Shown piece by piece: positions 1-64,000 of a stretch of DNA of 64,000 bases. This DNA comes from Algibacter lectus (lineage in GTDB: Bacteria > Bacteroidota > Bacteroidia > Flavobacteriales > Flavobacteriaceae): positions 62,001 through 126,000 of the forward strand of contig NZ_FOLN01000004.1 in NCBI RefSeq assembly GCF_900112395.1. Direction: 5' to 3'. Below the pieces are notes generated by a model, which saw only the letters and a list, made by a program, of their open reading frames with translations, had not been told where the DNA came from and searched no databases. The position numbers were made by a program, and so were the translations under genes. Within the stretch, counting starts at the first letter, position 1. The number at the start of each line of letters is the position of its first letter.

Positions 1-1457
1 TGAAACTGACGCGTATCAAATAATGGGCGGATAGTAGGTTGCATTAGAGAATAATGACCTTTTTTGATTTCAACATCACCCCAAGATTCTAAATAATGTG
101 GTGCTGCTGCAATATATTCCGTTTGAGTTGAAGTCTCATCTTCTTTTAAAGAAAAAGCGATTGACAATTCAACATTCTTTAATCCTTCTGAAAAGTCTGA
201 AGCGTTTGCTAAGCTATAAACCGGATTAACACCGCTCATGATAACCGCAGCTACTTTTCCAGCTTTCATATCCGCAACTAATTTAGTCACTGCTTTATCG
301 CTACCTTGCCTAGTCTTTATTGGAGTACTAGGATCGAACGCTTTACTTTGTAATGCTTCATTTATTTCTAAAACAATAGTTTGAGCATTCACATCTTGAA
401 TACCAGTAACTACAACTGCATTACTTCCTGCTTTTTTAATTTGAGATGCTGCATTTTTAACAGCTTCATCAACTTTAGGCGATAATGTTCCAGAAACAGA
501 ACCATTTACAACATAGCTATATAATTTAGCTAAAGCTATTTTCTGTTCTGATGGTGTTAATGGCACACGCTTATCTGCATTTGCACCAGTAAGAGACATA
601 TTCGATTCAAACTGAATATGACGAGACATTTTACCATGGTTAGGCACTTTGTTTTTCGCATATCCTGAATCGAAACCACCACCTTGCCAATCTCCTAAGA
701 AATCAGCTCCTATAGAAACGATTGTCATCGCTTTAGAGAAATCATAGTTTGCTAAGCCGCGCTCACCATATTTAGCTTGGTAAGCATCAAGAGCAGCAGA
801 CTCTGATATAGCATCGTAAACCACATGGCTTACATTACCATATTTATTTTTAAATTCAGTAATTAACTTATCAGTAGAAGGACTTGCAAAAGTTTGTGTT
901 AATAACACAATACTCTTGTTTGCTGCTGCTAAATCCGTTAATTTCTTAGTTGTTTCACTATCAAAAGTATCCCAAGTAATAGAATCTCCAGCCTTTTTTG
1001 GACCTTGAACTCTTAAACTATCATACAATCCTAATACAGAAGCATTAACTCTAGCGTTAGCACTACCATTGGTAGCTGCCATCACATTGTTCTGAATTTT
1101 AATTGGACGACCTTCACGGGTTTTCACTAAAACACTAGCAAAATCAAAACCATTCGCTATAGTAGTTGCGTAATAGTTAGCAACACCAGGAATAATTTCT
1201 GTTGGTTGTACTACATAAGGAATCGCTTTTTTAACAGGACCCTCACAAGCAGCTAAAGATGCTGCAGCGGTACTAAACCCAACATACTTTAAGAAATCGC
1301 GACGCGTTGTAGAGCTTTCTTCTAATGTATCTTTATCTCCTAAAAATTCATCGGTAGGAATCTCAGCTACAAACTCGTTTTGTTTAAGCGTCTCAACAAT
1401 AGAGCTATTTTCGTTTAGCTCTTCAACACTTTTCCAGTATTTCTTGTTTGATGACAT
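1..1457 (-). CDS. actB: Alternative complex III iron-sulfur/molybdopterin-like subunit ActB (3' part beyond window)
   Basis: Membrane-associated quinol:cytochrome c oxidoreductase (alternative complex III) subunit; in this complex ActB carries Fe-S clusters and a molybdopterin-oxidoreductase fold that has lost its Mo cofactor. The reading frame is open from ATG at 1457 to the left edge (about 485 residues), so the C-terminal ferredoxin-like part is outside. The N-terminal region (residues ~50-75) shows a twin-arginine motif, TTRRDFLKYVG, followed by a hydrophobic stretch and SLAACEG, consistent with Tat export and lipidation. It lies directly downstream of actA on the same strand with a 73-bp gap, the usual actA-actB order. 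Identification rests on this context plus the Tat/molybdopterin-like sequence; the diagnostic Fe-S cysteines are not in view. Confidence 0.9.
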   Translation of the reverse strand, partial: MSSNKKYWKSVEELNENSSIVETLKQNEFVAEIPTDEFLGDKDTLEESSTTRRDFLKYVGFSTAAASLAACEGPVKKAIPYVVQPTEIIPGVANYYATTIANGFDFASVLVKTREGRPIKIQNNVMAATNGSANARVNASVLGLYDSLRVQGPKKAGDSITWDTFDSETTKKLTDLAAANKSIVLLTQTFASPSTDKLITEFKNKYGNVSHVVYDAISESAALDAYQAKYGERGLANYDFSKAMTIVSIGADFLGDWQGGGFDSGYAKNKVPNHGKMSRHIQFESNMSLTGANADKRVPLTPSEQKIALAKLYSYVVNGSVSGTLSPKVDEAVKNAASQIKKAGSNAVVVTGIQDVNAQTIVLEINEALQSKAFDPSTPIKTRQGSDKAVTKLVADMKAGKVAAVIMSGVNPVYSLANASDFSEGLKNVELSIAFSLKEDETSTQTEYIAAAPHYLESWGDVEIKKGHYSLMQPTIRPLFDTRQF

Positions 1458-1530
1458 ATTATATAATTGAATTACTTCTTATTAATTTTTAAAAGCTCTC
1501 TGCTTTCACAGAAAAGAAAAACTATTTTTT

Positions 1531-2868
1531 TTAGTAGTGACACTTACCACATTCTAACCCACCCATTTGAGCCGCTGTTAACTGATCTACACCATACTTT
1601 TTAGATAATTCATCATGAATTTTAGTATAGTAAGCATTATCTTTTACGTTAACATCAGTTTCTCTGTGACAGTTAATACACCATCCCATTGTTAATGGAG
1701 CATGTTGATAAACAACTTCCATTTCTTGTACAGGACCGTGACATGTTTGACACTCTACTCCTGCAACAGTTACGTGTTGCGAGTGGTTAAAGTAAGCGAA
1801 ATCTGGCAAGTTGTGAATACGAACCCATTTTACCGGACTAGACTCACCTGTATATTTTTGCTCGGCATCATCCCATCCCGCAGCAGCATATAATTTTTTA
1901 ATTTCACCATCGTAGAAATCTTTAGAGTATTCTGGAGATGTTTCGCCATTGTATTCATAAATAGATTTATGACAGTTCATACAAACATTTAATGAAGGCA
2001 CACCAGATGTTTTACTAACTCTTGCAGAAGAGTGACAGTATTTACAATCTATCCCATTATCACCGGCATGTATTTTATGCGAAAAGTGAATTGGCTGTAC
2101 TGGTTGGTAACCTTGATCTACCCCAATTTGAGATAAATACCCGTAAACAAAATATGCACTCGACAGTAAAAAGAATATTGTAAGAACCATTACTAAAAAT
2201 TGGTTTTGCACAAATGCTTTCCAAATTGGAGTTCTTTTTGAATCTTCAGGCAATTCTATATTTTGAGCTGTTGCAAAACGGCGTAGTGTTTTATTCACTA
2301 AATACAATCCGGCAGCTAGAAGCATAAACAAGATTGCTAAGGCTCCTAAAATAATTTCGTTTGAAATCCCTCCTGACGTTTCAGACGTTTGAGCAACAAC
2401 CGCTCCACCTGCAGGTGCAACTGGCGCTTTCTTTTCTTCAGCAGTGTATGCTAAAATATTGCTAATATCATCATCAGATAACTGAGGAAAAGCTGTCATG
2501 GCAGCACCACCGTACTCATTGTAAACCTTATTGGCATAAGAATCGCCAGATTTAATAAGTCCTGAACTATTACGTACCCAAGCGTGAATCCAATCACGAT
2601 CTAAGCCTTGCTCGTCAGACAAACGCGTCTCTACATTACGTAAAGCCGGCCCGGTCATTTTCTTGTCTAATTGATGACAAGCCGCACAATTGGCATTGAA
2701 TAAAGATTTTCCTTTTGCTGGATCGCCTTCCTGTGCAGAAAGGACTGATGTAAACGCTAATAAAATAATTAAGCTGAAACTAAGAGTGTTTTTACTTAAT
2801 ATACGGTGAATCACCTGTCTCATATTGTTGGTTAAATTAACTTCTAAACTTTGGTATGATTTTTTCAT
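1531..2868 (-). CDS. actA: Alternative complex III multiheme cytochrome c subunit ActA
   Basis: Electron-transfer subunit of alternative complex III, passing electrons from quinol to cytochrome c or a terminal oxidase on the periplasmic side. Six CXXCH heme c motifs are visible: CAACH in an N-terminal monoheme cytochrome c domain (residues ~45-145), then a membrane segment (~170-190), a second one (~220-245), and CKYCH, CMNCH, CQTCH, CINCH, CGKCH in the C-terminal multiheme part ending almost at the terminus (CGKCHY). The signal peptide (LSFSLIILLAFTSVLSAQ) fits either the start given or an internal ATG at 2823, which leaves a more typical short n-region. A -7 element lies at 2910-2917. It is followed by actB. 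Confidence 0.92.
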   Translation of the reverse strand: MKKSYQSLEVNLTNNMRQVIHRILSKNTLSFSLIILLAFTSVLSAQEGDPAKGKSLFNANCAACHQLDKKMTGPALRNVETRLSDEQGLDRDWIHAWVRNSSGLIKSGDSYANKVYNEYGGAAMTAFPQLSDDDISNILAYTAEEKKAPVAPAGGAVVAQTSETSGGISNEIILGALAILFMLLAAGLYLVNKTLRRFATAQNIELPEDSKRTPIWKAFVQNQFLVMVLTIFFLLSSAYFVYGYLSQIGVDQGYQPVQPIHFSHKIHAGDNGIDCKYCHSSARVSKTSGVPSLNVCMNCHKSIYEYNGETSPEYSKDFYDGEIKKLYAAAGWDDAEQKYTGESSPVKWVRIHNLPDFAYFNHSQHVTVAGVECQTCHGPVQEMEVVYQHAPLTMGWCINCHRETDVNVKDNAYYTKIHDELSKKYGVDQLTAAQMGGLECGKCHY

Positions 2869-2909
2869 TACTAATAATTGAAAAAAAATACAGTTAAAAA
2901 AATCTCTCG

Positions 2910-2917
2910 CAAAAGTA
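2910..2917 (-). promoter_or_regulatory. Bacteroidota -7 promoter element for actA
   Basis: On the minus strand this reads TACTTTTG, an exact match to the TAnnTTTG -7 consensus of Bacteroidota housekeeping sigma. It lies about 40 bp before the longer actA start and about 85 bp before the alternative ATG at 2823. No clear TTG was seen at the -33 position. Confidence 0.5.
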
Positions 2918-3015
2918 ATATTAAAAGTCGATTTTAGAAATGATAGCGTAGGTATAATTGGTAATTTAGAGAGATTCTAAATAAATAAAAGAACTGATAA
3001 TTTAATTGCATCGTA

Positions 3016-3023
3016 TATCTTTG
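3016..3023 (+). promoter_or_regulatory. Bacteroidota -7 promoter element for the SPOR gene
   Basis: TATCTTTG matches TAnnTTTG and ends 17 bp before the ATG at 3041, giving a very short leader. This supports the ATG at 3041 over the in-frame TTG six bases upstream. No -33 TTG at the expected spacing. Confidence 0.5.
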
Positions 3024-3040
3024 CACAAAATAATTTGAAA

Positions 3041-3439
3041 ATGAACTCATTGAAAACAAAATTAACTTTGTTACCCGTATTAACTCTATTGTTAACATCA
3101 ACAATAAGTTTTTCGCAAGAAGGCCATGTTTCTTTAAATCAAGATCAAAACATAGCCGTTTTACTAGATTTAAAAAAGGAAATGAATAAAAACGAGCATG
3201 ATTCCGATCGTTATAAAATCCAAATCTATTCTGGAAATCGTTCTGCCGCTCAAAATGCAAAAGCAGATTTTAACCAATCGTTCTCTGAGTGGAATCCATC
3301 TATAGAATATGAAACACCAAATTTTAAAATTTGGGCTGGTAATTTCACCACACGTTTAGAAGCCGATCGCGCACTTAAAAAAATTAAGAAAAAATTCCCT
3401 AGTGCTTTCATTTTTAAGCCGAAGAAAGAAAAAAACTAA
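3041..3439 (+). CDS. SPOR domain-containing exported protein
   Basis: Small (132-residue) exported protein. An N-terminal signal peptide (MNSLKTKLTLLPVLTLLLTSTISFSQ) is followed by a linker and a C-terminal SPOR-like domain (residues ~55-128: YKIQIYSGNRSAAQNAK, then IWAGNFTTRLEADRALKKIK). SPOR domains bind denuded peptidoglycan glycan strands, typically at division sites, so a periplasmic peptidoglycan-associated role is inferred. ATG at 3041 is chosen because of the promoter spacing; a TTG two codons upstream is also open. The gene is divergent from actA and is followed by a rho-independent terminator. Confidence 0.85.
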   Translation: MNSLKTKLTLLPVLTLLLTSTISFSQEGHVSLNQDQNIAVLLDLKKEMNKNEHDSDRYKIQIYSGNRSAAQNAKADFNQSFSEWNPSIEYETPNFKIWAGNFTTRLEADRALKKIKKKFPSAFIFKPKKEKN

Positions 3440-3468
3440 AGCAATTTCTGCTTTTTAACCCCATAAAC

Positions 3469-3506
3469 TAAGTTGTCTATTTTAACGAATATGACAACTT
3501 TTTTTA
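3469..3506 (+). terminator. Rho-independent terminator of the SPOR gene
   Basis: Inverted repeat AAGTTGTC / GACAACTT with a 16-nt loop, followed by a T-run, 30 bp after the SPOR stop codon. Confidence 0.65.
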
Positions 3507-3783
3507 TTTGATCTATTTTCTAATCATTACTTTATAATTCAAAATTGCTATCTCTAAACTCAACAAATTTTAGAGATAACGTTTTTCTAAATTAAAACTA
3601 TGAATAACTTCTTTGGAGATTAAGACGCAAGGGAAACGTTTTGTTTACAGTTTATTATAGAAATAAGTGAAGTTTCTCTAAATTGAATAATTTTCAAACG
3701 CGACTTCTTTTATAAGCTGAAACCATTTCTTAATTAAGAAATTACAGCGAGGCAATCACATTAGAGACCTAAGTATTAGAACA

Positions 3784-3867
3784 TAAAAAAACATTCCTAA
3801 TAAGGAAAAAACAAACCCAACAAGAAATTAAACTTCAAATTTGGTTAACTTTCCTTTATTAGGAATG
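3784..3867 (-). terminator. Long-loop hairpin terminator of the ferredoxin gene
   Basis: Arms at 3792-3808 (CATTCCTAATAAGGAAA) and 3850-3867 are complementary over 17 bp with one bulged base, separated by about 41 nt. On the minus strand the second arm is followed by six T residues, as expected for termination of the upstream ferredoxin gene. The loop is unusually long, so an RNA with an added role cannot be excluded. Confidence 0.5.
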
Positions 3868-3914
3868 CTGTATGTAATATTTTAAAAAAAACTAAAGCAC
3901 AACAGTGCCAAATA

Positions 3915-4244
3915 CTAGCTTTCTGGAGCTAGTTCTACTTCAAGACCTTCCATTTCCGGCGTCATTTGAATTTGACAACCTAAACGACTATTTTCTTTAA
4001 CATCAAAAGCTTCAGACAGCATCGCCTCTTCATCATCTCCCATCTCCGGTAATTCTGTATCACTAGTCACATAACATTGGCATGATGCACACATAGCCAT
4101 ACCTCCACAAATACCTATAGTTCCTTCTGGAGCCAACTCGTAAGAACGAACAACTTCCATTAAATTCATTGCCATATCTGTAGGGGCAACAATTTCGTGT
4201 TTTACACCATCTCTATCGGTAATTTTAATATTTATGTCTTGCAT
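3915..4244 (-). CDS. [2Fe-2S] ferredoxin, adrenodoxin type
   Basis: Cytoplasmic one-electron carrier of 109 residues. The cluster ligands are visible as CGGMAMCASC (three cysteines of the C-x5-C-x2-C pattern, residues ~46-55) and a distal cysteine in RLGCQIQ near residue 88, typical of adrenodoxin/ISC-type ferredoxins rather than plant-type ones. Many acidic residues (MGDDEEAMLSEAFDV, PEMEGLEVELAPES) fit the acidic surface of this class. The gene sits just downstream of the nfu-mrp pair but is separated from it by a terminator and has its own -7 element at 4291-4298, so it is probably transcribed separately. A role in Fe-S cluster assembly is inferred from location only. Confidence 0.9.
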   Translation of the reverse strand: MQDINIKITDRDGVKHEIVAPTDMAMNLMEVVRSYELAPEGTIGICGGMAMCASCQCYVTSDTELPEMGDDEEAMLSEAFDVKENSRLGCQIQMTPEMEGLEVELAPES

Positions 4245-4290
4245 AGTACTGTTTTGTAATTCAATTAGTGATACGTCATAAGTCGTGCCA

Positions 4291-4298
4291 CAAATTTA
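4291..4298 (-). promoter_or_regulatory. Bacteroidota -7 promoter element for the ferredoxin
   Basis: TAAATTTG on the minus strand matches TAnnTTTG and lies 47 bp upstream of the ferredoxin ATG. Confidence 0.45.
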
Positions 4299-4349
4299 AG
4301 TTTTGTCGCTTTAATTTTAATACTTTTCTAACAGAAAATAGAAACCTTT

Positions 4350-4395
4350 ATAAAAAAATAAAGAATCTTCATTTATTTCAAATTGAAGATTCTTT
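4350..4395 (-). terminator. Rho-independent terminator after nfu
   Basis: Perfect 12-bp inverted repeat AAAGAATCTTCA (4360-4371) / TGAAGATTCTTT (4384-4395). On the minus strand the stem is followed by a T-rich tract. It closes the mrp-nfu transcript, 29 bp after the nfu stop. Confidence 0.75.
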
Positions 4396-4423
4396 ATTTA
4401 TAAATTATACTGATATTAACCTA

Positions 4424-4669
4424 TTAAATTTCAATATTAACAACCTTTTCAATTTGTGGTGCATACTTTTTAATAGTCATTTCAACACCCGATTTCAATG
4501 TCATTTGATTTACTGAACACCCAACACAGGCTCCTTGTAATTGTACTTTTACTAATGTATCGTTATCTTCAATAGATAATAACGAAATATCCCCGCCATC
4601 ACTTTGTAAAAACGGACGAATTTCTTCTAATGCTTTTTCAACATTCAATCTTACTTCTTCGCTGGTCAT
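4424..4669 (-). CDS. NifU-like (Nfu) Fe-S scaffold/carrier protein
   Basis: 81-residue stand-alone NifU C-terminal domain. The Fe-S binding CxxC is in GACVGCSVNQMTLKSGVE (residues ~47-64), the signature of Nfu proteins, which assemble or carry 4Fe-4S clusters to apo-enzymes. The N-terminal half (VEKALEEIRPFLQSDGGDISLL) is also canonical. It follows the Mrp gene by three bases, so the two are co-transcribed and probably act in the same cytoplasmic cluster-delivery step. Confidence 0.92.
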   Translation of the reverse strand: MTSEEVRLNVEKALEEIRPFLQSDGGDISLLSIEDNDTLVKVQLQGACVGCSVNQMTLKSGVEMTIKKYAPQIEKVVNIEI

Positions 4670-4672
4670 ATC

Positions 4673-5809
4673 TTATTTTTTTACGGCAGAACATCCAGCC
4701 ATTGTTGTAATTTTAATTGCTTCTGTAGGTGGTAAATCGTCATTTCTTCTAACAACCTCTTGCACTACATTTTGCGTTAATTTTTCAAAAGCTTGCTCTA
4801 AAGGTGTTCCTTTTTGCATAGCTGCTGGACGACCAACATCACCTGCTTCACGAATACTCTGTACTAACGGAATTTCTCCTAAAAATGGCACTTTTAAATC
4901 TTCTGCCAAGTTTTTAGCACCTTCTTTTCCGAAGATAAAATATTTATGATCTGGCAATTCTGCTGGAGTAAAGTACGCCATATTTTCAATAATACCTAAA
5001 ACAGGCACATTAATGCTTTCTTGTTGAAACATAGCTACACCCTTTTTAGCATCGGCCAAAGCCACGTTTTGTGGTGTACTAACAACAACAGCTCCTGTAA
5101 TAGGTAGCGATTGCATTAAACTTAAGTGAATATCTCCCGTTCCCGGAGGCAAATCTAATAGTAAGAAATCTAACTCACCCCAATGTGCATCAAAAATCAT
5201 TTGATTAAGTGCTTTTGCCGCCATAGGTCCACGCCAAACAACAGCTTGATCTGGTTGCGTAAAAAAGCCAATAGATAATACTTTAACACCATAGTTTTCA
5301 ACAGGCTTCATTTTAGATTTACCCTCAATGTTTACGGCCAAAGGTTTTGCATCAGCCACATCGAACATAATTGGAATAGACGGCCCGTAAATATCTGCAT
5401 CTAAAATACCAACATTAAAGCCCATTTTAGCTAAAGTAACGGCTAAATTAGCAGTTACCGTAGATTTCCCTACACCACCTTTACCCGATGCTATTGCAAC
5501 TATATTTTGAATTCCGGCAACCGGTTTCCCCTTAATTACATTAGTCTTTGGTTTAGCAGGCGCATCAACTTTTACATTAACTGTAATTTTTGCTTTTTCG
5601 TAAACTTGCTCGTGTATTGTTTTTAATACATCTACTTCTGTACGTTTTTTTGCTTGTAAACTTGGGTTGTTAATTGTGATATCTACAATAACTTCGTCTC
5701 CAAAAGTTATTACATTTTTTACAGCACCACTTTCAACCATATTTTGCCCTTCGCCAGGAACAGTAATAGTTTCAAGCGCTTTTAATATATCTTGTTTATT
5801 TAATTTCAT
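4673..5809 (-). CDS. Mrp/ApbC/NBP35-family P-loop ATPase, Fe-S carrier
   Basis: Cytoplasmic Fe-S cluster carrier ATPase. The N-terminal DUF59/MIP18-like domain (residues ~1-80, ILKALETITVPGEGQNMVESG) precedes a deviant Walker A GKGGVGKST near residue 110 and the ParA/MinD-like ATPase core (LDADIYGPSIP, LLLDLPPGTGDIHL). Start chosen at 5809 (MKLNKQDILKALE) since homologues begin there; an in-frame ATG at 5839 adds ten residues and cannot be excluded because the -7 element at 5877-5884 lies upstream of both. It is followed by nfu after three bases, forming a two-gene Fe-S unit. C-terminal CSAVKK has one cysteine. Confidence 0.92.
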   Translation of the reverse strand: MKLNKQDILKALETITVPGEGQNMVESGAVKNVITFGDEVIVDITINNPSLQAKKRTEVDVLKTIHEQVYEKAKITVNVKVDAPAKPKTNVIKGKPVAGIQNIVAIASGKGGVGKSTVTANLAVTLAKMGFNVGILDADIYGPSIPIMFDVADAKPLAVNIEGKSKMKPVENYGVKVLSIGFFTQPDQAVVWRGPMAAKALNQMIFDAHWGELDFLLLDLPPGTGDIHLSLMQSLPITGAVVVSTPQNVALADAKKGVAMFQQESINVPVLGIIENMAYFTPAELPDHKYFIFGKEGAKNLAEDLKVPFLGEIPLVQSIREAGDVGRPAAMQKGTPLEQAFEKLTQNVVQEVVRRNDDLPPTEAIKITTMAGCSAVKK

Positions 5810-5876
5810 TGCTTGTGTAATAATATTGGCAGCCAGCATATTTGACCACCGCTTAATTGAGAATAATTATAATTTA

Positions 5877-5884
5877 CAAAGATA
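5877..5884 (-). promoter_or_regulatory. Bacteroidota -7 promoter element for mrp-nfu
   Basis: TATCTTTG on the minus strand, an exact TAnnTTTG match, 67 bp before the chosen mrp start and 37 bp before the alternative ATG. Confidence 0.45.
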
Positions 5885-6031
5885 AATAATATCGATGGAA
5901 GTCTTAATACCTAAGTTAGAAGTTTTACTTATGTTATAATTGAAAATAGCTATTTATACTAAAACGCATTAAAAACAACCTTTTTTAGGTTGAAATCTAA
6001 CAATTTTAATAAAAGAAAACGCTCTCGGTGG

Positions 6032-6880
6032 TTACTCTTCCTTGTAAACCCTCATAATATCTTCAACAGATTTATGTGGTCGACCAGCTGCCAATTCAAA
6101 ATCTGAAAGCACATTATTCGATCCATTTTTTATTCCTTCGTATATTCCAGCAATTACGGTTCCAAGAAAATCACCCAATGCCGTTTTTCTTTCATACAAA
6201 TAAGCCGCTACCGACACTGGAGTAAACTTCAGTTTAGTATTAAAAACTAGATTTATATAGTCTGCCAACTCACTCTGTGAAATAGCATGACCAACTAGAT
6301 TATAGATTTTCCCGTTATGCTTATCTTCTATCAACATTTTAGAATAGGCAAACCCCAACTCTGCTCTACTCGTATAAGCACATTTACCATCGCCAGCGCA
6401 ATTTCTAATTTCACCTTCTTCAATGTAAGTATCTAAATATTCTAAATCGGGCTCAATATAAATACCGTTTCTACCAATAGCGTAATCAAGACCTGAGTTC
6501 TGTACATCCTTTTCTGTCTGTCTGTTACTCTGCACTACAGGGCTAAAAGCCGTATTTTTTTCATCGCCAACAATGCTAGTATATACTATTTTTTTAACAC
6601 CATTACTAACGGCAGCATCTATAACATTGCGGTGCTGTTGAATTCTTTTATCAGGCTCATCCATTCCCGAAAGCAACATAACAACATCTATACCTTGCAA
6701 TGCGGCATCAAATTCTTCACGACTATTATAGTCGCCTTTTCGTATTTCAATGCCAAGGTGTTTTGCTTTTTCTGGTGAACGCGCAATTCCTATAACATGC
6801 TCTTTTCCCACCAGTTCTATTAGATTTTCTACAATGGTAGAGCCTAATTTTCCGTTTGCTGAAGTTACTGCTATTTTCAT
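6032..6880 (-). CDS. NmrA-like/SDR NAD(P)H-binding oxidoreductase
   Basis: 282-residue atypical short-chain dehydrogenase of the NmrA/quinone oxidoreductase-2 (QorB-like) group. The Rossmann nucleotide-binding motif is at the N-terminus (MKIAVTSANGKLGSTIVENL) and a downstream GDYNSREEFDAALQGIDVVMLLSG follows the QorB pattern. The family reduces quinones or acts as a redox sensor; substrate here is unknown. ATG at 6880 is preferred over an upstream in-frame ATG at 6910 because it places the Rossmann strand at residue 1 and avoids the overlap with the upstream racemase-like gene, whose stop is at 6903. The two genes are on the same strand 22 bp apart. Confidence 0.8.
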   Translation of the reverse strand: MKIAVTSANGKLGSTIVENLIELVGKEHVIGIARSPEKAKHLGIEIRKGDYNSREEFDAALQGIDVVMLLSGMDEPDKRIQQHRNVIDAAVSNGVKKIVYTSIVGDEKNTAFSPVVQSNRQTEKDVQNSGLDYAIGRNGIYIEPDLEYLDTYIEEGEIRNCAGDGKCAYTSRAELGFAYSKMLIEDKHNGKIYNLVGHAISQSELADYINLVFNTKLKFTPVSVAAYLYERKTALGDFLGTVIAGIYEGIKNGSNNVLSDFELAAGRPHKSVEDIMRVYKEE

Positions 6881-6902
6881 ATTAATATTATATTTTAAAA
6901 TT

Positions 6903-7565
6903 TTACACAAGGCTTATTGCTTCTCTTATTTGAATTTCCACCATATCTAAAAAGCGTGTATTATTCTTCGGTTTAAAAATAGACAATTCAGTACAAGCCA
7001 ACAAAACGGTATTTTTAATTGTATATTTTTCGATGATTTTCTGAAAACTGACTATGCCTGCTTGGCTTTCTTGTTTAGCATAAACTTGTTTTCGAAATGT
7101 ATCAATTTGAACTCGATCTTCTTCCGAAGGAATTTCTATTTCTATTCCATTTGCGGTGAACACAGAACGAATATATACTGAATTCATGGTGTATTCCGAA
7201 GCCATTAAAACAATTTTTGAAAGATTTAGCGATTTAATTTTTGCAACCGTTAAATAGACCGGATGCAAAATATCTTTCTGAACCTCTATTTGATCTATAC
7301 TTTCGTGCAAAGTGATATTAGGAACCAAAACATGTGATATATCTAATTTTTCTATTTCGTTAATACAATCTTGAGTTAGCACATTTAGTTCCTCTGAGAT
7401 ATTTGGTAAAAGTGAATTTATAGCATCGAAATTCGCATTCCACATAATTAACGGACATGTACTATAACCGCCATGTTTTTCATTATATAGCCTATTCAAC
7501 TCACTAATATAAAAAGTGGTCGTTTGGCTTCCAAGACCTAAAACAGCAAGTTTCACACTATCCAC
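6903..7565 (-). CDS. Aspartate/glutamate racemase family protein lacking the first catalytic cysteine
   Basis: 220 residues with the Asp/Glu/hydantoin racemase fold: N-terminal LAVLGLGSQTTTFYISELNRLY and C-terminal LLACTELSIF containing the second catalytic cysteine (residue ~191). The first catalytic site, usually PCNTAH, reads VPNITLH here, so the cysteine is replaced by asparagine. Two-cysteine racemases need both; some broad-specificity relatives such as YgeA work with a non-cysteine residue there, so activity may be altered, one-sided or lost. It lies between a flavodoxin-fold gene and an NmrA-like reductase on the same strand. Function beyond family is not assigned. Confidence 0.72.
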   Translation of the reverse strand: MDSVKLAVLGLGSQTTTFYISELNRLYNEKHGGYSTCPLIMWNANFDAINSLLPNISEELNVLTQDCINEIEKLDISHVLVPNITLHESIDQIEVQKDILHPVYLTVAKIKSLNLSKIVLMASEYTMNSVYIRSVFTANGIEIEIPSEEDRVQIDTFRKQVYAKQESQAGIVSFQKIIEKYTIKNTVLLACTELSIFKPKNNTRFLDMVEIQIREAISLV

Positions 7566-7633
7566 ATTAAGTTTATTTAAAAAGAATTAAAATTAGTTTT
7601 CTTCTGAAAAACATAGATTTAACGAACTAGTTT

Positions 7634-8368
7634 TTAACGGTATTCAGGATTATCAAAATTCCATCTTGTTCCATCGTCCCAGTCTTCTCTAGAATTTCCA
7701 TAACTAGGGTATCCACCTTGTTTTTTTAACATGGACGCTAAATGCAATAAATTATAGGTCATAAATGTAGTATTTCGATTAGTAAAATCTGAATCGAAAC
7801 CTAATGGCTTTTCCAACTTTTTACCCTGCCATTCCGTATCGCCATAGCTAGGGCCAGGCCCAACTTCTCCAATCCAGCCACAATCCGCTTGTGGCGGTAT
7901 AGAATACCCAACATGCTGAAGCGAGTACAATATACCCATAGCGCAATGTTTTACACCATCTTCATTACCTGTTACCATGCATCCGCCAACTTTCCCATAA
8001 AAGCTGTATTGTCCTTTATCGTTTGTTTGCCCGCTCATTCCATACAGTCTTTCAATTAATTTTTGAGCAATAGACGATTTTTCTCCTAACCAAATAGGTG
8101 TACCAACTATAAGAATGTCGGCATCAAATATTTTTTTAAATAGCTCAGGCCATTCATCTTTTTCCCATCCATGTTCCTTCATATCTGGATAAACACCAGT
8201 AGCTACATCATGATCAATAAATCTAATATCTTCTACCGAAACACCTTCGCTCTTCATAATAGATTTTGAAACCTCTATGAGTTTAGATGTATGACTCTCC
8301 ATTGGAGATTTCTTCAATGTACAATTTACATAAATTGCTTTCAGGTCTTTAAATCTTTTCTCGCTCAT
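7634..8368 (-). CDS. Flavodoxin-fold NAD(P)H-dependent oxidoreductase family protein
   Basis: 244-residue protein of the NADPH-dependent FMN reductase/flavodoxin superfamily. The phosphate-binding loop region is near the N-terminus (AIYVNCTLKKSPMESHTSKL) and the typical strand-loop ILIVGTPIWLGEKSS around residues 85-100 resembles the FMN isoalloxazine contact. The C-terminal 40 residues (GGYPSYGNSREDWDDGTRWNF) extend past the core fold and recur in this family of flavodoxin-like proteins. Redox partner is unknown. It is downstream of egtD by 46 bp on the same strand, so it may belong to the ergothioneine/redox transcription unit. Confidence 0.75.
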   Translation of the reverse strand: MSEKRFKDLKAIYVNCTLKKSPMESHTSKLIEVSKSIMKSEGVSVEDIRFIDHDVATGVYPDMKEHGWEKDEWPELFKKIFDADILIVGTPIWLGEKSSIAQKLIERLYGMSGQTNDKGQYSFYGKVGGCMVTGNEDGVKHCAMGILYSLQHVGYSIPPQADCGWIGEVGPGPSYGDTEWQGKKLEKPLGFDSDFTNRNTTFMTYNLLHLASMLKKQGGYPSYGNSREDWDDGTRWNFDNPEYR

Positions 8369-8414
8369 AGCTTTCGGTTTAGTTATTAAATTCTATTATT
8401 CAAAACATCATATT

Positions 8415-9362
8415 TTAATCTCTTCTAAGAATATAATCTGCAAAATAAGCTTTACTATCTAGTATTTTAGTTTCAAGATTAAAATCGGTTTTCTCGATTA
8501 TTTTCTCAATTAACGCATCATTATATTTTCTAGATATTTCAGTATGAATTTTTTCTCCTTCAGTAAAATTATAGGTTTTTCCGGTGGCATTAATCTCAAC
8601 AGTCTGATTAGCTGTGCTCACAATAAAGCTTTTGGCAACACCTTCAAGCTCATCATATTCTGGCTGATGTTTAAATTGATTAAGGTTAAAATCCCCTCCT
8701 AATTCATTATTAATTCTATCTAATAAATTAAGGTTAAATCTTTCCGTGATACCCTGACTATCATTATAAGCCGGAAGCACAACATGTCTCGCCTTTATTA
8801 AATCTACGCCTAACAAGAGTTTATCTCCAGCCTGTAAGTTAGACCCCAAGCTATATATGAAATCGGCAGCCATATCATCAGACATATTACCAATATTAGA
8901 CCCTAAAAACAATACTATTTTAGGTTTCTTACTCTCCTTTAAGGACGCTAAAACTTTAAAATAATCGCCTTCTTGAATTTGCACAGACAAATTTGGAAGC
9001 TCATTTTTTAAATCTTTTTCCAATAAATTCAATGCATTGGAAGAAATATCGATAGGAAAATAATCGAAATTATAATTTTGAGCATCTAAAGACCTAAGTA
9101 GTTCTTTTGTTTTTGTGCCATCTCCAGCTCCTAACTCTATCAACTCAAAATAAGATTCTGTTGAAACGCTAAAGGCTTCAATAAGCTCTTGAGTTTTATT
9201 CTGGAAAATATCTAACTCACATCGGGTTAGATAATATTCCGGTAGATTCATAATTTCTACAAAAAGCGCATCGCCTATCTTATCATAAAAATATTTTGAT
9301 GGTAATGTTTTACTATCTGCCTGTAATCCTTTATCGACTTCATTCTTAAAAACTTCTATCAT
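8415..9362 (-). CDS. egtD: L-histidine N-alpha-methyltransferase EgtD
   Basis: S-adenosylmethionine-dependent methyltransferase that trimethylates histidine to hercynine, the first step of ergothioneine synthesis. The 315-residue protein matches the EgtD family: N-terminal LPSKYFYDKIGDALFVEIMNLPEYYLTRCE, SAM-binding motif ELGAGDGTKTKELL (residues ~78-91), and downstream LFLGSNIGN. Length is usual for the family. It follows egtB with a 1-bp gap, so the two are translationally coupled. No egtA or EgtC/EgtE candidate is next to it, which leaves the sulfur donor and C-S lyase steps to genes elsewhere. Confidence 0.92.
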   Translation of the reverse strand: MIEVFKNEVDKGLQADSKTLPSKYFYDKIGDALFVEIMNLPEYYLTRCELDIFQNKTQELIEAFSVSTESYFELIELGAGDGTKTKELLRSLDAQNYNFDYFPIDISSNALNLLEKDLKNELPNLSVQIQEGDYFKVLASLKESKKPKIVLFLGSNIGNMSDDMAADFIYSLGSNLQAGDKLLLGVDLIKARHVVLPAYNDSQGITERFNLNLLDRINNELGGDFNLNQFKHQPEYDELEGVAKSFIVSTANQTVEINATGKTYNFTEGEKIHTEISRKYNDALIEKIIEKTDFNLETKILDSKAYFADYILRRD

Positions 9363-9363
9363 A

Positions 9364-10512
9364 TTACTTTACTAATCTTATTCCGGTAAACTGCCAGCGT
9401 TCCGAAGGATGAAAAAAATTGCGATACGTCTTTCTACTATGGTTTTGAGATGTCGCAACCGAAGCACCTCTTAATACCATTTTATTACTCATAAACTTCC
9501 CGTTGTACTCTCCAACAGCTCCATTCTCTTTTACAAAATTTGGGTAAGGCAAATAAGCACTACTGGTCCACTCCCAACGTTTGCCCCAATCTAACTTTTG
9601 GGCAGCAACTTCCCACTCAAACTCGGTTGGTAATCGCATACCTTTCCACTCAGCATAAGCATTGGCTTCGTAAAAGTTAATGTGGCTTAAAACAGCATTT
9701 TTATCTACCTTTTGCAACCCAGAAAGCGTATAAACATGCCATTCTCCATCTATTTGATGCCAATACATGGGTGCTTTAATTTGCTCTGCATTTACCCAAG
9801 CCCAACCTTCGTCTAACCAAAGATTAAAATCGGAATAACCACCAGCTTCCATAAAAGCCAGATAATCTCCATTGGTTACCAAAAAGTTATTTATTTCAAA
9901 ATCGGGTACATACACCTTATGCACACCTAATTCATTATCATAACAAAACCCACTGTCTTGATATCCTATTTTATAAACATCTGCTGATATTTTTACAGTA
10001 TCGACTGCAGTGTTTTTATCTTTTACTAAATTAAAATCTTTATTAAAAACAGGAAACAATGCATTGTGTGCAAGCATATACTTTACATCGGTAATTAGTA
10101 ATTCTTGATGTTGCTGTTCGTGATTTAGACCTAAATCCACTAAATCTAATAGTTTCTGTTTTGGATTGGTTTCAAAAAAATCCAACATATGCTTATCTAC
10201 ATAATCTCGGTAGGCAAAAATAGTATTCGTACTTGGGCGAGACATATTACCTCGGTTAGATTGCAATACTCGACTACCAACATTATTATAATAGCTATTG
10301 AATAAAAAATTGAAGTTTGAATCGTACTCAACATAACCATCAAGTTCTGCTTTTAATATAAAGGTTTCGAAAAACCAAGTGGTATGGGCCAAGTGCCATT
10401 TTGCAGGACTCGCAAATTTAACGACCTGAATAGCATAATCTTCTGGATGTAAATGACTGCAAAAATCTATAGTTTGCTGTCTAATACTTTGATACCTTTC
10501 GTTTATAATCAT
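9364..10512 (-). CDS. egtB: Ergothioneine biosynthesis sulfoxide synthase EgtB
   Basis: Non-heme iron enzyme that joins hercynine to a thiol (cysteine or gamma-glutamyl-cysteine) with oxygen. The N-terminal DinB-like domain carries the three-histidine iron site: His in WHLAHTTWFF (residues ~40-43) plus the HxxxH of HEQQHQE (H131, H135). The C-terminal half is a formylglycine-generating-enzyme/C-type lectin-like fold (FEINNFLVTNGDYLAF, MRLPTEFEWE, LRGASVATSQNHSRKTYRNFF). The 382-residue length fits EgtB rather than the longer OvoA, which has a fused methyltransferase; here the methyltransferase is the separate egtD. Thiol substrate class cannot be decided by eye. Confidence 0.92.
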   Translation of the reverse strand: MIINERYQSIRQQTIDFCSHLHPEDYAIQVVKFASPAKWHLAHTTWFFETFILKAELDGYVEYDSNFNFLFNSYYNNVGSRVLQSNRGNMSRPSTNTIFAYRDYVDKHMLDFFETNPKQKLLDLVDLGLNHEQQHQELLITDVKYMLAHNALFPVFNKDFNLVKDKNTAVDTVKISADVYKIGYQDSGFCYDNELGVHKVYVPDFEINNFLVTNGDYLAFMEAGGYSDFNLWLDEGWAWVNAEQIKAPMYWHQIDGEWHVYTLSGLQKVDKNAVLSHINFYEANAYAEWKGMRLPTEFEWEVAAQKLDWGKRWEWTSSAYLPYPNFVKENGAVGEYNGKFMSNKMVLRGASVATSQNHSRKTYRNFFHPSERWQFTGIRLVK

Positions 10513-10954
10513 AAATTTTATTAACGTGAAATTTGTATTATTCTACAGAGGTTAAATGACGTAACTTTTATCATAACTAGTCTCAATAAAACCCAAACAC
10601 TTACAGAAACAGCATAACTATGCCGAGTTTTTCTCTAAAAACATAATGTGTAACAGACCAAAAAAATGATGGAGTAAGTTGAGTTTTGAAGTTTTTCAAT
10701 TGATCTACAAGCACTTCAAAAACTTAACCTTTGAAGAAACCAAAATTGAAACCACTACAAATTTAATAGCGTAATTTACCTATGGAAACGTATCCATAAA
10801 ACCCTCTGCCTATAAAAATAGAATAAAATGAAACCAATTCCAAATCGTAAAAACCAGATTTACTTGGTTATCGCTTATTATAAGGAATGCCTGTGGAAAG
10901 CTATTATTTAATAACGGTAATTAAATATTAAAATAAAAAGCATGAGGTAATCTT
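10513..10954. other. Gene-free interval upstream of egtB
   Basis: 442 bp with no convincing gene. It holds imperfect inverted repeats: AGTTTTGAAG and CTTCAAAAACT around 10684-10730, and TATGGA-N6-TCCATA at 10781-10798. A 27-codon ATG frame at about 10828-10911 has no visible ribosome site or family match and is not called. The egtB promoter must lie here; no exact TAnnTTTG was found close to the start. Confidence 0.5.
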
Positions 10955-11284
10955 TTATAAATGCTCGGAAGGATCCCAATAAACCTTGTCTAAATTTTGA
11001 ATTTGATTATCGACAACCTCTATACCTTCACTTTCTAAAAGTTGTTGCATAAGGTTGGTTCCGTCAAAATGATGTTTACCAGTTAGTAAACCTTTTCTAT
11101 TTACCACGCGGTGGGCAGGAACATCTTTTCCGTGAGAACCATTCATGGCATAACCAACCACTCTAGAACTTCTTGCAGCTCCCAAATATTTGGCAATAGC
11201 TCCATAACTAGTAACACGGCCAAATGGAATTTGCTTTGCCACTTGGTAAACTTTATCGAAAAAATTTAGTGTTTCTGGTTTCAT
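10955..11284 (-). CDS. MGMT-family alkyltransferase-like protein (no acceptor cysteine)
   Basis: 109-residue protein with the DNA-binding half of O6-alkylguanine transferases: IPFGRVTSYGAIAKYLGAARSSRVVGYAMNG includes the helix-turn-helix and arginine finger. The active site motif PCHRV reads PAHRVVNRKG, so the methyl-accepting cysteine is alanine. Such alkyltransferase-like (ATL) proteins bind O6-alkylguanine and hand the lesion to nucleotide excision repair. It is the last gene of trmB-lysE-atl, two bases after lysE. Family assignment is clear; the repair role is by family knowledge. Confidence 0.88.
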   Translation of the reverse strand: MKPETLNFFDKVYQVAKQIPFGRVTSYGAIAKYLGAARSSRVVGYAMNGSHGKDVPAHRVVNRKGLLTGKHHFDGTNLMQQLLESEGIEVVDNQIQNLDKVYWDPSEHL

Positions 11285-11286
11285 AG

Positions 11287-11916
11287 TTATATTTCTCTAA
11301 TAATATTTATTAAAGTTACTATTGCAATAATACCAGTAATACTGCCAATAATGCGGTTCATATTTTTTTGAGACGTTAATGTTTTACTCTTTATTTTATC
11401 AAAAAAGAAAATGTACATGTAAAGGGTAACAAAAGTACCCATAGCTGCACCAGCAACATAAGAAATAATACTGGTTTGACTAAAATCTAACCACCCAAAA
11501 GATGCCAAAGTAATAGTCATGTAAGCTTGGTAAGGTATCGGGAATACATTTATACCGGATAAAAACAAACCTTGAAAAAAACGACTTCCTTTACTTCTAA
11601 TTTTGGGTTCTACCTGTTCCTTAGGTTCAGACTTAGCTATAAACAAGAAATAGATAGTAATTAAAACAAAAATAACGAACGCTACACGCTGTAACACATC
11701 TATTACATCGTGATTTTTACTTAAATAACGCGCAAAAATCGCTGCTATAGAAGTTTGAATAATTACAACAACACAGGCACCAATAGAAAACATAATACCC
11801 CGAACATGACCTTCTTTTAGACTAATTTTTGCGGCCGTCATGTTTAGTAATCCTGGCGGAATAACACCCACAAGCGCAAAAACCAACCCTAGAAAGAAGA
11901 TAAATGTAATATTCAA
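11287..11916 (-). CDS. LysE-family translocator
   Basis: 209-residue inner-membrane protein of the LysE/RhtB amino-acid exporter superfamily. It has about six hydrophobic segments, with the family-typical N-terminal FALVGVIPPGLLNMTAAKISLKEG (proline-glycine-proline loop) and a charged cytoplasmic loop (KSEPKEQVEPKIRSKGSR) at the centre. Substrate is unknown; amino-acid or small-metabolite export is the family role. It lies between trmB and the ATL gene with 2-bp gaps on each side, so it is cotranscribed with them, without an obvious functional link. Confidence 0.82.
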   Translation of the reverse strand: MNITFIFFLGLVFALVGVIPPGLLNMTAAKISLKEGHVRGIMFSIGACVVVIIQTSIAAIFARYLSKNHDVIDVLQRVAFVIFVLITIYFLFIAKSEPKEQVEPKIRSKGSRFFQGLFLSGINVFPIPYQAYMTITLASFGWLDFSQTSIISYVAGAAMGTFVTLYMYIFFFDKIKSKTLTSQKNMNRIIGSITGIIAIVTLINIIREI

Positions 11917-11918
11917 AA

Positions 11919-12593
11919 CTATTTGATTTTAAATTTAATATAGGTAATAGCCTTATTTTTCTCTAAGTATTGCGACTCATAAAAGGTTTGAATACTTGTT
12001 ACCTCTTCTGGGCTACCTTCTTGTTTGTAAACATTATGGTTGGCATACAACACTTCGTGACCTGCACCATGCAATAAACCAAGTGTGTAACCGTGCATAA
12101 ATTCGCTATCAGTTTTTAAATTCATAACACCGTCTGGTTTTAGAATTTGCTTGTAACGCTCTAAGAAAACAGCATTAGTCATGCGGTGTTTGGTACGCTT
12201 GTATTTTATTTGTGGATCTGGGAAAGTAATCCAAATTTCGTCTACTTCATTATTAGCAAAAGCGTGATCGATAAGTTCTATTTGCGTACGCAGAAAAGCC
12301 ACGTTAGGTATATTTTCTTCTGTAGCTGTTTTTGCGCCTCTCCAAAACCTAGCACCTTTAATATCGACACCTATAAAGTTTTTATTTGGATATTTTTGTG
12401 CTAATGCAACCGAATATTCTCCTTTTCCACAGCCTAATTCTAGAACTAATGGATTATCGTTTTTAAAAACCTTAGAACGCCATTCTCCCTTTAGACTAAA
12501 AGTTGACTCTACCAATTCTTCTCTTGATGGTTGAAACACGTTGGAAAAAGTTTCGTTTTCTCTAAATCGTTTCAGTTTATTTTTACTACCCAC
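11919..12593 (-). CDS. trmB: tRNA (guanine46-N7)-methyltransferase TrmB
   Basis: SAM-dependent enzyme forming m7G46 in the tRNA variable loop. The 224-residue protein shows the SAM motif VLELGCGKGEYSVALAQKYP (residues ~49-68), NFIGVDIKGARFWRGAKTA, and the family signature ITFPDPQIKYKRTKHRMTN in the catalytic region. Translation starts at GTG 12593 (GTG-GGT-AGT-AAA), since homologues begin with GSKNKLKRF and no ATG is available. First gene of a three-gene operon with lysE and atl. The structured element at 12691-12842 lies upstream in the divergent interval. Confidence 0.93.
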   Translation of the reverse strand: MGSKNKLKRFRENETFSNVFQPSREELVESTFSLKGEWRSKVFKNDNPLVLELGCGKGEYSVALAQKYPNKNFIGVDIKGARFWRGAKTATEENIPNVAFLRTQIELIDHAFANNEVDEIWITFPDPQIKYKRTKHRMTNAVFLERYKQILKPDGVMNLKTDSEFMHGYTLGLLHGAGHEVLYANHNVYKQEGSPEEVTSIQTFYESQYLEKNKAITYIKFKIK

Positions 12594-12690
12594 AGTATAT
12601 TAACTATTTGTTATTATTAGTTTTGAATTGGTAAAATTACGGAAATATACCCAAGTGTTTATATGCTTACCTTTGAATTTGCCGAAAAGT

Positions 12691-12842
12691 GCGTTAGGGA
12701 TTGATGCGGCATCCTTTTTTTGCTAGATTAAACTTAAAAAACCGACAATAACCACTTGGTTTGTCTGTAATTTAACAAAACCAACTTTATAAAGTTGCAT
12801 AAAAAAAGATATAGCGGAAAGCCCGATCCTTGTGGTAACGCC
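12691..12842 (+). ncRNA. Structured intergenic element, copy A (Flavobacteria-type RNA/repeat)
   Basis: Begins GCGTTAGGGATTGATGCGGC and ends AGCCCGATCCTTGTGGTAACGCC. The ends pair (GCGTTA with TAACGC), and inside them CTTTTTTT (12714-12721) pairs with AAAAAAAG (12801-12809). The central part holds a perfect 16-bp palindrome, caactttataaagttg (12782-12797). Copy B at 25315-25402 shares both termini and the AGCCCGA block but has an unrelated centre. It lies between the divergent trmB and glycosyltransferase genes. The pattern resembles a widespread flavobacterial element, possibly the Rfam Flavo-1 family; that name is a guess without a covariance search. Confidence 0.55.
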
Positions 12843-12874
12843 ATAATAAAAGCTTTTATTTAGAATTTTAATTG

Positions 12875-13930
12875 ATGAAAAAACGAATTTTAATTGCGCC
12901 GTTAAATTGGGGTTTAGGGCATGCTACGCGATGTATACCTATTATTAATGCATTAATTTTAAACAACTTCGAACCTATAATTGCTAGTGATGGCGTAGCT
13001 TTGGCTTTGTTAAAAAAGGAATTCCCTAATTTAAAATGCATTGAATTACCTGCATACAACGTAACGTACGCTAAAAACGGAAAGCATTTTAAGCTGAAAC
13101 TTATTAAAGATTCGCCTAAATTGATGCAAGCTATTAAGGCTGAAAAAAAAGCGACTAAAAACATTGTTGATTCTGAGGGTATTTCTGGGATTATATCGGA
13201 CAACCGATTGGGTGTTAGGAGTAAAAAAGTGCCATCTGTTTTTATTACGCATCAATTAAACGTTTTGAGTGGTAGCACGACTTGGCTAAGCACTAAAATG
13301 CATCAGAAAATTATTAATAAATTTGATGCCTGTTGGGTTCCCGATACACCGGGCGATATTAATTTAAGCGGAAAACTAGGCCATGTAAAACGTTTTGAAC
13401 TGCCTACAACTTACATTGGGCCATTAAGTCGTTTTACTAAACAGGAGACTGAAATTAAAAATGATGTTATGGTGCTAATCTCTGGTCCAGAACCACAACG
13501 GACCATGTTAGAAGAACGTCTTTTAAATGAATTGGAAGTTTTTAACGGCCAAGTAGTTTTTGTGAAAGGTGTAATGGAAAATGAGCAAACCAAGGAAGTA
13601 AAGGACAACATGACCATTTATAATTTTATGACATCGGCATTACTAGAAAAAACAATAAATGAAAGCGAATTGATTGTTTCTCGATCGGGTTACACCACCG
13701 TAATGGATTTAGCTAAACTAAATAAAAAAGCACTTTTTATACCTACACCAGGGCAGTTTGAACAAGAATATTTAGCAGAACGACTTAGTGATATGCGCTT
13801 GGTGCCAACTTGTAGTCAGGACGATTTTAACATAAAAGTGCTAGAAAACATTACCGGTTATGCTGGATTAAAAGCTTTTGATTTTGAAATCGACTTTAAA
13901 AAATTATTCAGCTTTTTCGAGGGTGAATGA
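12875..13930 (+). CDS. GT28/MurG-like glycosyltransferase
   Basis: 351-residue cytoplasmic GT-B glycosyltransferase. The N-terminal ILIAPLNWGLGHATRCIPI resembles the glycine-rich acceptor loop of MurG/diacylglycerol glucosyltransferases. The C-terminal nucleotide-sugar region includes ELIVSRSGYTTVMDLAKLNKKALFIPTPGQFEQEYLAE, with the GxG and the P-x-G-QxEQ motif used for UDP-sugar binding. Acceptor is unknown; a glycolipid or cell-envelope target is plausible. ATG at 12875 is used; a TTG one codon before is in frame. Its 3' end overlaps the convergent histidine kinase gene by 27 bp. Confidence 0.78.
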   Translation: MKKRILIAPLNWGLGHATRCIPIINALILNNFEPIIASDGVALALLKKEFPNLKCIELPAYNVTYAKNGKHFKLKLIKDSPKLMQAIKAEKKATKNIVDSEGISGIISDNRLGVRSKKVPSVFITHQLNVLSGSTTWLSTKMHQKIINKFDACWVPDTPGDINLSGKLGHVKRFELPTTYIGPLSRFTKQETEIKNDVMVLISGPEPQRTMLEERLLNELEVFNGQVVFVKGVMENEQTKEVKDNMTIYNFMTSALLEKTINESELIVSRSGYTTVMDLAKLNKKALFIPTPGQFEQEYLAERLSDMRLVPTCSQDDFNIKVLENITGYAGLKAFDFEIDFKKLFSFFEGE

Positions 13931-14950
13931 GAATTCACTACCCACACTGTATTCACTTTCAACATATATTTTTTCTTGGTGTGCCTCAATAATATGTTTT
14001 ACTATAGAAAGTCCAAGCCCAGAACCGCCTTCTTTTCTAGAACCTGTTTTATCAACTCTATAAAAACGCTCGAACAATCGTGGTAAATGTGCAGATGCAA
14101 TACCCTCGCCATTATCGGTTACCCGAACAATAATTTTGTTTTTTATTAAATTTTCGATACTAATTTCAGTAGTACCTTTTTCACTTCCGTATTTAATAGA
14201 ATTCACAATAAGGTTAATTAAAACCTGCTGAATGCGCTCTTTATCTGCCTTAACAAATATTGGCTTTTTATAATTCATATCGAAGGTTAACGTAATTTTC
14301 TTCTTTGCCGCTTTCATTTCCAGCATATCGAAAATTGTTTCTACCAACTCTACAATATTAAAAGTTTCTATTTTAAGTCTTAAATCTCCAACTTCCAATT
14401 TGGTAATCATATCCAAATCTTCCACAATATAACTTAAGCGTTCAATACCTTTACTGGCACGCTCTAAGTATTTTTCGCGAATTTCTTTGTTGTCCATTGC
14501 TCCATCAAGTAAGGTTAAAATGTAACCTTGTACTGTAAACAATGGCGTTTTTAACTCGTGAGACACATTTCCCAAAAACTCCTTTCGGTATTGTTCTCTA
14601 ACTTTAAGAGTTTCTATTTCTAACTTTTTATCGCGTGCAAATTTATCTATTTCTTGAGTAAGCGTGTGCATATCGGTAGTAATAGCACCTTTGGTAAGCT
14701 TTGCCGATTCTAGTAAAGTTAGATCGTCGTATATTTTTTTAACACGCCGATATATAAATCGCTCTACTCGATATTGAATAACAATAAAACAGAAAACATA
14801 GGTACTAATAGCAAGCACGGGAATTTCCCATAACTCAATATTAGAGAAGTAAAATAAAAAAACGCCCAATAAGAGCGTTATATATAAGGTAATATAAAAC
14901 GAAGTAACTCTCGCGAATCGATACGATTTTTTAAATTTAGTCTGTTTCAT
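13904..14950 (-). CDS. PhoR-like sensor histidine kinase
   Basis: 348-residue membrane histidine kinase. Two transmembrane helices (residues ~16-34 and ~42-58) with almost no periplasmic loop, then the HisKA H-box NVSHELKTPLF with phospho-accepting H131, an N-box QVLINLIVNSIKYG, and G-boxes VTDNGEGIA and GSGLGLSIVKHI. The minimal periplasmic loop suggests sensing within the membrane or through a partner, as for PhoR. It is the second gene of a pair with the upstream OmpR-type regulator, 6 bp apart. A role in phosphate response is inferred from similarity only; no pst genes are in view. Confidence 0.85.
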   Translation of the reverse strand: MKQTKFKKSYRFARVTSFYITLYITLLLGVFLFYFSNIELWEIPVLAISTYVFCFIVIQYRVERFIYRRVKKIYDDLTLLESAKLTKGAITTDMHTLTQEIDKFARDKKLEIETLKVREQYRKEFLGNVSHELKTPLFTVQGYILTLLDGAMDNKEIREKYLERASKGIERLSYIVEDLDMITKLEVGDLRLKIETFNIVELVETIFDMLEMKAAKKKITLTFDMNYKKPIFVKADKERIQQVLINLIVNSIKYGSEKGTTEISIENLIKNKIIVRVTDNGEGIASAHLPRLFERFYRVDKTGSRKEGGSGLGLSIVKHIIEAHQEKIYVESEYSVGSEFSFTLEKAE

Positions 14951-14956
14951 TACAAA

Positions 14957-15637
14957 TTAATCTACAAACTTATAACCTACACCTTTTACAGTTTTAAAGC
15001 TTTTATCACCTAGTTTTTCACGTAATTTTCTAATGTGCACATCAATAGTACGTCCGCCAACAACAACTTCATTACCCCAAACGGTATCTAATATTTCGTC
15101 GCGTTTAAAAACTTTTCCAGGTTTAGAAGCTAATAAAGAAAGTAATTCAAACTCCTTTCTTGGTAAAATAATTTCTTTCCCTTTAGAAGTGATTTTATAC
15201 TCGTCTCTATTAATAACTAAAGATCCAATTTTCAAGGTATCGGCAACATCTTCTTCCTTAAAACGACGAAGAAGCGCTTTTACTTTACTCACTAAAACTT
15301 TTGGTTTTATAGGCTTTGTAATATAATCGTCCGCACCAGCATCAAATCCTGCTACTTGAGAATAGTCTTCACCACGAGCTGTTAAAAAAGTCACGATAGT
15401 ATTTGCTAAATCGGGATGCTTTCTAATTAATTCACAAGCTTCAATACCATCCATTTCTGGCATCATAACATCTAGAATTATTAACTGTGGTAATTCTTTT
15501 TTTGCGATTTTAACACCTTCGGCGCCGTTTTCGGCTGTAAGCACCTGATAACCTTCACTTGATAAATTATAACCTACAATTTCTAAAATGTCCGGCTCAT
15601 CATCAACCAACAATATTTTAATGTCTTTTTTTTTCAT
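14957..15637 (-). CDS. OmpR/PhoB-family response regulator
   Basis: 226-residue DNA-binding response regulator. The receiver domain (residues 1-120) has acidic pocket DDE at 12-14, phospho-acceptor D56 in LIILDVMMPEMDG, a threonine in TFLTARG and the lysine in DDYITKPIKPK. The C-terminal winged-helix domain (~130-226) is of OmpR type (EFELLSLLASKPGKVFKRDEIL, RTIDVHIRKLREKLG). It precedes the cognate kinase gene by 6 bp and likely regulates envelope or phosphate genes; the target set is not visible here. Confidence 0.92.
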   Translation of the reverse strand: MKKKDIKILLVDDEPDILEIVGYNLSSEGYQVLTAENGAEGVKIAKKELPQLIILDVMMPEMDGIEACELIRKHPDLANTIVTFLTARGEDYSQVAGFDAGADDYITKPIKPKVLVSKVKALLRRFKEEDVADTLKIGSLVINRDEYKITSKGKEIILPRKEFELLSLLASKPGKVFKRDEILDTVWGNEVVVGGRTIDVHIRKLREKLGDKSFKTVKGVGYKFVD

Positions 15638-15780
15638 TTGTAAAGAAAATCTGTTTCTTGAAGTAAAGATAAAGCTAATAACATAATTTTATTAAAATTA
15701 AAAAATTAATAACACTAAGGTAACAATCGCGAAACAAATTGATAAACTTTATAACAAATTATAATAAAGTTAACTATTTT

Positions 15781-15814
15781 TTGGCATTAAAATTGTAGTA
15801 TTCATCTAACTTTG
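15781..15814 (+). promoter_or_regulatory. Bacteroidota promoter (-33 TTG and -7) for the T9SS-sorted protein
   Basis: TTG at 15781-15783 and TAACTTTG at 15807-15814 are separated by 23 bp, within the spacing seen for flavobacterial promoters. The start codon is 20 bp downstream of the -7 element. Confidence 0.55.
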
Positions 15815-15833
15815 AAATAACAAACGAGTAAAT

Positions 15834-16166
15834 ATGAAGAAACAATACTTTTTAATCTTTTTTACCATTATTTCTTTTTTTGCCATCCAGTCTATGGGTG
15901 CGCAAACCTCTAGCAATACAACACCTAAAATCGAAGGTTTAACCATTTACCCAAACCCGGTAAGTGCATACGATAATGAAGTTTCTATAGCATCAAAAAG
16001 CAACTTAACAAAAACGGTAAAGATTTTTAATGTGCTGGGAAAACAAGTACTTTCTGCCAGACTTATTGGTAAAACACTTAATATTTCAAAACTAAGTAAA
16101 GGGGTTTATATTTTACACATTACCGAAAATCAAGTGAGTGAAACTAGAAAACTGATTGTAAAATAA
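15834..16166 (+). CDS. Very short type IX secretion (T9SS) sorting-domain protein
   Basis: 110 residues: signal peptide (residues 1-24, ...FAIQSMGAQ), a linker of about a dozen residues, and then a type A T9SS C-terminal sorting domain that makes up the rest (GLTIYPNPVSAYDNEVSI, VKIFNVLGKQVL, LNISKLSKGVYILHI, ETRKLIVK). The YPNP motif and terminal KLIVK are diagnostic. Such domains normally end large exported enzymes or adhesins; here there is no cargo domain. The protein may be a small surface protein, a competitor for or reporter of the sorting machinery, or a relic. It has its own promoter and terminator. Confidence 0.85.
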   Translation: MKKQYFLIFFTIISFFAIQSMGAQTSSNTTPKIEGLTIYPNPVSAYDNEVSIASKSNLTKTVKIFNVLGKQVLSARLIGKTLNISKLSKGVYILHITENQVSETRKLIVK

Positions 16167-16190
16167 TTTTTTTGAACATATAAATATAAT

Positions 16191-16218
16191 AGCGCTACCA
16201 ATTGGTAGTGCTTTTTTA
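16191..16218 (+). terminator. Rho-independent terminator
   Basis: Stem AGCGCTACCAA / TTGGTAGTGCT with almost no loop, followed by a T-run, 25 bp after the T9SS-protein stop. Confidence 0.8.
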
Positions 16219-16302
16219 TTTTATCTACTTTTGTACTATAATATTTAGGCTACTAAAACTACTGAACCGTTTTATGCCTTTAATGACTATTGAAATCTAT
16301 TT

Positions 16303-17283
16303 ATGATCGATAAAAACGCCATTTTCAAAATAAAAACACCCGCTGAATTCGAAAGCTTAGCATTAGAAGTTTTTAAATTTCAGTTTGAAAACAATAGGGT
16401 GTATCGTTCATTTTGCGACCTATTATACATCCATCCAACAGATGTAAAAACAAGTAACGATATTCCTTTTTTACCTATTCAGTTTTTTAAAACTCGAGAT
16501 ATTTTAAGTACTAAAGATGCCGTTGAAACAACCTTTACTAGTTCTGGAACTACCGGAAGTGCGACGAGCAAACACCATGTTACCGATTTAAAGATCTACA
16601 AGCAGAGTTTTAATAAAGGTTTTGAACACTTTTATGGCAATATTGAAGATTATGTTATTCTTGGATTACTGCCGTCTTACTTAGAACGTGAAGGCTCGTC
16701 ATTAATATACATGGTCGATGCTATGATTTCGAAATCAAAACATGCTGAAAGTGGTTTTTATCTCGATAACATCTCCGAATTAAAAGACACCTTAATAAAG
16801 CTAGATGCTGAAGGCCAAAAAATATTACTTATAGGTGTTTCTTTTGCGTTGCTAGATTTAGTTGAAATGCATCAATTCAACTTAAAAAACACCGTAATCA
16901 TGGAAACAGGAGGTATGAAGGGCCGCCGAAAAGAATTGATTCGCGAAGAACTACACAAACAATTAAAAGCTGGTTTTGGCACAAAAGAAATCCATAGTGA
17001 ATATGGTATGACGGAATTATTAAGCCAAGCCTACTCGCAAGGTCATGGTGTATTTAAATGTCCAAGTTGGATGAAAGTCTTAACTCGAGACACCGAAGAT
17101 GCTTTAACTATAAACACCAGCGAAAAAGCGGGCGGAATTAACGTTATTGATTTAGCAAACATCAACTCTTGCTCCTTTATTGCAACCCAAGATTTAGGCC
17201 GTGTAAATCCAGATGGATCTTTTGAAGTTATTGGTCGTTTTGACAACTCTGATATTCGAGGTTGCAACTTAATGGTGTTATGA
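16303..17283 (+). CDS. LuxE/PaaK-like acyl-activating enzyme
   Basis: 326-residue member of the acyl-protein synthetase LuxE / phenylacetate-CoA ligase-like group. An ATP/AMP-binding P-loop is visible as TFTSSGTTGSATSKHHV (residues ~85-101), with downstream ILLIGVSFALLD, METGGMKGRRKE and IHSEYGMTELLSQAYS, the last resembling the adenylation motif with a YGMTE core. LuxE transfers fatty acyl groups to its own cysteine in luminous bacteria; homologues in Flavobacteriia are generally annotated as acyl transferases without known substrate. No luciferase or reductase genes are near. It stands alone between two terminators. Confidence 0.75.
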   Translation: MIDKNAIFKIKTPAEFESLALEVFKFQFENNRVYRSFCDLLYIHPTDVKTSNDIPFLPIQFFKTRDILSTKDAVETTFTSSGTTGSATSKHHVTDLKIYKQSFNKGFEHFYGNIEDYVILGLLPSYLEREGSSLIYMVDAMISKSKHAESGFYLDNISELKDTLIKLDAEGQKILLIGVSFALLDLVEMHQFNLKNTVIMETGGMKGRRKELIREELHKQLKAGFGTKEIHSEYGMTELLSQAYSQGHGVFKCPSWMKVLTRDTEDALTINTSEKAGGINVIDLANINSCSFIATQDLGRVNPDGSFEVIGRFDNSDIRGCNLMVL

Positions 17284-17379
17284 TAACAAAAAACACTTTG
17301 TAAGTAATTGAAACTATATACGACCAAACCATTGCTAAGAAAAAGAATGATTAGTAATAAATTTTGGTTAATTTATTAG

Positions 17380-17405
17380 GCCCGATGTAAAAGTCGGGCT
17401 TTTTG
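17380..17405 (+). terminator. Rho-independent terminator
   Basis: GCCCGA / TCGGGC stem with an 8-nt loop followed by TTTTT; ends the LuxE-like gene, just before the convergent amidase gene. Confidence 0.75.
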
Positions 17406-17412
17406 TTTTTTA

Positions 17413-18192
17413 TTAATGAATTGAAAAAGCATCTCGATCGTTCAAAAACTTCAATTTATTTCTATACGCTTCCACATGGCGCTTCTCTAAAGTAATTATT
17501 TGAGTACCTTCTTCGTGCGGTTCGAAATTAGATAACTGATTTCCTAAAACATCGTAGACAGCAGAGTGACCAGAATATTCACTATTCACACCATCTACAC
17601 CTACTCTATTCACACCAATACAATAACTCATATTCTCGATAGCTCGCGCTTTTAAAAGCGTATCCCAAGCCGTAACACGTGGTTTTGGCCAGTTGGCTAC
17701 ATAAATCAATACTTCGTAATTTTCAGTATTTCTTGCCCATACGGGAAAACGTAAATCGTAACAAATTAACGGACAGATTTTCCAACCTAGATAATCTATA
17801 ATCAACTTTTCATTGCCTGCCGTATATGTTTTCTCCTCGCCAACTAAGGTAAAAGCATGGCGTTTATTATAAATAGTAATTTTACCCGAAGGTTCTACAA
17901 ATACTAAACGATTGTAATACTTACCCGCTTCTGTTATTACCAAACTACCAACAATAGCCGCATCTTTTTTAGCAGCCATATCTTTTAGCCATGTAATAGT
18001 TTCCCCATCCATAGTTTCCGCTACCTTTTCAGCGTTCATGGTAAAACCACTTGTAAACATTTCAGGCAGTATAATGAGATCTATACTGCCTGAAATTTGT
18101 TCTATTTTTTCTGCAAACTGCTCACGGTTTTTTTGAGGATTTTCCCAAACTAAATTCGCCTGAATTAACGCTACCTTAAGCTCTTTTTCCAT
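17413..18192 (-). CDS. Omega-amidase/nitrilase-superfamily hydrolase (YafV-like)
   Basis: 259-residue cytoplasmic carbon-nitrogen hydrolase. The catalytic triad is visible: Glu in LPEMFTSGF (~residue 43), Lys in YNKRHAF (~111) and Cys in ICYDLRFPVW (~145). The close match to YafV/Nit2-type enzymes (RKRHAF..., WPKPRVTAWDTLLKARAIEN) suggests removal of the amide from alpha-ketoglutaramate or related omega-amides, a repair and methionine-salvage linked reaction. It is followed upstream on the same strand by two coiled-coil genes with no obvious link. Confidence 0.85.
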   Translation of the reverse strand: MEKELKVALIQANLVWENPQKNREQFAEKIEQISGSIDLIILPEMFTSGFTMNAEKVAETMDGETITWLKDMAAKKDAAIVGSLVITEAGKYYNRLVFVEPSGKITIYNKRHAFTLVGEEKTYTAGNEKLIIDYLGWKICPLICYDLRFPVWARNTENYEVLIYVANWPKPRVTAWDTLLKARAIENMSYCIGVNRVGVDGVNSEYSGHSAVYDVLGNQLSNFEPHEEGTQIITLEKRHVEAYRNKLKFLNDRDAFSIH

Positions 18193-18206
18193 ACCGTGAT
18201 TTTATT

Positions 18207-18731
18207 TTATAGTTTACTTTTTGCTTTATCTAACTTTTCTTTTAGCTTCTCAATATTCTCTAGCGACTTCTTTTCGTCTACCGGAGACAATTTACCTTTA
18301 TTTTTTAACTTTTCGTATTTCGAAATAGCATCTTTATGCTTTTTTCCTGCTTTTTCAAAATTAGACTTTGCCTTCTCTTTAGCCTTCAATGCTTTTTCGG
18401 CCTTCTTTTGTTCTTTTTCAGCTTTTTTTAATGCTTTCTCCTGATCCTTTTTCGCTTTCTCTTCTTTCTTAACAGCCTTTTCTTTGGCTTTTACCTTTTC
18501 AAGCTCTGCCTTTTCAGCTGCTTTAGCTTTGTCTAATTCTGCTTTTTTAACACTAAAAGCATCCTTTATTTGTTGTTGATCTTCAATAGATAATGTTTTT
18601 GTAACATCGGCTCCATCTTTAATAATTTTACTACCTTTAACTTGGTATGTCGCTTCTTTAAATACTACCTCTTGTGCATTAACTGCAAAACAGAATACAA
18701 ATAAGACTAGGGTTGCAAATATATTTTTCAT
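18207..18731 (-). CDS. Exported lysine-rich coiled-coil protein, paralogue of the next gene
   Basis: 174 residues; signal peptide (MKNIFATLVLFVFCFAVNAQ), a short N-terminal region (EATYQVKGSKIIKDGADVTKTLSIEDQQQI) and then a long Lys/Glu/Ala helix (residues ~60-174), predicted coiled coil. It is a tandem paralogue of the gene at 18740-19264: same length, same order, shared KYxKLKxKGKLSPxDEKK block near residue 140. The signal peptide lacks a lipobox cysteine, so this copy is probably soluble in the periplasm. Function is not recognised; envelope spacing or peptidoglycan interaction are guesses. Confidence 0.7.
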   Translation of the reverse strand: MKNIFATLVLFVFCFAVNAQEVVFKEATYQVKGSKIIKDGADVTKTLSIEDQQQIKDAFSVKKAELDKAKAAEKAELEKVKAKEKAVKKEEKAKKDQEKALKKAEKEQKKAEKALKAKEKAKSNFEKAGKKHKDAISKYEKLKNKGKLSPVDEKKSLENIEKLKEKLDKAKSKL

Positions 18732-18739
18732 AATTAATT

Positions 18740-19264
18740 TTATTTTAAGTTTTTATAAATAGTGTTATACTCTTTTATTTTAGCTTCTAAATCTTCAAAA
18801 CGGCCTTGCCACTTCTCTTCATCACTAGGCGATAGCTTACCTTTTTCTTTTAGTTTATTATACTTCTCTTTTTTACTCTCTAGTTTTTCTTTAGCCTTTA
18901 AAAAATCGTCTCGAGCATCTTCTATTGCTTCTTGTTTCTCTTCTAATTGTTTTTGACTTTCCTCTAAGGCTTCTTGCTTTTCCTTAGCTTTCTCTATAGT
19001 TTGCTCTACTTTTTTCTGCTCCTTTTCTAACTTTTCTTTTTTATCTTCAGCAAGACGCTCAGCTTCAAGGCGCTTACTTAAAACGGCCTTTATGTCTTTC
19101 TTCTCGTTTTCGGATAACAGCTCTGTAATATCTTTACCTTTACTATAAAAGTTATCGTTTTTCACTTTATACACAGCACCTTCTTCCATTATAACACGCT
19201 CTCCACTTCCGCAAGACATGCATAAACCAATTAATGCTATGGGTAATATTTTTATCATCTTCAT
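18740..19264 (-). CDS. Lipoprotein with long charged coiled coil
   Basis: 174 residues. The signal peptide ends in a lipobox (IGLCMSCGSGE, likely Cys19), so the mature protein should be membrane-anchored. A short conserved N-terminal segment (GAVYKVKNDNFYSKGKDITELLSENEKKDI) is followed by a Glu/Lys-rich heptad-like helix to the end. It parallels the downstream paralogue in architecture and in the motif KYNKLKEKGKLSPSDEEK. A second ATG two codons in (19258) is an equally good start. Eight bases separate the two genes, so they are cotranscribed. No known function. Confidence 0.7.
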   Translation of the reverse strand: MKMIKILPIALIGLCMSCGSGERVIMEEGAVYKVKNDNFYSKGKDITELLSENEKKDIKAVLSKRLEAERLAEDKKEKLEKEQKKVEQTIEKAKEKQEALEESQKQLEEKQEAIEDARDDFLKAKEKLESKKEKYNKLKEKGKLSPSDEEKWQGRFEDLEAKIKEYNTIYKNLK

Positions 19265-19512
19265 ATTCTATACCTTTTTTTTAAGATTCTCTATCTATTT
19301 AGACACAAAATTAAGGGTTAGTCACTAGCTTAACACCCTTTTAACAAAGGCCTAAGTTCGCAACCTCTTCAAATTAACGTAAAATGAAGTTAAACAACGC
19401 ATTAGCCATTTAATTGAAAAACGCGTATGTTAAAATTAGAGCTGAAAAATGACACAATAATCAAAGAGTGGCGATTATTTTTTCTTCGGAACACCTTAAA
19501 AGAAGCTCTTAA

Positions 19513-21282
19513 TTATACAATTTCCATTTTCTTCAATAGAAAAGATGCATTCATGTTTTTACAAACTCCCGTTTTAAGAGTGTAATCAAAATGAAGTTCA
19601 TCATTAATAATTTCAGCATCGAAGTAATAGTTTTTTACTTGCGGTAGTTCGTTTTCAATTTCGCACAAACTTAAATCGTGCGTTGCAATAATTCCGGTAG
19701 CCTTAGAAGCCACTAATTTTTCAACAAACTTACGAGAACCAATAGCCTTATCGGTACTATTTGTCCCCTTTAAAATTTCATCTAAAATAATAAAATAAGG
19801 TTCTTTTTGAATAGCATCTACAATGTATTTTAATCGTGTTAACTCAGAAAAGAAGTACGAGCTATCATCGGTTAACGAATCTGTGGTGCGCATACTTGTA
19901 ATCAATTTTACAGGCGAATATTCACTCGTTTCAGCACAAATAGGCAAACCAACATTGGCCATAACAATATGCAGAGACATAGTACGTAAAAAGGTGCTTT
20001 TTCCTGCCATATTTGCCCCAGTAACAATAAAGAATTCCTCATTACCCATAGAGACGTTACTATCTACACGTTTAGACTTGTTTAACAAAGGGTGCCCTAA
20101 ATTTGTAGCTTTTATAACCGACCCGTTGTTTACTATTTTAGGAAACACAAAATCAGGATGATTAAAATTAAAACCACCTAAGGAGTTATAAGCATCGAAA
20201 AAGGAAACCACCTCAAACCAATCTTCAACTTTATCAGCATATTGATTAATCCATTTTTCAATACGGTAGCTGTTTTTAATATCCGACAAGAACAAGCCGT
20301 TACCAAATATAGCCGAGATAATATTATTGCGATTATCTAATGCATCCAAACCTTTGGATAACTCTTTAAAAATAAGTGACGCCTTTTTATGTTCCGATTG
20401 AATTTTTTCTTGTTTCTTCTGAAGCAATTCTGAAGTGAAATTTTCATTTTCAATTAAATTCAACAATAAAGCATACTGACGAAATGTATCTTTAACCTGA
20501 TCGGCTCCTGTTGAAAGTTGATTGATACGCTTGACATAAACACCAGAAAAGCCTAAGCCAATAAGCAACCAATAGCCAACAATTTCAGAATTAATTAAAT
20601 TCAAAATAGTTAATACAAATAATGTTACCGAAATAACAGTAAACCCTATTGGTAACCATTGCATCATTTTTGGCAAAAACGTTTTATAATTTTTTAACCA
20701 TGTTACAATTTGCTTTGCAGACGTTTCTGTTTCAATCAAACTCGAATTAGCATCATAATGCTGCCTCCATTCGGGCTTACTACTTAATTCTTCTATGGCT
20801 TTTTGTCGTGAAACAATATTTTCAGTATTGTTCGCTTTTAATAAGTCAGCCAATCGTTCTTGTCCTTCAGTAATCGTTGTTCTGTTTATAAATTGAAAAA
20901 ATGAACCTCGACCAAATAAATCGATATCTAAACTATAAAAATGATTTGGGTCTTGAAATTTAAGTCCCTGATCTCGATCATGAAAATTACCCGAAGCAAT
21001 TTTAATCTCTTCTTCATTTATAACAACCAGCGCTTTTTTAAACTGACGTTCGCGTTTAATATCGTTATACTTTGATAATAAAAACAGAAAACCCACAACA
21101 CCCAAAACCCCAATACCTAAAGCAATTTGCCAGTTTTGAAAAGTGAAGTATATACCAAAACCTGTAGCAACAAAAACCAACAACCTTAGCATGCTTAAGG
21201 TTATCATTTGCTTATGCAACTTTTGTGCTTCTGCAGTGTATGTTGCTTGATGTTCTTGGTAATAATCTATAGGTGCACTCAT
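19513..21282 (-). CDS. Membrane-anchored MutS-like ATPase
   Basis: 589 residues. The C-terminal ATPase domain matches MutS domain V: Walker A TGANMAGKSTFLRTM (near residue 420), TDSLTDDSSYFFSELTRLK, Walker B FIILDEILKGTNSTDK and ATHDLSL. Unlike MutS1 or MutS2 it has no mismatch-binding or Smr domain; the N-terminal half instead has two pairs of hydrophobic segments (~residues 28-70 and ~205-250), so it is probably an inner-membrane protein. The clamp/lever helices (LLNLIENENFTSELLQKKQEKIQ) are retained. Role in DNA repair is not implied; homologues are widespread in Bacteroidota but uncharacterised to my knowledge. Confidence 0.8.
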   Translation of the reverse strand: MSAPIDYYQEHQATYTAEAQKLHKQMITLSMLRLLVFVATGFGIYFTFQNWQIALGIGVLGVVGFLFLLSKYNDIKRERQFKKALVVINEEEIKIASGNFHDRDQGLKFQDPNHFYSLDIDLFGRGSFFQFINRTTITEGQERLADLLKANNTENIVSRQKAIEELSSKPEWRQHYDANSSLIETETSAKQIVTWLKNYKTFLPKMMQWLPIGFTVISVTLFVLTILNLINSEIVGYWLLIGLGFSGVYVKRINQLSTGADQVKDTFRQYALLLNLIENENFTSELLQKKQEKIQSEHKKASLIFKELSKGLDALDNRNNIISAIFGNGLFLSDIKNSYRIEKWINQYADKVEDWFEVVSFFDAYNSLGGFNFNHPDFVFPKIVNNGSVIKATNLGHPLLNKSKRVDSNVSMGNEEFFIVTGANMAGKSTFLRTMSLHIVMANVGLPICAETSEYSPVKLITSMRTTDSLTDDSSYFFSELTRLKYIVDAIQKEPYFIILDEILKGTNSTDKAIGSRKFVEKLVASKATGIIATHDLSLCEIENELPQVKNYYFDAEIINDELHFDYTLKTGVCKNMNASFLLKKMEIV

Positions 21283-21417
21283 TTTGTTTATTTGAATTGG
21301 TAAAGAAACGAAAAAGCTCTGAAATCTGTTTTTCAGAGCTTTGTTTTTAACTAAGTTTTACATTGAATTTAACATCGCTTAGAATGTTAAACTTCAAAAG
21401 AAATTTATTTATTATGC

Positions 21418-22122
21418 TTAATCTCTAGACATAAAAATACGTAACACATACCAAAACAGTAGCATGAGCGAAGCAAACAAGCCTAAAGCAGCAGGAATAT
21501 AATCTTCAACACCATATTTATTTACCAAATTTGATGTTTGATACAAAATTGAACCAGCAGCTAAAAGACACATACCAACCGAAAACCAAAGTCCTAAATT
21601 GAAACCAAAAATACTACCAGCGATAATTAACCCAATAGCAATAAAAAACCCAACGGTTAATCCTGCTTTTAAAAATGAAAAATCTTTTTTAGTAACAAAA
21701 ACAATAGCCGATAATCCGCTAAATAAAGCCAATGTAACAATACCGGCTTGTTTTAAAATATCTGGCCCTGTTTCCATGGCATAAGCTGCAATGTATATAA
21801 GTGGTACAAAAATAAAAGCTTCGGCTAAAATGTAAAGTCCATAAGCTAAATATTGTTTGTTTTTGTCTGGCGTTTTAAGCGCCATACCTTCAGCATAGTT
21901 TGTAATAAACATAAAACCACCAAGCATAATAAGCCAACGCCAACCTTGCGTCATGGATAAAGCGAACTCTACAACTGTATCACTTTGTAATAATAAGTAT
22001 TCAAAAAGAATAAATGCCAAAACACCACCCGCAACATGCGAATACGTTTTTTTATAAAAAGCCACTCTATCTACTTCAGATAGTTGACTTACCATAAGCT
22101 TACCATTAAATGTTTGATTCAT
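21418..22122 (-). CDS. Bax inhibitor-1/YccA-family membrane protein
   Basis: 234-residue integral membrane protein with about seven hydrophobic segments and an acidic or hydrophilic terminus (YVLRIFMSRD). The spacing of helices and the central DFSFLKAGLTVGFFIAIGLII region resemble the Bax inhibitor-1 (UPF0005) family, represented in E. coli by YccA/YbhL, proposed pH-sensitive calcium leak or FtsH-modulating proteins. The next gene on the same strand (40 bp away) encodes a membrane metallopeptidase, which may be cotranscribed. Function in this organism is not known. Confidence 0.8.
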   Translation of the reverse strand: MNQTFNGKLMVSQLSEVDRVAFYKKTYSHVAGGVLAFILFEYLLLQSDTVVEFALSMTQGWRWLIMLGGFMFITNYAEGMALKTPDKNKQYLAYGLYILAEAFIFVPLIYIAAYAMETGPDILKQAGIVTLALFSGLSAIVFVTKKDFSFLKAGLTVGFFIAIGLIIAGSIFGFNLGLWFSVGMCLLAAGSILYQTSNLVNKYGVEDYIPAALGLFASLMLLFWYVLRIFMSRD

Positions 22123-22161
22123 AATTTGGGATTTAATTGATTTTTAAATTATTAATAGGTA

Positions 22162-22860
22162 TTAATCTCTAGAGCCACCAAATACTTGAAAAGCCCAATA
22201 TACTAAAGACGCTAAAGAACCAATTGCAGCAACTAAATATGTACGTGCAGCCCATTTTAAGGCATCTTCCGATCCTGCATATTCTTCTTGAGACAACATG
22301 TTTTTATTTTTCAACCACGCCAAAGCACGGTTACTAGCATCGTATTCTACCGGTAAAGTTACAAAACTGAATAAAGTTGCAAAACCCATCATGACTAATC
22401 CAGCAACGGCAATCCAATATCCAAGTCCTAAACCTGCTGCGGCACCTAACATTAAACCACCAATAACAACCCATTGTGACATATTTGACGTTACACTAAC
22501 AACAGGTACTAATTTAGATCGCACCCCTAACCATTGATACGCTTGCGCATGTTGCACGGCGTGACCACACTCGTGTGCTGCCACAGCCGCAGCTGCTGCG
22601 TTTCTTTGATTATAAACAGACTCACTTAAGTTTACTGTTTTATTTGTTGGATTATAATGGTCGGTTAATTGCCCAGGTGTAGAAATAACCTCAACATCGG
22701 TAATACCGTTATCTGCTAACATTTTTGTAGCAATTTCGGCGCCACTCATGCCATTTCTCAGTTGTATTTTAGAATATTTGGCAAACTTTTTCTTTAAGGT
22801 ACTACTCGCTATCCAACTTAAAAGCGCTATGGCACCCAATAATATATAATATCCAATCAT
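22162..22860 (-). CDS. YugP-type membrane zinc metallopeptidase
   Basis: 232-residue inner-membrane peptidase of the YugP/DUF2268-like zinc metallopeptidase family. The catalytic motif HECGHAVQHA (HExxH, residues ~96-105) follows an N-terminal transmembrane helix, and three more hydrophobic segments follow (VIGGLMLGAAAGLGLGYWIA and others). EYDASNRALAWL probably contributes the third zinc ligand. Substrates are unknown; family members are thought to work in membrane-protein quality control. Located next to the Bax inhibitor-like gene on the same strand. Confidence 0.85.
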   Translation of the reverse strand: MIGYYILLGAIALLSWIASSTLKKKFAKYSKIQLRNGMSGAEIATKMLADNGITDVEVISTPGQLTDHYNPTNKTVNLSESVYNQRNAAAAAVAAHECGHAVQHAQAYQWLGVRSKLVPVVSVTSNMSQWVVIGGLMLGAAAGLGLGYWIAVAGLVMMGFATLFSFVTLPVEYDASNRALAWLKNKNMLSQEEYAGSEDALKWAARTYLVAAIGSLASLVYWAFQVFGGSRD

Positions 22861-23039
22861 TTTGTTTAGTTTTTAATTTCTAATGTAAATATATCAAAAA
22901 TAAAGCCAATTGCATATTGTGCTAGTTTGTCAGTTAATTTTTAGATGCATAGCGCTTTATAAAAAAATGGTTAACTTCGTTTAACCCCACATATTAATTA
23001 ATGAAACGATTTAATATCGCGACATTCTGATTCTAAATA

Positions 23040-24455
23040 ATGAAAATACTACTAACAGGTTCCACAGGTTATATTGGTAAACGTTTAATTCCGGTTTTAG
23101 TTGAAGCCGGACACGAAGTGATTTGCTGCGTGAGAGACCCCAAACGGTTTAATCCGCCAGAATCTTTAGCAAAAAGCATTACGGTGCTTCAATTAGACCT
23201 TTTAGATCAAGCTTCTTTAGAACATATTCCAAAAGATATTGATGGTGCTTATTATTTGGTACACTCCATGTCTTCGGATGGTGATTATAAATCTTTAGAA
23301 GAAACATCTGCAAAAAACTTTAGGAATGCTTTAAAAAACACAAACGTAAATCATGTGGTTTATTTAAGTGGTATTGTTAACGAAACCGAACTCTCTAAAC
23401 ATTTAAGCTCAAGAAAAAATGTAGAAATAGAACTGGCAAAAGGCGATTACAACTTTACAGCTTTACGCGCCGGAATTATTATTGGCTCCGGAAGTGCTTC
23501 TTTTGAAATTATTAGGGATTTAGTTGAAAAGCTCCCGATCATGATTACTCCAAAATGGTTAAACACCAAATGCCAACCCATCGGCATTTCCGATGTTATG
23601 GCTTTTCTTTCTAAATCGATGTTTAACCCCGAAACTTATAATGAGAATTTTGATATTGGAGGTCCTGATGTTTTAACCTATAAAGAGATGCTTTTAAATT
23701 TTGGTAAAGCCAGAAACTTAAAACGTAGAATTTATACGGTTCCGGTAATGACACCCAAACTATCATCGTACTGGCTTTATTTTGTAACCTCAACATCGTA
23801 CAAATTAGCATCGTCTCTAGTACATAGCATGAAGGTTGAAGTAGTTTGCCGTGATAATAGAATAAATACCATTTTAGGCATAACACCTTTGAGTTATGAA
23901 GAAGCCTTAAAACGCGCTTTTAGTAAAATTGAAAATAATGAAATTCTGTCGAGTTGGAAAGATGCTTACTCCAGTAGCGGATTAAACTTTAATATATCCG
24001 AATTTATACAAGTCCCCTCTTTTGGTTGTTTTAAAGATAGTAGAACGAAAGCTATTGAAAACCGCGAAGCTTCTATAAACAAAATTTGGGCTATTGGCGG
24101 AAACACCGGCTGGTATTATGGCACATGGCTTTGGAAAATTAGAGGCTACATGGACAAGCTTTTTGGCGGTGTTGGATTGAGGCGCGGACGCACCAATCCG
24201 GCAACCATTAATGTTGGTGATTCTATTGATTTTTGGCGTGTATTGTATGCCGATAAAGAAGAAGGACGTTTACTTTTATTTGCTGAAATGAAACTTCCGG
24301 GTGAAGCTTGGTTGGAGTTTAAAGTGGTTGACAATAAACTAACTCAAACCGCAACTTTTAGACCGCTTGGTTTAGCCGGCAGACTGTATTGGTATTCGGT
24401 ATTACCTTTCCATGGTTTTATTTTTAAAGGTATGCTGAAGGCTTTAGCTGAATAA
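23040..24455 (+). CDS. SDR-family oxidoreductase with C-terminal DUF2867 domain
   Basis: 471 residues. The N-terminal ~290 residues form an atypical SDR (Rossmann motif LLTGSTGYIGKRLIPVL at residues 4-20; YLVHSMSSDGDY; VVYLSGI), and the C-terminal ~160 are the DUF2867 domain (INKIWAIGGNTGWYYGTWLWKIRG, GGVGLRRGRTNP, DSIDFWRVLYADKEEGRLLL, PGEAWLEF). This fusion occurs in many bacteria with unknown substrate. ATG at 23040 is the only reasonable start, placing the Rossmann strand at the N-terminus. No operon partner; the following gene is unrelated. Confidence 0.82.
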   Translation: MKILLTGSTGYIGKRLIPVLVEAGHEVICCVRDPKRFNPPESLAKSITVLQLDLLDQASLEHIPKDIDGAYYLVHSMSSDGDYKSLEETSAKNFRNALKNTNVNHVVYLSGIVNETELSKHLSSRKNVEIELAKGDYNFTALRAGIIIGSGSASFEIIRDLVEKLPIMITPKWLNTKCQPIGISDVMAFLSKSMFNPETYNENFDIGGPDVLTYKEMLLNFGKARNLKRRIYTVPVMTPKLSSYWLYFVTSTSYKLASSLVHSMKVEVVCRDNRINTILGITPLSYEEALKRAFSKIENNEILSSWKDAYSSSGLNFNISEFIQVPSFGCFKDSRTKAIENREASINKIWAIGGNTGWYYGTWLWKIRGYMDKLFGGVGLRRGRTNPATINVGDSIDFWRVLYADKEEGRLLLFAEMKLPGEAWLEFKVVDNKLTQTATFRPLGLAGRLYWYSVLPFHGFIFKGMLKALAE

Positions 24456-24509
24456 TAGTCACCCAAAACCCTACATAATAAAAGAAATCATTTTTATTTA
24501 TTTTATAAC

Positions 24510-25271
24510 ATGAACTTAGAGGATATAAGAAGAAATTACGAAAATTTTGATGATGAAAAGTTAATTGAAATAGCTACTAAAGACATCCAATCTTTAAGAA
24601 AAGAAGTAATACCAATATTAGAGGCTGAATTACTTAAAAGAAATATTTCATTAGCAGATGCACAAGAAAGAACAAACGTAAAATCTAATACTGAACCCAA
24701 CACCAAAAAGAAAAAGGAAGACAAAATTTTCACAAAGGAGAATATTGAATTCATGAATTCTTTTGAAATACCTCATATTTTAAAAAACGGAAAAGCATAT
24801 TACGTTAAAGGAGATATTACTACAATTTTTTCGATTTTACTGGCAGTACTTCTTGTCCTGTTTTTATTTAAATCGCAATTTGGTGGTGGTGTTAAATTAA
24901 TACTATGGACAATAATTGCATCTATTTTAATAAAGCTTATACTTAAGAAAATGAACTTTGGAAAAATAGCCGAAGTACACCCAACCAAAATTATTTTACC
25001 TAAATACCCTACCGTTAATTTTGGAATGTTTAGAATAATGATTCTGATTAGAATAGCTTCGAACCAGTTAGGAATGTTGGAGTTTAATTATAGAGATATT
25101 TCTAGAGTGTACCAGAAAGACACATTTACTAACAAAGGGTACTATTTGGATATCATCAATAGTACATCTAGAGAAACTGAAAGTCACAGAGTTTTCCTAG
25201 AGGTCCTTTCTGAAAATGATAGAAACCAAATACTAGAAATTATAAAACAGAAATCTGATAGCGCAGCCTAA
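24510..25271 (+). CDS. Uncharacterised membrane protein
   Basis: 253 residues. N-terminal ~50 residues are a helical segment (YENFDDEKLIEIATKDIQSLRKEVIPILEAELLKRNISL) of a type common at the start of Bacteroidota membrane proteins, followed by a charged linker and two transmembrane helices (ITTIFSILLAVLLVLFLF and LILWTIIASILIKLIL, residues ~105-145). The C-terminal ~100 residues (HPTKIILPKYP, FNYRDISRVYQKDTFTNKGYYLDIIN) resemble a bacterial PH-like fold. I do not recognise the family. It is followed by the structured element copy B. Confidence 0.65.
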   Translation: MNLEDIRRNYENFDDEKLIEIATKDIQSLRKEVIPILEAELLKRNISLADAQERTNVKSNTEPNTKKKKEDKIFTKENIEFMNSFEIPHILKNGKAYYVKGDITTIFSILLAVLLVLFLFKSQFGGGVKLILWTIIASILIKLILKKMNFGKIAEVHPTKIILPKYPTVNFGMFRIMILIRIASNQLGMLEFNYRDISRVYQKDTFTNKGYYLDIINSTSRETESHRVFLEVLSENDRNQILEIIKQKSDSAA

Positions 25272-25314
25272 ACCACTTGTTTTCTACTGAAAAACCAACC
25301 TTAGCCCAAAGCCC

Positions 25315-25402
25315 GCGTTAGGGATAGAACGGCCTGTTTGAGCTCCCCGACCTTTTGGAAGGGAGCGAGTAGTGATAGCCCGACCCTTTTCGGGTAACGC
25401 CC
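25315..25402 (+). ncRNA. Structured intergenic element, copy B (Flavobacteria-type RNA/repeat)
   Basis: Starts GCGTTAGGGATAGAACGGCC and ends AGCCCGACCCTTTTCGGGTAACGC. The terminal stem (GCGTTA/TAACGC) and the AGCCCGAnCC block match copy A at 12691-12842. Its own variable stem is GAGCTCCC (25340-25347) with GGGAGCGAG (25361-25369), plus a terminal CCCTTTTCGGG hairpin. It sits 43 bp after the uncharacterised membrane-protein gene and before the convergent ald gene. A small RNA or 3'-UTR element is inferred. Confidence 0.6.
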
Positions 25403-25487
25403 AAATGATTATTTAAAACAAAAAAATCTGATTCTAGACATAATGCCTAAAACCAGATTTAATATATAGTTTGTGTGTTTTAAGAAA

Positions 25488-26588
25488 CTATGCTGTTTCT
25501 AAAGACATATCGAAAGCTTCGGCTATTTCTTTGTACACAATTTTTCCTTTTATAATATTTAAACCTCTTGCTAGTGGCGCGCTGTTTTGACAAGCTTGCT
25601 CCCAACCTTCGTTTGCTAATTTAATAACGTATGGTAAGGTTACGTTGGTTAAACCCATTGTAGATGTATATGGTACAGCACCTGGCATATTGGCTACGGT
25701 GTAATGTACAACCTCGTCTATAATGTATGTTGGATCTTGGTGCGTTGTTGGGTGTGTAGTTTCAAAACATCCGCCTTGATCTACAGCAACATCTACCATT
25801 ACGGTACCTGGACGCATTTCTTTTAACATATCGCGTGTTATTAATTTTGGCGCTTTTGCTCCTTTTAATAATACACCACCAATAATTAAATCGGCATCTA
25901 CAATATGTTTACGTATGTTATATTCACTAGAAAATTCACTAATTACATTGTTTGGCATAGAATCACTTACATAACGTAAAGCCTTCATGTTAATATCCAT
26001 AATAGTAACTTGTGCGCCTAAACCTGATGCCATTTTTGCAGCTTGGTAACCTACAATACCAGCACCTAGAATAAGTACTTTTGCTGGAGGAACTCCTGGA
26101 ATACCACCTAATAAAATACCACGACCTTTAATTGGCTTCTCTAAGAATTTTGCACCTTGTTGTACAGACATACGACCTGCAACCTCAGACATTGGAATTA
26201 AAAGCGGTAAAGATCCGTCGTTATCTTCTACAGTTTCGTAAGCGATACAAACAGATTTACTTTTAATCATAGCTCTAGTTAATGGCTCACTAGATGCAAA
26301 GTGGAAATATGTAAATACCACTTGGTCTTCCCTAATTAAATCGTATTCTGGCTCGATAGGTTCTTTTACCTTCACTATCATGTCTGCAATTTCGTAAACA
26401 GCCTCTATGCTGTCTAAAATAGTTGCTCCTGCCTCTATATATTCTTCATCAAGAAAACCACTATTAAAACCTGCGTTTGTTTGTACGTAAACCTCATGGT
26501 TTCTTTTGGTTAATTCGAAAACTCCAGAAGGTATCATACCTACTCTATTTTCGCTATTTTTTATCTCAATAGGAACTCCAATTTTCAT
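25488..26588 (-). CDS. ald: Alanine dehydrogenase
   Basis: NAD-dependent enzyme interconverting alanine and pyruvate with ammonia, in the cytoplasm. The 366-residue protein matches the family: N-terminal GVPIEIKNSENRVGMIPSGV, nucleotide-binding LILGAGIVGYQAAKMASGLGA (residues ~171-191) and C-terminal domain PGAVPYTSTMGLTNVTLPYV. The substrate-binding Arg15 region (ENRVG) and a catalytic His (YFHFASSEPL) are present. The upstream 300 bp contain strong inverted repeats (26751-26862) that separate it from the SemiSWEET gene. Typical length is 360-375. Confidence 0.93.
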   Translation of the reverse strand: MKIGVPIEIKNSENRVGMIPSGVFELTKRNHEVYVQTNAGFNSGFLDEEYIEAGATILDSIEAVYEIADMIVKVKEPIEPEYDLIREDQVVFTYFHFASSEPLTRAMIKSKSVCIAYETVEDNDGSLPLLIPMSEVAGRMSVQQGAKFLEKPIKGRGILLGGIPGVPPAKVLILGAGIVGYQAAKMASGLGAQVTIMDINMKALRYVSDSMPNNVISEFSSEYNIRKHIVDADLIIGGVLLKGAKAPKLITRDMLKEMRPGTVMVDVAVDQGGCFETTHPTTHQDPTYIIDEVVHYTVANMPGAVPYTSTMGLTNVTLPYVIKLANEGWEQACQNSAPLARGLNIIKGKIVYKEIAEAFDMSLETA

Positions 26589-26750
26589 GTATTAAGCTTT
26601 TTTATAGATTTAAATCGAAACAAAATTAATACAAAATTTTGAACATTATAATCAAAATTGCGATTTTGTTAATTTATTTTCACTTAAAACCCAATATCAC
26701 CAAACAATCTATAATTCACATCAATTTAATGGGAAAACGCTTTTTTGGTT

Positions 26751-26862
26751 AAAACAGCTCGAAAAACACGGGTTTTTAATTGGTATTGATAAAAAACCAC
26801 TTGTTTTTATGAAAATATAGGAATTTTTCGAGCTTTTAAAAAATAGAATTTACGGCTGTTTT
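26751..26862 (-). repeat. Nested inverted repeats between SemiSWEET and ald
   Basis: AGCTCGAAAAA (26756-26766) pairs with TTTTTCGAGCT (26824-26834); outer AAAACAGC (26751-26758) pairs with GCTGTTTT (26855-26862); an inner GGGTTTTT pairs with AAAAAACC across a short loop. The two outer pairings overlap and so are alternatives. The block lies in the 287-bp gene-free interval downstream of the SemiSWEET stop and upstream of the ald start, both minus-strand genes, so it could be a terminator for one, a leader structure for the other, or both. Confidence 0.45.
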
Positions 26863-26875
26863 GGGCTCGTTTTTT

Positions 26876-27148
26876 TTATGATTTTTTTTTGTGCTTAATT
26901 TTAAGAATTAAAATCATTAAACAAAGTACCGAGGTAATGATATTGGCAATTACCATCGATAAGCTTTTTAAGTAAAACCCGTAAACCAACCAAAGCAATA
27001 CACCAACAAACATGGCTAAAAACATGGTTAATGATACACCTTCTACATCTTTAGTTTTATAAGCTTTATAGACCTGCGGAACAAATGATGCAGTAGTTAA
27101 AGTGGCTGCAACCAAACCTACTATTTCCATGGGTTGAATTTCGAACAT
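26876..27148 (-). CDS. SemiSWEET-family sugar transporter
   Basis: 90-residue membrane protein with three transmembrane helices. The PQ-loop motif (FVPQVYKAYKTKDVEGVS) follows the first helix and a conserved aromatic LWLVYGFYLK lies between helices two and three, both characteristic of bacterial SemiSWEETs, which work as dimers to move small sugars down their gradients. Downstream of leuS on the same strand with a terminator between them, so separately expressed. Substrate not determinable. Confidence 0.85.
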   Translation of the reverse strand: MFEIQPMEIVGLVAATLTTASFVPQVYKAYKTKDVEGVSLTMFLAMFVGVLLWLVYGFYLKSLSMVIANIITSVLCLMILILKIKHKKKS

Positions 27149-27180
27149 AATTTTATTTAATAATATAAATTGGGGTTAAA

Positions 27181-27213
27181 CTAAAAAAGCCACCTTATAA
27201 AATAAGATGGCTT
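27181..27213 (-). terminator. Rho-independent terminator after leuS
   Basis: Stem AGCCACCTTA / TAAGATGGCT (one mismatch), with the minus-strand side followed by TTTTTT, 22 bp after the leuS stop and before the SemiSWEET start. Confidence 0.7.
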
Positions 27214-27234
27214 ATTTCTATATGCTATTTGGCC

Positions 27235-30141
27235 TTAGCCAACAATATTTACAATTTTACCTGGCACAACAATAACCTTTTTAGGGGTACGGCCTGCAAG
27301 TTGCTCTTGTGTTTTTTCGTGAGCTAAAACGGTTTTTTCTATCTCGTCTTTGCTCATATCCATTGGTAGCTCTAAAGTAAAACGCATTTTCCCGTTAAAG
27401 GAAATTGGGTAATTTTTACTACTTTCTACCAAGTGGCTCGCATCAAACTCTGGAAAAGCCGCTGTAGAAATAGATTCGCTATTACCTAATTGGTTCCATA
27501 ACTCTTCTGCAATATGTGGCGCATAAGGCGATAATAAAACCAATAACGGTTCTAAAATATCTTTAGAAGTACATTTTTGAGTGGTTAACTCGTTTACAGC
27601 AATCATAAACGTTGAAACCGATGTATTGAAAGAGAAATTCTCGATATCTTCTTGAACCTTTTTAATGGTTTTATGAAGTGTTTTTAAAGCATCTTTTGTT
27701 GCTGCTTGGTCTGAAACTTTAAGTCCGTTATCATCGACATACAATTTCCATAGTTTTTTAAGGAAGTTGTGCACGCCTGTAATTCCGGCTGTATTCCATG
27801 GTTTGTATTGCTCTAATGGCCCAAGGAACATCTCGTATAAACGAAGACTGTCTGCTCCGTAATCTGAAACAATGTTATCAGGGTTCACCACGTTGTATTT
27901 CGATTTAGACATTTTTTCAACTTCGCGAGCAACTTCAAAACAACCATCTTTTCCTTTAATAAAGCGAGCTTCATTATATTCAACTCTCCAGTTTTTAAAA
28001 GCTTCAAGATCTAACTGATTAGATGAATTAACAAAAGAAACATCCGCATGAATTGGCATAATTTTTATATCGTTCTCATCAACTTCTCCTAACTCCTTCT
28101 TAATTAAACCAATTACATCATCATTTAATTCTCCTTTATTTCCTAATAAATCATTAGAAATAAATACCCCTCTTTGCTTTTGAATACCTGTCTCTACAAA
28201 TACTCTATTAACAAAAGCACTAGTCCCCAAAATCATCCCTTGGTTAATCAGTTTTTTAGCAAACTCATCAACAGGCACAACACCTTTATCGAACAAGAAT
28301 TTTTGCCAAAAACGAGAATACAGTAAATGTCCTGTAGCATGCTCGCTTCCGCCAATGTATAAATCCACATCTTTCCAGTAGTCCATCGCTTCTTTACTCG
28401 CGAATTCTTCGGTGTTTGTAGAATCCATGTAGCGGTTAAAATACCAAGAACTACCTGCCCAACCTGGCATGGTGTTTAATTCTAACGGATGGATGGTTTC
28501 ATTATCGATTAAATCGTTAGAAACGACTTCATTTTTATTAGTATCCCAAGCCCAAACGGTAGCATTACCTAATGGTGGCTCGCCGGTTTCGGTTGGTAAA
28601 TATTTTTCTACTTCGGGTAATTTAATAGGTAAATGTGCAGCATCAATCATTTGCGGCATCCCTTTGACATAATACACCGGAAATGGCTCTCCCCAATAAC
28701 GTTGACGACTAAATACAGCATCGCGCAAACGGTAATTGGTTTTACCTTCACCTTGTCCAATTTTCTCTAATTCGAAAATAGCACGTTTGGTCGCTTTTTT
28801 ATAGTTCATGCCGTTAAGGAAATCACTGTTTCCTATCACGGTTTTTTCTTTATCTGTAAAGGCTGCTTCCGAAATATCGGCACCATCAAAAATATTAATA
28901 ATTGGAATATTGAAATGATTCGCGAAAGCGTAATCTCTTTCATCTCCACAAGGAACCGACATTACGGCTCCTGTACCGTAACCCGCTAAAACGTAATCGC
29001 CAATCCAAACCGGAATTGGCTCTTTTGTAAACGGATGCTCGGCATAAGCCCCAGTAAATGCACCAGAAATGGTTTTGACATCGGCCATTCTATCACGTTC
29101 GCTACGTTTGGCAGTTGCTAAAATATAAGCATCTACCTCAGCTTTTTGCTCTGGTGTTGTTAACTGCGCTACTAATTCGTGTTCTGGAGCTAGCGTCATG
29201 AAGCTTACACCAAAAATAGTATCTGGTCTTGTTGTAAACACATCGATAACGGCATCGCTATCCTTAACATTAAAAGTAACAGAGGCTCCAACCGATTTCC
29301 CAATCCAGTTACGTTGGCTTTCCTTTAAAGAATCTGTCCAATCAATAGTATCTAAACCTTGAAGTAAACGCTCTGCATAAGCAGAAATTCGCATACTCCA
29401 TTGGGTCATTTTTTTACGAATTACAGGATGTCCACCACGTTCGGACACGCCGTTTACTATTTCATCATTTGCTAAAACGGTTCCTAATGCTGGGCACCAG
29501 TTTACTTCCGTTTCAGCTAAATAAGTTAATCTATATTGAAGTAATACTTTTTGTTTGTCTTCCGAAGAAAATCCTTGCCAAGCTTCTGCTGTAAAAGGCG
29601 CAATGTTATCATCGCAAACGGCATTTACATTCGCATTACCTTCTGTTGCAAAAATATTTTCTAAAGTAGAAATATCTTCAGCTTTATTAGTATCGTTATT
29701 GTACCAAGAGTTGAATAATTGAATAAAAATCCATTGGGTCCACTTGTAATATTGCGGATCTGAAGTACGGACCTCACGAGACCAATCGAAAGAAAACCCG
29801 ATTTGATCCAATTGACGACGGTAGGTTTTTATATTCTCGGCCGTGGTAATTGCCGGGTGCTGCCCGGTTTGGATCGCGTACTGCTCTGCAGGCAAACCAA
29901 AACTATCGTACCCTTGCGGATGCAATACATTAAAACCTTGGTGACGTTTGTAACGCGCATAAATATCGGATGCGATATAACCTAACGGATGCCCAACATG
30001 TAAACCTGCTCCACTTGGGTAAGGAAACATATCTAACACATAATATTTTGGTTTTTCGCTTTGGTTTTCGGCTTTAAAAGTTTGGTTTGTTGCCCAATAT
30101 TTCTGCCACTTTTCTTCGATTTTATTGAAATCGTATATCAT
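27235..30141 (-). CDS. leuS: Leucyl-tRNA synthetase
   Basis: Class I aminoacyl-tRNA synthetase charging tRNA-Leu, 968 residues. The HIGH motif lies in YPSGAGLHVGHPLGY (residues ~41-55) and the KMSKS motif in EKMSKSKYN (near residue 743). The CP1 editing domain is present (VFTTRPDTIFGVSFMTLAPEH). The zinc-type region and a long insertion before KMSKS (QRGVFISNDLLGNKGEL...DLEAFKNWRVEYNEARFIK) are typical of Bacteroidota enzymes, which are longer than E. coli LeuS (860). Single-gene unit ended by a terminator at 27181-27213. Confidence 0.97.
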   Translation of the reverse strand: MIYDFNKIEEKWQKYWATNQTFKAENQSEKPKYYVLDMFPYPSGAGLHVGHPLGYIASDIYARYKRHQGFNVLHPQGYDSFGLPAEQYAIQTGQHPAITTAENIKTYRRQLDQIGFSFDWSREVRTSDPQYYKWTQWIFIQLFNSWYNNDTNKAEDISTLENIFATEGNANVNAVCDDNIAPFTAEAWQGFSSEDKQKVLLQYRLTYLAETEVNWCPALGTVLANDEIVNGVSERGGHPVIRKKMTQWSMRISAYAERLLQGLDTIDWTDSLKESQRNWIGKSVGASVTFNVKDSDAVIDVFTTRPDTIFGVSFMTLAPEHELVAQLTTPEQKAEVDAYILATAKRSERDRMADVKTISGAFTGAYAEHPFTKEPIPVWIGDYVLAGYGTGAVMSVPCGDERDYAFANHFNIPIINIFDGADISEAAFTDKEKTVIGNSDFLNGMNYKKATKRAIFELEKIGQGEGKTNYRLRDAVFSRQRYWGEPFPVYYVKGMPQMIDAAHLPIKLPEVEKYLPTETGEPPLGNATVWAWDTNKNEVVSNDLIDNETIHPLELNTMPGWAGSSWYFNRYMDSTNTEEFASKEAMDYWKDVDLYIGGSEHATGHLLYSRFWQKFLFDKGVVPVDEFAKKLINQGMILGTSAFVNRVFVETGIQKQRGVFISNDLLGNKGELNDDVIGLIKKELGEVDENDIKIMPIHADVSFVNSSNQLDLEAFKNWRVEYNEARFIKGKDGCFEVAREVEKMSKSKYNVVNPDNIVSDYGADSLRLYEMFLGPLEQYKPWNTAGITGVHNFLKKLWKLYVDDNGLKVSDQAATKDALKTLHKTIKKVQEDIENFSFNTSVSTFMIAVNELTTQKCTSKDILEPLLVLLSPYAPHIAEELWNQLGNSESISTAAFPEFDASHLVESSKNYPISFNGKMRFTLELPMDMSKDEIEKTVLAHEKTQEQLAGRTPKKVIVVPGKIVNIVG

Positions 30142-30287
30142 CCTATATCTTGTTTTCGTATTACTATAAGGTCGTTTTTAAAACGGCCATATTCGGCGCA
30201 AATTTACGTTTTATAAATCAACTTAAAAATCTTTTATTTTCATAAGTTAAAACCGTTAAAAAACATGCTGTTTTAACGAGATACTTT

Positions 30288-30295
30288 TACTTTTG
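30288..30295 (+). promoter_or_regulatory. Bacteroidota -7 promoter element for the EamA transporter
   Basis: TACTTTTG, an exact TAnnTTTG match, ends 20 bp before the TTG start at 30316. It supports that start, because the first in-frame ATG would be about 100 bp further on and would delete the first transmembrane helix. Confidence 0.5.
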
Positions 30296-30315
30296 CACGC
30301 TTAAAACCAGACTCC

Positions 30316-31230
30316 TTGAACGCGAACATCTACAAGGCCCATTTTGCACTTTTTGGCGCAAATGTTATTTACGGCCTCAATTATATTATTGCCAAAGGCA
30401 TTATGCCTCATAAAATTAGCCCAACGGCTTTTGTATTTATCCGTTTGGCTTGCTGCGTTGTGCTGTTTTGGGCGCTTAAATTTATGTTTGTAAAAGAAAA
30501 AGTAGAACGTAAAGATTTATTGCGTTTGGCACTTTGCGGTTTACTTGGTGCCGCGGCAAATATGCTGTTTTTCTTCCATGGTATTAATATAACCTCGCCG
30601 GTAGATGCATCTATTATTATGACGGCTACACCTGTTTTGGTTTTTATTTTCAGTTTTTTTATTCTGAAAGAACGCATGACGAAGAATAAATTTATAGGCA
30701 CCGTAATTGCTGGTATTGCCGCCATTTTTCTTATTGCCTATGGTAATAAATCTGAAGGTACAAGCTCACTACTCGGTAATTTTTTGGTGTTTTGTAATGC
30801 TGCCTCCTATGGTCTTTACTTAGTGCTTGCAAAAACTTTAATGCGAAAATATAATGCCCTCACCGTTATTTGTTGGATGTTTTTGTTTGGCTTACTCTTG
30901 GTTACACCGTTTTCTATTCAACCTATAATGGATACCAATTTTGCAGGCTTTACTACCAACACGTATTTAGTTATTGGCTTTGTGGTATTATTCACCACGT
31001 TTACTACCTATTTACTTAATTTGTATGCACTAAACCACGTGATGCCATCGGTAACAAGTAGCTATATTTATCTACAACCCGTAATAAGTTTTGCTATGGT
31101 AAGTATTTATGCTTTTATATTAATGAAAGAAGAGTACGCACAAGATATTAATATAGTAAAAATACTAAGCTGCGTTATGGTTGTTATTGGTGTTTACATT
31201 ATTAGTAAACCACCTAAAAAGCTAGCATAA
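30316..31230 (+). CDS. EamA/DMT-family transporter
   Basis: 304-residue inner-membrane protein of the drug/metabolite transporter superfamily, with ten hydrophobic segments arranged as two EamA repeats (residues ~10-145 and ~155-295). Conserved features include the N-terminal FALFGANVIYGLNYIIAKGI and TPVLVFIFSFFILKERM, and near the end SSYIYLQPVISFAMVSI. Translation starts at TTG; no in-frame ATG precedes the first helix. Likely an exporter of a small metabolite; substrate unknown. Divergent from leuS. Confidence 0.85.
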   Translation: MNANIYKAHFALFGANVIYGLNYIIAKGIMPHKISPTAFVFIRLACCVVLFWALKFMFVKEKVERKDLLRLALCGLLGAAANMLFFFHGINITSPVDASIIMTATPVLVFIFSFFILKERMTKNKFIGTVIAGIAAIFLIAYGNKSEGTSSLLGNFLVFCNAASYGLYLVLAKTLMRKYNALTVICWMFLFGLLLVTPFSIQPIMDTNFAGFTTNTYLVIGFVVLFTTFTTYLLNLYALNHVMPSVTSSYIYLQPVISFAMVSIYAFILMKEEYAQDINIVKILSCVMVVIGVYIISKPPKKLA

Positions 31231-31370
31231 CTGTAAAAGTTAACCAAGTTGCTATTAGTAATATTTAAAATAATGTTAGGTTGAAAAATAACAATTTCAA
31301 TATGTTTCTGTTTATATAAATGAAGATTGCTTATTCTTTATTATTTTTACAGCATTAATCGACACCCTTT

Positions 31371-32249
31371 ATGAGTTCATCTTTTGAAAAACATCAAAAA
31401 CGCAGACTAATATCATCGTACTTTTCGGTGGTTTTAAGTATTGCCTTAGTTTTATTTTTACTAGGCCTGTTGGGTATGTTGGTTTTAAATGCTAAAAAAG
31501 TATCCGATCATTTTAAAGAACAGGTAGTACTTACTATTTACTTGAAAGATTCGGCTAAAGAGGTTGAGACCAAACAACTTGAAAAAAGTTTGGCTATGGC
31601 CGATTATGTAAAATCTACCGAATACGTTTCTAAAGAACAAGCTGCCGAATTTATGAAAGCAGAAAACGGTGAAGATTTTATGGATTTTGTGGGCTATAAC
31701 CCGTTACAAAATTCGATTGATGTACACTTAAAAGCAGACTTTGTAACCTCGGAACACCTTGAAAAAATTTCCGCGGAAGCGCTACATAAAAACTTTGTGG
31801 AAGAAGTAACCTACGATAACGACCTTGTAAACCTAATGAACGATAATGTTAAAAAAATCAGTTTTTGGGTTTTAGTTATCAGTGGTATTTTTACTTTAAT
31901 TGCGGTATTATTGATAAATAGTTCTATTCGCTTAGCCGTATATTCTAAACGATTTACAATAAAAACCATGCAAATGGTAGGCGCTACAAAACGTTTTATT
32001 CGTCGTCCGTTTGTTTGGAAAAGCGTACGTTTAGGTATTATTGGTGCTATATTAGCTTTAATAGGCATGGCTGTTGTATTGTATTATTTAAACAAAACGT
32101 TTGCCGAACTAGAATTACTAAGTAACCCGATTTTAATTGCTATTTTATTTGGCGTTATTTTCGCGCTAGGTATTTTAATAACTTGGATAAGCACACATTT
32201 TGCAACACAACGTTTCTTGAATTTAAAAACAGACGAGCTGTACTATTAG
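31371..32249 (+). CDS. ftsX: Cell division ABC-transporter-like protein FtsX
   Basis: 292-residue inner-membrane component of FtsEX, which signals to peptidoglycan hydrolases at the septum. Four transmembrane helices: one at residues ~20-40, then three in the C-terminal half (~165-185, ~220-240, ~255-280). The large periplasmic loop (residues ~45-160) starts VSDHFKEQVVLTIYLKDSAKEVETKQL as in the FtsX family. FtsE is not nearby. It is followed by DUF3098 and, across an inserted locus, by uppP and truB. Confidence 0.92.
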   Translation: MSSSFEKHQKRRLISSYFSVVLSIALVLFLLGLLGMLVLNAKKVSDHFKEQVVLTIYLKDSAKEVETKQLEKSLAMADYVKSTEYVSKEQAAEFMKAENGEDFMDFVGYNPLQNSIDVHLKADFVTSEHLEKISAEALHKNFVEEVTYDNDLVNLMNDNVKKISFWVLVISGIFTLIAVLLINSSIRLAVYSKRFTIKTMQMVGATKRFIRRPFVWKSVRLGIIGAILALIGMAVVLYYLNKTFAELELLSNPILIAILFGVIFALGILITWISTHFATQRFLNLKTDELYY

Positions 32250-32322
32250 GCGAAAGAAATTTAAAACAACATTAACAGAAATTCTGAATTAATTCTGTTA
32301 ATTTGCATGACTTACAAACACT

Positions 32323-32577
32323 ATGGAAAATAAAAAACAAAAAGAAGCAACAAAAGCCACCTTTGTATTTGGCAAGAAAAACTATAAATTCATGTTTATT
32401 GGTTTAGCAATTATTGCTCTTGGTTTTATTTTAATGTCTGGTGGTGGCAGTGACGATCCTGCAGTTTTTAATCCAGAAATTTTTAGCTGGAGACGTATCC
32501 GTTTGGCACCAATGCTTATTCTTATTGGATTTGGCTTTCAGGTTTATGCCATTTTATTAAATCCGAATAAAAAGTAA
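32323..32577 (+). CDS. DUF3098 small membrane protein
   Basis: 84-residue protein with two transmembrane helices (residues ~24-40 and ~62-78) around a short loop SGGGSDDPAVFNPEIFSWRRIRLAP, the DUF3098 pattern found downstream of ftsX in many Bacteroidota. A role with FtsX in the division apparatus is inferred only from this conserved neighbourhood. The next gene is convergent (glycerate kinase), while its usual downstream partner uppP is 8.3 kb away. Confidence 0.85.
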   Translation: MENKKQKEATKATFVFGKKNYKFMFIGLAIIALGFILMSGGGSDDPAVFNPEIFSWRRIRLAPMLILIGFGFQVYAILLNPNKK

Positions 32578-32654
32578 GACGAGTTAGATTAACTTACTCT
32601 TGTTCGATTTCTCCTTAGGTAGAAATGAGTAGCCCTTAGAAAACAAACGCACTT

Positions 32655-33776
32655 TTATAATTGTCTAGCAAACGTAGTTGCCATTTTTTCTACATAGCCA
32701 TAGCTATTTTTCATAGCATCATTTAAACTTTTCGAATACTTAATAACGGCATCGGTATATTCTATCCCGAAATCTTTAGCGTTATCATTTTCTAAATCTA
32801 TAGATCCACAAAAGGCAGCGACTTTTATTTGTTTCGCTTTCGCGGAAGATAGCACGCCTTGTATTGTTTTTCCAGACATGGTTTGCGTATCTAGCTTGCC
32901 TTCCCCTGTAATAATCCAATCGGCATCATGCAATTGCTTATCAAACTGAGCTAAGTCTTTTATAAGCTCAATACCGCGCTCTAAAGTACCATTCAAAAAC
33001 ACTTTTGAAGCAATACCCATACCGCCGGCAGCACCCGCACCTTGAATACTTTGCGCATCGACACCAAAAACAGACTGTAATATTTTAGCAAAAGATTTTA
33101 AGCCATCATCTAGCAAAATAATATCTCGCGCCTTGGCTCCTTTTTGAGTTGCATAAACATAAGCCGCACCATCTTCTCCGTACAACGGATTGGTAACATC
33201 GCAGGCTATTTTAAAATTAACTTCGCTAATATTAGGATGTACATTAGTGGCATCGATAGATCTAATATTTAATAAATTAAATCCCGTAGGCACAACTTCC
33301 TTTCCTTTTTCATCTAAAAAACGATAGCCTAAAGCTGTTGCCATACCAATACCACAATCATTGGTTGCACTGCCACCTATACCTAAAATAATAGTTCTAG
33401 CGCCTTTATTTAAAGCATCCAAAATCATATCTCCTGTGCCGAGTGTGGTGGCATTTTTACAATCGAAATCCTTACGTTTTAAAAGTTTTAAACCCGAAGC
33501 TTCAGCCATTTCAATAAAAGCTGTTTTAGACGCTTCAGCATAAAGATAATTCGCTTTTATAGGTTCAAAAAACGGATTACTAACATCGACCTCAACAACT
33601 CTTCCATTCAAATAAAAATTAACGACCTCAATAGTACCGTCTCCACCATCGGCCAGTGGTAATTTTAAAATATCAATATCTGGATTTACAGCATGAATAC
33701 CAGCCTCAACAGCTTGGCAAAACGCCATACCGGTTAAAGAATTTTTAAATTTATCGGGAGCAAGTACAATTTTCAT
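32655..33776 (-). CDS. glxK: Glycerate kinase (GlxK/GarK family)
   Basis: 373-residue cytoplasmic kinase converting D-glycerate to phosphoglycerate (2-phosphoglycerate in characterised bacterial members), which enters lower glycolysis. The family signatures are seen at the N-terminus (IVLAPDKFKNSLTGMAFCQAV; LPLADGGDGTIEV) and in the centre (GIGGSATNDCGIGMA, residues ~134-148; GAAGGMGIA). Last gene of GH63-symporter-glxK, 12 bp after the symporter gene, so its job is probably to capture glycerate released by the glycosidase. Contains the 16-mer TTTCGCTTTCGCGGAA (32832-32847) as coding sequence. Confidence 0.93.
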   Translation of the reverse strand: MKIVLAPDKFKNSLTGMAFCQAVEAGIHAVNPDIDILKLPLADGGDGTIEVVNFYLNGRVVEVDVSNPFFEPIKANYLYAEASKTAFIEMAEASGLKLLKRKDFDCKNATTLGTGDMILDALNKGARTIILGIGGSATNDCGIGMATALGYRFLDEKGKEVVPTGFNLLNIRSIDATNVHPNISEVNFKIACDVTNPLYGEDGAAYVYATQKGAKARDIILLDDGLKSFAKILQSVFGVDAQSIQGAGAAGGMGIASKVFLNGTLERGIELIKDLAQFDKQLHDADWIITGEGKLDTQTMSGKTIQGVLSSAKAKQIKVAAFCGSIDLENDNAKDFGIEYTDAVIKYSKSLNDAMKNSYGYVEKMATTFARQL

Positions 33777-33788
33777 AGTATAACTATT

Positions 33789-35435
33789 TTAACTTAAAAT
33801 TGAAGGAAGGAAAAAGCTTAAAACCAATATAAAAACAAAAAAAGCAAGAAGTATATAAACCTCTTTTATCATGAAGTCTTCTTTTTTAATACTCACATTA
33901 AAATTAGAAATGCTTTTCACTTTAGTTTTACTCGTTAAAGCACTAACAGCATAAGCCACAACTAAGGCAATTATAACGCCTGTAAAGTTTAACCAAATCC
34001 AAAAGATATTAAATCCTAAATCAATATGAAACAACTCTTGAATTGTTTTTGAAAACATTAAATTTATTAAAACAGCTGAGATAATACCAGCATTCATACC
34101 AATGTGATTTATTTTTTTTGAAAAGAACGCCAAAAAGAACGTCACCAATACCGGACCATAAAATACAGAACCAATAGCATTAATAATTTCTATTACTGCA
34201 TTTTTACTACCTCCAAAAAGAAAGGCACTCGCAATACAAACTAATCCCCAAAAAACTACCGATCCTTTTGAAATCATCATGTATTTTTTTGTGCTTAATT
34301 TATTTTCTCCTCGGTTAAAAAAATCTTCTACGGTAACTGCAGAAAGCGAATTAACGGTTGAACTTAAAGACGACATAGCCGCAGATAATATACCTACCAT
34401 TAAAATACCTATTAAACCATGTGGTAAATATTTAATGATAAATACAGGAACCATTAAATCGGCCTTAATACCGTGCTTAGCAAATTGATATGGAAAATGC
34501 CTTTGGGTAGTATCGGCTATTTCGGCTAGAAAATCGGGAGCAAGTGTAATTAAACCACCGATAACTAAGCCCATAATACAGTACACTAAAACTACAGGAA
34601 ATCTTAAAAGTCCGTTTGCTAAAAGTAGGCTTCTAATTGTTTTTTCATCTTTAGCAGAAAGCATACGCTGTGCTTGTGTTTGGTCGCAACCATAATAAGA
34701 GGCATATAAAAAGAACCCACCAAGTATCATGGGTAATAAACCATATTCGTTCCCTTCACCAACACCTAAATTATAATCAATAATTTGTAATCTTTCTGGG
34801 TCGAATCCAGCTTCTAATCCACCGTGTTCCTGCAATAAGTTCCATCCATAATACAAGCAGATAATTAATCCTGCAAATAAAATAATCATTTGAATGGCAT
34901 CGCCCCAAACAACGGCTTTCATGCCGCCTTGCCAAGAATAAATAATAGTGATAACACTAATAATTAAAATGGTATAAACAAAATCGATATCTAATACGGC
35001 TTGCAAAATAATTGCAATAGTATACACCATTACTCCGGTACCAAGCGCTCTACTTATTTGAAAAACAATACTTAAAATTAATCGTGTTGATGTGCTAAAA
35101 CGTTTTTCTACAAACTCATAAATACTAACAACACCAGATCTAAATAATGGCGGAATAATAACGATCATTATAAAAATCATAGCCAACGGCACGGCAAACT
35201 CAAAGGTTAGCCATTTCATTCCTCCATTTAGTTTTAAACCTACAAATGCCGGCGCAGAAATAAAACTTATTGCCGAAAGTTGTGTAGCCATGGTAGACAG
35301 GCTTAAAGGAAACCAGCCCATACTTTTTCCTCCTAAAAAATAATCTTTAGAGTCTTTATTATCTTTAAAGAAAAACCCCATTCCTAAAAAGAATACGATG
35401 TAAAATATTATGATACTATAATCTAGCCAATTCAT
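33789..35435 (-). CDS. Sodium/solute symporter (SSS family)
   Basis: 548-residue inner-membrane symporter with about 13-14 transmembrane helices. SSS signatures include SLSTMATQLSAISFISAPAF in TM2 and GILMVGILSAAMSSLSSTVNSLS in TM8, with the serines and threonines of the Na2 site. Similar to SGLT/PanF-like sugar or organic acid symporters. In this locus the expected cargo is a small negatively charged glycoside (glycosylglycerate) or its products, since it lies between GH63 and glycerate kinase genes. It has a 121-bp gap upstream and is 12 bp from glxK. Confidence 0.88.
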   Translation of the reverse strand: MNWLDYSIIIFYIVFFLGMGFFFKDNKDSKDYFLGGKSMGWFPLSLSTMATQLSAISFISAPAFVGLKLNGGMKWLTFEFAVPLAMIFIMIVIIPPLFRSGVVSIYEFVEKRFSTSTRLILSIVFQISRALGTGVMVYTIAIILQAVLDIDFVYTILIISVITIIYSWQGGMKAVVWGDAIQMIILFAGLIICLYYGWNLLQEHGGLEAGFDPERLQIIDYNLGVGEGNEYGLLPMILGGFFLYASYYGCDQTQAQRMLSAKDEKTIRSLLLANGLLRFPVVLVYCIMGLVIGGLITLAPDFLAEIADTTQRHFPYQFAKHGIKADLMVPVFIIKYLPHGLIGILMVGILSAAMSSLSSTVNSLSAVTVEDFFNRGENKLSTKKYMMISKGSVVFWGLVCIASAFLFGGSKNAVIEIINAIGSVFYGPVLVTFFLAFFSKKINHIGMNAGIISAVLINLMFSKTIQELFHIDLGFNIFWIWLNFTGVIIALVVAYAVSALTSKTKVKSISNFNVSIKKEDFMIKEVYILLAFFVFILVLSFFLPSILS

Positions 35436-35556
35436 AATGTTAAGTTTAGTGGTTAGTTGGTTGATACAAGATAAAACAAAGGATTTTAACTAATAGATAA
35501 AACCCTTTATTTCAAATTTTTAGTTTGTTCGTAAAAAAACATTTAAAGAATTTCAA

Positions 35557-36858
35557 TTAATCATTCAATAAATCTATAAGTAATGCGGCACTCCAAGAAA
35601 AATCGTTACCTCCGTAACCAGCGGTTCCGTCTTTATGCATTTCTTTTCTAGAATCAAAATACTCATAAAACCCGTTTTTTTCAATAATTTCAATAGTATC
35701 TTGTTTTACGCGCTCTGCTATTTCAGAAAAACCATATTGTTTTAATCCTTTAAAAAGCATCCAGTTTAGGTTTATCCAAACAGGACCTCTCCAATATTTT
35801 TTAGGGTTGAAACGTTCGCTAGTTGGATCGAAAGAGGCACACAAATATTGCTGATCGCCTCCAAACTTCTCCATCATAACTTTCACCATAGAATCAGCAC
35901 GTTCTTTACTTGGAATATTTGCATACAAAGGAGCAAATGATGACGATGACAAATAACGAAGTGGTTTTTCATTACGTAAATCATAATGAATATATGCACC
36001 TAATTCTTCATCAAACAACTTATCATTAAAAGCTTTTACACTTTTATCTTGCCATTGTTTAAGCTGCTCAACTTTAGAATAATCTCCTAATAATTCATAC
36101 AAATTAATTAAACTTTGATTTGACTTAATAAGTATAGCGTTAAATAAAGGATCTTGCACTAAAAACGGTGATAATTCAGCAATTTTTTCATCACTATAAT
36201 TATGTTCTTTAGCAATATCTATAATATATAAATAATGATCGTATTCTCTTTTCGAAGGTCTTTCGGCTGCATCAACATGCGTAGTATCACGACGTTCGAA
36301 TGTATATTCTGGCGGATCCATGGTGTCCCAAATATCATCCCAAATTGGAGAATTATCGGTACCTGATTCCCAGTTATGATAAATATAAACCAAGCCTTCA
36401 TTTTGTGGATCACGCTTTGTAAAAAAGTAATTATGGTTATCGTAAACTTTGTCGATTACCGTTTCAATATACTTTAAGGTTGCAACTTTATCTTTACTAA
36501 TTCTATACATTTCCTCTAAAACAAAACCTGTAACGGGTGGCTGCGTCATCCCTGTTGATTTGTACTTTTTAGAAGATTGCGGATGTAAATCTGACCTATG
36601 AAAATCTGGACCAGGAAAATACGTATCGGTATCTGTGTGAAAGATAATATGTGGAATAAAGCCGTTTTCCCATTGTGCATCTAGCAGAGTTTCTATTTCT
36701 TGTTCTGCTTTTTGCATATCGAAATGTGCAAAACCAATAGCAATTAACCCTGAATCCCAAAACCATTGAAATGGGTATAACTTTGCGCAAGGTATGCTAA
36801 ATCCTTCTTTAAAATTGTTATTTAGAACTGTTTGAGCTCTTTCTTGTAATGCTTTCAT
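35557..36858 (-). CDS. GH63-family glycosidase, predicted mannosyl-/glucosylglycerate hydrolase
   Basis: 433-residue protein with an (alpha/alpha)6-barrel GH63-type sequence and no signal peptide, so cytoplasmic. Motifs: YPFQWFWDSGLIAIGF (residues 28-43), then NWESGTDNSPIWD with candidate general acid D168, RGPVWINLNWMLFKGL (357-372), and candidate general base E399 in GFYEYFD. Length and these positions agree with bacterial mannosylglycerate/glucosylglycerate hydrolases of GH63 (Thermus and Mycolicibacterium types), which cut the sugar from glycerate. GH37 trehalase is less likely. The downstream glycerate kinase strongly supports a glycerate-containing substrate. The exact sugar is not decidable. 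Confidence 0.78.
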   Translation of the reverse strand: MKALQERAQTVLNNNFKEGFSIPCAKLYPFQWFWDSGLIAIGFAHFDMQKAEQEIETLLDAQWENGFIPHIIFHTDTDTYFPGPDFHRSDLHPQSSKKYKSTGMTQPPVTGFVLEEMYRISKDKVATLKYIETVIDKVYDNHNYFFTKRDPQNEGLVYIYHNWESGTDNSPIWDDIWDTMDPPEYTFERRDTTHVDAAERPSKREYDHYLYIIDIAKEHNYSDEKIAELSPFLVQDPLFNAILIKSNQSLINLYELLGDYSKVEQLKQWQDKSVKAFNDKLFDEELGAYIHYDLRNEKPLRYLSSSSFAPLYANIPSKERADSMVKVMMEKFGGDQQYLCASFDPTSERFNPKKYWRGPVWINLNWMLFKGLKQYGFSEIAERVKQDTIEIIEKNGFYEYFDSRKEMHKDGTAGYGGNDFSWSAALLIDLLND

Positions 36859-36872
36859 ATCTTTTTTTATTT

Positions 36873-36912
36873 AAAAAACTCACCACTTAAAAACTTTACC
36901 AAAAGTGGTGAG
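36873..36912 (-). terminator. Hairpin with T-run between receptor and glycosidase genes
   Basis: Perfect 10-bp stem CTCACCACTT (36879-36888) / AAGTGGTGAG (36903-36912), followed on the minus strand by TTTTTT. It stops or attenuates transcription after the TonB receptor gene, so the GH63-symporter-glxK genes may be expressed at lower levels by readthrough. Confidence 0.75.
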
Positions 36913-36950
36913 CAACTAATCTAACCTCTGTAATTATGGGTTAAAACAAA

Positions 36951-36962
36951 CTAAACGTTTAG
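36951..36962. promoter_or_regulatory. Candidate LacI-family operator (receptor/GH63 boundary)
   Basis: Perfect 12-bp palindrome CTAAACGTTTAG, sharing the AAACGTTT core with the two sites at 39743-39766. It overlaps the stop codon of the TonB receptor and lies 93 bp upstream of the GH63 start. Assignment to the local LacI protein is by proximity and shared core. Confidence 0.5.
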
Positions 36963-39661
36963 AAGGTTAGCGTAGCGTTAAAAAATGCACGTCTTGGTAA
37001 AATTGGACGACCAACAAAATAATCTTGAGTTGTTGATTGTGAAAAGGCTCTCGGGTCTCCTTCTGATAAACCTTGACTATCGGCTAGGTTATAAACTGAA
37101 AACCCAAGTCTTAATTTTTTATCATCTTCAAAACCTATAGTGTATCCTGCTCCAATTCTCAATACCGTAAACCCATCTAACTCAACTAGGTTTGCGTCAT
37201 CATTAAATTGACTTCCTCTAATATTTGCAGATGCAAAAGCATCTAATTTTTTATTATCATAATCAAAACGTAAGGTTGATAATGCTGTTGGCTGTCTTCT
37301 TAACTGTTTTCCAACATTAGCACCATTTGTAACATCGCCTTCAACTAAAACTACACCATCTACAGTACCAGACTGCAATACTGTTCTTTCGTCTTTTTTA
37401 AGCTCATGACCTTGGTAAGTAAAGTTTCCGTTAAAAGAAAGATTTTCAGCAAACTTCCATAACCATGATACTTCCATACCAAGTGTTTTGGTATCTTGAA
37501 GAGTTTTTATTCCATCTACAGTACCTATAGTTCCACCGTAGTTTAATCTTTGAATAGCAACTCGATCCACAAGTGTTGTATAGTAGGCTGCAAAAGTTCC
37601 AGAGAATTTACTGCTTCCATATTTTAAACCTGTTTCAACTTGATAGATATTTTCAGGCTTATATTCACCTGCAATAACATCATTACTTACCACATTAATA
37701 CTTCTAGTTAATGGGAAGAAATATCCTTTAGACATGTTGGCGTAGGCATTTAAATTGTCGTTAATTTTATAAAGTGCAGCCAAAGATGCAGCAAAACCAG
37801 TAGTACTTACCTCTGCTCTTTTATACTCACCTGTTGCGTAACCTACGTTTTGTAATGCAGACGTTAATCCAACATCGTTATAAACTTGTTTAGTAGCTGT
37901 AGTTCCAATTTCTCTACTGGCTTTTTGATTTTCTACACGGAAACCAACATCAATACGCCATCTATCTAAAACCATCTCATCGGTTAAGTAAAACGCTGTT
38001 CTATCTTGAGTAAGAAACGTTGCAGCAGTACGCCCAATTCTGGCTGTTAATCCATTTTCTGCTAAAATAACATCGTCACCATTAACATCAGTAAATGAAA
38101 GATTTACTAACTCTGGAGCATCATTAAATGCTGATAATGTTCGGTATTGCCAGTTATTATCCTCTCCTTGCGAAGATGTTAAATACGTACCTAAAGTAAT
38201 ATTGTGCTCAACTTTATCTCCTTCTAATTTTTTAGTGATACTAAACTCACCTGTTAAATCTGTAATAGGTCTATTTCTGTCAATATTTAAGTTATCAATA
38301 ACTCTATCATTTGCCGCAAGCGCTGTTCCTCCAACATAAGATGCATTAATATTAGTAGCACCAGCATAACCATATGCATCTAAATAATCGCTTAAATTAG
38401 CAGGGGTATTTACCGTACCACTAGCCGCAACATACAATCCAAAATTATTTACATAATCGGATACTTTTACTTTAGAATTAATTTTCCAATCGTTCCCTAA
38501 ATCGTAATCAAAAACTCCCATAGCATAGAACCCTTTAGTGTGTACACCATCTCCTATTGGGCTTTTATATTCTCCAGCTGGAGTTAAAAAACTAATATTT
38601 CTAACGTGTGAAGAATTTAATTGATAAACCGTTTCGCCATCATTACCCGTAATTCTTTCTCGAGAATCTCCATCTAAAGGCAGACCTAATAAAAACTGAG
38701 CTTTATCATCAATAAACTGCGTGTAGAAAGTAAAAGATCCGTTTTCGAATTTCTTTTTTAAATTTCCTCTAAACTGATATCCTTTTGTTGGTAATCCAAA
38801 ATCTAAAGGTCCATCATCCTTACGAACAAAACCAGATACTGCATAGTAAGTTTTAGAGTCTTCTCCTCCTACTTTACCACCAGAATAAAATTCTCCTTTT
38901 ATTCTTCCTTTGGTTGCTACTTCAAAATTTATAATATTTTCATCATTAGTATCACCTGTTTTAGAAATGTAGTTCATCACACCTGCTGTAGAACCCGCAC
39001 CATATAAAATAGACGAACCTCCACGTACAAACTCTACACCTTTTACACCTTGATCTACTTTAGCATAAACATCTCCGGCCGTAGAACTCAATCCGTAACC
39101 AGCTAACGTTAAGCCATCATATTGTATCGGAGAAAAATCGTTTTGACCTCCAGAAGGTAAACCTCTAACAAATATATTTGTAGCAGCTTCACCTCCACCA
39201 CCATCGGCAACAATACCAGGGATAGAAGCCACAATATCAGCTTGACTATTCGCATTTAAACGTGTTAACTCTTGAGCCTTTAATGATGAAATTGAATTTG
39301 GCGTTTCTTTTTGAGATCTAAACGTAGAAGATGCCGTTAATACAACCTCATCTAAAGTGTTTCCTCCTTCAACCATAACAAAATCCAAAGTCATTGCACC
39401 TCCGCTTAATGTTACTGTTTTATTTAAAGTTTCGTAACCTAAAAAGGATACTATAATTTTTTGTGCTCCGGAAACACTTGTGGTAAAACTATAATTACCA
39501 TCAAAATCGGTAGTGGCTCCCGAAGAGCTTCCTTCAATTAAAACGTTTGCCCCTGTTACAGGAACACCCGAATTGTCTTTAACTGTTCCTTTAATGTCTG
39601 TTTGCGCAAACATTGTAGAAACACTAAAAACACATAACAGTGTGTAAAATAATTTGGTCAT
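36959..39661 (-). CDS. TonB-dependent receptor with CarboxypepD_reg-like domain
   Basis: 900-residue outer-membrane beta-barrel. Signal peptide (residues 1-19, ending TMFAQ), an N-terminal carboxypeptidase-regulatory-like domain (TDIKGTVKDNSGVPVTGANVLIEG..., ~20-105), plug (~115-235) with RGLPSGGQNDFSPIQYDG and VEFVRGGSSILYGAGSTAGVMN, then the barrel ending in aromatic NATLTF. There is no adjacent SusD, so it is probably not a glycan-binding SusCD pair but takes up a small solute. It is divergent from the LacI regulator, and the operators lie between. Predicted cargo: glycosylglycerate. Confidence 0.88.
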   Translation of the reverse strand: MTKLFYTLLCVFSVSTMFAQTDIKGTVKDNSGVPVTGANVLIEGSSSGATTDFDGNYSFTTSVSGAQKIIVSFLGYETLNKTVTLSGGAMTLDFVMVEGGNTLDEVVLTASSTFRSQKETPNSISSLKAQELTRLNANSQADIVASIPGIVADGGGGEAATNIFVRGLPSGGQNDFSPIQYDGLTLAGYGLSSTAGDVYAKVDQGVKGVEFVRGGSSILYGAGSTAGVMNYISKTGDTNDENIINFEVATKGRIKGEFYSGGKVGGEDSKTYYAVSGFVRKDDGPLDFGLPTKGYQFRGNLKKKFENGSFTFYTQFIDDKAQFLLGLPLDGDSRERITGNDGETVYQLNSSHVRNISFLTPAGEYKSPIGDGVHTKGFYAMGVFDYDLGNDWKINSKVKVSDYVNNFGLYVAASGTVNTPANLSDYLDAYGYAGATNINASYVGGTALAANDRVIDNLNIDRNRPITDLTGEFSITKKLEGDKVEHNITLGTYLTSSQGEDNNWQYRTLSAFNDAPELVNLSFTDVNGDDVILAENGLTARIGRTAATFLTQDRTAFYLTDEMVLDRWRIDVGFRVENQKASREIGTTATKQVYNDVGLTSALQNVGYATGEYKRAEVSTTGFAASLAALYKINDNLNAYANMSKGYFFPLTRSINVVSNDVIAGEYKPENIYQVETGLKYGSSKFSGTFAAYYTTLVDRVAIQRLNYGGTIGTVDGIKTLQDTKTLGMEVSWLWKFAENLSFNGNFTYQGHELKKDERTVLQSGTVDGVVLVEGDVTNGANVGKQLRRQPTALSTLRFDYDNKKLDAFASANIRGSQFNDDANLVELDGFTVLRIGAGYTIGFEDDKKLRLGFSVYNLADSQGLSEGDPRAFSQSTTQDYFVGRPILPRRAFFNATLTF

Positions 39662-39688
39662 AATATTTAGTTTTAGTTAATTTTTATC

Positions 39689-39696
39689 CAAATTTA
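39689..39696 (-). promoter_or_regulatory. Bacteroidota -7 promoter element for the TonB receptor
   Basis: TAAATTTG on the minus strand (TAnnTTTG), 28 bp before the receptor start. The candidate operators lie about 47-77 bp upstream of it, a position that could serve either repression by looping or activation. Confidence 0.5.
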
Positions 39697-39742
39697 TAAC
39701 GACATACATATAAAAAGTTCTAAAAAATTATCATATTTTCAC

Positions 39743-39766
39743 GCAAACGTTTGCGGAAACGTTTGT
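39743..39766. promoter_or_regulatory. Two adjacent candidate LacI operators
   Basis: GCAAACGTTTGC (39743-39754) is a perfect 12-bp palindrome; GGAAACGTTTGT (39755-39766) is a near repeat directly beside it. Their CG centres are 12 bp apart. Both have the central CpG and AAACGTTT core typical of LacI/PurR-type operators. They lie between the divergent receptor and lacI genes, so could control both. Confidence 0.65.
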
Positions 39767-39802
39767 TATTTGTATTTTTTTTAACAAAACACTATAATTA
39801 AG

Positions 39803-40825
39803 ATGAAAAAAGAAGCTGTCACCCTAAAAAAACTAGCCCAAACACTTGATTTATCGATATCTACAGTATCAAGAGCACTTAGTAATCATCCAGATATTAG
39901 TGAAGAAACTAAAGAAAAGGTTAGAAAACTTGCCGATGCCCTGCACTATGTACCAAACATTTTTGCTCAAGGGTTTAGAAATCGAAAAACTAAAATTATT
40001 GGTGTTGTTGTACCCAACATTACACATTACTTTACAACCACCATGGTAAGAGGCATTTTAGAAGAAGCCGCCATTAAAGGATACCGCGTTATTATTTCTG
40101 AATCTAATAACGATCCGTTAAGGCAAACCGAAATGCTAAACACCATGTTGCAATTTGGAGTTGATGGAATTTTGGTGTCTTTAACTAAAATGACACGCGA
40201 TATCGACGATGTACTAAAAATTTTAAATAAAATCCCGCTTATCCTATTTGACAAAGTTTCGAGTAAAATTCCCTGTACACAAATTACCATAAACGATGAA
40301 GAAGCCGCCCATGATGCCGTTGAGCACTTAATAAATATTGGCAAAAAGCGCATTGCTATTATAAAAGAACGTGATTTCTCTTACACTTCGGAAAAAAGAT
40401 ATGCCGGTTATCTAAGCGCTCTAAAAGAACATAATTTAGAGATAGATGAAAAACTAATTATAAGTGTAGATGATATTTCTACCCAGCATGGCCAACAGAT
40501 GACCAATCATTTATTAAGCATAAAAAACCCACCAGACGCCATTTTCGCTATTACCGATAGTGCGGCTATAGGTGTTATACAAACGCTTAAAAAATTCGAT
40601 ATAAAAATACCAGAAGAAATTGCTGTGGTTGGCTTTAGTAATTCTCGCCGATCTACTGTAATCGAACCTAACCTTACAACTGTAGATCAACCTGGTGAAA
40701 CCATTGGAAAAAACGCTGTAAAGTACTTAATAGATGAAATTGAAAACACAGTAGAAAACGTATCAAATAAATTAATTGAAATAAAAGGCACTTTAATAAT
40801 TAGAGATTCCACTTTTAAAGTTTAA
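39803..40825 (+). CDS. LacI-family transcriptional regulator
   Basis: 340 residues. The N-terminal helix-turn-helix and hinge (VTLKKLAQTLDLSISTVSRALSNHPDISEETKEKV... VPNIFAQGFRN) are classic LacI, and residues ~65-335 form the periplasmic-binding-like effector domain (IIGVVVPNITHYFTTTMVRGIL; VAVVGFSNSRRSTVIEPNLTTVDQP). Divergent from the TonB receptor, with two adjacent palindromic operators in between. It likely controls the receptor and the glycosidase-symporter-kinase genes in response to the sugar or the intact glycoside. Confidence 0.93.
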   Translation: MKKEAVTLKKLAQTLDLSISTVSRALSNHPDISEETKEKVRKLADALHYVPNIFAQGFRNRKTKIIGVVVPNITHYFTTTMVRGILEEAAIKGYRVIISESNNDPLRQTEMLNTMLQFGVDGILVSLTKMTRDIDDVLKILNKIPLILFDKVSSKIPCTQITINDEEAAHDAVEHLINIGKKRIAIIKERDFSYTSEKRYAGYLSALKEHNLEIDEKLIISVDDISTQHGQQMTNHLLSIKNPPDAIFAITDSAAIGVIQTLKKFDIKIPEEIAVVGFSNSRRSTVIEPNLTTVDQPGETIGKNAVKYLIDEIENTVENVSNKLIEIKGTLIIRDSTFKV

Positions 40826-40864
40826 AATTTCTAAAAGATTACCACTTTAGTACCTCAATTTTAA

Positions 40865-40872
40865 TATTTTTG
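40865..40872 (+). promoter_or_regulatory. Bacteroidota -7 promoter element for uppP
   Basis: TATTTTTG matches TAnnTTTG and ends only 4 bp before the uppP ATG, which would give a leaderless or near-leaderless mRNA. uppP therefore appears to have its own promoter. Confidence 0.4.
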
Positions 40873-40876
40873 CGCC

Positions 40877-41671
40877 ATGGAAATAATAGATGCAATTATA
40901 CTCGGTATTATTCAGGGACTTACCGAATTTTTACCCGTTTCGTCAAGTGGACATTTAGAGCTAGGAAAAGCCATTTTAGGTGACAATTCTGTTCCAGAAG
41001 AAAGCTTACTTTTTACTGTAGTACTTCACTTTGCAACAGCACTAAGTACTATTGTTATTTTTAGAAAAGATATTCTAAGTTTGATAAAAGGCGCTCTAAA
41101 ATTTGAATGGAACGAAGATTTACAGTTTATTTCTAAAATTGCAGTTTCCATGATTCCAGCAGTTATTGTTGGTTTATTTTTTGAAGAACAACTAGAATCT
41201 CTTTTTGGAGGCAATATTTTACTCGTAGGTTGCATGCTTATTGTAACAGCCGTTTTATTATACTTAGCCGATAAAGCTAAAGACACCGACAAAAACGTGA
41301 CTTTTAAAAACGCATTTATTATTGGTATATCTCAAGCTATTGCCATGTTACCAGGTATTTCGCGTTCTGGAGCAACAATTTCTACCTCGGTTTTATTAGG
41401 AAATGATAAAACAAAAGCGGCTCGTTTTTCATTTTTAATGGTTGTTCCTTTAATTTTTGGAAAAATAGCAAAAGACCTTTTAAGTGGCGATTTAACTTAT
41501 GATAGCGGAAACTTTACTGCCCTTTCCATTGGTTTTGTAGCAGCATTTGTTGCTGGGTTATTTGCTTGTACTTGGATGATTTCTTTAGTGAAGAAAAGTA
41601 AATTATCATATTTTGCTATCTACTGTTTAGCGGTAGGAGTTATTGCTATTATTTACGCTTTATTAAACTAA
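40877..41671 (+). CDS. uppP: Undecaprenyl-diphosphatase
   Basis: 264-residue inner-membrane phosphatase recycling undecaprenyl pyrophosphate for peptidoglycan and glycan assembly (BacA/UppP). About eight transmembrane segments. The catalytic motifs are EFLPVSSSGH with Glu in LTEF (residues ~16-28) and the second active-site motif PGISRSG (residues ~159-165). One base separates it from truB. In relatives the gene directly follows ftsX-DUF3098, but here a catabolic locus lies between. Confidence 0.95.
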   Translation: MEIIDAIILGIIQGLTEFLPVSSSGHLELGKAILGDNSVPEESLLFTVVLHFATALSTIVIFRKDILSLIKGALKFEWNEDLQFISKIAVSMIPAVIVGLFFEEQLESLFGGNILLVGCMLIVTAVLLYLADKAKDTDKNVTFKNAFIIGISQAIAMLPGISRSGATISTSVLLGNDKTKAARFSFLMVVPLIFGKIAKDLLSGDLTYDSGNFTALSIGFVAAFVAGLFACTWMISLVKKSKLSYFAIYCLAVGVIAIIYALLN

Positions 41672-41672
41672 G

Positions 41673-42365
41673 ATGAAAACTGTTGACGATTACCAAGCTG
41701 GAGAAGTACTATTAATTGATAAACCTCTAAACTGGACTTCTTTTCAGGTGGTGAATAAACTACGTTGGGAAATACGTCAAGCTTTCAACATAAAAAAAAT
41801 AAAAGTTGGTCATGCCGGAACTTTAGACCCTTTGGCTACAGGTTTATTGGTAATTTGCACCGGAAAAATGACAAAACAAATTGACACCTTTCAAGGTCAA
41901 ATAAAAGAATACACAGGTACTTTTGTTTTAGGTGGTACTACACCATCTTATGATTTGGAAACCGAGGTTAATGAAACTTTTGAAACCAAACATATTACCG
42001 AAGATTTAATACATAGTACTACAGCACAATTTACAGGAGAAATTGAACAATTCCCGCCTATATTTTCAGCATTAAAAAAAGACGGAAAACGCTTATACGA
42101 GTACGCTCGCGCAGGAGAAACGGTTGAGATTAAATCGAGAAAAGTGCAAGTTTCTGAGTTTGAAATCACAAAAATTGATGGTTTAAATATTGATTTCAGA
42201 ATTGTTTGCAGTAAAGGAACTTATATACGCTCTCTGGCTCACGATTTTGGAAGAGCATTGCAATCTGGCGCGCATCTATCGGCATTACGTAGAACTAAAA
42301 TTGGCGACTTCAATGTTGCAAACGGTGTTTCTATAGAAGACTTCATTGCATCGTTAAAAGTCTAA
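41673..42365 (+). CDS. truB: tRNA pseudouridine(55) synthase TruB
   Basis: 230-residue enzyme converting U55 of the T-loop to pseudouridine. Motif I KVGHAGTLDPLATGLL holds the catalytic Asp (in TLDPLA, residue ~52); also IDKPLNWTSFQVV and YIRSLAHDFG. Slightly shorter than the E. coli enzyme since the C-terminal PUA-like part is reduced, as usual in Bacteroidota. One base after uppP, so cotranscribed. Confidence 0.95.
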   Translation: MKTVDDYQAGEVLLIDKPLNWTSFQVVNKLRWEIRQAFNIKKIKVGHAGTLDPLATGLLVICTGKMTKQIDTFQGQIKEYTGTFVLGGTTPSYDLETEVNETFETKHITEDLIHSTTAQFTGEIEQFPPIFSALKKDGKRLYEYARAGETVEIKSRKVQVSEFEITKIDGLNIDFRIVCSKGTYIRSLAHDFGRALQSGAHLSALRRTKIGDFNVANGVSIEDFIASLKV

Positions 42366-42417
42366 TATCACTACTTTTCCGTATATTTATTAAACATTTG
42401 CTCTTAAATCCACCGAT

Positions 42418-43134
42418 TTGAACCTAACGGATCAACATAAAGCTCTACTTATTACGCTCCTAATTTCGGGAACCGTACTGCTTACTGTATTCAATATCGG
42501 ACTTAAACGGCAAAATGAATTAACTGCTGAAAGTTACTACGAACTAGAATCTGAAAAGGAACTTACCAAAGAAGACGTTAAAACACTTGAAACGCTCGAA
42601 AAGCTTAATAAAACTAAAGCAGAGACGAATTCGGCCTTTAACGAAACGCAAAAAAGCAAACATTTTGCTCAGGCTTACACTACGGTTGCACCACCAGAAG
42701 ATTATGTTCCACAGAGCCAAAGCAACGAGGAAAGTGCCGATGCATCGTATATTAAAAAATACGAGGCGATAGACTCTAAACTGGATAAAGACCAACTATC
42801 CTCTTTCAATAAAGTAAACGACTTACTAAAAAAACAAAAAGACGAAGCTAATAACTCAAAAAGCACCATAAGCTTTTCGCTTTCTAATCGCGAAAAAATC
42901 TACATCCCTATTCCTGTTTATCTATGTGAAGTTGATGGTAAAGTAGTTGTAAATATTAAAGTAAATTCTAGTGGAAATGTTACCGATGCATATTTAAACA
43001 GATCGTCCAACTCATCGAACGATTGTTTAATCAAACATGCCTTGGAATACGCTAAAAAATCGAGATTTAGTAGCGATGGTTCCAAGGCATCTCAAATTGG
43101 AAGTATTACTTTTAATTTCGTAGGGAAGCATTAG
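42418..43134 (+). CDS. Membrane-anchored protein with TonB C-terminal-like domain
   Basis: 238 residues. One N-terminal transmembrane helix (LLITLLISGTVLLTVFNIGL, ~9-28), a charged periplasmic spacer (~30-165), and a C-terminal region (IPVYLCEVDGKVVVNIKVNSSGNVTDAYLNRSSNSSNDCLIKHALEYAKKSRFS) of the TonB/energy-transducer C-terminal type, often annotated in Bacteroidota as energy transducer TonB-like. Starts at TTG; no ATG precedes the helix. Directly downstream of truB by 52 bp on the same strand. Its 3' end overlaps the convergent thioredoxin-like gene by 4 bp. No partner receptor is assigned. Confidence 0.65.
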   Translation: MNLTDQHKALLITLLISGTVLLTVFNIGLKRQNELTAESYYELESEKELTKEDVKTLETLEKLNKTKAETNSAFNETQKSKHFAQAYTTVAPPEDYVPQSQSNEESADASYIKKYEAIDSKLDKDQLSSFNKVNDLLKKQKDEANNSKSTISFSLSNREKIYIPIPVYLCEVDGKVVVNIKVNSSGNVTDAYLNRSSNSSNDCLIKHALEYAKKSRFSSDGSKASQIGSITFNFVGKH

Positions 43135-43751
43135 GCCACAGTAAATGGGCTCACTTCCTTTAGAATTTTAGCGACATCCTTAATAATATTTTGTCCTTTA
43201 TCTTTATTGTACCAATGTTGTAAATCTTCTTTAAACTCTGGTGTTAAGCCTCCATTTTCAGCTTTAAATCTATTCACTAAATTAGTTGCTTCACTTGGTC
43301 TTGGTCCAAAGGTGTTTAAAACTTCACCTGTAGCATCATCAATCATGATAACTTTAGGAATAGCACGACCACCATTAGTTAAAAACGCATCGATAAGTTC
43401 TAGATTTTCATCACGAAGCACCACTTTCATATCGATATTATCATTCAACTCTGCCATTTTATTAATAGCAGGTAAAACATGGGCAGCATCGCCACACCAG
43501 CTTTCTGTAATAACTAACCAAGTCGATTTTTTATCAAAAGCTTCTATTTGTTTTCTATCGTCTTCAGTAATTTTTATCGTTTTGTCCCAACGTTTCATAC
43601 GCTTATCATTAAGCCTTGTATAATTAGCCAAATCGTCATTTTGCACAGGGCCTGTACTTGCATTTTCTTCTACCAGGTTTTTAACCAAATCTCTGTAAGC
43701 TTGGTATGTTACACTGTTTTTTAATCCGGAATTTATAATTGAGTTACTCAT
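43131..43751 (-). CDS. Thioredoxin-fold protein with a single active-site cysteine
   Basis: 206 residues. The thioredoxin-fold active site reads ESWCGDAAHVLP (Cys at ~residue 92), so CxxC is CGDA and the resolving cysteine is missing. A similar WCGD pattern is common in a thioredoxin-like family of Bacteroidota and Firmicutes; it cannot act as a dithiol oxidoreductase and may bind or sense bacillithiol/cysteine mixed disulfides. The ATG at 43751 (MSNSIINSGLK) is preferred over an in-frame upstream ATG at 43775. Function is not known. Confidence 0.75.
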   Translation of the reverse strand: MSNSIINSGLKNSVTYQAYRDLVKNLVEENASTGPVQNDDLANYTRLNDKRMKRWDKTIKITEDDRKQIEAFDKKSTWLVITESWCGDAAHVLPAINKMAELNDNIDMKVVLRDENLELIDAFLTNGGRAIPKVIMIDDATGEVLNTFGPRPSEATNLVNRFKAENGGLTPEFKEDLQHWYNKDKGQNIIKDVAKILKEVSPFTVA

Positions 43752-43919
43752 AATATTCTTTTTTAACTTATACAAAATTAGTATCTTGTACCTTGATTTA
43801 TGCTGACTTTTGTCATGTTTTAATTACAAAACTTACACTATTTTAAATAGGTTTAAAATTTTAAGGATGCGGATAAGGCAAAATGATGAAAAAATTAAAC
43901 CTTTAAAATTACAATAATA

Positions 43920-44483
43920 ATGACGAAACACCGATGCGGATGGTGCGAAGGCGATACTTTATATGAAGCTTATCACGATGAAGAATGGGGTGTTCCCGTT
44001 TATGATGATGCTACACTTTTTGAATTTTTAATTTTAGAAACTTTCCAAGCAGGATTAAGTTGGATTACCATATTACGAAAACGAGAAAACTTCAGGAAAG
44101 CTTTTGATAATTTCGACTATAAAAAAATTGCAACATACGGCCAAGATAAAATGGACGATTTGCTTTTAGATGCTGGCATAATTCGTAATAAATTAAAGGT
44201 TAAAGCTACCGTTACCAATGCTCAAGCTTTTTTAAAAATTCAGGAAGAATTCGGGAGTTTTAGTAAATACATTTGGGAATTTGTAGATGGTAAACCTATT
44301 AAAAACAGCGTTGATATTTACAAAAATGCGCCACCAAACACACCGCTTAGCGATGCCTTAAGTAAGGATTTAAAAAAACGTGGTTTTAAATTTGTTGGTA
44401 GCACGGTTGTTTATGCACATATGCAGGCTACAGGAATGGTTAACGACCACGAAACAAAGTGTTTTAGATACTCCGAAGTTTAA
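43920..44483 (+). CDS. tag: DNA-3-methyladenine glycosylase I
   Basis: 187-residue base-excision-repair glycosylase releasing 3-methyladenine. The N-terminal KHRCGWCEGDTLYEAYHDEEWGVPVYDD holds a zinc ligand cysteine and the conserved HDEEWG; a later ETFQAGLSWITILRKRENFRKAFDNFD is the HhH-family core, and the C-terminal HETKCF supplies further zinc ligands. Length is normal (187 in E. coli). Stand-alone gene. Confidence 0.95.
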   Translation: MTKHRCGWCEGDTLYEAYHDEEWGVPVYDDATLFEFLILETFQAGLSWITILRKRENFRKAFDNFDYKKIATYGQDKMDDLLLDAGIIRNKLKVKATVTNAQAFLKIQEEFGSFSKYIWEFVDGKPIKNSVDIYKNAPPNTPLSDALSKDLKKRGFKFVGSTVVYAHMQATGMVNDHETKCFRYSEV

Positions 44484-44529
44484 TTTTAAAAGTTGTTTTT
44501 ATTAAGAAAAGAATCTCCAAATTTTAAGC

Positions 44530-45192
44530 ATGCCCCATATTAAATCACTCCTCCTTTTAACTTTCATATTTATAAATTTTGAAGCTTTTCCTCAAGAACA
44601 TTTTAGCGCTTTAGGAGAAACAAGTTTTGGCTTAAATAAAAAGGTTTCCGAAACTTACGGAATCAATTTCACGCTAAGATCTCGATATTTTCTTTATAAA
44701 AACGAACAATTAAAATACAACCAACAACAGATTGATCTTTATCATTTTTCAAAGCTAAAACTAGACAAACGTCACAGTTTAAGTTTAGGTGCTTATTACA
44801 GAGCAAGAGACCCGTTTAACAGTGGCAGCAACGAGTTACGCTTTACTCAGCAATTCACATACAAAAAGCAAAGTCCAAACATGCGTTTTAGCCATAGACT
44901 TAGAGCCGAACAACGCTTTCTAAAAAATAAAACTATTTTTAGAGAACGCTATCGTTTTTCGTTAAACCTACCCATAAATAATGATACTTATTTTATTGGA
45001 GCACTAGAAGGTTTATTAAGTTTAACTAAACAAACAACTTTGGAATTAGACGAACGCTCTACAGCGCAATTTGGTTGGCTACTAAGTGATACTTTAAAGC
45101 TACAAGCAGGTTTAGAGCATCGATTAGAAACCTTTAATATAGAACCTCAACACTATGTTTTTGTTTTAACAACAGCTGTTATAAACATTTAA
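44530..45192 (+). CDS. DUF2490 beta-barrel-like exported protein
   Basis: 220 residues, signal peptide (residues ~1-22, ...INFEAFPQ) and then alternating amphipathic strands (NFTLRSRYFLYKNEQLKYNQQQIDLYHFSKLKL, RAEQRFLKNKTIFRERYRFSLNLPI), typical of DUF2490, predicted outer-membrane beta-barrels of unknown function in Bacteroidota. No operon partner is evident; it lies between tag and the two-component genes. Confidence 0.8.
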   Translation: MPHIKSLLLLTFIFINFEAFPQEHFSALGETSFGLNKKVSETYGINFTLRSRYFLYKNEQLKYNQQQIDLYHFSKLKLDKRHSLSLGAYYRARDPFNSGSNELRFTQQFTYKKQSPNMRFSHRLRAEQRFLKNKTIFRERYRFSLNLPINNDTYFIGALEGLLSLTKQTTLELDERSTAQFGWLLSDTLKLQAGLEHRLETFNIEPQHYVFVLTTAVINI

Positions 45193-45314
45193 AATACAAC
45201 ATACCGAGTTTGAGCAGCTATATGTTAAAGCAGTAAACATATTACTCAATTCCTTCATTAAATATTGATGATTGCTTATTTTTACCTTTCCAAATAATAT
45301 CCCTTTTTGCTTTT

Positions 45315-47162
45315 ATGATTGTAAAAAACAAAAGCCTTTGGCAACTTGGCTTTGTCATTTCTCTTTTAATGCTTTTCTCTACCTGTTCTAGGCAAGATAC
45401 GCTTCGTCCTAATATCAAAACTCAGTTAGCAGCATTCGACACGCTAACTTTAACACATCCCGAGCAATCACTCTTAGATTTAGACAGCTTATTAATAGAC
45501 GATAATTTAACCACCTTAGAACGTGCCATGTTATTGTTTAAAAAAGGAGAAGCCTTATACCTAAACGATAAATACCACGAAGCCTTTAATGTGCACCTAA
45601 AAGCGTATGCATTATTTTCTGAACTAAAAGATAAATACAACGAAAGCCGATCATTAATTACCTTAAGCGGTGCTGCTCTGCATATGGGAGATATAGAAAC
45701 GTCTCAAGTTTATGCCTTAAAAGCACTGCATTTGGCGCAATTAATTGGAGATAAACGTGTAGAAGGAAAAGCTTATAACCAGCTTTTTAGCTTGCATTTT
45801 AAATTGAAAGACTACGATAAGGCCTTAACTTATATAAAAGCAACCGATAGCTTGTATTCTAAAACCACAGATACCACATCTATTATTGCCATAAAGAGTA
45901 ATGTTGCTAGTGTTTACCTACAACTTAAACAATACAATAAGGCGCTAACGAGTTACTCTGAGGCTATGTCTTTAAGCCAGTCTAATAGAAACCCAAAAAC
46001 ATTGGTTAGCGTTTTAAATAATATTGGCTACACATATATAGAAGCTGGAGAATATAATATGGCCGAAACATTTTTGAGAGGTGCCATTCAGTTAAATAAA
46101 AACATAAAAGTAATTAATGCCGCACCATACAAAGGGCTTGGTTCTATGTTTTTATTATCTAAAAAAATTGATTCCGCCGAAGTTAACTACATCAAGGCTT
46201 TAAAGATCTACGCAACTAACAATAATGCAAAAGAAGAAATAGAAGTACGCGATAAACTTATAGCAATAGCTATAATGTCTGGCGATTACGTAAAAGCTCT
46301 CGATAATCAAATAGTTAGAGATAGTTTGCAATTAGATGTGAGTCGTTTAGAAAAAAACCGCCTTCTAGATTTTGCTAATGTTAATTACGAAGTCAAACAA
46401 AAGGAAACAGAAATTAATCATCAAAAAGAAATAAATACTAGAAACCAATGGCTTTTAATAAGTACTGTATTATTAGCCGTAATGCTACTTATAGCGACAG
46501 CCTTTTATGTTTATAACACTAAGTTACGCGCGGCTAACAAAGCTTCGAAACTAGAGCAAAGTCTGTTACGTGTGCAAATGAATCCGCATTTTATATTCAA
46601 CACCTTAGCAGCCATTCAAAATATAACTTTAGAAGGAAACCCTGTAAAATCTTCTAATCATATTGCGAAGTTCTCTAAACTTATTCGTCAAAATTTCGAC
46701 TATGTTAGAAAAGAATCTATTACACTAGATAAAGAAATTGCTATGATTTCTAACTATATAGAAACACAACAATTACGCTTTAACAATATATTTACCTATA
46801 CCATCGACATTGAAGATTCTATACATGCTTCTGAAATAAAAGTACCGCCAATGTTATTACAACCTTTTGTTGAAAACGCCATAGAATACGGCTTAAAAGA
46901 GAAAAAGGAAGGTGGAAATCTACTTTTAAAGATTGAAAAAGAACGGCAAGGTTTATTGTTTATAATTCAAGACAATGGCATAGGCCGATCGGCAAAAGCC
47001 AAACAAGAAAAAATAACCGAAGAACTACACGCTACATCCATTTTTATAGAGCGATTAAAAATGAGAAAAAAGGGTGAAGAGAAAACGTTTGTTATCGAAG
47101 ATTTATTTGATAATAACAACACACCAATTGGCACAAAAGTGTTTTTTAAATTAAAATTCTAA
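45315..47162 (+). CDS. TPR-sensor histidine kinase, LytS/YehU type
   Basis: 615 residues. An N-terminal signal-like segment with a possible lipobox (LLMLFSTCSRQD), periplasmic TPR repeats (residues ~60-330), one transmembrane helix (WLLISTVLLAVMLLIATAFYVY, ~375-396), then the His_kinase phospho-acceptor RVQMNPHFIFNTLAAIQ (His near residue 425) and ATPase motifs QPFVENAIEYGLKEKK and IIQDNGIGR. This is the LytTR-partner kinase class. The stop overlaps the start of the next gene by one base (ATG at 47162), so the LytTR regulator is its partner. Stimulus unknown. Confidence 0.85.
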   Translation: MIVKNKSLWQLGFVISLLMLFSTCSRQDTLRPNIKTQLAAFDTLTLTHPEQSLLDLDSLLIDDNLTTLERAMLLFKKGEALYLNDKYHEAFNVHLKAYALFSELKDKYNESRSLITLSGAALHMGDIETSQVYALKALHLAQLIGDKRVEGKAYNQLFSLHFKLKDYDKALTYIKATDSLYSKTTDTTSIIAIKSNVASVYLQLKQYNKALTSYSEAMSLSQSNRNPKTLVSVLNNIGYTYIEAGEYNMAETFLRGAIQLNKNIKVINAAPYKGLGSMFLLSKKIDSAEVNYIKALKIYATNNNAKEEIEVRDKLIAIAIMSGDYVKALDNQIVRDSLQLDVSRLEKNRLLDFANVNYEVKQKETEINHQKEINTRNQWLLISTVLLAVMLLIATAFYVYNTKLRAANKASKLEQSLLRVQMNPHFIFNTLAAIQNITLEGNPVKSSNHIAKFSKLIRQNFDYVRKESITLDKEIAMISNYIETQQLRFNNIFTYTIDIEDSIHASEIKVPPMLLQPFVENAIEYGLKEKKEGGNLLLKIEKERQGLLFIIQDNGIGRSAKAKQEKITEELHATSIFIERLKMRKKGEEKTFVIEDLFDNNNTPIGTKVFFKLKF

Positions 47163-47899
47163 TGATAAAAGCCGTTATAATAGAAGATGAGTTTAATGCT
47201 CTAAACACCTTAGACAAACTTATTAAATACACTCAAAAAGATATTGAGGTTATTGCTAAAATAGATAATATTACAGAAGCAACCACCTTTTTAAAAAGCC
47301 AAACTCCAGACTTGGTATTTATGGATATTGAGCTTATTGGTGGTAATGCGTTTCAAATTTTAGAAGCTTTAGACAGTATTGCTTTCAAAATAATTTTCAC
47401 AACAGCTTATGATGAGTTTGCTATAAAAGCCATTAAATTCGACACTATAGATTACTTGTTAAAACCTATAGATTCCGAAGAGTTATCAGAATGTATAGAC
47501 CGTTTTAGAGTCGCCTTTAAAAAAGAACAAGTTTATAAAAGTGCCATCGATAAGGTTTCGGAAATTAACGAAAAAGAAAACCAAAAAACCCTATTAATTA
47601 AAACAGCCGACGCGCAATATTTTCTTCAAATAAAAGATATTATCCGTTGCCAATCCGATGGTAGTTACACCATTTTTCATACAGTTGATAAAAAAATAAT
47701 GAGTGCGCGCAACCTTAAATACTACGAAAACATTTTAAGCGAACACACTTTTGTTAGAGTACACCAATCGCATCTGGTTAATATCAAATACATAAAAACC
47801 ATTAGCGCAAACAACACAGTATCCCTAACAAACAACGAAAAAATACCAGTTGCCACTCGAAAAAAATCTTATCTAAAACAACTTTTAGACACTTTATAA
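47162..47899 (+). CDS. LytTR-family response regulator
   Basis: 245 residues. Receiver domain with acidic pocket IIEDEF (E8, D9) and phospho-acceptor D55 in LVFMDIELIGG, Lys in IDYLLKPIDSEEL. The C-terminal LytTR DNA-binding domain is ~145-245 (LIKTADAQYFLQIKDIIRCQSDGSYT; FVRVHQSHLVNIKYI). Partner of the upstream TPR kinase, one base overlap. Candidate target is the five-gene island immediately downstream, though no operator could be identified. Confidence 0.9.
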   Translation: MIKAVIIEDEFNALNTLDKLIKYTQKDIEVIAKIDNITEATTFLKSQTPDLVFMDIELIGGNAFQILEALDSIAFKIIFTTAYDEFAIKAIKFDTIDYLLKPIDSEELSECIDRFRVAFKKEQVYKSAIDKVSEINEKENQKTLLIKTADAQYFLQIKDIIRCQSDGSYTIFHTVDKKIMSARNLKYYENILSEHTFVRVHQSHLVNIKYIKTISANNTVSLTNNEKIPVATRKKSYLKQLLDTL

Positions 47900-47962
47900 A
47901 CGCAAATACAAAACGAAAAGTGGCACTTGTAAAACGGTTTTAAAATCATCCCATCCAAGTCT

Positions 47963-47970
47963 TAGTTTTG
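47963..47970 (+). promoter_or_regulatory. Bacteroidota -7 promoter element of the 48-53 kb island
   Basis: TAGTTTTG (TAnnTTTG) 36 bp before the ATG of the disrupted gene; a plausible promoter for the whole island. Confidence 0.45.
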
Positions 47971-48005
47971 AGGTAAATAAACAAATAACCTTAAAATTTA
48001 AAATC

Positions 48006-48416
48006 ATGGGATTAAAATAAAATCGATTTACTAAAACTTTTCAAGAGGAACAATTTCCACAATTAAAAGCTCAAATAATTGAAGCAGCAGGTTTCGATGT
48101 ACCTTTAAATATTGAGTGGACAAAATTGTTTGAAGATCGTTTTTTACACCTTTACAACGACTCTTATCCAAAAATTTATTTCTTACCATTTATTGAAGCC
48201 TTAACCTCTATCACTGCAGACGATATGGGTAAAGAAGCACTTGCTGAAAGCTTAAAAGAAATACACATAACAAATACTCAAGATCACCATAACCCAAGTA
48301 ACGCCTTTAGTTTTTCTAACGGAATTTTAACACTAGACCATAGCCCGATTCTAAATGCGGATGATGTTGATAGCCGTACCAAAGTACTCGTTGATTTATT
48401 AGAAAATAATTTATAA
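48006..48416 (+). pseudogene. Paralogue of the 50135 gene with a stop at codon 5
   Basis: Starts ATG-GGA-TTA-AAA-TAA; the frame then stays open for 131 codons. Read through, it aligns with the first ~135 residues of the protein at 50135-51307 (EDRFLHLYNDSYPKIYFLPFIEALTS against EDRFSHIYNDTFPKIYFLPLIEAFKA; LDHSPILNADDVD against INHSPVINADKIE). The functional copy begins ATG-GGA-CTT-AAA-GAA, so a single GAA to TAA change explains the stop at 48018-48020. The C-terminal DUF6882-like part is absent. Translation from an internal start could still give a shorter product. Confidence 0.75.
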
Positions 48417-48459
48417 GTAAGCGTTTTAATCTGTTGTTTAATTGATAAAAGTTATTGAT

Positions 48460-49431
48460 ATGTCTAAATTTATTTTTTATATTTTTTTAATCGGATTGTT
48501 TTTATCGCTTGTTAGTTGCGGTATTTCTGGAATTGAAGCAAAAAGAGGGCTAATAGCCTATTTAAAAATGCATCATAAAGATAAGTATGAGGTACTTACT
48601 TTTAAAAGAGATTTTAATGCGGCTAGCATGAATCCTGATTTATTTTGGGTAGAATTAAAGCTTAAAGAAAATCCGGATATTGTTATAAACTTTGATTGGA
48701 ATGCGAAAAACAAAGCATTATACATAGCATCACACAACAGACACGACTTAAGTATCGAATCGTTAACACGGTATCAACAACAAGAAATTGTTTTAAGAGA
48801 AGAAATGCACGAAACGTTGGATGCTGATGTTGTAGACATGGAAGTAAATGTGTTTAACCATACCATTAGCATCACTTTAGACAAAGAGCCAACGCAAAGG
48901 GATTTTGAAGCTTTTTCGAGAAAAATTCGTTACGTTTTGCAAGATTACCCAAACACATGGACCCAAGAAGCACATGTAGATTTCAAATTGAAAGACGAAA
49001 AGAAAGGTTTTTACGAACTTATAGTAAAGCCAAATACTTATAACGACAGCAACCTAACGTACAGGTATTACTCCAATGCTATTGTTGCAAATAATGCTGG
49101 ATCTAAAAAGGCAGAACATATTGATCGTGTTATAAAACAAGAATTCGCTAAACCAGATTCTCCTATTTATTTAAATCGCATATGGGTAAACCAATCTAAA
49201 TTAAACAGTTTTTATATCCTTTTTGAAAAACACGAGCCATTGAAAGAAGCTGAAGGAAACAGACACATAACGGAAGCAGTAGGCGTGTATATGGTAAAAA
49301 TGAACTACCCAAACCTAGACATGAAAACCTTAAAATATTACGACTACAAAACCACTCCTAGAGACGGTATCTTCTATTCGCTTATGGATCAATTACCAGA
49401 AGATTATCAATTTCTTATAGAACACCCATAA
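48460..49431 (+). CDS. Predicted lipoprotein of unknown function
   Basis: 323 residues with a lipobox signal peptide (MSKFIFYIFLIGLFLSLVSCGIS, Cys20), so anchored in a membrane. The rest has no recognised domain; it is rich in charged residues and strand-like segments (ANPDIVINFDWNAKNKALYIASHN-like). ATG at 48460 is chosen over an in-frame TTG at 48442 because it begins the signal peptide. It lies in the five-gene island between the pseudogene and a small Sm-like candidate, with 43-bp and 14-bp gaps. Confidence 0.7.
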   Translation: MSKFIFYIFLIGLFLSLVSCGISGIEAKRGLIAYLKMHHKDKYEVLTFKRDFNAASMNPDLFWVELKLKENPDIVINFDWNAKNKALYIASHNRHDLSIESLTRYQQQEIVLREEMHETLDADVVDMEVNVFNHTISITLDKEPTQRDFEAFSRKIRYVLQDYPNTWTQEAHVDFKLKDEKKGFYELIVKPNTYNDSNLTYRYYSNAIVANNAGSKKAEHIDRVIKQEFAKPDSPIYLNRIWVNQSKLNSFYILFEKHEPLKEAEGNRHITEAVGVYMVKMNYPNLDMKTLKYYDYKTTPRDGIFYSLMDQLPEDYQFLIEHP

Positions 49432-49445
49432 CACCAGCTTAAATC

Positions 49446-50102
49446 ATGGAAAAAACATCTTATTATAAAGCGTTTGTAGCCCAAACGCCCGAGGGTATCT
49501 TACAATCTATTTTAAAAAAAGAAGAACCTATTTTAATAGCTATTTCTTTAACCAACGGCAGTTACATAGAAGGTACTCTCCTAGATATTTCAGAAGAAAA
49601 CAAACATCAAAAATCGGTTTGTATTCTTTCAGAAAACGATAACGTATCATTTTTTAACATACACGACATTATTGTTGTAACGGTAAAACAACCTAAAAAA
49701 ATGGTTGTAGAATTATCTAAAGGCGCTATTAGCAGACCTTTATCCTCTACCAATCAAGAACTAACGGTTTTACAGCTTAAACGCTGGTTAAATAATGAAA
49801 AATCACTATTGGGAAATCAAATAAATGATTTAAAAATAGACACACTCAATTTAAAAGAATTAAATAATAGATTGAATGTTCAAGACGTATTTGCTGCACT
49901 GCAAAAAGCTATAAACAATATCACTACAGATAACTTGGGTAAGGAAGCTTATCAAGTACTCGATACTATTGTATTCGAACAAACGGAAACACTTCAACTT
50001 AAAATTCAATCTAAAACATTAATCATATCTCTAGCTATAGATAAGGCTTTGCCTGAAAATCTAGCTAATACTTTAGAAGAAAAGCTTCTTCAAATATTAT
50101 AA
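49446..50102 (+). CDS. Unknown protein with possible Sm-like N-terminus
   Basis: 218 residues. Residues ~15-85 (ILIAISLTNGSYIEGTLLDIS...SVCILSENDNVSFFNIHDIIVVTV) have a beta-strand pattern reminiscent of an Sm/LSm-like barrel, which is a guess. The C-terminal ~80 residues (VFAALQKAINNITTDNLGKEAYQVLDTIVFEQ... NTLEEKLLQIL) weakly resemble the domain shared by the disrupted gene at 48006 and the one at 50135. Not assigned to a family. Part of the island by spacing and orientation. Confidence 0.6.
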   Translation: MEKTSYYKAFVAQTPEGILQSILKKEEPILIAISLTNGSYIEGTLLDISEENKHQKSVCILSENDNVSFFNIHDIIVVTVKQPKKMVVELSKGAISRPLSSTNQELTVLQLKRWLNNEKSLLGNQINDLKIDTLNLKELNNRLNVQDVFAALQKAINNITTDNLGKEAYQVLDTIVFEQTETLQLKIQSKTLIISLAIDKALPENLANTLEEKLLQIL

Positions 50103-50134
50103 AAAAATAAATACACTCTTAAAAAAATAAAATT

Positions 50135-51307
50135 ATGGGACTTAAAGAAAAAAGAATTATCCAAGCCTTTCAAAACGATTTATTTCCAGCATTAGAAACT
50201 GAAATTAACACAGCTGCAGGTTACACTGTACCTTTAAATATTTCATGGAATACCCTTATGGAAGATCGCTTTTCTCATATATACAACGATACATTTCCAA
50301 AAATATATTTTCTTCCATTAATAGAAGCTTTTAAAGCTATTTGCGTAGACACGATGGGTGTTGAACTTTTACAAACCGGATTAAAAGAAGTGGTTATTGT
50401 AAACGAAAACAACGAGCATAACATAGAACGCGCCATTACTTTTGAAGATGGTATTCTAAAAATAAACCACAGCCCAGTTATTAATGCGGATAAGATTGAA
50501 GATAGAGCAGCACGCATTATTTCTTTATTAGAAGATAAATTAGAAGAATTTGCTGAAGGAACTCCTGATACAGCAACTACAGAAACTTCTGCTGCCCCTA
50601 CCGAAAAGAAACAAGAAGCAACAGAAGCTCCTAACAAAATGACAATACAAGAATTGTATAATCAATCGCTTGTTCTTTCTCTAGAAAAACAAGAGATTTT
50701 TAGTGAAATGGTAGAAGGTTTAGCGTGGAGTTGTGATATGCTTGAAGGTAAATTAACTTATGGTGACGATCAGGTTTTTGATATTCAAGTAATAGGAACT
50801 TATGCCGAAAACGAAAAAAGCTGGTTATGGGCATGGGCAAATAAGCAAAGTGGCATTCCAGAAAAGTTTACACAAACATCTTTAGCCATAAAAGCTATTG
50901 GTGAAGCCTACCAAATAGACGACTTAACAAGTCCTAAAATAGAATTAAACTCCGACCCTGGTGCTTATTTTTCAACCATAATCTCTTCTATGTTAAAAGA
51001 GAGTTGCTACGTACCATTAACTTTTAAAGGCCTAACCGTTTATGTTACTGTTACCTCTAAAGAAGCCGATGACAAGGCTAGAACTGCACCTGCTTTAATT
51101 TGTTCTCACTTTACACAAGTTGCAGCAAGCTATAAGTTTCCACATAAATACAGCTTATACTTTTACTTAAAAGCAAAAGGTTACGAAGTAGAACTTCCTG
51201 GTAATAATATTGTTGCTAAAAAGGATGACGATCAAATTCTTGGAATTTTCGATTTAAAAGGAAGACTTATGAAAATTTCTAATTCAAAAATAACAGTTCA
51301 AGCTTAA
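50135..51307 (+). CDS. Two-domain protein with DUF6882-like C-terminus
   Basis: 390 residues, no signal peptide. Residues ~1-135 form the domain duplicated in the disrupted gene at 48006 (ENDLFPALETEIN...EDRFSHIYNDTFPKIYFLPLIEA). A low-complexity Thr/Ala/Glu linker (~140-170) follows, then a domain with DDQVFDIQVIGTYAENEKSWLWAWANK around residues 210-236, which matches the DUF6882 pattern (WxWAWAN). Function of that domain is not known. Cytoplasmic, cotranscribed with the M48 peptidase seven bases later. Confidence 0.7.
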   Translation: MGLKEKRIIQAFQNDLFPALETEINTAAGYTVPLNISWNTLMEDRFSHIYNDTFPKIYFLPLIEAFKAICVDTMGVELLQTGLKEVVIVNENNEHNIERAITFEDGILKINHSPVINADKIEDRAARIISLLEDKLEEFAEGTPDTATTETSAAPTEKKQEATEAPNKMTIQELYNQSLVLSLEKQEIFSEMVEGLAWSCDMLEGKLTYGDDQVFDIQVIGTYAENEKSWLWAWANKQSGIPEKFTQTSLAIKAIGEAYQIDDLTSPKIELNSDPGAYFSTIISSMLKESCYVPLTFKGLTVYVTVTSKEADDKARTAPALICSHFTQVAASYKFPHKYSLYFYLKAKGYEVELPGNNIVAKKDDDQILGIFDLKGRLMKISNSKITVQA

Positions 51308-51314
51308 AAACATT

Positions 51315-52808
51315 ATGGCATATACATCAGAAACTATTTCAGACCTAGAAAAAGAACACCAAGCAGCTTTAAATACAGCTCAGGAAAAAATGATGGCAGA
51401 TTTAAATGAAGCACAAACTTCAGGAAATCACACCAAAATACAAGAAGCAAGTGTTGAGTTTCAAAATATAACAACAGAGCTAGCTCAAGAATACACCAAA
51501 CGCATTGAAGAAATTAATGCTTTAAACCATAAAGCTGTGGCAGATAACGAGCCACAAATCTATACTAATAACCGTGCCAACATCGATTTAAACCTACTAG
51601 TTTACGATGGTGACAGAGATTTTGTTATTGAATTTCAAAAAGACGAATTAATACAAGACACTTTAAAACGTGTAAACGAAAACAGCGGTAAATTTAAGTC
51701 TAGAAAGCACTTACTGAAATCGAGTTTAAGGCTAACTAAAACCTTGGCTCCCATGCTTCATGAAATTGGGGAGCATTGTAAAAACACTTTAAAATTAAAG
51801 GCTGACATTGAGTTTTTTGTATACCAAAGTGACATCTTTAACGCATCATGCTATCCGCCAGACGACAATAAATTATACATTATTTTATCTTCAGGAATTT
51901 TAGAACGTTTCTCTAAAGAAGAATTAACTTTTGTTGTTGGGCACGAAATCGGACATGTCCTTTTCGAACATTTTGATTATCCAGTACGTCAAATTTTAGA
52001 TGAAGGTGAGAACCACTTAGCTCCAATACACGCCATGAAATTATATGCATGGAATAGAAATGCAGAAATAAGTGCAGATAGAGCCGGGTTATTATGCTGT
52101 CAAGATTTTGAAGCTGTAGGCCGTACATTCTTCAAGTTATCTTCTGGAGTTACAACAGATTCTTTAGATTTTCAACTTAATGCTTACATCGAACAATTTG
52201 TAGATCTCGAAGAAGTTTTAAACGATGCCAATCACGACCCTTCCGATTGGTATAGCAGTCATCCATTTAGTCCTTTACGAATTAAGGCTTTGGAGCTTTT
52301 TAACAAAAGTGAAACCTATGCTGAATTTAACACAAACATTACCGGTGAAATTACAGAGGAAGCTATGGAAGTTGAAATTAAACGTATTATGTCGTTAATG
52401 GAACCTGAAAACCTAGATGATGAAAGCGAACATTCTGAAAAAATTCAACGATTAATGTTCTTAGGTGGTTACTTAATTTCGAATGCCGATGGCGTTGTAG
52501 ACGATTCTGAAATACAAGCATTAAGTAGTATTGTTGCTCCTAAAATTTTCGCTAATTGTATGATGACTATCAAAGGCCTTACAGAAGATGAAATGATAGA
52601 CGAAGTACAACAACTTACCAAAGATTTAGATATTGTATTATCCGTAATGCAAAAACTAAATATTCTTAGAGATTTATCTATTATATCGTATGCCGACGGA
52701 GAAATAGATGATAGTGAAATTAATGTTTTACACAATTTGGCAAGGCTTTTATATATTAACACAGATTTTATAGATCGTGTTATTAGTGATGCACAAGGTG
52801 TAAATTAG
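51315..52808 (+). CDS. M48-type metallopeptidase fused to a TerB-like domain
   Basis: 497 residues without an obvious transmembrane helix. Residues ~85-270 contain an M48-type peptidase core with zinc motif VVGHEIGHVLFEH (HExxH near residue 210) and the downstream third ligand Glu in EISADRAG (~251). The C-terminal ~130 residues (LMFLGGYLISNADGVVDDSEIQAL and IISYADGEIDDSEINVL) match the TerB/tellurite-resistance fold with its paired acidic ADGxxDxxE motifs. The N-terminus (~1-70) is coiled coil. M48 and TerB in one chain is unusual. Role and target unknown; it closes the island before a terminator. Confidence 0.8.
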   Translation: MAYTSETISDLEKEHQAALNTAQEKMMADLNEAQTSGNHTKIQEASVEFQNITTELAQEYTKRIEEINALNHKAVADNEPQIYTNNRANIDLNLLVYDGDRDFVIEFQKDELIQDTLKRVNENSGKFKSRKHLLKSSLRLTKTLAPMLHEIGEHCKNTLKLKADIEFFVYQSDIFNASCYPPDDNKLYIILSSGILERFSKEELTFVVGHEIGHVLFEHFDYPVRQILDEGENHLAPIHAMKLYAWNRNAEISADRAGLLCCQDFEAVGRTFFKLSSGVTTDSLDFQLNAYIEQFVDLEEVLNDANHDPSDWYSSHPFSPLRIKALELFNKSETYAEFNTNITGEITEEAMEVEIKRIMSLMEPENLDDESEHSEKIQRLMFLGGYLISNADGVVDDSEIQALSSIVAPKIFANCMMTIKGLTEDEMIDEVQQLTKDLDIVLSVMQKLNILRDLSIISYADGEIDDSEINVLHNLARLLYINTDFIDRVISDAQGVN

Positions 52809-52854
52809 TTAGTGTTTTAAGGATGTAAATTCTTAAAACAGTTTTTCCACAATA

Positions 52855-52886
52855 AAAGGTAGTAATTTAGTTTACTGCCTTTTTTG
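52855..52886 (+). terminator. Rho-independent terminator of the accessory island
   Basis: Stem AAGGTAGTAA / TTACTGCCTT (one G-T pair) followed by TTTTT, about 47 bp after the M48-TerB stop. Confidence 0.75.
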
Positions 52887-52963
52887 TTTTCATAAAAACA
52901 GCTTAGTTGGATATACAAATAGACTAATAATATAGAAAAAGCTGCTAATTAATTTTTTATCAA

Positions 52964-52995
52964 TATCTTTAGAGAACCAAATTGGTTAACCAATT
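52964..52995 (+). promoter_or_regulatory. Promoter with a 16-bp palindromic operator before the alginate lyase
   Basis: TATCTTTA (52964-52971) is one base off TAnnTTTG. Nine bases downstream, AATTGGTTAACCAATT (52980-52995) is a perfect 16-bp palindrome whose centre matches TnGTnnACnA-like sites bound by GntR/FadR-type repressors. Its place just after the -7 element suits steric repression. The lyase start is at 53018. No such regulator is encoded in the window. Confidence 0.55.
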
Positions 52996-53017
52996 AAAAC
53001 AACTCTAAACTAATTGC

Positions 53018-53821
53018 ATGTATACAATCGCTAAGTTATTATTATTTTCTCTATTTTTCATAAGCTGTTCTAGCGAAAAAGCAAATACAGACGAGGATGA
53101 TATTTTAATTGAACCAGAAGCTGAAATAGATGATTCTGAAACCAATAACGCAACAAAAACACCAAGCGGAACTTGCAGTACAACCGTAAATTTCGAAGAT
53201 TTAGTGGTAGAAACTAGTTGGATATCTCAAGACACAGGAAATCGAGATACTTTTGATGCCTGCAGTGTAGACGGAGAAAACTGGATGGATAGATACAATA
53301 CCAATATTGTTATGTTAACCTGTTTAAGTGGTGATAGCCATAGAACAGAATTAAAGGAAAACATAGGAGATGAAGCTGCTTTAAATCATTATAAAAAAAT
53401 GACCTTTACTGCTAAGTTTACAGGTATTCCTGAAAATGGAGTTACAATAGCCCAAATCCATAATAGAGGAACAGATGTAAAAAGACCATGGATAAGGCTT
53501 TACTTTGATCACGATAAATTCATTAAAATAAAGGAAACAGAAACAAACCCAACCGGCAGCAGTTCTGATTACACAACATACACAGGCCCAGAATATACAG
53601 AAAATCAAGAAATTACTATTACTGTTATTACGGGTGAAAACGGCGAGAAAAAAGCAGAAATGAGTCTGCAAATGGGCGAGATATCATGGGCACAAGCCCT
53701 TTCTCCAAGTGAAGCTTGGAGCACTAAAAGTGACACATATTACTTAAAAGCTGGTGTATATACAGAAGGAAATGATACATCACCAAAAGTAGAATATAGC
53801 GCATTTTCGATAAACCATTAA
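53018..53821 (+). CDS. Alginate lyase, polysaccharide lyase family 7
   Basis: 267-residue secreted lipoprotein (signal peptide with lipobox ISCSSEK, Cys17) that depolymerises alginate by beta-elimination. PL7 motifs are seen in order: SHRTELKE (R-T-E-L catalytic strand, ~108-115), AQIHNRG (QIH, ~148-154) and YYLKAGVYTE (~247-256). The Glu in RTEL, the His in QIH and the Tyr in YLKAGVY are the expected active-site residues; QIH is generally associated with guluronate-containing substrates. An Asp/Glu-rich linker links the anchor to the catalytic domain. Solitary, without other alginate genes nearby. Confidence 0.9.
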   Translation: MYTIAKLLLFSLFFISCSSEKANTDEDDILIEPEAEIDDSETNNATKTPSGTCSTTVNFEDLVVETSWISQDTGNRDTFDACSVDGENWMDRYNTNIVMLTCLSGDSHRTELKENIGDEAALNHYKKMTFTAKFTGIPENGVTIAQIHNRGTDVKRPWIRLYFDHDKFIKIKETETNPTGSSSDYTTYTGPEYTENQEITITVITGENGEKKAEMSLQMGEISWAQALSPSEAWSTKSDTYYLKAGVYTEGNDTSPKVEYSAFSINH

Positions 53822-53835
53822 AAGCACAAAAGCTG

Positions 53836-54459
53836 TTATAAATAACTTAGAAAAACCTCCCGATCAACTTCTTCTGCACCTAAACTTTCTAAATGGTTAG
53901 TATACACTTGGCAATCTATTAGCTTGTAATTAGTGTGCTGTATAAAGGTAATAAAACCAACTTTACTAGCATTGCTAACTTTGGTAAACATACTTTCTCC
54001 GCAAAAAACGCCATTGTTTAAATCAACACCATAAAGTCCTGCTACAAGTTTGTCATACTCCCAAACTTCGATAGATTTTGCGTAACCTTGTTTATGTAGT
54101 TCTACATAAGCATCAATCATGTGTTGTGTAATCCAAGTGCCAGCTTGTCCATCTCGTTTCATTTTAGCACACTCGGTAATTACTGCTTTAAAGTTTTTAT
54201 TTACGGTGACTTCAAAATTGGAATTTCTTAAAACCTGCCGCATACTTTTAGAAACTTTAAGTTTCTCTGGAAATAAAACAAAACGCGGATCTGGAGACCA
54301 CCATACAATAGGCTCGGCATCATCAAACCAAGGAAATATACCCGTCTTATAAGCAAGTATTAAGCGCTCTACAGATAAGTCGCCACCAATAGCGAGTACA
54401 CCTTCAGGAGACGCTTCCGAGACATCGGGAAATTGTATATTTTCGTTTAAATAGTACAT
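53836..54459 (-). CDS. aat: Leucyl/phenylalanyl-tRNA--protein transferase
   Basis: 207-residue cytoplasmic enzyme adding Leu or Phe to N-terminal Arg/Lys of proteins, creating N-degrons for ClpS/ClpAP. The family is recognisable by FPDVSEASPEGVLAIGGDLSVERLILAYKTGIFPWF at the N-terminus and GVFCGESMFTKVSNASKVGFITF in the core. Length slightly under the E. coli protein. Convergent with the alginate lyase. Confidence 0.95.
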   Translation of the reverse strand: MYYLNENIQFPDVSEASPEGVLAIGGDLSVERLILAYKTGIFPWFDDAEPIVWWSPDPRFVLFPEKLKVSKSMRQVLRNSNFEVTVNKNFKAVITECAKMKRDGQAGTWITQHMIDAYVELHKQGYAKSIEVWEYDKLVAGLYGVDLNNGVFCGESMFTKVSNASKVGFITFIQHTNYKLIDCQVYTNHLESLGAEEVDREVFLSYL

Positions 54460-54526
54460 TTAACAACTGTTGTAGTATAGCGTTCTCTTTAAATAAACTT
54501 CTAGAGAATCTATTATTAGTAAAAAT

Positions 54527-54568
54527 AAAAAACCTCAACATTTTAAGTAAAATATTGAGGTTTTTTTA
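54527..54568. terminator. Bidirectional terminator between aat and DUF3127
   Basis: Inverted repeat AACCTCAACATTTT / AAAATATTGAGGTT with a 4-nt loop and T-runs on both sides. It lies upstream of aat and downstream of the DUF3127 gene, both minus strand, so it mainly ends the latter. Confidence 0.7.
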
Positions 54569-54606
54569 TTTAACTTCCACTGATGTGGATATGCAAAAAT
54601 TTCTAT

Positions 54607-54984
54607 TTAGAAAGGTAAATCGTCGTGATCTTCTTCTTTTAAATCTCCTGCTGGTTCAAAAGCATCTGCTGGTGGTACAGCTGGCATACCTGCTCCAGAA
54701 GCATCTGCTTGTACAGCTTCAATTCTCCAACCTTGAATTGAGTTAAAATATTTAGTTTCTCCTTGTGGATTAACCCATTCTCTACCACGTAAGTTAATGC
54801 TAATTTTAACTTGTTGTCCTTCTTTATAACTATTTAATAAATCTGTTTTATCTTGTACAAACTCCACCATAATGTGTTGTGGATATTGCTCTTCTGTTGT
54901 CACTACAATCTCTCTTTTTCTAAACCCATTTCCACCGAACGTTTGAGTTTCTCCAACCATTTTTACTCTTCCTTGAACTTCCAT
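54607..54984 (-). CDS. DUF3127 OB-fold protein with SSB-like C-terminal tail
   Basis: 125 residues. Residues 1-90 match the DUF3127 family, an OB-fold-like protein (RVKMVGETQTFGGNGFRKREIVVTT; INLRGREWVNPQGETKYFNSIQGWRIE). The tail is disordered and ends EEDHDDLPF, which mimics the acidic C-terminal peptide of single-stranded DNA-binding protein that docks DNA-repair partners. A role as an SSB-like accessory factor is an inference from this. Stand-alone gene ended by a bidirectional terminator. Confidence 0.85.
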   Translation of the reverse strand: MEVQGRVKMVGETQTFGGNGFRKREIVVTTEEQYPQHIMVEFVQDKTDLLNSYKEGQQVKISINLRGREWVNPQGETKYFNSIQGWRIEAVQADASGAGMPAVPPADAFEPAGDLKEEDHDDLPF

Positions 54985-55026
54985 TTTATATATTTATTAG
55001 TATTCGTAAAATTAAAATGCCTTTAT

Positions 55027-55896
55027 TTAAGACAGTAATATTTTCCAAGCATTTTCAACATCACCTAAACCCAAATAATCTTGAGCTAATTTATGTTTTT
55101 GCTCGTTTGTTGCTGCTTTAATATTTAAAGTACTCGTCTCTAAATTACTAACAAAAGCCTCAACACTCTCGGCTGTTGGCAAAGCTTCCACATTACCCAA
55201 CATACCTAAATCGTTTCCTGTTAAAATCATGCTTTTTTTAATCGCATCAGGAAAACTATCCACTCCAATACCTTTAGTTGCAATAGGCTTTGGTATTTCA
55301 AAAAAACCAGCTTTCGCACGGCTATAATAACTACCACCTGCTCTAGCAACTAAATCTAGTTTTTCTTGGTTTATGGTATCATCTTCGTTTAAAACAGCAT
55401 CATCAATATGCAATTTAACAACCTCACAAATCACCAAATTACCAGCGCCACCTTCATGCCCTAACCTAATAACTTCATTTACCTTACATTCTATCTGTAT
55501 AGGCGATTCGGCTACTCGAAACGGCTTCACAATATCGGATTTCAACATGGTTAACCCAGCTTTATCAAATTCGTTAACACCATCAGCATACTCCGTACTC
55601 GATAATGACATTTGATGCACTAGATCAAAATTAACCACATTAATTACCACCTCTTTTGTTGCCTCTATATTTAGCAACGTATGCTTTTCTGTATTATCTC
55701 TAACACGTCTAGCAGGCGAAAAAATTAATATTGGCGGCTTTGCGCTAAACACATTAAAAAAACTAAATGGTGATAAATTAGGCTTCCCTTCTGCATCCAA
55801 AGTACTTGCAAATGCTATTGGTCTGGGTGCTACGGCACTTAACAAATAACTGTGCAATTTACTTGTTGGAACACTTTTAGGGTCTATAGATACCAT
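55027..55896 (-). CDS. Flavin reductase family protein (FMN-binding split-barrel)
   Basis: 289 residues. The FMN-binding split-barrel region (LLSAVAPRPIAFASTLDAEGKPNLSPFSFFNVFSAKPPILIFS, ~15-60) and TEKHTLLNIEATKEVVINVVN are characteristic of flavin reductase-like domain proteins. Start is set at ATG 55896: the upstream in-frame TTG at 55917 lies inside the -7 promoter element and so cannot be translated. Substrate unknown. Single gene. Confidence 0.85.
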   Translation of the reverse strand: MVSIDPKSVPTSKLHSYLLSAVAPRPIAFASTLDAEGKPNLSPFSFFNVFSAKPPILIFSPARRVRDNTEKHTLLNIEATKEVVINVVNFDLVHQMSLSSTEYADGVNEFDKAGLTMLKSDIVKPFRVAESPIQIECKVNEVIRLGHEGGAGNLVICEVVKLHIDDAVLNEDDTINQEKLDLVARAGGSYYSRAKAGFFEIPKPIATKGIGVDSFPDAIKKSMILTGNDLGMLGNVEALPTAESVEAFVSNLETSTLNIKAATNEQKHKLAQDYLGLGDVENAWKILLS

Positions 55897-55914
55897 TAAG
55901 TTCTTTAATTTCGA

Positions 55915-55922
55915 CAAAGGTA
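55915..55922 (-). promoter_or_regulatory. Bacteroidota -7 promoter element for the flavin reductase
   Basis: TACCTTTG on the minus strand (TAnnTTTG) 18 bp before the ATG at 55896. It overlaps the TTG at 55917, which decides against that codon as start. Confidence 0.6.
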
Positions 55923-56017
55923 ACTATTCTCTTTTGGAACTAAAAACAGATTTACTAACAACTTTGAACAATAATATTAACAGATTTGCATTATATTACT
56001 TGATAATTAATAATAAC

Positions 56018-57184
56018 ATGATTTTCACCAAATATAATGCCGCATTTCGTTGGGTAATGATAGCGACATCATTCATTATTGTCTCTCTTATTCTGTGGAA
56101 TACTTACGAATTTTTTCAGCATTTTAAAAAGGAGGAAAGTATAAAAATGGAAAATTGGTCGTTTGCTCAAACCGATTTTATAAACGATGAAACCAATGGC
56201 GATTTAGAACTTACCCTTAAAATTTTAAGCAGTAACAAAACCACACCAATGCTTGTTATTAATGAAGATGGCAGCCTTGGAAGTTATAATAATATTGACG
56301 AAACAAAGATTACCGACTCCGTTTATGTACAAAAACTAATTACCAAATTTAAGGAAGAGAACACCCCAAAACATGTAAAAATGGGCAACACCATAGTAAG
56401 CACTATTTACTACGGAAACTCACCGCTACTGAATAAATTAAAATACTACCCTTTGGCATTACTGCTTATTATTTTTCTGTTTTCGGCAGTGATTTACTTT
56501 TTTTACAGCAGTAATAAAAATGCTGTACAAAACAAATTGTGGTCTGGTATGGCTAAAGAAACCGCACATCAAATTGGCACGCCCCTATCCTCTTTAATTG
56601 GTTGGACTGAAATTTTAAAAACTGAAAATGTAGACCCCGATTATATTCTTGAAATTGAAAAAGATATAGACAGATTACAAACCATAACCGAGCGTTTTAG
56701 TAAAATTGGCTCTTTACCAACTTTAGAACCCGCAGATATAATTAAAGAAACTTTGGAGTCTTTTGATTATTTAAAATCGCGATCATCCAAATTAATAGAA
56801 TTTGAAATAAAAACACCAGTAGACCCAATTCCTGTAAATTTAAATAAACAACTTTACAGTTGGACTATTGAAAATTTAGTTAAAAACGCTATAGATGCCA
56901 TGAAGGGCCGTGGTAAGCTAAAAATTGAAATTTCGCAATTAGAACTGCAAGTTAAGATAAGCATAACCGATACCGGAAAAGGTATTGCCAAAAAGGATTT
57001 TAATAAAGTTTTCGAACCAGGTTACACTACAAAAAAACGCGGCTGGGGCTTAGGCCTATCGCTTACCAAACGTATTATTGAAGATTTCCATAACGGAAAA
57101 ATAAAAGTATTACAATCGGAAAAAGGTGTAGGCACTACGTTTCTAATCACTCTAAAACGCGCTTCTCATGACGAAACAAGATAA
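56018..57184 (+). CDS. Sensor histidine kinase with HQIGTP H-box
   Basis: 389 residues (ATG at 56018; in-frame ATG at 55934 adds 28 non-signal residues and is less likely, with a CAGATTTG near-consensus promoter in between). Two transmembrane helices (residues ~15-32 and ~150-168) flank a ~115-residue periplasmic domain. The H-box reads KETAHQIGTPLSSLIGW (His near 183), followed by N-box ENLVKNAIDAM and G-boxes ITDTGKGIAKKDF and GWGLGLSLTKRI. The partner regulator is not in view. The 3' end overlaps the next gene by 17 bp. Confidence 0.85.
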   Translation: MIFTKYNAAFRWVMIATSFIIVSLILWNTYEFFQHFKKEESIKMENWSFAQTDFINDETNGDLELTLKILSSNKTTPMLVINEDGSLGSYNNIDETKITDSVYVQKLITKFKEENTPKHVKMGNTIVSTIYYGNSPLLNKLKYYPLALLLIIFLFSAVIYFFYSSNKNAVQNKLWSGMAKETAHQIGTPLSSLIGWTEILKTENVDPDYILEIEKDIDRLQTITERFSKIGSLPTLEPADIIKETLESFDYLKSRSSKLIEFEIKTPVDPIPVNLNKQLYSWTIENLVKNAIDAMKGRGKLKIEISQLELQVKISITDTGKGIAKKDFNKVFEPGYTTKKRGWGLGLSLTKRIIEDFHNGKIKVLQSEKGVGTTFLITLKRASHDETR

Positions 57185-57539
57185 GCTTATTACCGTAAAA
57201 GAAGTTGTTTTAAAAAACTACTGTCCTGAATGTTATAATAACGACGGCATGCAACTCACCTTTAAACAGCGCTTTATTGAAACCACATTTTACAAACGTA
57301 TTACAGACGACATTAAACATGTGCTAATCTGCAAAACTTGCGATTCTATAATTTATCCTGTACAATGGGATGAGGATATTGAGCGTGTTTTCGAATATCA
57401 AAAAAGAGCTTTTATTCCGAAAAAAACATCGCGTCAATTTAAAAAACCAGCTCACCTTATTTTCGCCCTACTTGGTGTGGCAATTGTAGCGGTAATTGTT
57501 ACGCTTTTAATTTACAATAAGATTATAAATTTGCCTTAA
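57168..57539 (+). CDS. Small membrane protein with a four-cysteine zinc-ribbon-like region
   Basis: 123 residues. Two CxxC pairs, CPEC (~19-22) and CKTC (~55-58), suggest a zinc ribbon; a C-terminal transmembrane helix is near residues 95-117 (LIFALLGVAIVAVIVTLLIY). Function unknown. It starts 17 bp inside the kinase gene and ends 17 bp inside the convergent HIT gene, so translational coupling with the kinase is likely. Confidence 0.7.
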   Translation: MTKQDKLITVKEVVLKNYCPECYNNDGMQLTFKQRFIETTFYKRITDDIKHVLICKTCDSIIYPVQWDEDIERVFEYQKRAFIPKKTSRQFKKPAHLIFALLGVAIVAVIVTLLIYNKIINLP

Positions 57540-57912
57540 TAGCTTCGGCTAAAGCTACAAATTCTTCTGTAGATAATTTTTGTTTCTGAATAAAACGGGC
57601 ATCTTCCATAGATTGTAACGGAATTAAATGCACATGTGCATGTGGCACTTCTAAACCAATTACAGAAACACCAATACGTTTACATGGCACCGCCTTTTCA
57701 AGAGCTAAGGCTACCTTTCTTGAAAAAGACATTAAACCATTATAAGTCGCTTCATCTAAATCAAAAATTTTATCAACCTCCTGCTTAGGAATACAAAGTG
57801 TATGCCCTTTTGCATTTGGATTAACATCTAAAAACGCTAAAAAATCTTCGGTCTCTGCTACCTTGTAGCATGGAATATCTCCGTTTATAATTTTAGTAAA
57901 AATAGATGCCAT
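57523..57912 (-). CDS. HIT-family nucleotide hydrolase/transferase
   Basis: 129-residue histidine-triad protein (Hint-like), hydrolysing purine nucleotide phosphoramidates in the family. The HxHxH motif is visible in PHAHVHLIPL (residues ~96-105) along with the N-terminal FTKIINGDIPCYKVAETEDFLAFLDVNP. Length is typical. Convergently overlaps the zinc-ribbon gene by 17 bp. It is followed upstream on the same strand by greA with a 74-bp gap. Confidence 0.9.
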   Translation of the reverse strand: MASIFTKIINGDIPCYKVAETEDFLAFLDVNPNAKGHTLCIPKQEVDKIFDLDEATYNGLMSFSRKVALALEKAVPCKRIGVSVIGLEVPHAHVHLIPLQSMEDARFIQKQKLSTEEFVALAEAIKANL

Positions 57913-57986
57913 AATTTATGTTTTTTATATGTGTCTTTATCTTTTTAAAATTTTCGCTTTCGCGGAAATAGGACATGATTTTTTTT

Positions 57987-58460
57987 CTATCGAGAAATTT
58001 CAACAATATCGAACTTCATCACGCCATTTGGCACCTGAATTTCGGCAACATCTCCAACCGATTTACCTAGCAAACCTTTTCCAATAGGTGAGTTTACCGA
58101 TATTTTTCCGGTAGCTAAATCTGCTTCACCATCGGCAACCAAAGTATAATTCATTTCCATACCATTGGTTTGATTTTTAATTTTCACTTTAGATAAAACC
58201 AAAATTTTAGAGTTATCTAATTGCGACTCGTCAATAACACGCGCACCAGCCAAAGCATCTTCTAATTTCGAAATTCTCATCTCCAACATACCTTGCGCTT
58301 CTTTAGCGGCATCATATTCGGCATTCTCACTTAAATCGCCTTTATCTCTTGCTTCTGCAATAGCTCTAGAAGCTTTTACACGTTCCACATCTTTTAATTG
58401 CTTAAGCTCTGCTCTTAATCTTTTTAATCCTTCAGGTGTATAGTAAGATACTTTACTCAT
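57987..58460 (-). CDS. greA: Transcription elongation factor GreA
   Basis: 157-residue secondary-channel factor stimulating transcript cleavage by stalled RNA polymerase. The N-terminal coiled coil (YYTPEGLKRLRAELKQLKDVERVKAS...EARDKGDLSENAEYDAAKEAQ) carries the acidic tip residues (GDLSENAEYD). The C-terminal FKBP-like domain (~80-157) ends in KFDIVEISR. Family-standard length. Probably cotranscribed with the HIT gene. Confidence 0.95.
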   Translation of the reverse strand: MSKVSYYTPEGLKRLRAELKQLKDVERVKASRAIAEARDKGDLSENAEYDAAKEAQGMLEMRISKLEDALAGARVIDESQLDNSKILVLSKVKIKNQTNGMEMNYTLVADGEADLATGKISVNSPIGKGLLGKSVGDVAEIQVPNGVMKFDIVEISR

Positions 58461-58632
58461 AACTTCATCGTTTACTTAATAAAAAAAGATTCCGAAATAC
58501 GATTTAATAACAATTATTAAAGCATTCGGAATAAAAAAATCCCGTTCACACGAGATTCTAAAACAAATATACAAAATAAATAACTCAATTTGCTTTTTGT
58601 TGTAAATTGCAAATCAAATTTTTAGTTAAAAA

Positions 58633-59070
58633 ATGAAATTATTATCATCTGTTTTTTGCATTATTTTTTTAATCAGTTGTAGCTCGGATACAGTAACCGA
58701 AAATCCGTACTTACCAAACTACAGCTTTAACACCGGAAGCCTAATAAACACCAACTTACCCGAATACAGCCAACTAAAATTTGCTGCAAATTCTATTATT
58801 TTACAAAGTCCATATGGCATTAATGGCGTGGTTCTTTATTATGCCGGTGGCGACAACTATAACGCCTTTGAACTTACCGACCCGAACCACCAATTAAGCA
58901 GTTGTTCCACTTTAAGTGTTAACGGCATTATTGCTACTTGTGATTGCGACGACGGCAACTCCTATGATTTACTTAACGGCATTAAAATGGAAGGCACTAC
59001 GGGCACTTACCCATTAATACGCTATCGCGTGGAGGTTTCTGGATCTTTAATCAGGATATATAACAATTAA
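58633..59070 (+). CDS. Small predicted lipoprotein
   Basis: 145 residues; lipobox in FLISCSSDT (Cys16). The mature part includes a conserved pair of cysteines (LSSCSTL and IATCDCDDG), which may form a disulfide. The region FAANSIILQSPYGINGVVLYYAGGDNYNAFELTDPNHQL resembles a Rieske-like fold of Bacteroidota lipoproteins but without Rieske His ligands being certain. Family not assigned. Followed by a strong bidirectional terminator. Confidence 0.6.
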   Translation: MKLLSSVFCIIFLISCSSDTVTENPYLPNYSFNTGSLINTNLPEYSQLKFAANSIILQSPYGINGVVLYYAGGDNYNAFELTDPNHQLSSCSTLSVNGIIATCDCDDGNSYDLLNGIKMEGTTGTYPLIRYRVEVSGSLIRIYNN

Positions 59071-59101
59071 AAAAAAGCGACTCTTTCGAGTCGCTTTTTT
59101 T
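59071..59101. terminator. Bidirectional rho-independent terminator
   Basis: Perfect GCGACTC / GAGTCGC stem with a TTTC tetraloop, flanked by A-run and T-run. It serves the plus-strand lipoprotein and the minus-strand TonB receptor from opposite sides. Confidence 0.9.
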
Positions 59102-59126
59102 AATGCTATTTCAAAACATTTTATAT

Positions 59127-61262
59127 TTAAAACTTTAATGTAGCGCCTACTAAAAAGTTAGACGTTGCTTGTGGATAGTATCCAGCGTAATAACCTGTAC
59201 TTGTTCCTGTCTGGCTTCCTGAATCATCATAATCATAAGATCCAAAATAACCGTTAGACACATACTTTCTATTTAATATATTATTTGCTAATGCAGATAA
59301 AGTAATCGACTTAAATATCTTGTTCATTTTTATAAGGTAGTTTATGCTAATATCGTTTACAAAATAATCGCTTAGAACAGAATCTTCATTATCTATATTT
59401 CCCATATATTGCTCACCAACAAACTTACTTAAAAGTGATAATTGTAAATTTTCTACAGGTGAAAAGTTAATAGCATTTCCTATAACAACTTCTGGCGAAA
59501 ACGAAATATTTGTACTTCCTAAATCAACAACTTCACCATTTATAGACGAATTGAAATTTTTATTTTTATTCGTACTCAGCGCAAAATTAGTAGCTATACT
59601 AAACATTTTACTAAATTGAATATTCGCATCAACCTCCAAACCTAAACGGTAACTTTTTCCGCTAGTAGCTCTTATTGGGCTTCCAACATCATCCAACTCA
59701 CCTGTTAAAACCAATTGATTTTTATAAAACATGTAGTACAAATTAGAATTTACGCTTACTTTATTTTTATTAAAACGCCACCCTAACTCAATATCTCTAA
59801 GTGTTTCGTTTTTGGTAACCCCTGCTTCAAAATCATCACGATTTGGTTCTCTATTTGCCACAGCAAAAGAGGTGTAAAAACTGCTAAACTTAGAATTTTT
59901 ATAAGTTAACCCAACTTTTGGATTGAAAAAACTAAAGCTAGCATCGGTAGTAAAATCAACTCGATCAGAATTTAATCCGTTTGTTTTGTAATCTACAAAA
60001 CGACCTTGCAAATCAACAAAACCAATAAGTTGTTCACTTAACTTAACAGTTGCTTTAGAGAATACACTAAAATCGTTTTTAGTAGCATCACCATCATAAT
60101 AATGATCTCTAATGTTAGCATTTACAGCTAAATCGCTACCCCAAATAACCTCTCCAAAATGGTCACCATCATAAGAACTGTATGACAACCCTGTAATCAC
60201 CTCAACGGCATTGTTCTTATAAGTAACGTTAGCATTAACAACATAGAAATTATTATCTAACCAACGACGCACAATTACATCAGAATCTTCTTCAATTAAA
60301 TTATTAAAATCAGCCGCAGATTCTTCTGTTTTATACTGCTCAAAATAACCTTTCCCTTTGGTGTAGTTTAAACCTAAGTTTGTAGACCAGTTATTATCAA
60401 AACGCTCATTCCAATGCAATTGATAATGATCTTGCCAATAATTATCGGTTTCATTATCGTAAGTATATGGGTTTTGTCTACGATTTTCCTTAAGCTCATC
60501 GGCAGTTAAACCATACCAGGCTTGGTAAGTACGCTCTTCATTCCCAAAAGTTAACGCTTTTATTAATGTATTGCCGTCTTTATAAATTCCTTGTAAAAAG
60601 TAAGATTTTAGATCAGTAAAAGCACGATCTACATAACCATCGGAATTTAATTTTGAAAAACGACCAGAAATCTCAAAATGATCATTTAACAAACCTGTAC
60701 TTAATTTTACAGTATGCTTACGTGTACCAAAACTCCCAAAGCTATTAGAAATCTCACCAGAGGCCTCACCAGAATACGCATCGGTTAAAAGGTTTAAACT
60801 CGCTCCAAAAGCGCCAGAACCGTTAGTTGAAGTACCAACACCTCGTTGCAATTGTAAACTCTGTGTAGACGATGCAAAATCGCCTAAATTCACAAAAAAT
60901 GTACCCTGACTTTCAGGATCATTATAAGGAATTCCGTTAATAGTAACATTAACACGTGTTCCATCCGTACCACGTACACGAATACTTGAATAACCAATAC
61001 CCGCCCCAGCATCACTAGTAGTAACTACAGATGGTAAAAAGTTAATAAGCGTAGGAATATCTTGCCCTAAATTACGTTTTGCAAGTTCTTCTTTAGAAAG
61101 GTTGGAGTGTGTAATTGGCGAATCGGCATTTACACGCACCGCTTTTACTAAAACCTCATCGAGAGTTTCTGTTTTAGTAGAATCTTGTTGTACTGGATTT
61201 TGTTGTGCATTAACACAAATTGATAACACAAAAAGTGCTAAAAAAAGAAACATATTTTTCAT
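59127..61262 (-). CDS. TonB-dependent receptor, predicted thiamine receptor
   Basis: 711-residue outer-membrane receptor. Signal peptide (MKNMFLFLALFVLSICVNAQ), TonB box-like ETLDEVLVKAVRV, plug (residues ~55-165; VRVNADSPITHSNLSKEELAK, SIRVRGTDGTRVNVTINGIPYNDPESQG) and barrel ending NFLVGATLKF. The 200-bp leader holds a TPP riboswitch, so expression falls when thiamine is plentiful; thiamine or its phosphates/precursors are the inferred cargo, as for TPP-riboswitch-controlled receptors in other Bacteroidota. Start 61262 is preferred over an in-frame ATG at 61298, which adds 12 residues before the signal peptide. Substrate is predicted, not shown. Confidence 0.85.
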   Translation of the reverse strand: MKNMFLFLALFVLSICVNAQQNPVQQDSTKTETLDEVLVKAVRVNADSPITHSNLSKEELAKRNLGQDIPTLINFLPSVVTTSDAGAGIGYSSIRVRGTDGTRVNVTINGIPYNDPESQGTFFVNLGDFASSTQSLQLQRGVGTSTNGSGAFGASLNLLTDAYSGEASGEISNSFGSFGTRKHTVKLSTGLLNDHFEISGRFSKLNSDGYVDRAFTDLKSYFLQGIYKDGNTLIKALTFGNEERTYQAWYGLTADELKENRRQNPYTYDNETDNYWQDHYQLHWNERFDNNWSTNLGLNYTKGKGYFEQYKTEESAADFNNLIEEDSDVIVRRWLDNNFYVVNANVTYKNNAVEVITGLSYSSYDGDHFGEVIWGSDLAVNANIRDHYYDGDATKNDFSVFSKATVKLSEQLIGFVDLQGRFVDYKTNGLNSDRVDFTTDASFSFFNPKVGLTYKNSKFSSFYTSFAVANREPNRDDFEAGVTKNETLRDIELGWRFNKNKVSVNSNLYYMFYKNQLVLTGELDDVGSPIRATSGKSYRLGLEVDANIQFSKMFSIATNFALSTNKNKNFNSSINGEVVDLGSTNISFSPEVVIGNAINFSPVENLQLSLLSKFVGEQYMGNIDNEDSVLSDYFVNDISINYLIKMNKIFKSITLSALANNILNRKYVSNGYFGSYDYDDSGSQTGTSTGYYAGYYPQATSNFLVGATLKF

Positions 61263-61374
61263 TACGACTATATTTATAATCGAATAAAAAGAGGTCATTA
61301 TTCTTTAAAAATTAATTAGTTTTCGAAATACTAAGCCAAGCTTAGCATAACTATTTACAACATTTTGCATGATG

Positions 61375-61455
61375 TAACATTTCCTAAACAGCATTACCTG
61401 TTCTAGGTTCAATGGGTATGATCTCAGCCGATATTGGGCACCCCTTTTTTGAGAA
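61375..61455 (-). promoter_or_regulatory. TPP (thi-box) riboswitch
   Basis: On the minus strand the leader reads GGGGTGCC ... GGCTGAGATCATACCC ATTGAACCT ... GGTAATGC, the conserved core of the thiamine pyrophosphate riboswitch: the CTGAGA and ACCC/TTGAACCT helix-junction elements, and GGTAATGCTG for the P4-P5 arm. It starts right after a -7 promoter (61461-61468) and lies about 110 nt upstream of the receptor start, so it probably controls translation initiation or termination of the TonB receptor. Confidence 0.92.
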
Positions 61456-61460
61456 CGCTG

Positions 61461-61468
61461 CAAAAGTA
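61461..61468 (-). promoter_or_regulatory. Bacteroidota -7 promoter element for the riboswitch transcript
   Basis: TACTTTTG on the minus strand (TAnnTTTG) directly upstream of the riboswitch, so the transcript begins at or near its 5' end. Confidence 0.6.
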
Positions 61469-61513
61469 ATTAAGAATTTAGAATTAACCGTGCAGAATGA
61501 AATAATTCTTTTT

Positions 61514-61921
61514 CTAATCTAAATTTGGCTTACGTCTATTCGCTTTTTTATCAGAAAGGTTCTTTTTGTTTTTTAATCGTTTTCTAATAACCGATTTAGG
61601 TATTTTGGTTCGGATACGCTTTTTAGGAACCGCAAGCGATGCTTTTATAAGCGCAAAAAACCGTTTTATAATAAGGTCTTTATTTTTATGCTGACTTCTA
61701 CTTTCGCCACATTGCATTAAAAGCACACCGTTATTAGTTAATCGATGCTTTAATTTAACTAACAAACGCTCTTTTTGATTTTCGGAAAACACAAACGAAT
61801 TTCCCAAATCGAAACTAAGTTCAATTTTAGAAGACACCTTATTTACATGTTGCCCACCCGCACCTGAGCTTCTTACTGCTTTAAATTGTAATTCTTGAAT
61901 TAACGCGACTTCACTAAACAT
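61514..61921 (-). CDS. arfB: Peptidyl-tRNA hydrolase ArfB (YaeJ family)
   Basis: 135-residue release-factor-like protein that rescues ribosomes stalled on truncated mRNA. The catalytic GGQ motif sits in SSGAGGQHVNKVSSKIEL (residues ~18-35), and the C-terminal basic tail (KRIRTKIPKSVIRKRLKNKKNLSDKKANRRKPNLD) enters the mRNA channel. The absence of release factor domains 1 and 2 separates it from RF1/RF2. One base after the DUF4301 gene. Confidence 0.92.
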   Translation of the reverse strand: MFSEVALIQELQFKAVRSSGAGGQHVNKVSSKIELSFDLGNSFVFSENQKERLLVKLKHRLTNNGVLLMQCGESRSQHKNKDLIIKRFFALIKASLAVPKKRIRTKIPKSVIRKRLKNKKNLSDKKANRRKPNLD

Positions 61922-61922
61922 A

Positions 61923-63473
61923 TTACCCCTGGTGTTCCGGCTTTAATAAATCGTTAACCGTTTTAACTGGGCTAAACGTACGCAATGGCACCTCAACAAA
62001 AATAGTAACCCAATCGGCCATACTTCCATTCCATAAACCAGGAAGTTCTAACGCCTGAATATCGGTTCCATTTTGTGTTTTCATGGTAATAAAAGCAGCT
62101 TCAGGATCTACAAAATCTAATAAATCGAATTTTTCACCTTTATAATCTTTTACACCGCAAACCAAGTCGGTTGGATTAAAATGTGTAGCGTTTTCTACAA
62201 TTTTAGCTTGCCCTTCGTTAGCAATATCAATTTGAGCAAACTCTACAATTTGTAAAGACACTTCACCATTATAATCTTTTACCCAGAACGGTCCACCACC
62301 AGGTTCGCCTTCATTCTTAACCATACCACAAACACGAATGGGTCTATTTAACTTACTCTTTAAGTAGTTTTTCTTTTCTTCGGAAGCAAAATCATCAAAA
62401 TCATCAACCAAAGACACATTCATTTTTTTAGAAACATACATTGCTATGGCAAGCAAATCTGCTTCTGAAACTTCATCTTCATCTAACTCTTCTAAGAATT
62501 TAAAAGCACGCTCTTGCACTTCTACTAAAACACCCGCAAGCATTTTTTTATATTCCGAAACTTCTTTATTCTTCTCGAAAACAACAATATTATCGATGTT
62601 CTTTATAAAAAGGATGTCACTGTCTAAATCATTCAAATTCTCTAACAATGCCCCGTGCCCTGCTGGTCTAAACAAGATAGAACCATCATCATTTCTATAA
62701 ATTTCATTAGTTGTTGTTAAGGCTAATGTTTCTGTTTCTTCTTTTTGATATGAAAAAGAAACATTAAAAGATGTGCTTGTTTTTTCTTCTAAAGCACTCT
62801 TAATTTTATCGAATTCTGTATTGAAATATTTATGATGCTTCTCAGAAACCGTAAAGTGTAAATTGGCTTTATTGCTAGATGATGCATATAGCGTAGACTC
62901 CATTAAATGCTCCTCAAAAGCTGTTACAACACCGGTTTCATAAGTATGAAATGGCAACAAACCTTTTGGAAAAAAGCTATAATTTAAGCCAGACTCATCT
63001 AGCATTGCTTTTACAAACTCTAAGCAAAGTTCTCCGGTAGTTAAACTTTCTACATTCGCTTTTACAGATTTAATTTTCGCTAAAACCTGATTATAAAAAG
63101 GAAACTGCCTAATACCAGTAACAAACGTATGAATTAAAGTATCATTCGTATTTTCGATATAAGCTTCAATAGATTCTCTATTAGGATCGTACTTTTTTAA
63201 AAACTGAAATAAGAATTTAAACATTCGTGTTGCCGCACCAGAAGCAGGAACAAATTTCACAATATTTAAATCGTTTTTCTTCGCTTCAAAACTAGCAATA
63301 AAATCACGAGTTTCTTCATCTGTATAACTTTCAATACCACTTCCTATATTTGCAGCTGCAATTAAGTTGGAATAAGACATCCCGTTTTTTATTCGAGAAA
63401 CCTGCCCTTCAACTTGTTTTTCCGTTATGCCTTTATTTTTAATCTGTATAATATCTTGTTCAGAAAACATCAT
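61923..63473 (-). CDS. DUF4301 family protein
   Basis: 516 residues. Matches the DUF4301 family through ASGAATRMFKFLFQFLKKYDPNRESIEAY (residues ~77-105, a nucleotidyltransferase/NTP-binding-like loop) and YHKYFNTEFDKIK, RPAGHGALLENLNDLDSDILFIKNIDNIV. The pattern resembles sugar-phosphate nucleotidylyltransferases but activity is unknown. Located between a PnuC-type transporter and arfB. Starts at the first of two consecutive ATG codons. Confidence 0.8.
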   Translation of the reverse strand: MMFSEQDIIQIKNKGITEKQVEGQVSRIKNGMSYSNLIAAANIGSGIESYTDEETRDFIASFEAKKNDLNIVKFVPASGAATRMFKFLFQFLKKYDPNRESIEAYIENTNDTLIHTFVTGIRQFPFYNQVLAKIKSVKANVESLTTGELCLEFVKAMLDESGLNYSFFPKGLLPFHTYETGVVTAFEEHLMESTLYASSSNKANLHFTVSEKHHKYFNTEFDKIKSALEEKTSTSFNVSFSYQKEETETLALTTTNEIYRNDDGSILFRPAGHGALLENLNDLDSDILFIKNIDNIVVFEKNKEVSEYKKMLAGVLVEVQERAFKFLEELDEDEVSEADLLAIAMYVSKKMNVSLVDDFDDFASEEKKNYLKSKLNRPIRVCGMVKNEGEPGGGPFWVKDYNGEVSLQIVEFAQIDIANEGQAKIVENATHFNPTDLVCGVKDYKGEKFDLLDFVDPEAAFITMKTQNGTDIQALELPGLWNGSMADWVTIFVEVPLRTFSPVKTVNDLLKPEHQG

Positions 63474-63754
63474 TTCTTTTTTAATGTTGATCTATATGCT
63501 TAAATGGCTATTTTGAGACGTTTTATTTATCGTCTTTCAACAACACATATGATCGTTTATTAATTATTTTTTTATTTTAAAAAGCGTTAAACACTTCCTA
63601 CATTTTCTCTGATTTTTCATGTTAACCATTTGCTTTTTAAGGCATTTCAAGATAAGTCAAAAAACACAATTTGCAAGTATTTTCTCTAGCAAATATTTCA
63701 TTTCAACTTCAACACTTCTATACTCCATTTATTCATCAAGCAAACAAAACATGT

Positions 63755-64000
63755 TTATGTCGTTTGAAAAGACTCTTTTATATTTTTCTTCCAAGCTAAA
63801 TAGCCATAAACAGCTATAATTGTAAACACAAAATATTGCAGACTAGTAAACGTAAACCCCTTATAAAAATATAGCGGTACCGAAATAATATCTCCAACAA
63901 TCCAAAACAACCAGTTTTCAACTTTTCGCTTTGCCATTAGCCACATACCAACAAAAAATATACCGGTTGTAAGCGTATCAACATAAGCAACCCAACTGGT
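63755..64000 (-). CDS. pnuC: PnuC-family transporter, C-terminal part (5' end beyond window)
   Basis: Open on the minus strand from the right edge to the stop at 63755; about 81 residues visible: TSWVAYVDTLTTGIFFVGMWLMAKRKVENWLFWIVGDIIS..., three transmembrane segments. The pattern of Trp and Asp at helix ends (ENWLFWIVGD) is typical of PnuC-like facilitators. Members take up nicotinamide riboside, but those linked to TPP riboswitches move thiamine (PnuT). Because a TPP-controlled receptor lies 2.3 kb downstream with DUF4301 and arfB between, thiamine transport is possible; the deciding N-terminal part is missing. Confidence 0.75.
   Translation of the reverse strand, partial: TSWVAYVDTLTTGIFFVGMWLMAKRKVENWLFWIVGDIISVPLYFYKGFTFTSLQYFVFTIIAVYGYLAWKKNIKESFQTT

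Follow-up and report, generated by a model that had tools for sequence, protein, structure and literature searches.

We present here a five-gene locus of Algibacter lectus, at positions 32655-40825 of the window (the whole stretch of 64,000 nucleotides analysed), which, judging from its predicted proteins, very probably serves to take up and cleave small compounds of sugar and glycerate, for instance digeneaside from red algae. The genes likely make up an inducible operon by which the bacterium scavenges 2-O-alpha-glycosyl-D-glycerates; the most probable natural substrate is mannosylglycerate (digeneaside). The features of the locus are as follows.

32655-33776, minus strand: glycerate kinase (TIGR00045); PF02595 443 bits, TIGR00045 415 bits (cut-off 168).
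33789-35435, minus strand: sodium:solute symporter of the SSS family; PF00474 134 bits, TIGR00813 207 bits (cut-off 184).
35557-36858, minus strand: GH63 hydrolase of the MgH/GgH type; PF22422 MGH1-like GH 311 bits (cut-off 27).
36959-39661, minus strand: TonB-dependent receptor with an N-terminal carboxypeptidase-regulatory-like domain; Plug, TonB barrel and CarbopepD_reg_2 matches.
39689-39696, minus strand: putative -7 promoter box (TAnnTTTG) of the TonB receptor gene, lying 27 bp ahead of the ATG; weak.
39742-39755, no strand assigned: perfect palindromic LacI-type operator CGCAAACGTTTGCG, predicted from genome uniqueness and conservation.
39803-40825, plus strand: LacI-family regulator, divergent from the operon; LacI and Peripla_BP_3 matches.

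The listing of open reading frames placed all five genes at exactly these positions, bearing out an earlier note on this DNA that had grouped them as one locus. Apart from one antisense frame of 108 aa, no further ORF of at least 100 aa lies within 32655-40825 and hence no SusD-size gene, in agreement with the description of the receptor as lacking a SusD. Furthermore, the receptor scored 86 bits against the SusC model TIGR04056, far below the cut-off of 368, and is therefore not a SusC by that model. The box at 39689-39696 was assigned from TAnnTTTG, which we take to be the -7 promoter consensus.

The hydrolase is an MgH/GgH-type GH63 enzyme according to profile, PDB sequence search and predicted fold. 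Its AlphaFold model (pLDDT 94.3) retrieved only MgH (4wva-c) and MhGgH (5ohc) entries in the first 20 rows of a fold search against the PDB, the best matches being the MgH of Thermus thermophilus HB8 (4wvc, TMq 0.91), at 37% identity the closest characterised relative, and MhGgH of Mycolicibacterium hassiacum (TMq up to 0.93). YgjK, trehalases and a fungal glucosidase followed after row 20 with TMq values of 0.57-0.71, and the bit scores in the sequence search against the PDB ran 314, 220, 44 and 40. An identity as a trehalase or a glucoamylase, which the note had named as refuting its reading, was rejected on fold and sequence rank, as was any other GH63 identity. The score against the glucosylglycerate hydrolase equivalog NF047898 of NCBIfam was 322.4 bits, under the curated cut-off of 550, so that the protein is not filed as that equivalog. 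Phylogeny was abandoned as an arbiter between MgH and GgH, since the trees were unrooted and a 50-row tree carried very long branches for the outgroup, MhGgH and the Chloroflexota; once these were removed (30 rows), the Flavobacteriaceae clade and Thermus MgH fell on opposite sides of the midpoint. We know of no characterised enzyme in this Flavobacteriaceae clade. As for location, no obvious signal peptide was seen by eye at the N-terminus, MKALQERAQTVLNNNF, consistent with the cytoplasmic placement first suggested.

The active site is likewise conserved. D168, the acid in the GTDNSP motif, and E399, the base, had been picked out in the note and indeed align with the catalytic D182 and E419 of MhGgH; both are invariant in 132/132 distinct homologs at least 35% identical (24 rows identical to others were left out of this alignment). 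Direct glycerate contacts, by alignment, are Y28, W32, Y80, R200 and Y355. The residues of the +1 (glycerate) subsite (Y28, W32, Y80, Q106, W163, R200, Y206 and Y355) match those of the MgH/GgH subgroup, and all of them except Q106 are constant across the same 132 homologs. Several are lost in distant homologs from Chloroflexota: Y80, W163 and Y355 in 6/6 and R200 in 4/6, the losses of Y80 and F81 there being alignment gaps at 28-30% identity. Taken together, the enzyme grouping, the intact glycerate contacts and the kinase linkage described below support glycosylglycerate uptake and catabolism as originally read from the locus.

Which glycosylglycerate is the main natural substrate is a finer question, and the same operon logic could serve glucosylglycerate from cyanobacteria and other bacteria rather than mannosylglycerate. 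Known MgH/GgH enzymes cleave both compounds, Thermus MgH with similar efficiency (PMC6608630). Among the substrate-contacting or catalytic residues, the window hydrolase shares 19/19 with Thermus MgH and 18/19 with MhGgH, the only varying sugar contact being Q434 of MhGgH, which is F420 here and also F in the Thermus enzyme; the tunnel-lining M432 and Q433 of MhGgH correspond to N418 and D419. The phenylalanine points towards mannosylglycerate, weakly so because Thermus MgH handles both substrates alike. In addition, ManA directly follows the kinase in 12/69 loci, with two further cases by tblastn, which favours mannosylglycerate, although ManA is absent from the window's own operon. On the side of glucosylglycerate, a GH13-type phosphorylase-like gene with a TETN motif is found in L060, L066 and L072, but these are only 3 of the best 80 of 177 loci; PMC7178133 takes this motif to mark glucosylglycerate phosphorylase, the other product of which is also glycerate. 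We regard glucosylglycerate as unlikely to be the main substrate.

A glycerate kinase beside the hydrolase had been taken to imply that the substrate releases glycerate. The genome has no PF02595 match other than this kinase, and in 397 Flavobacteriaceae genomes a glycerate kinase is found in 57/57 with the hydrolase vs 125/340 without it (Fisher 1.8e-22, with related genomes counted as independent and shared descent ignored). The kinase linkage is thus conserved within Flavobacteriaceae (57/57 genomes; 63/72 five-gene loci) and the glycerate contacts are intact, but adjacency is not proof alone. In two sister species of the same genus the kinase stands alone at the equivalent site, so that it may serve some independent function; it is common in genomes without the hydrolase; it lies away from the hydrolase in 7/55 examined Flavobacteriaceae genomes; and the 13 loci belonging to other families of Bacteroidota (L152-L164) all lack a kinase nearby. 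These exceptions would fit a hydrolase for another alpha-glycoside (trehalose-like, glucosylglycerol or floridoside) with the kinase as an unrelated resident of the site. Such a reading strikes us as very unlikely, given that the hydrolase-symporter-kinase linkage recurs in Flavobacteriaceae among many different flanking genes, that every hydrolase genome has a kinase, that the glycerate contacts persist and that MhGgH does not cleave glucosylglycerol (PMC6608630).

To follow the arrangement in other genomes, as had been proposed, the best 80 of 177 related loci were compared, a sample that leans to close kin, with each locus and genome counted singly and shared descent ignored. Of these, 72 have a hydrolase at least 50% identical to that of the window, a set that omits L077, which lacks a full-length hydrolase ORF, and L078-L084, all below 50% identity. 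All five genes lie within 6 kb in 63/72 loci, at several different genomic sites, so that the arrangement is not due to chance, and an ORF homologous to the receptor was found in 66/72, as well as in L040 by tblastn. In a second clade, of 52-66% identity, the window-type LacI is absent from 23/25 loci and a close receptor homolog from 24/25. MurQ-like genes adjoin the loci of the second clade and occur nowhere else among loci with listed ORFs. A muramic-acid substrate, hinted at by these neighbours, was set aside because they are confined to that clade, where the glycerate contacts are unchanged.

The regulatory site at 39742-39755 is a predicted LacI operator by conservation and uniqueness. 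Allowing up to 1 mismatch, the 4.81 Mb genome contains no second such site; with up to 2 mismatches it is kept in 67/69 related divergent regions, with single-letter shuffles as the control. In the window by itself, a match at up to 2 mismatches is unremarkable, 16/100 dinucleotide shuffles containing one as well, so the case for the operator rests on the exact match and on conservation.

From these observations, the following mechanism can be put forward for the scavenging of digeneaside and related compounds. LacI would repress this operon alone, via one predicted operator, until an inducer is present. The TonB receptor, which we infer to be the outer-membrane importer even though it is missing from some loci, would take up the disaccharide acid. 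The symporter, whose nearest solved relatives are Na+/iodide, monocarboxylate, multivitamin and glucose cotransporters, is proposed to carry the acid disaccharide through the inner membrane with Na+, this substrate being assigned from linkage only. In the cytoplasm, as it appears, inverting cleavage by the hydrolase would yield mannose (or glucose) and D-glycerate, as its conserved active site suggests. The kinase, assigned at family level, would then convert glycerate to a phosphoglycerate (2- or 3-) for glycolysis, and some hexose kinase may handle the released sugar together with a ManA whose gene lies outside this locus. That the locus instead recycles a self-made compatible solute, the role proposed for MhGgH in mobilising the mycobacterial cell's own glucosylglycerate (PMC6608630), is highly improbable: while a 40% hydrolase homolog in L156 adjoins the mannosylglycerate synthesis genes MpgS and MpgP, each of which exceeds its curated cut-off, a neighbourhood that also speaks for the main reading, the A. 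lectus genome has no MPG synthase match and its best GPG synthase match reaches 58 bits vs a cut-off of 262, pointing to import, as do the two transporter genes of import families.

More tentatively, though less likely than not, these loci may represent a family of genomic islands, built from modules, with which marine Flavobacteriaceae scavenge glycosides of glycerate. Their core would be the MgH-type hydrolase, the symporter and usually glycerate kinase; the exchangeable parts would be a dedicated SusD-less TonB receptor with its single-operator LacI switch, ManA for the mannose released, a phosphorylase acting on glucosylglycerate and a GT4 (in L060) that resembles mannosylglucosylglycerate synthase. 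The second clade may have another TonB receptor instead, paired with a DUF4249 protein. If so, these bacteria could tap several sugar-glycerate solutes of algae and bacteria, compounds not so far regarded as a shared carbon currency. Most red algae of the order Ceramiales accumulate digeneaside rather than floridoside, but the compound contributes little to osmotic acclimation and its content stayed low in one species studied (PMC8523428). Should the operon take up digeneaside, it would mark in genomes a low-molecular-weight carbon route from red algae to bacteria, next to the polysaccharide loci already studied in depth, and would supply a SusD-less receptor for a small charged sugar that can be put to the test. 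With only one operator, and a conserved one, a reporter assay would be easy to set up.

How does this locus compare with known systems? Barbeyron et al. (2016) reportedly proposed digeneaside degradation genes for Zobellia galactanivorans, and we found the five genes complete in four Zobellia loci (L043, L046, L050 and L051). They are also complete in Maribacter L036, L042, L047, L048 and L073, and present without the receptor in L039 and L045; digeneaside degradation genes have been reported for Maribacter dokdonensis 62-1 (PMC8072126). These bacteria are marine Flavobacteriaceae like A. lectus, and the proposed substrate is the same. The statement in the earlier note that no uptake system of this kind had been described was thus too strong. 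The idea of digeneaside breakdown in marine Flavobacteriaceae is already in print; the operator, the co-occurrence counts and the ManA and phosphorylase variants stem from the present analysis. A literature search (supplements outside its scope) found no paper on digeneaside together with GH63, and the main texts of PMC9296495, PMC5613140, PMC5698469 and PMC6262041 do not mention glycerate, digenea, GH63 or mannosyl. The glucosylglycerate phosphorylase (GGaP) clusters, which combine a GH13_18 GGaP with glycerate kinase (PMC7178133), resemble the window locus in the kinase partner and the glycosylglycerate substrate, but here a hydrolase stands in place of the phosphorylase, a GGaP-like gene being confined to the three loci named above. 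With SusCD PULs the locus shares a TonB-dependent outer-membrane receptor beside catabolic genes in Bacteroidota; it differs from them in lacking both a SusD and any enzyme with an evident signal peptide, in a receptor that scores under the SusC cut-off and, as proposed, in a small acid disaccharide as its substrate.

The five genes that the earlier note had assigned to a candidate glycosylglycerate locus were all recovered by ORF listing and profile searches, exactly in position and in the families it had named:

32655-33776, minus strand, glycerate kinase
33789-35435, minus strand, sodium:solute symporter
35557-36858, minus strand, MGH1-like GH63 hydrolase
36959-39661, minus strand, TonB-dependent receptor
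39803-40825, plus strand, LacI regulator

Gaps of 12, 121 and 100 bp separate the minus-strand genes, from which the LacI gene diverges 141 bp away. The receptor has carboxypeptidase-regulatory-like, plug and barrel domains; it scores 86 bits on the SusC model (cut-off 368) and, as the note had described, lacks a SusD partner, no ORF of SusD size being present in the locus. The G+C content of the locus (34%) is that of its surroundings. An 84-aa ORF (32323-32574, plus strand), which we take to be DUF3098-like, lies between an ftsX-like gene and the operon.

Searched by sequence against solved structures, the hydrolase was closest to the mannosylglycerate hydrolase (MgH) of Thermus thermophilus (314 bits), followed by the glucosylglycerate hydrolase (GgH) of mycobacteria (212-220 bits over variants), with YgjK (44 bits) and trehalase (40 bits) next, and a profile built from 26 homologs kept this ranking. 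In a PDB fold search with an AlphaFold model (mean pLDDT 94.3), the predicted fold matched MgH or GgH entries in the first 20 of the 50 rows listed (TM by query length 0.84-0.93) and YgjK, trehalases and a fungal glucosidase in the remaining 30 (0.57-0.71). The proposed placement with mannosylglycerate/glucosylglycerate hydrolases of GH63 thus outranks trehalase by sequence, profile and modelled fold. As reference sites we used the glucosylglycerate-contacting residues of MhGgH, the Mycolicibacterium hassiacum enzyme, as described in PMC6608630. Of the 19 sites compared, 18 are identical, the exception being Q434 of MhGgH (F420 in the window enzyme), whereas the Thermus enzyme agrees at all 19, including F at this position. 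The entrance-tunnel residues M432 and Q433 of MhGgH are replaced by N418 and D419. Sixteen sites are invariant among 132 distinct homologs (94 at ≥64% identity, 23 at 50-64%, 15 at 35-50%); H70 varies in 4, F81 in 10 and Q106 in 2. Six Chloroflexota homologs (<35% identity) retain both catalytic residues and most sugar-side contacts, yet align with a gap at Y80 and F81, W163 changed to E, Y355 to F and, in four of the six, R200 to K. Because these homologs keep the catalytic pair and lose glycerate-side residues, the glycerate-side contacts are not conserved merely through family membership.

We then surveyed loci from named genomes, taking the best 80 of 177 relatives, mostly Flavobacteriaceae. 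Where the hydrolase ORF was ≥50% identical (72 loci), the symporter was present in 71, LacI in 69, the kinase in 69 and the receptor in 66, and the five-gene set, whose presence in other genomes the earlier note had proposed checking, was complete in 63. Among the nine incomplete loci, L006 and L028 lie on short contigs, and the absent gene of L035, L040 and L054 was wholly or partly recovered by tblastn; the receptor is absent from L039, L045 and L055, and LacI and receptor from L066. There were 58 distinct flank pairs over 79 loci, a count that overstates the number of genomic sites because the uppP side is common to several pairs. Like the window, 17 of the 80 loci have what we take to be uppP and ftsX. 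Symporter identity to the window (52-96% in these 80 loci) does not track hydrolase identity, which suggests that symporters may have been swapped inside the operon. In 23 of the 80 loci (e.g. L007 9315-9917) a GNAT acetyltransferase gene separates the hydrolase from the symporter, and in L012 (Flavivirga rizhaonensis) the operon contains a gene (10056-10802) of PF02522, the aminoglycoside 3-N-acetyltransferase family, which scores far under the NCBIfam cut-offs of resistance models.

A single draw of 397 Flavobacteriaceae genomes contained 57 with the hydrolase at ≥52% identity (G281 partial; G266, at 29%, excluded). A PF02595 kinase was found in all 57, versus 125 of the 340 others, and in 48 of 55 (G313 and G281 left out) it was no more than 6 kb from the hydrolase, so that the glycerate kinase linkage is conserved within the family. 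In G158, one of the seven exceptions, the kinase is at a contig edge. The locus kinase is the only glycerate kinase match in the window genome.

A rival reading is that the hydrolase acts on another alpha-glycoside and the kinase is an unrelated resident of the site. Two other genomes of the genus have no hydrolase, nor a symporter, receptor or regulator at this site, and retain there a kinase 78-79% identical to that of the window:

L178, 7927-9045, lone glycerate kinase at the ftsX-uppP site of a sister species
L179, 7975-9105, lone glycerate kinase at the same site of a sister species

Either the four genes were lost or the kinase is the older resident. Both loci have a tryptophan synthase beta-like gene between ftsX and the DUF3098-like ORF, absent there in the window. 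In one draw of 395 Bacteroidota genomes, 19 matched the hydrolase at E ≤1e-25, 7 of them Flavobacteriaceae. The 13 loci (L152-L164) from 11 of the 12 others had no homolog of the window kinase nearby; in 3 of them the hydrolase adjoins the symporter, and in 2 a receptor homolog. None of the four partner genes was found in L078-L084, also among the 80 best relatives surveyed. Linkage to the kinase therefore characterises Flavobacteriaceae together with one Bacteroidales bin (L066). One distant Bacteroidota locus (L152, genome G636) has the order receptor-hydrolase-GNAT-symporter with a divergent non-LacI-like gene, the kinase not being nearby. Because no kinase turned up close to the hydrolase in other families, we raise the rival slightly, to a level still very unlikely, and slightly lower the reading of an inducible operon for scavenging glycosylglycerates, which we continue to hold with good confidence.

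A candidate operator, CGCAAACGTTTGCG (39742-39755), which resembles PurR-type operators, lies between LacI and the receptor. Among 69 related divergent regions from the best 80 of 177 relatives, all but L061 and L064 (67) have a best match with at most two mismatches, and none of 1380 letter shuffles did better than four. Three receptor-less loci retain the site ahead of the hydrolase. Matches at ≤1 mismatch number 63 in the 80 loci; 62 are near a LacI start, the exception being in L035, where LacI is incomplete. The whole window genome held no further site at ≤1 mismatch, and a reversed-pattern control gave none either. In the simplest reading, operator and LacI would form a one-operon switch.

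The surroundings vary in a second clade (25 loci, L115-L134 and L167-L171; hydrolase 52-66% identical), where the symporter still adjoins the hydrolase, as mostly does the kinase, and a window-type LacI occurs in 2 and a window-type receptor in 1. Some have weak receptor matches (26-29%) at greater distance. By motif search, 8 of the 25 carry another TonB receptor of about 790-830 aa, convergent to the kinase, confirmed by Pfam in three loci, each with a DUF4249 neighbour; this pair may substitute for the window-type receptor:

L124, 1442-4688, other TonB receptor region beside the kinase
L129, 11850-15099, the same
L170, 12425-16548, the same
five more second-clade loci, the same

The hydrolase-symporter-kinase set of this clade is often divergent to an N-acetylmuramic acid 6-phosphate etherase (murQ)-like gene (L124, L129, L130, L133 and L169 by motif; L134, L167 and L170 by eye); the L124 copy is above the NCBIfam cut-off, and the L129 and L170 copies have SIS/GKRP domains. 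In L132 a GntP-family permease (4399-5724; TIGR00791 288.6 bits, cut-off 292.75) takes the kinase's place by symporter and hydrolase.

ManA, for mannose use, directly follows the kinase in 12 of 69 loci from the best 80 of 177 (L014 copy: TIGR00218 150 bits, cut-off 116), and L008 and L018 also match by tblastn. Three loci encode a phosphorylase-like protein, two of them with a GT4:

L060, 6661-8001 and 9352-11046, the pair of phosphorylase-like and GT4 genes
L066, 2276-3625 and 6566-8260, the pair of phosphorylase-like and GT4 genes
L072, 10965-12662, phosphorylase-like protein with TETN motif

The best solved relatives of the L072 copy are sucrose and glucosylglycerol phosphorylases; on TIGR03852 the protein scores 194 bits, under the cut-off of 334, and we infer that it belongs to GH13_18. 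All three copies have the TETN motif, which, according to PMC7178133, marks glucosylglycerate phosphorylase, often near glycerate kinase. The GT4 (L060 copy: 420 bits on mannosylglucosylglycerate synthase, under the cut-off of 640) is an odd companion for a breakdown operon. In L156, a 40% hydrolase homolog adjoins MpgS (524 bits, cut-off 351) and MpgP (338 bits, cut-off 244). With neighbours as varied as MpgS/MpgP, ManA and the phosphorylase-like gene, the family thus occurs with mannosylglycerate synthesis, mannose use and glucosylglycerate use, and their common part is glycerate.

Profile searches of the window genome found no mannosyl-3-phosphoglycerate synthase, and the best score for glucosyl-3-phosphoglycerate synthase was 58 bits, short of the cut-off of 262; the substrate is therefore likely imported. 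One ManA lies elsewhere in this genome, beside a LacI gene and, by eye, kduI-/kduD-like genes, and the one ROK-family gene is regulator-like by its N-terminus.

To conclude, the substrate is very likely a glycosylglycerate, and mannosylglycerate is a fairly likely main substrate; judged from linkage and co-regulation, receptor and symporter probably carry it. In the literature searched, which mostly excluded subscription journals, no such enzyme or receptor from a flavobacterium was reported as assayed. PMC8072126, citing Barbeyron et al. 2016, reports homologs of the Z. galactanivorans digeneaside degradation genes in Maribacter dokdonensis, and PMC6298971 names digeneaside as one substrate that North Sea Flavobacteriia might use. 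Given these reports, and since the Zobellia loci of our survey have the five genes, we count the window locus as a further member of an already predicted kind.
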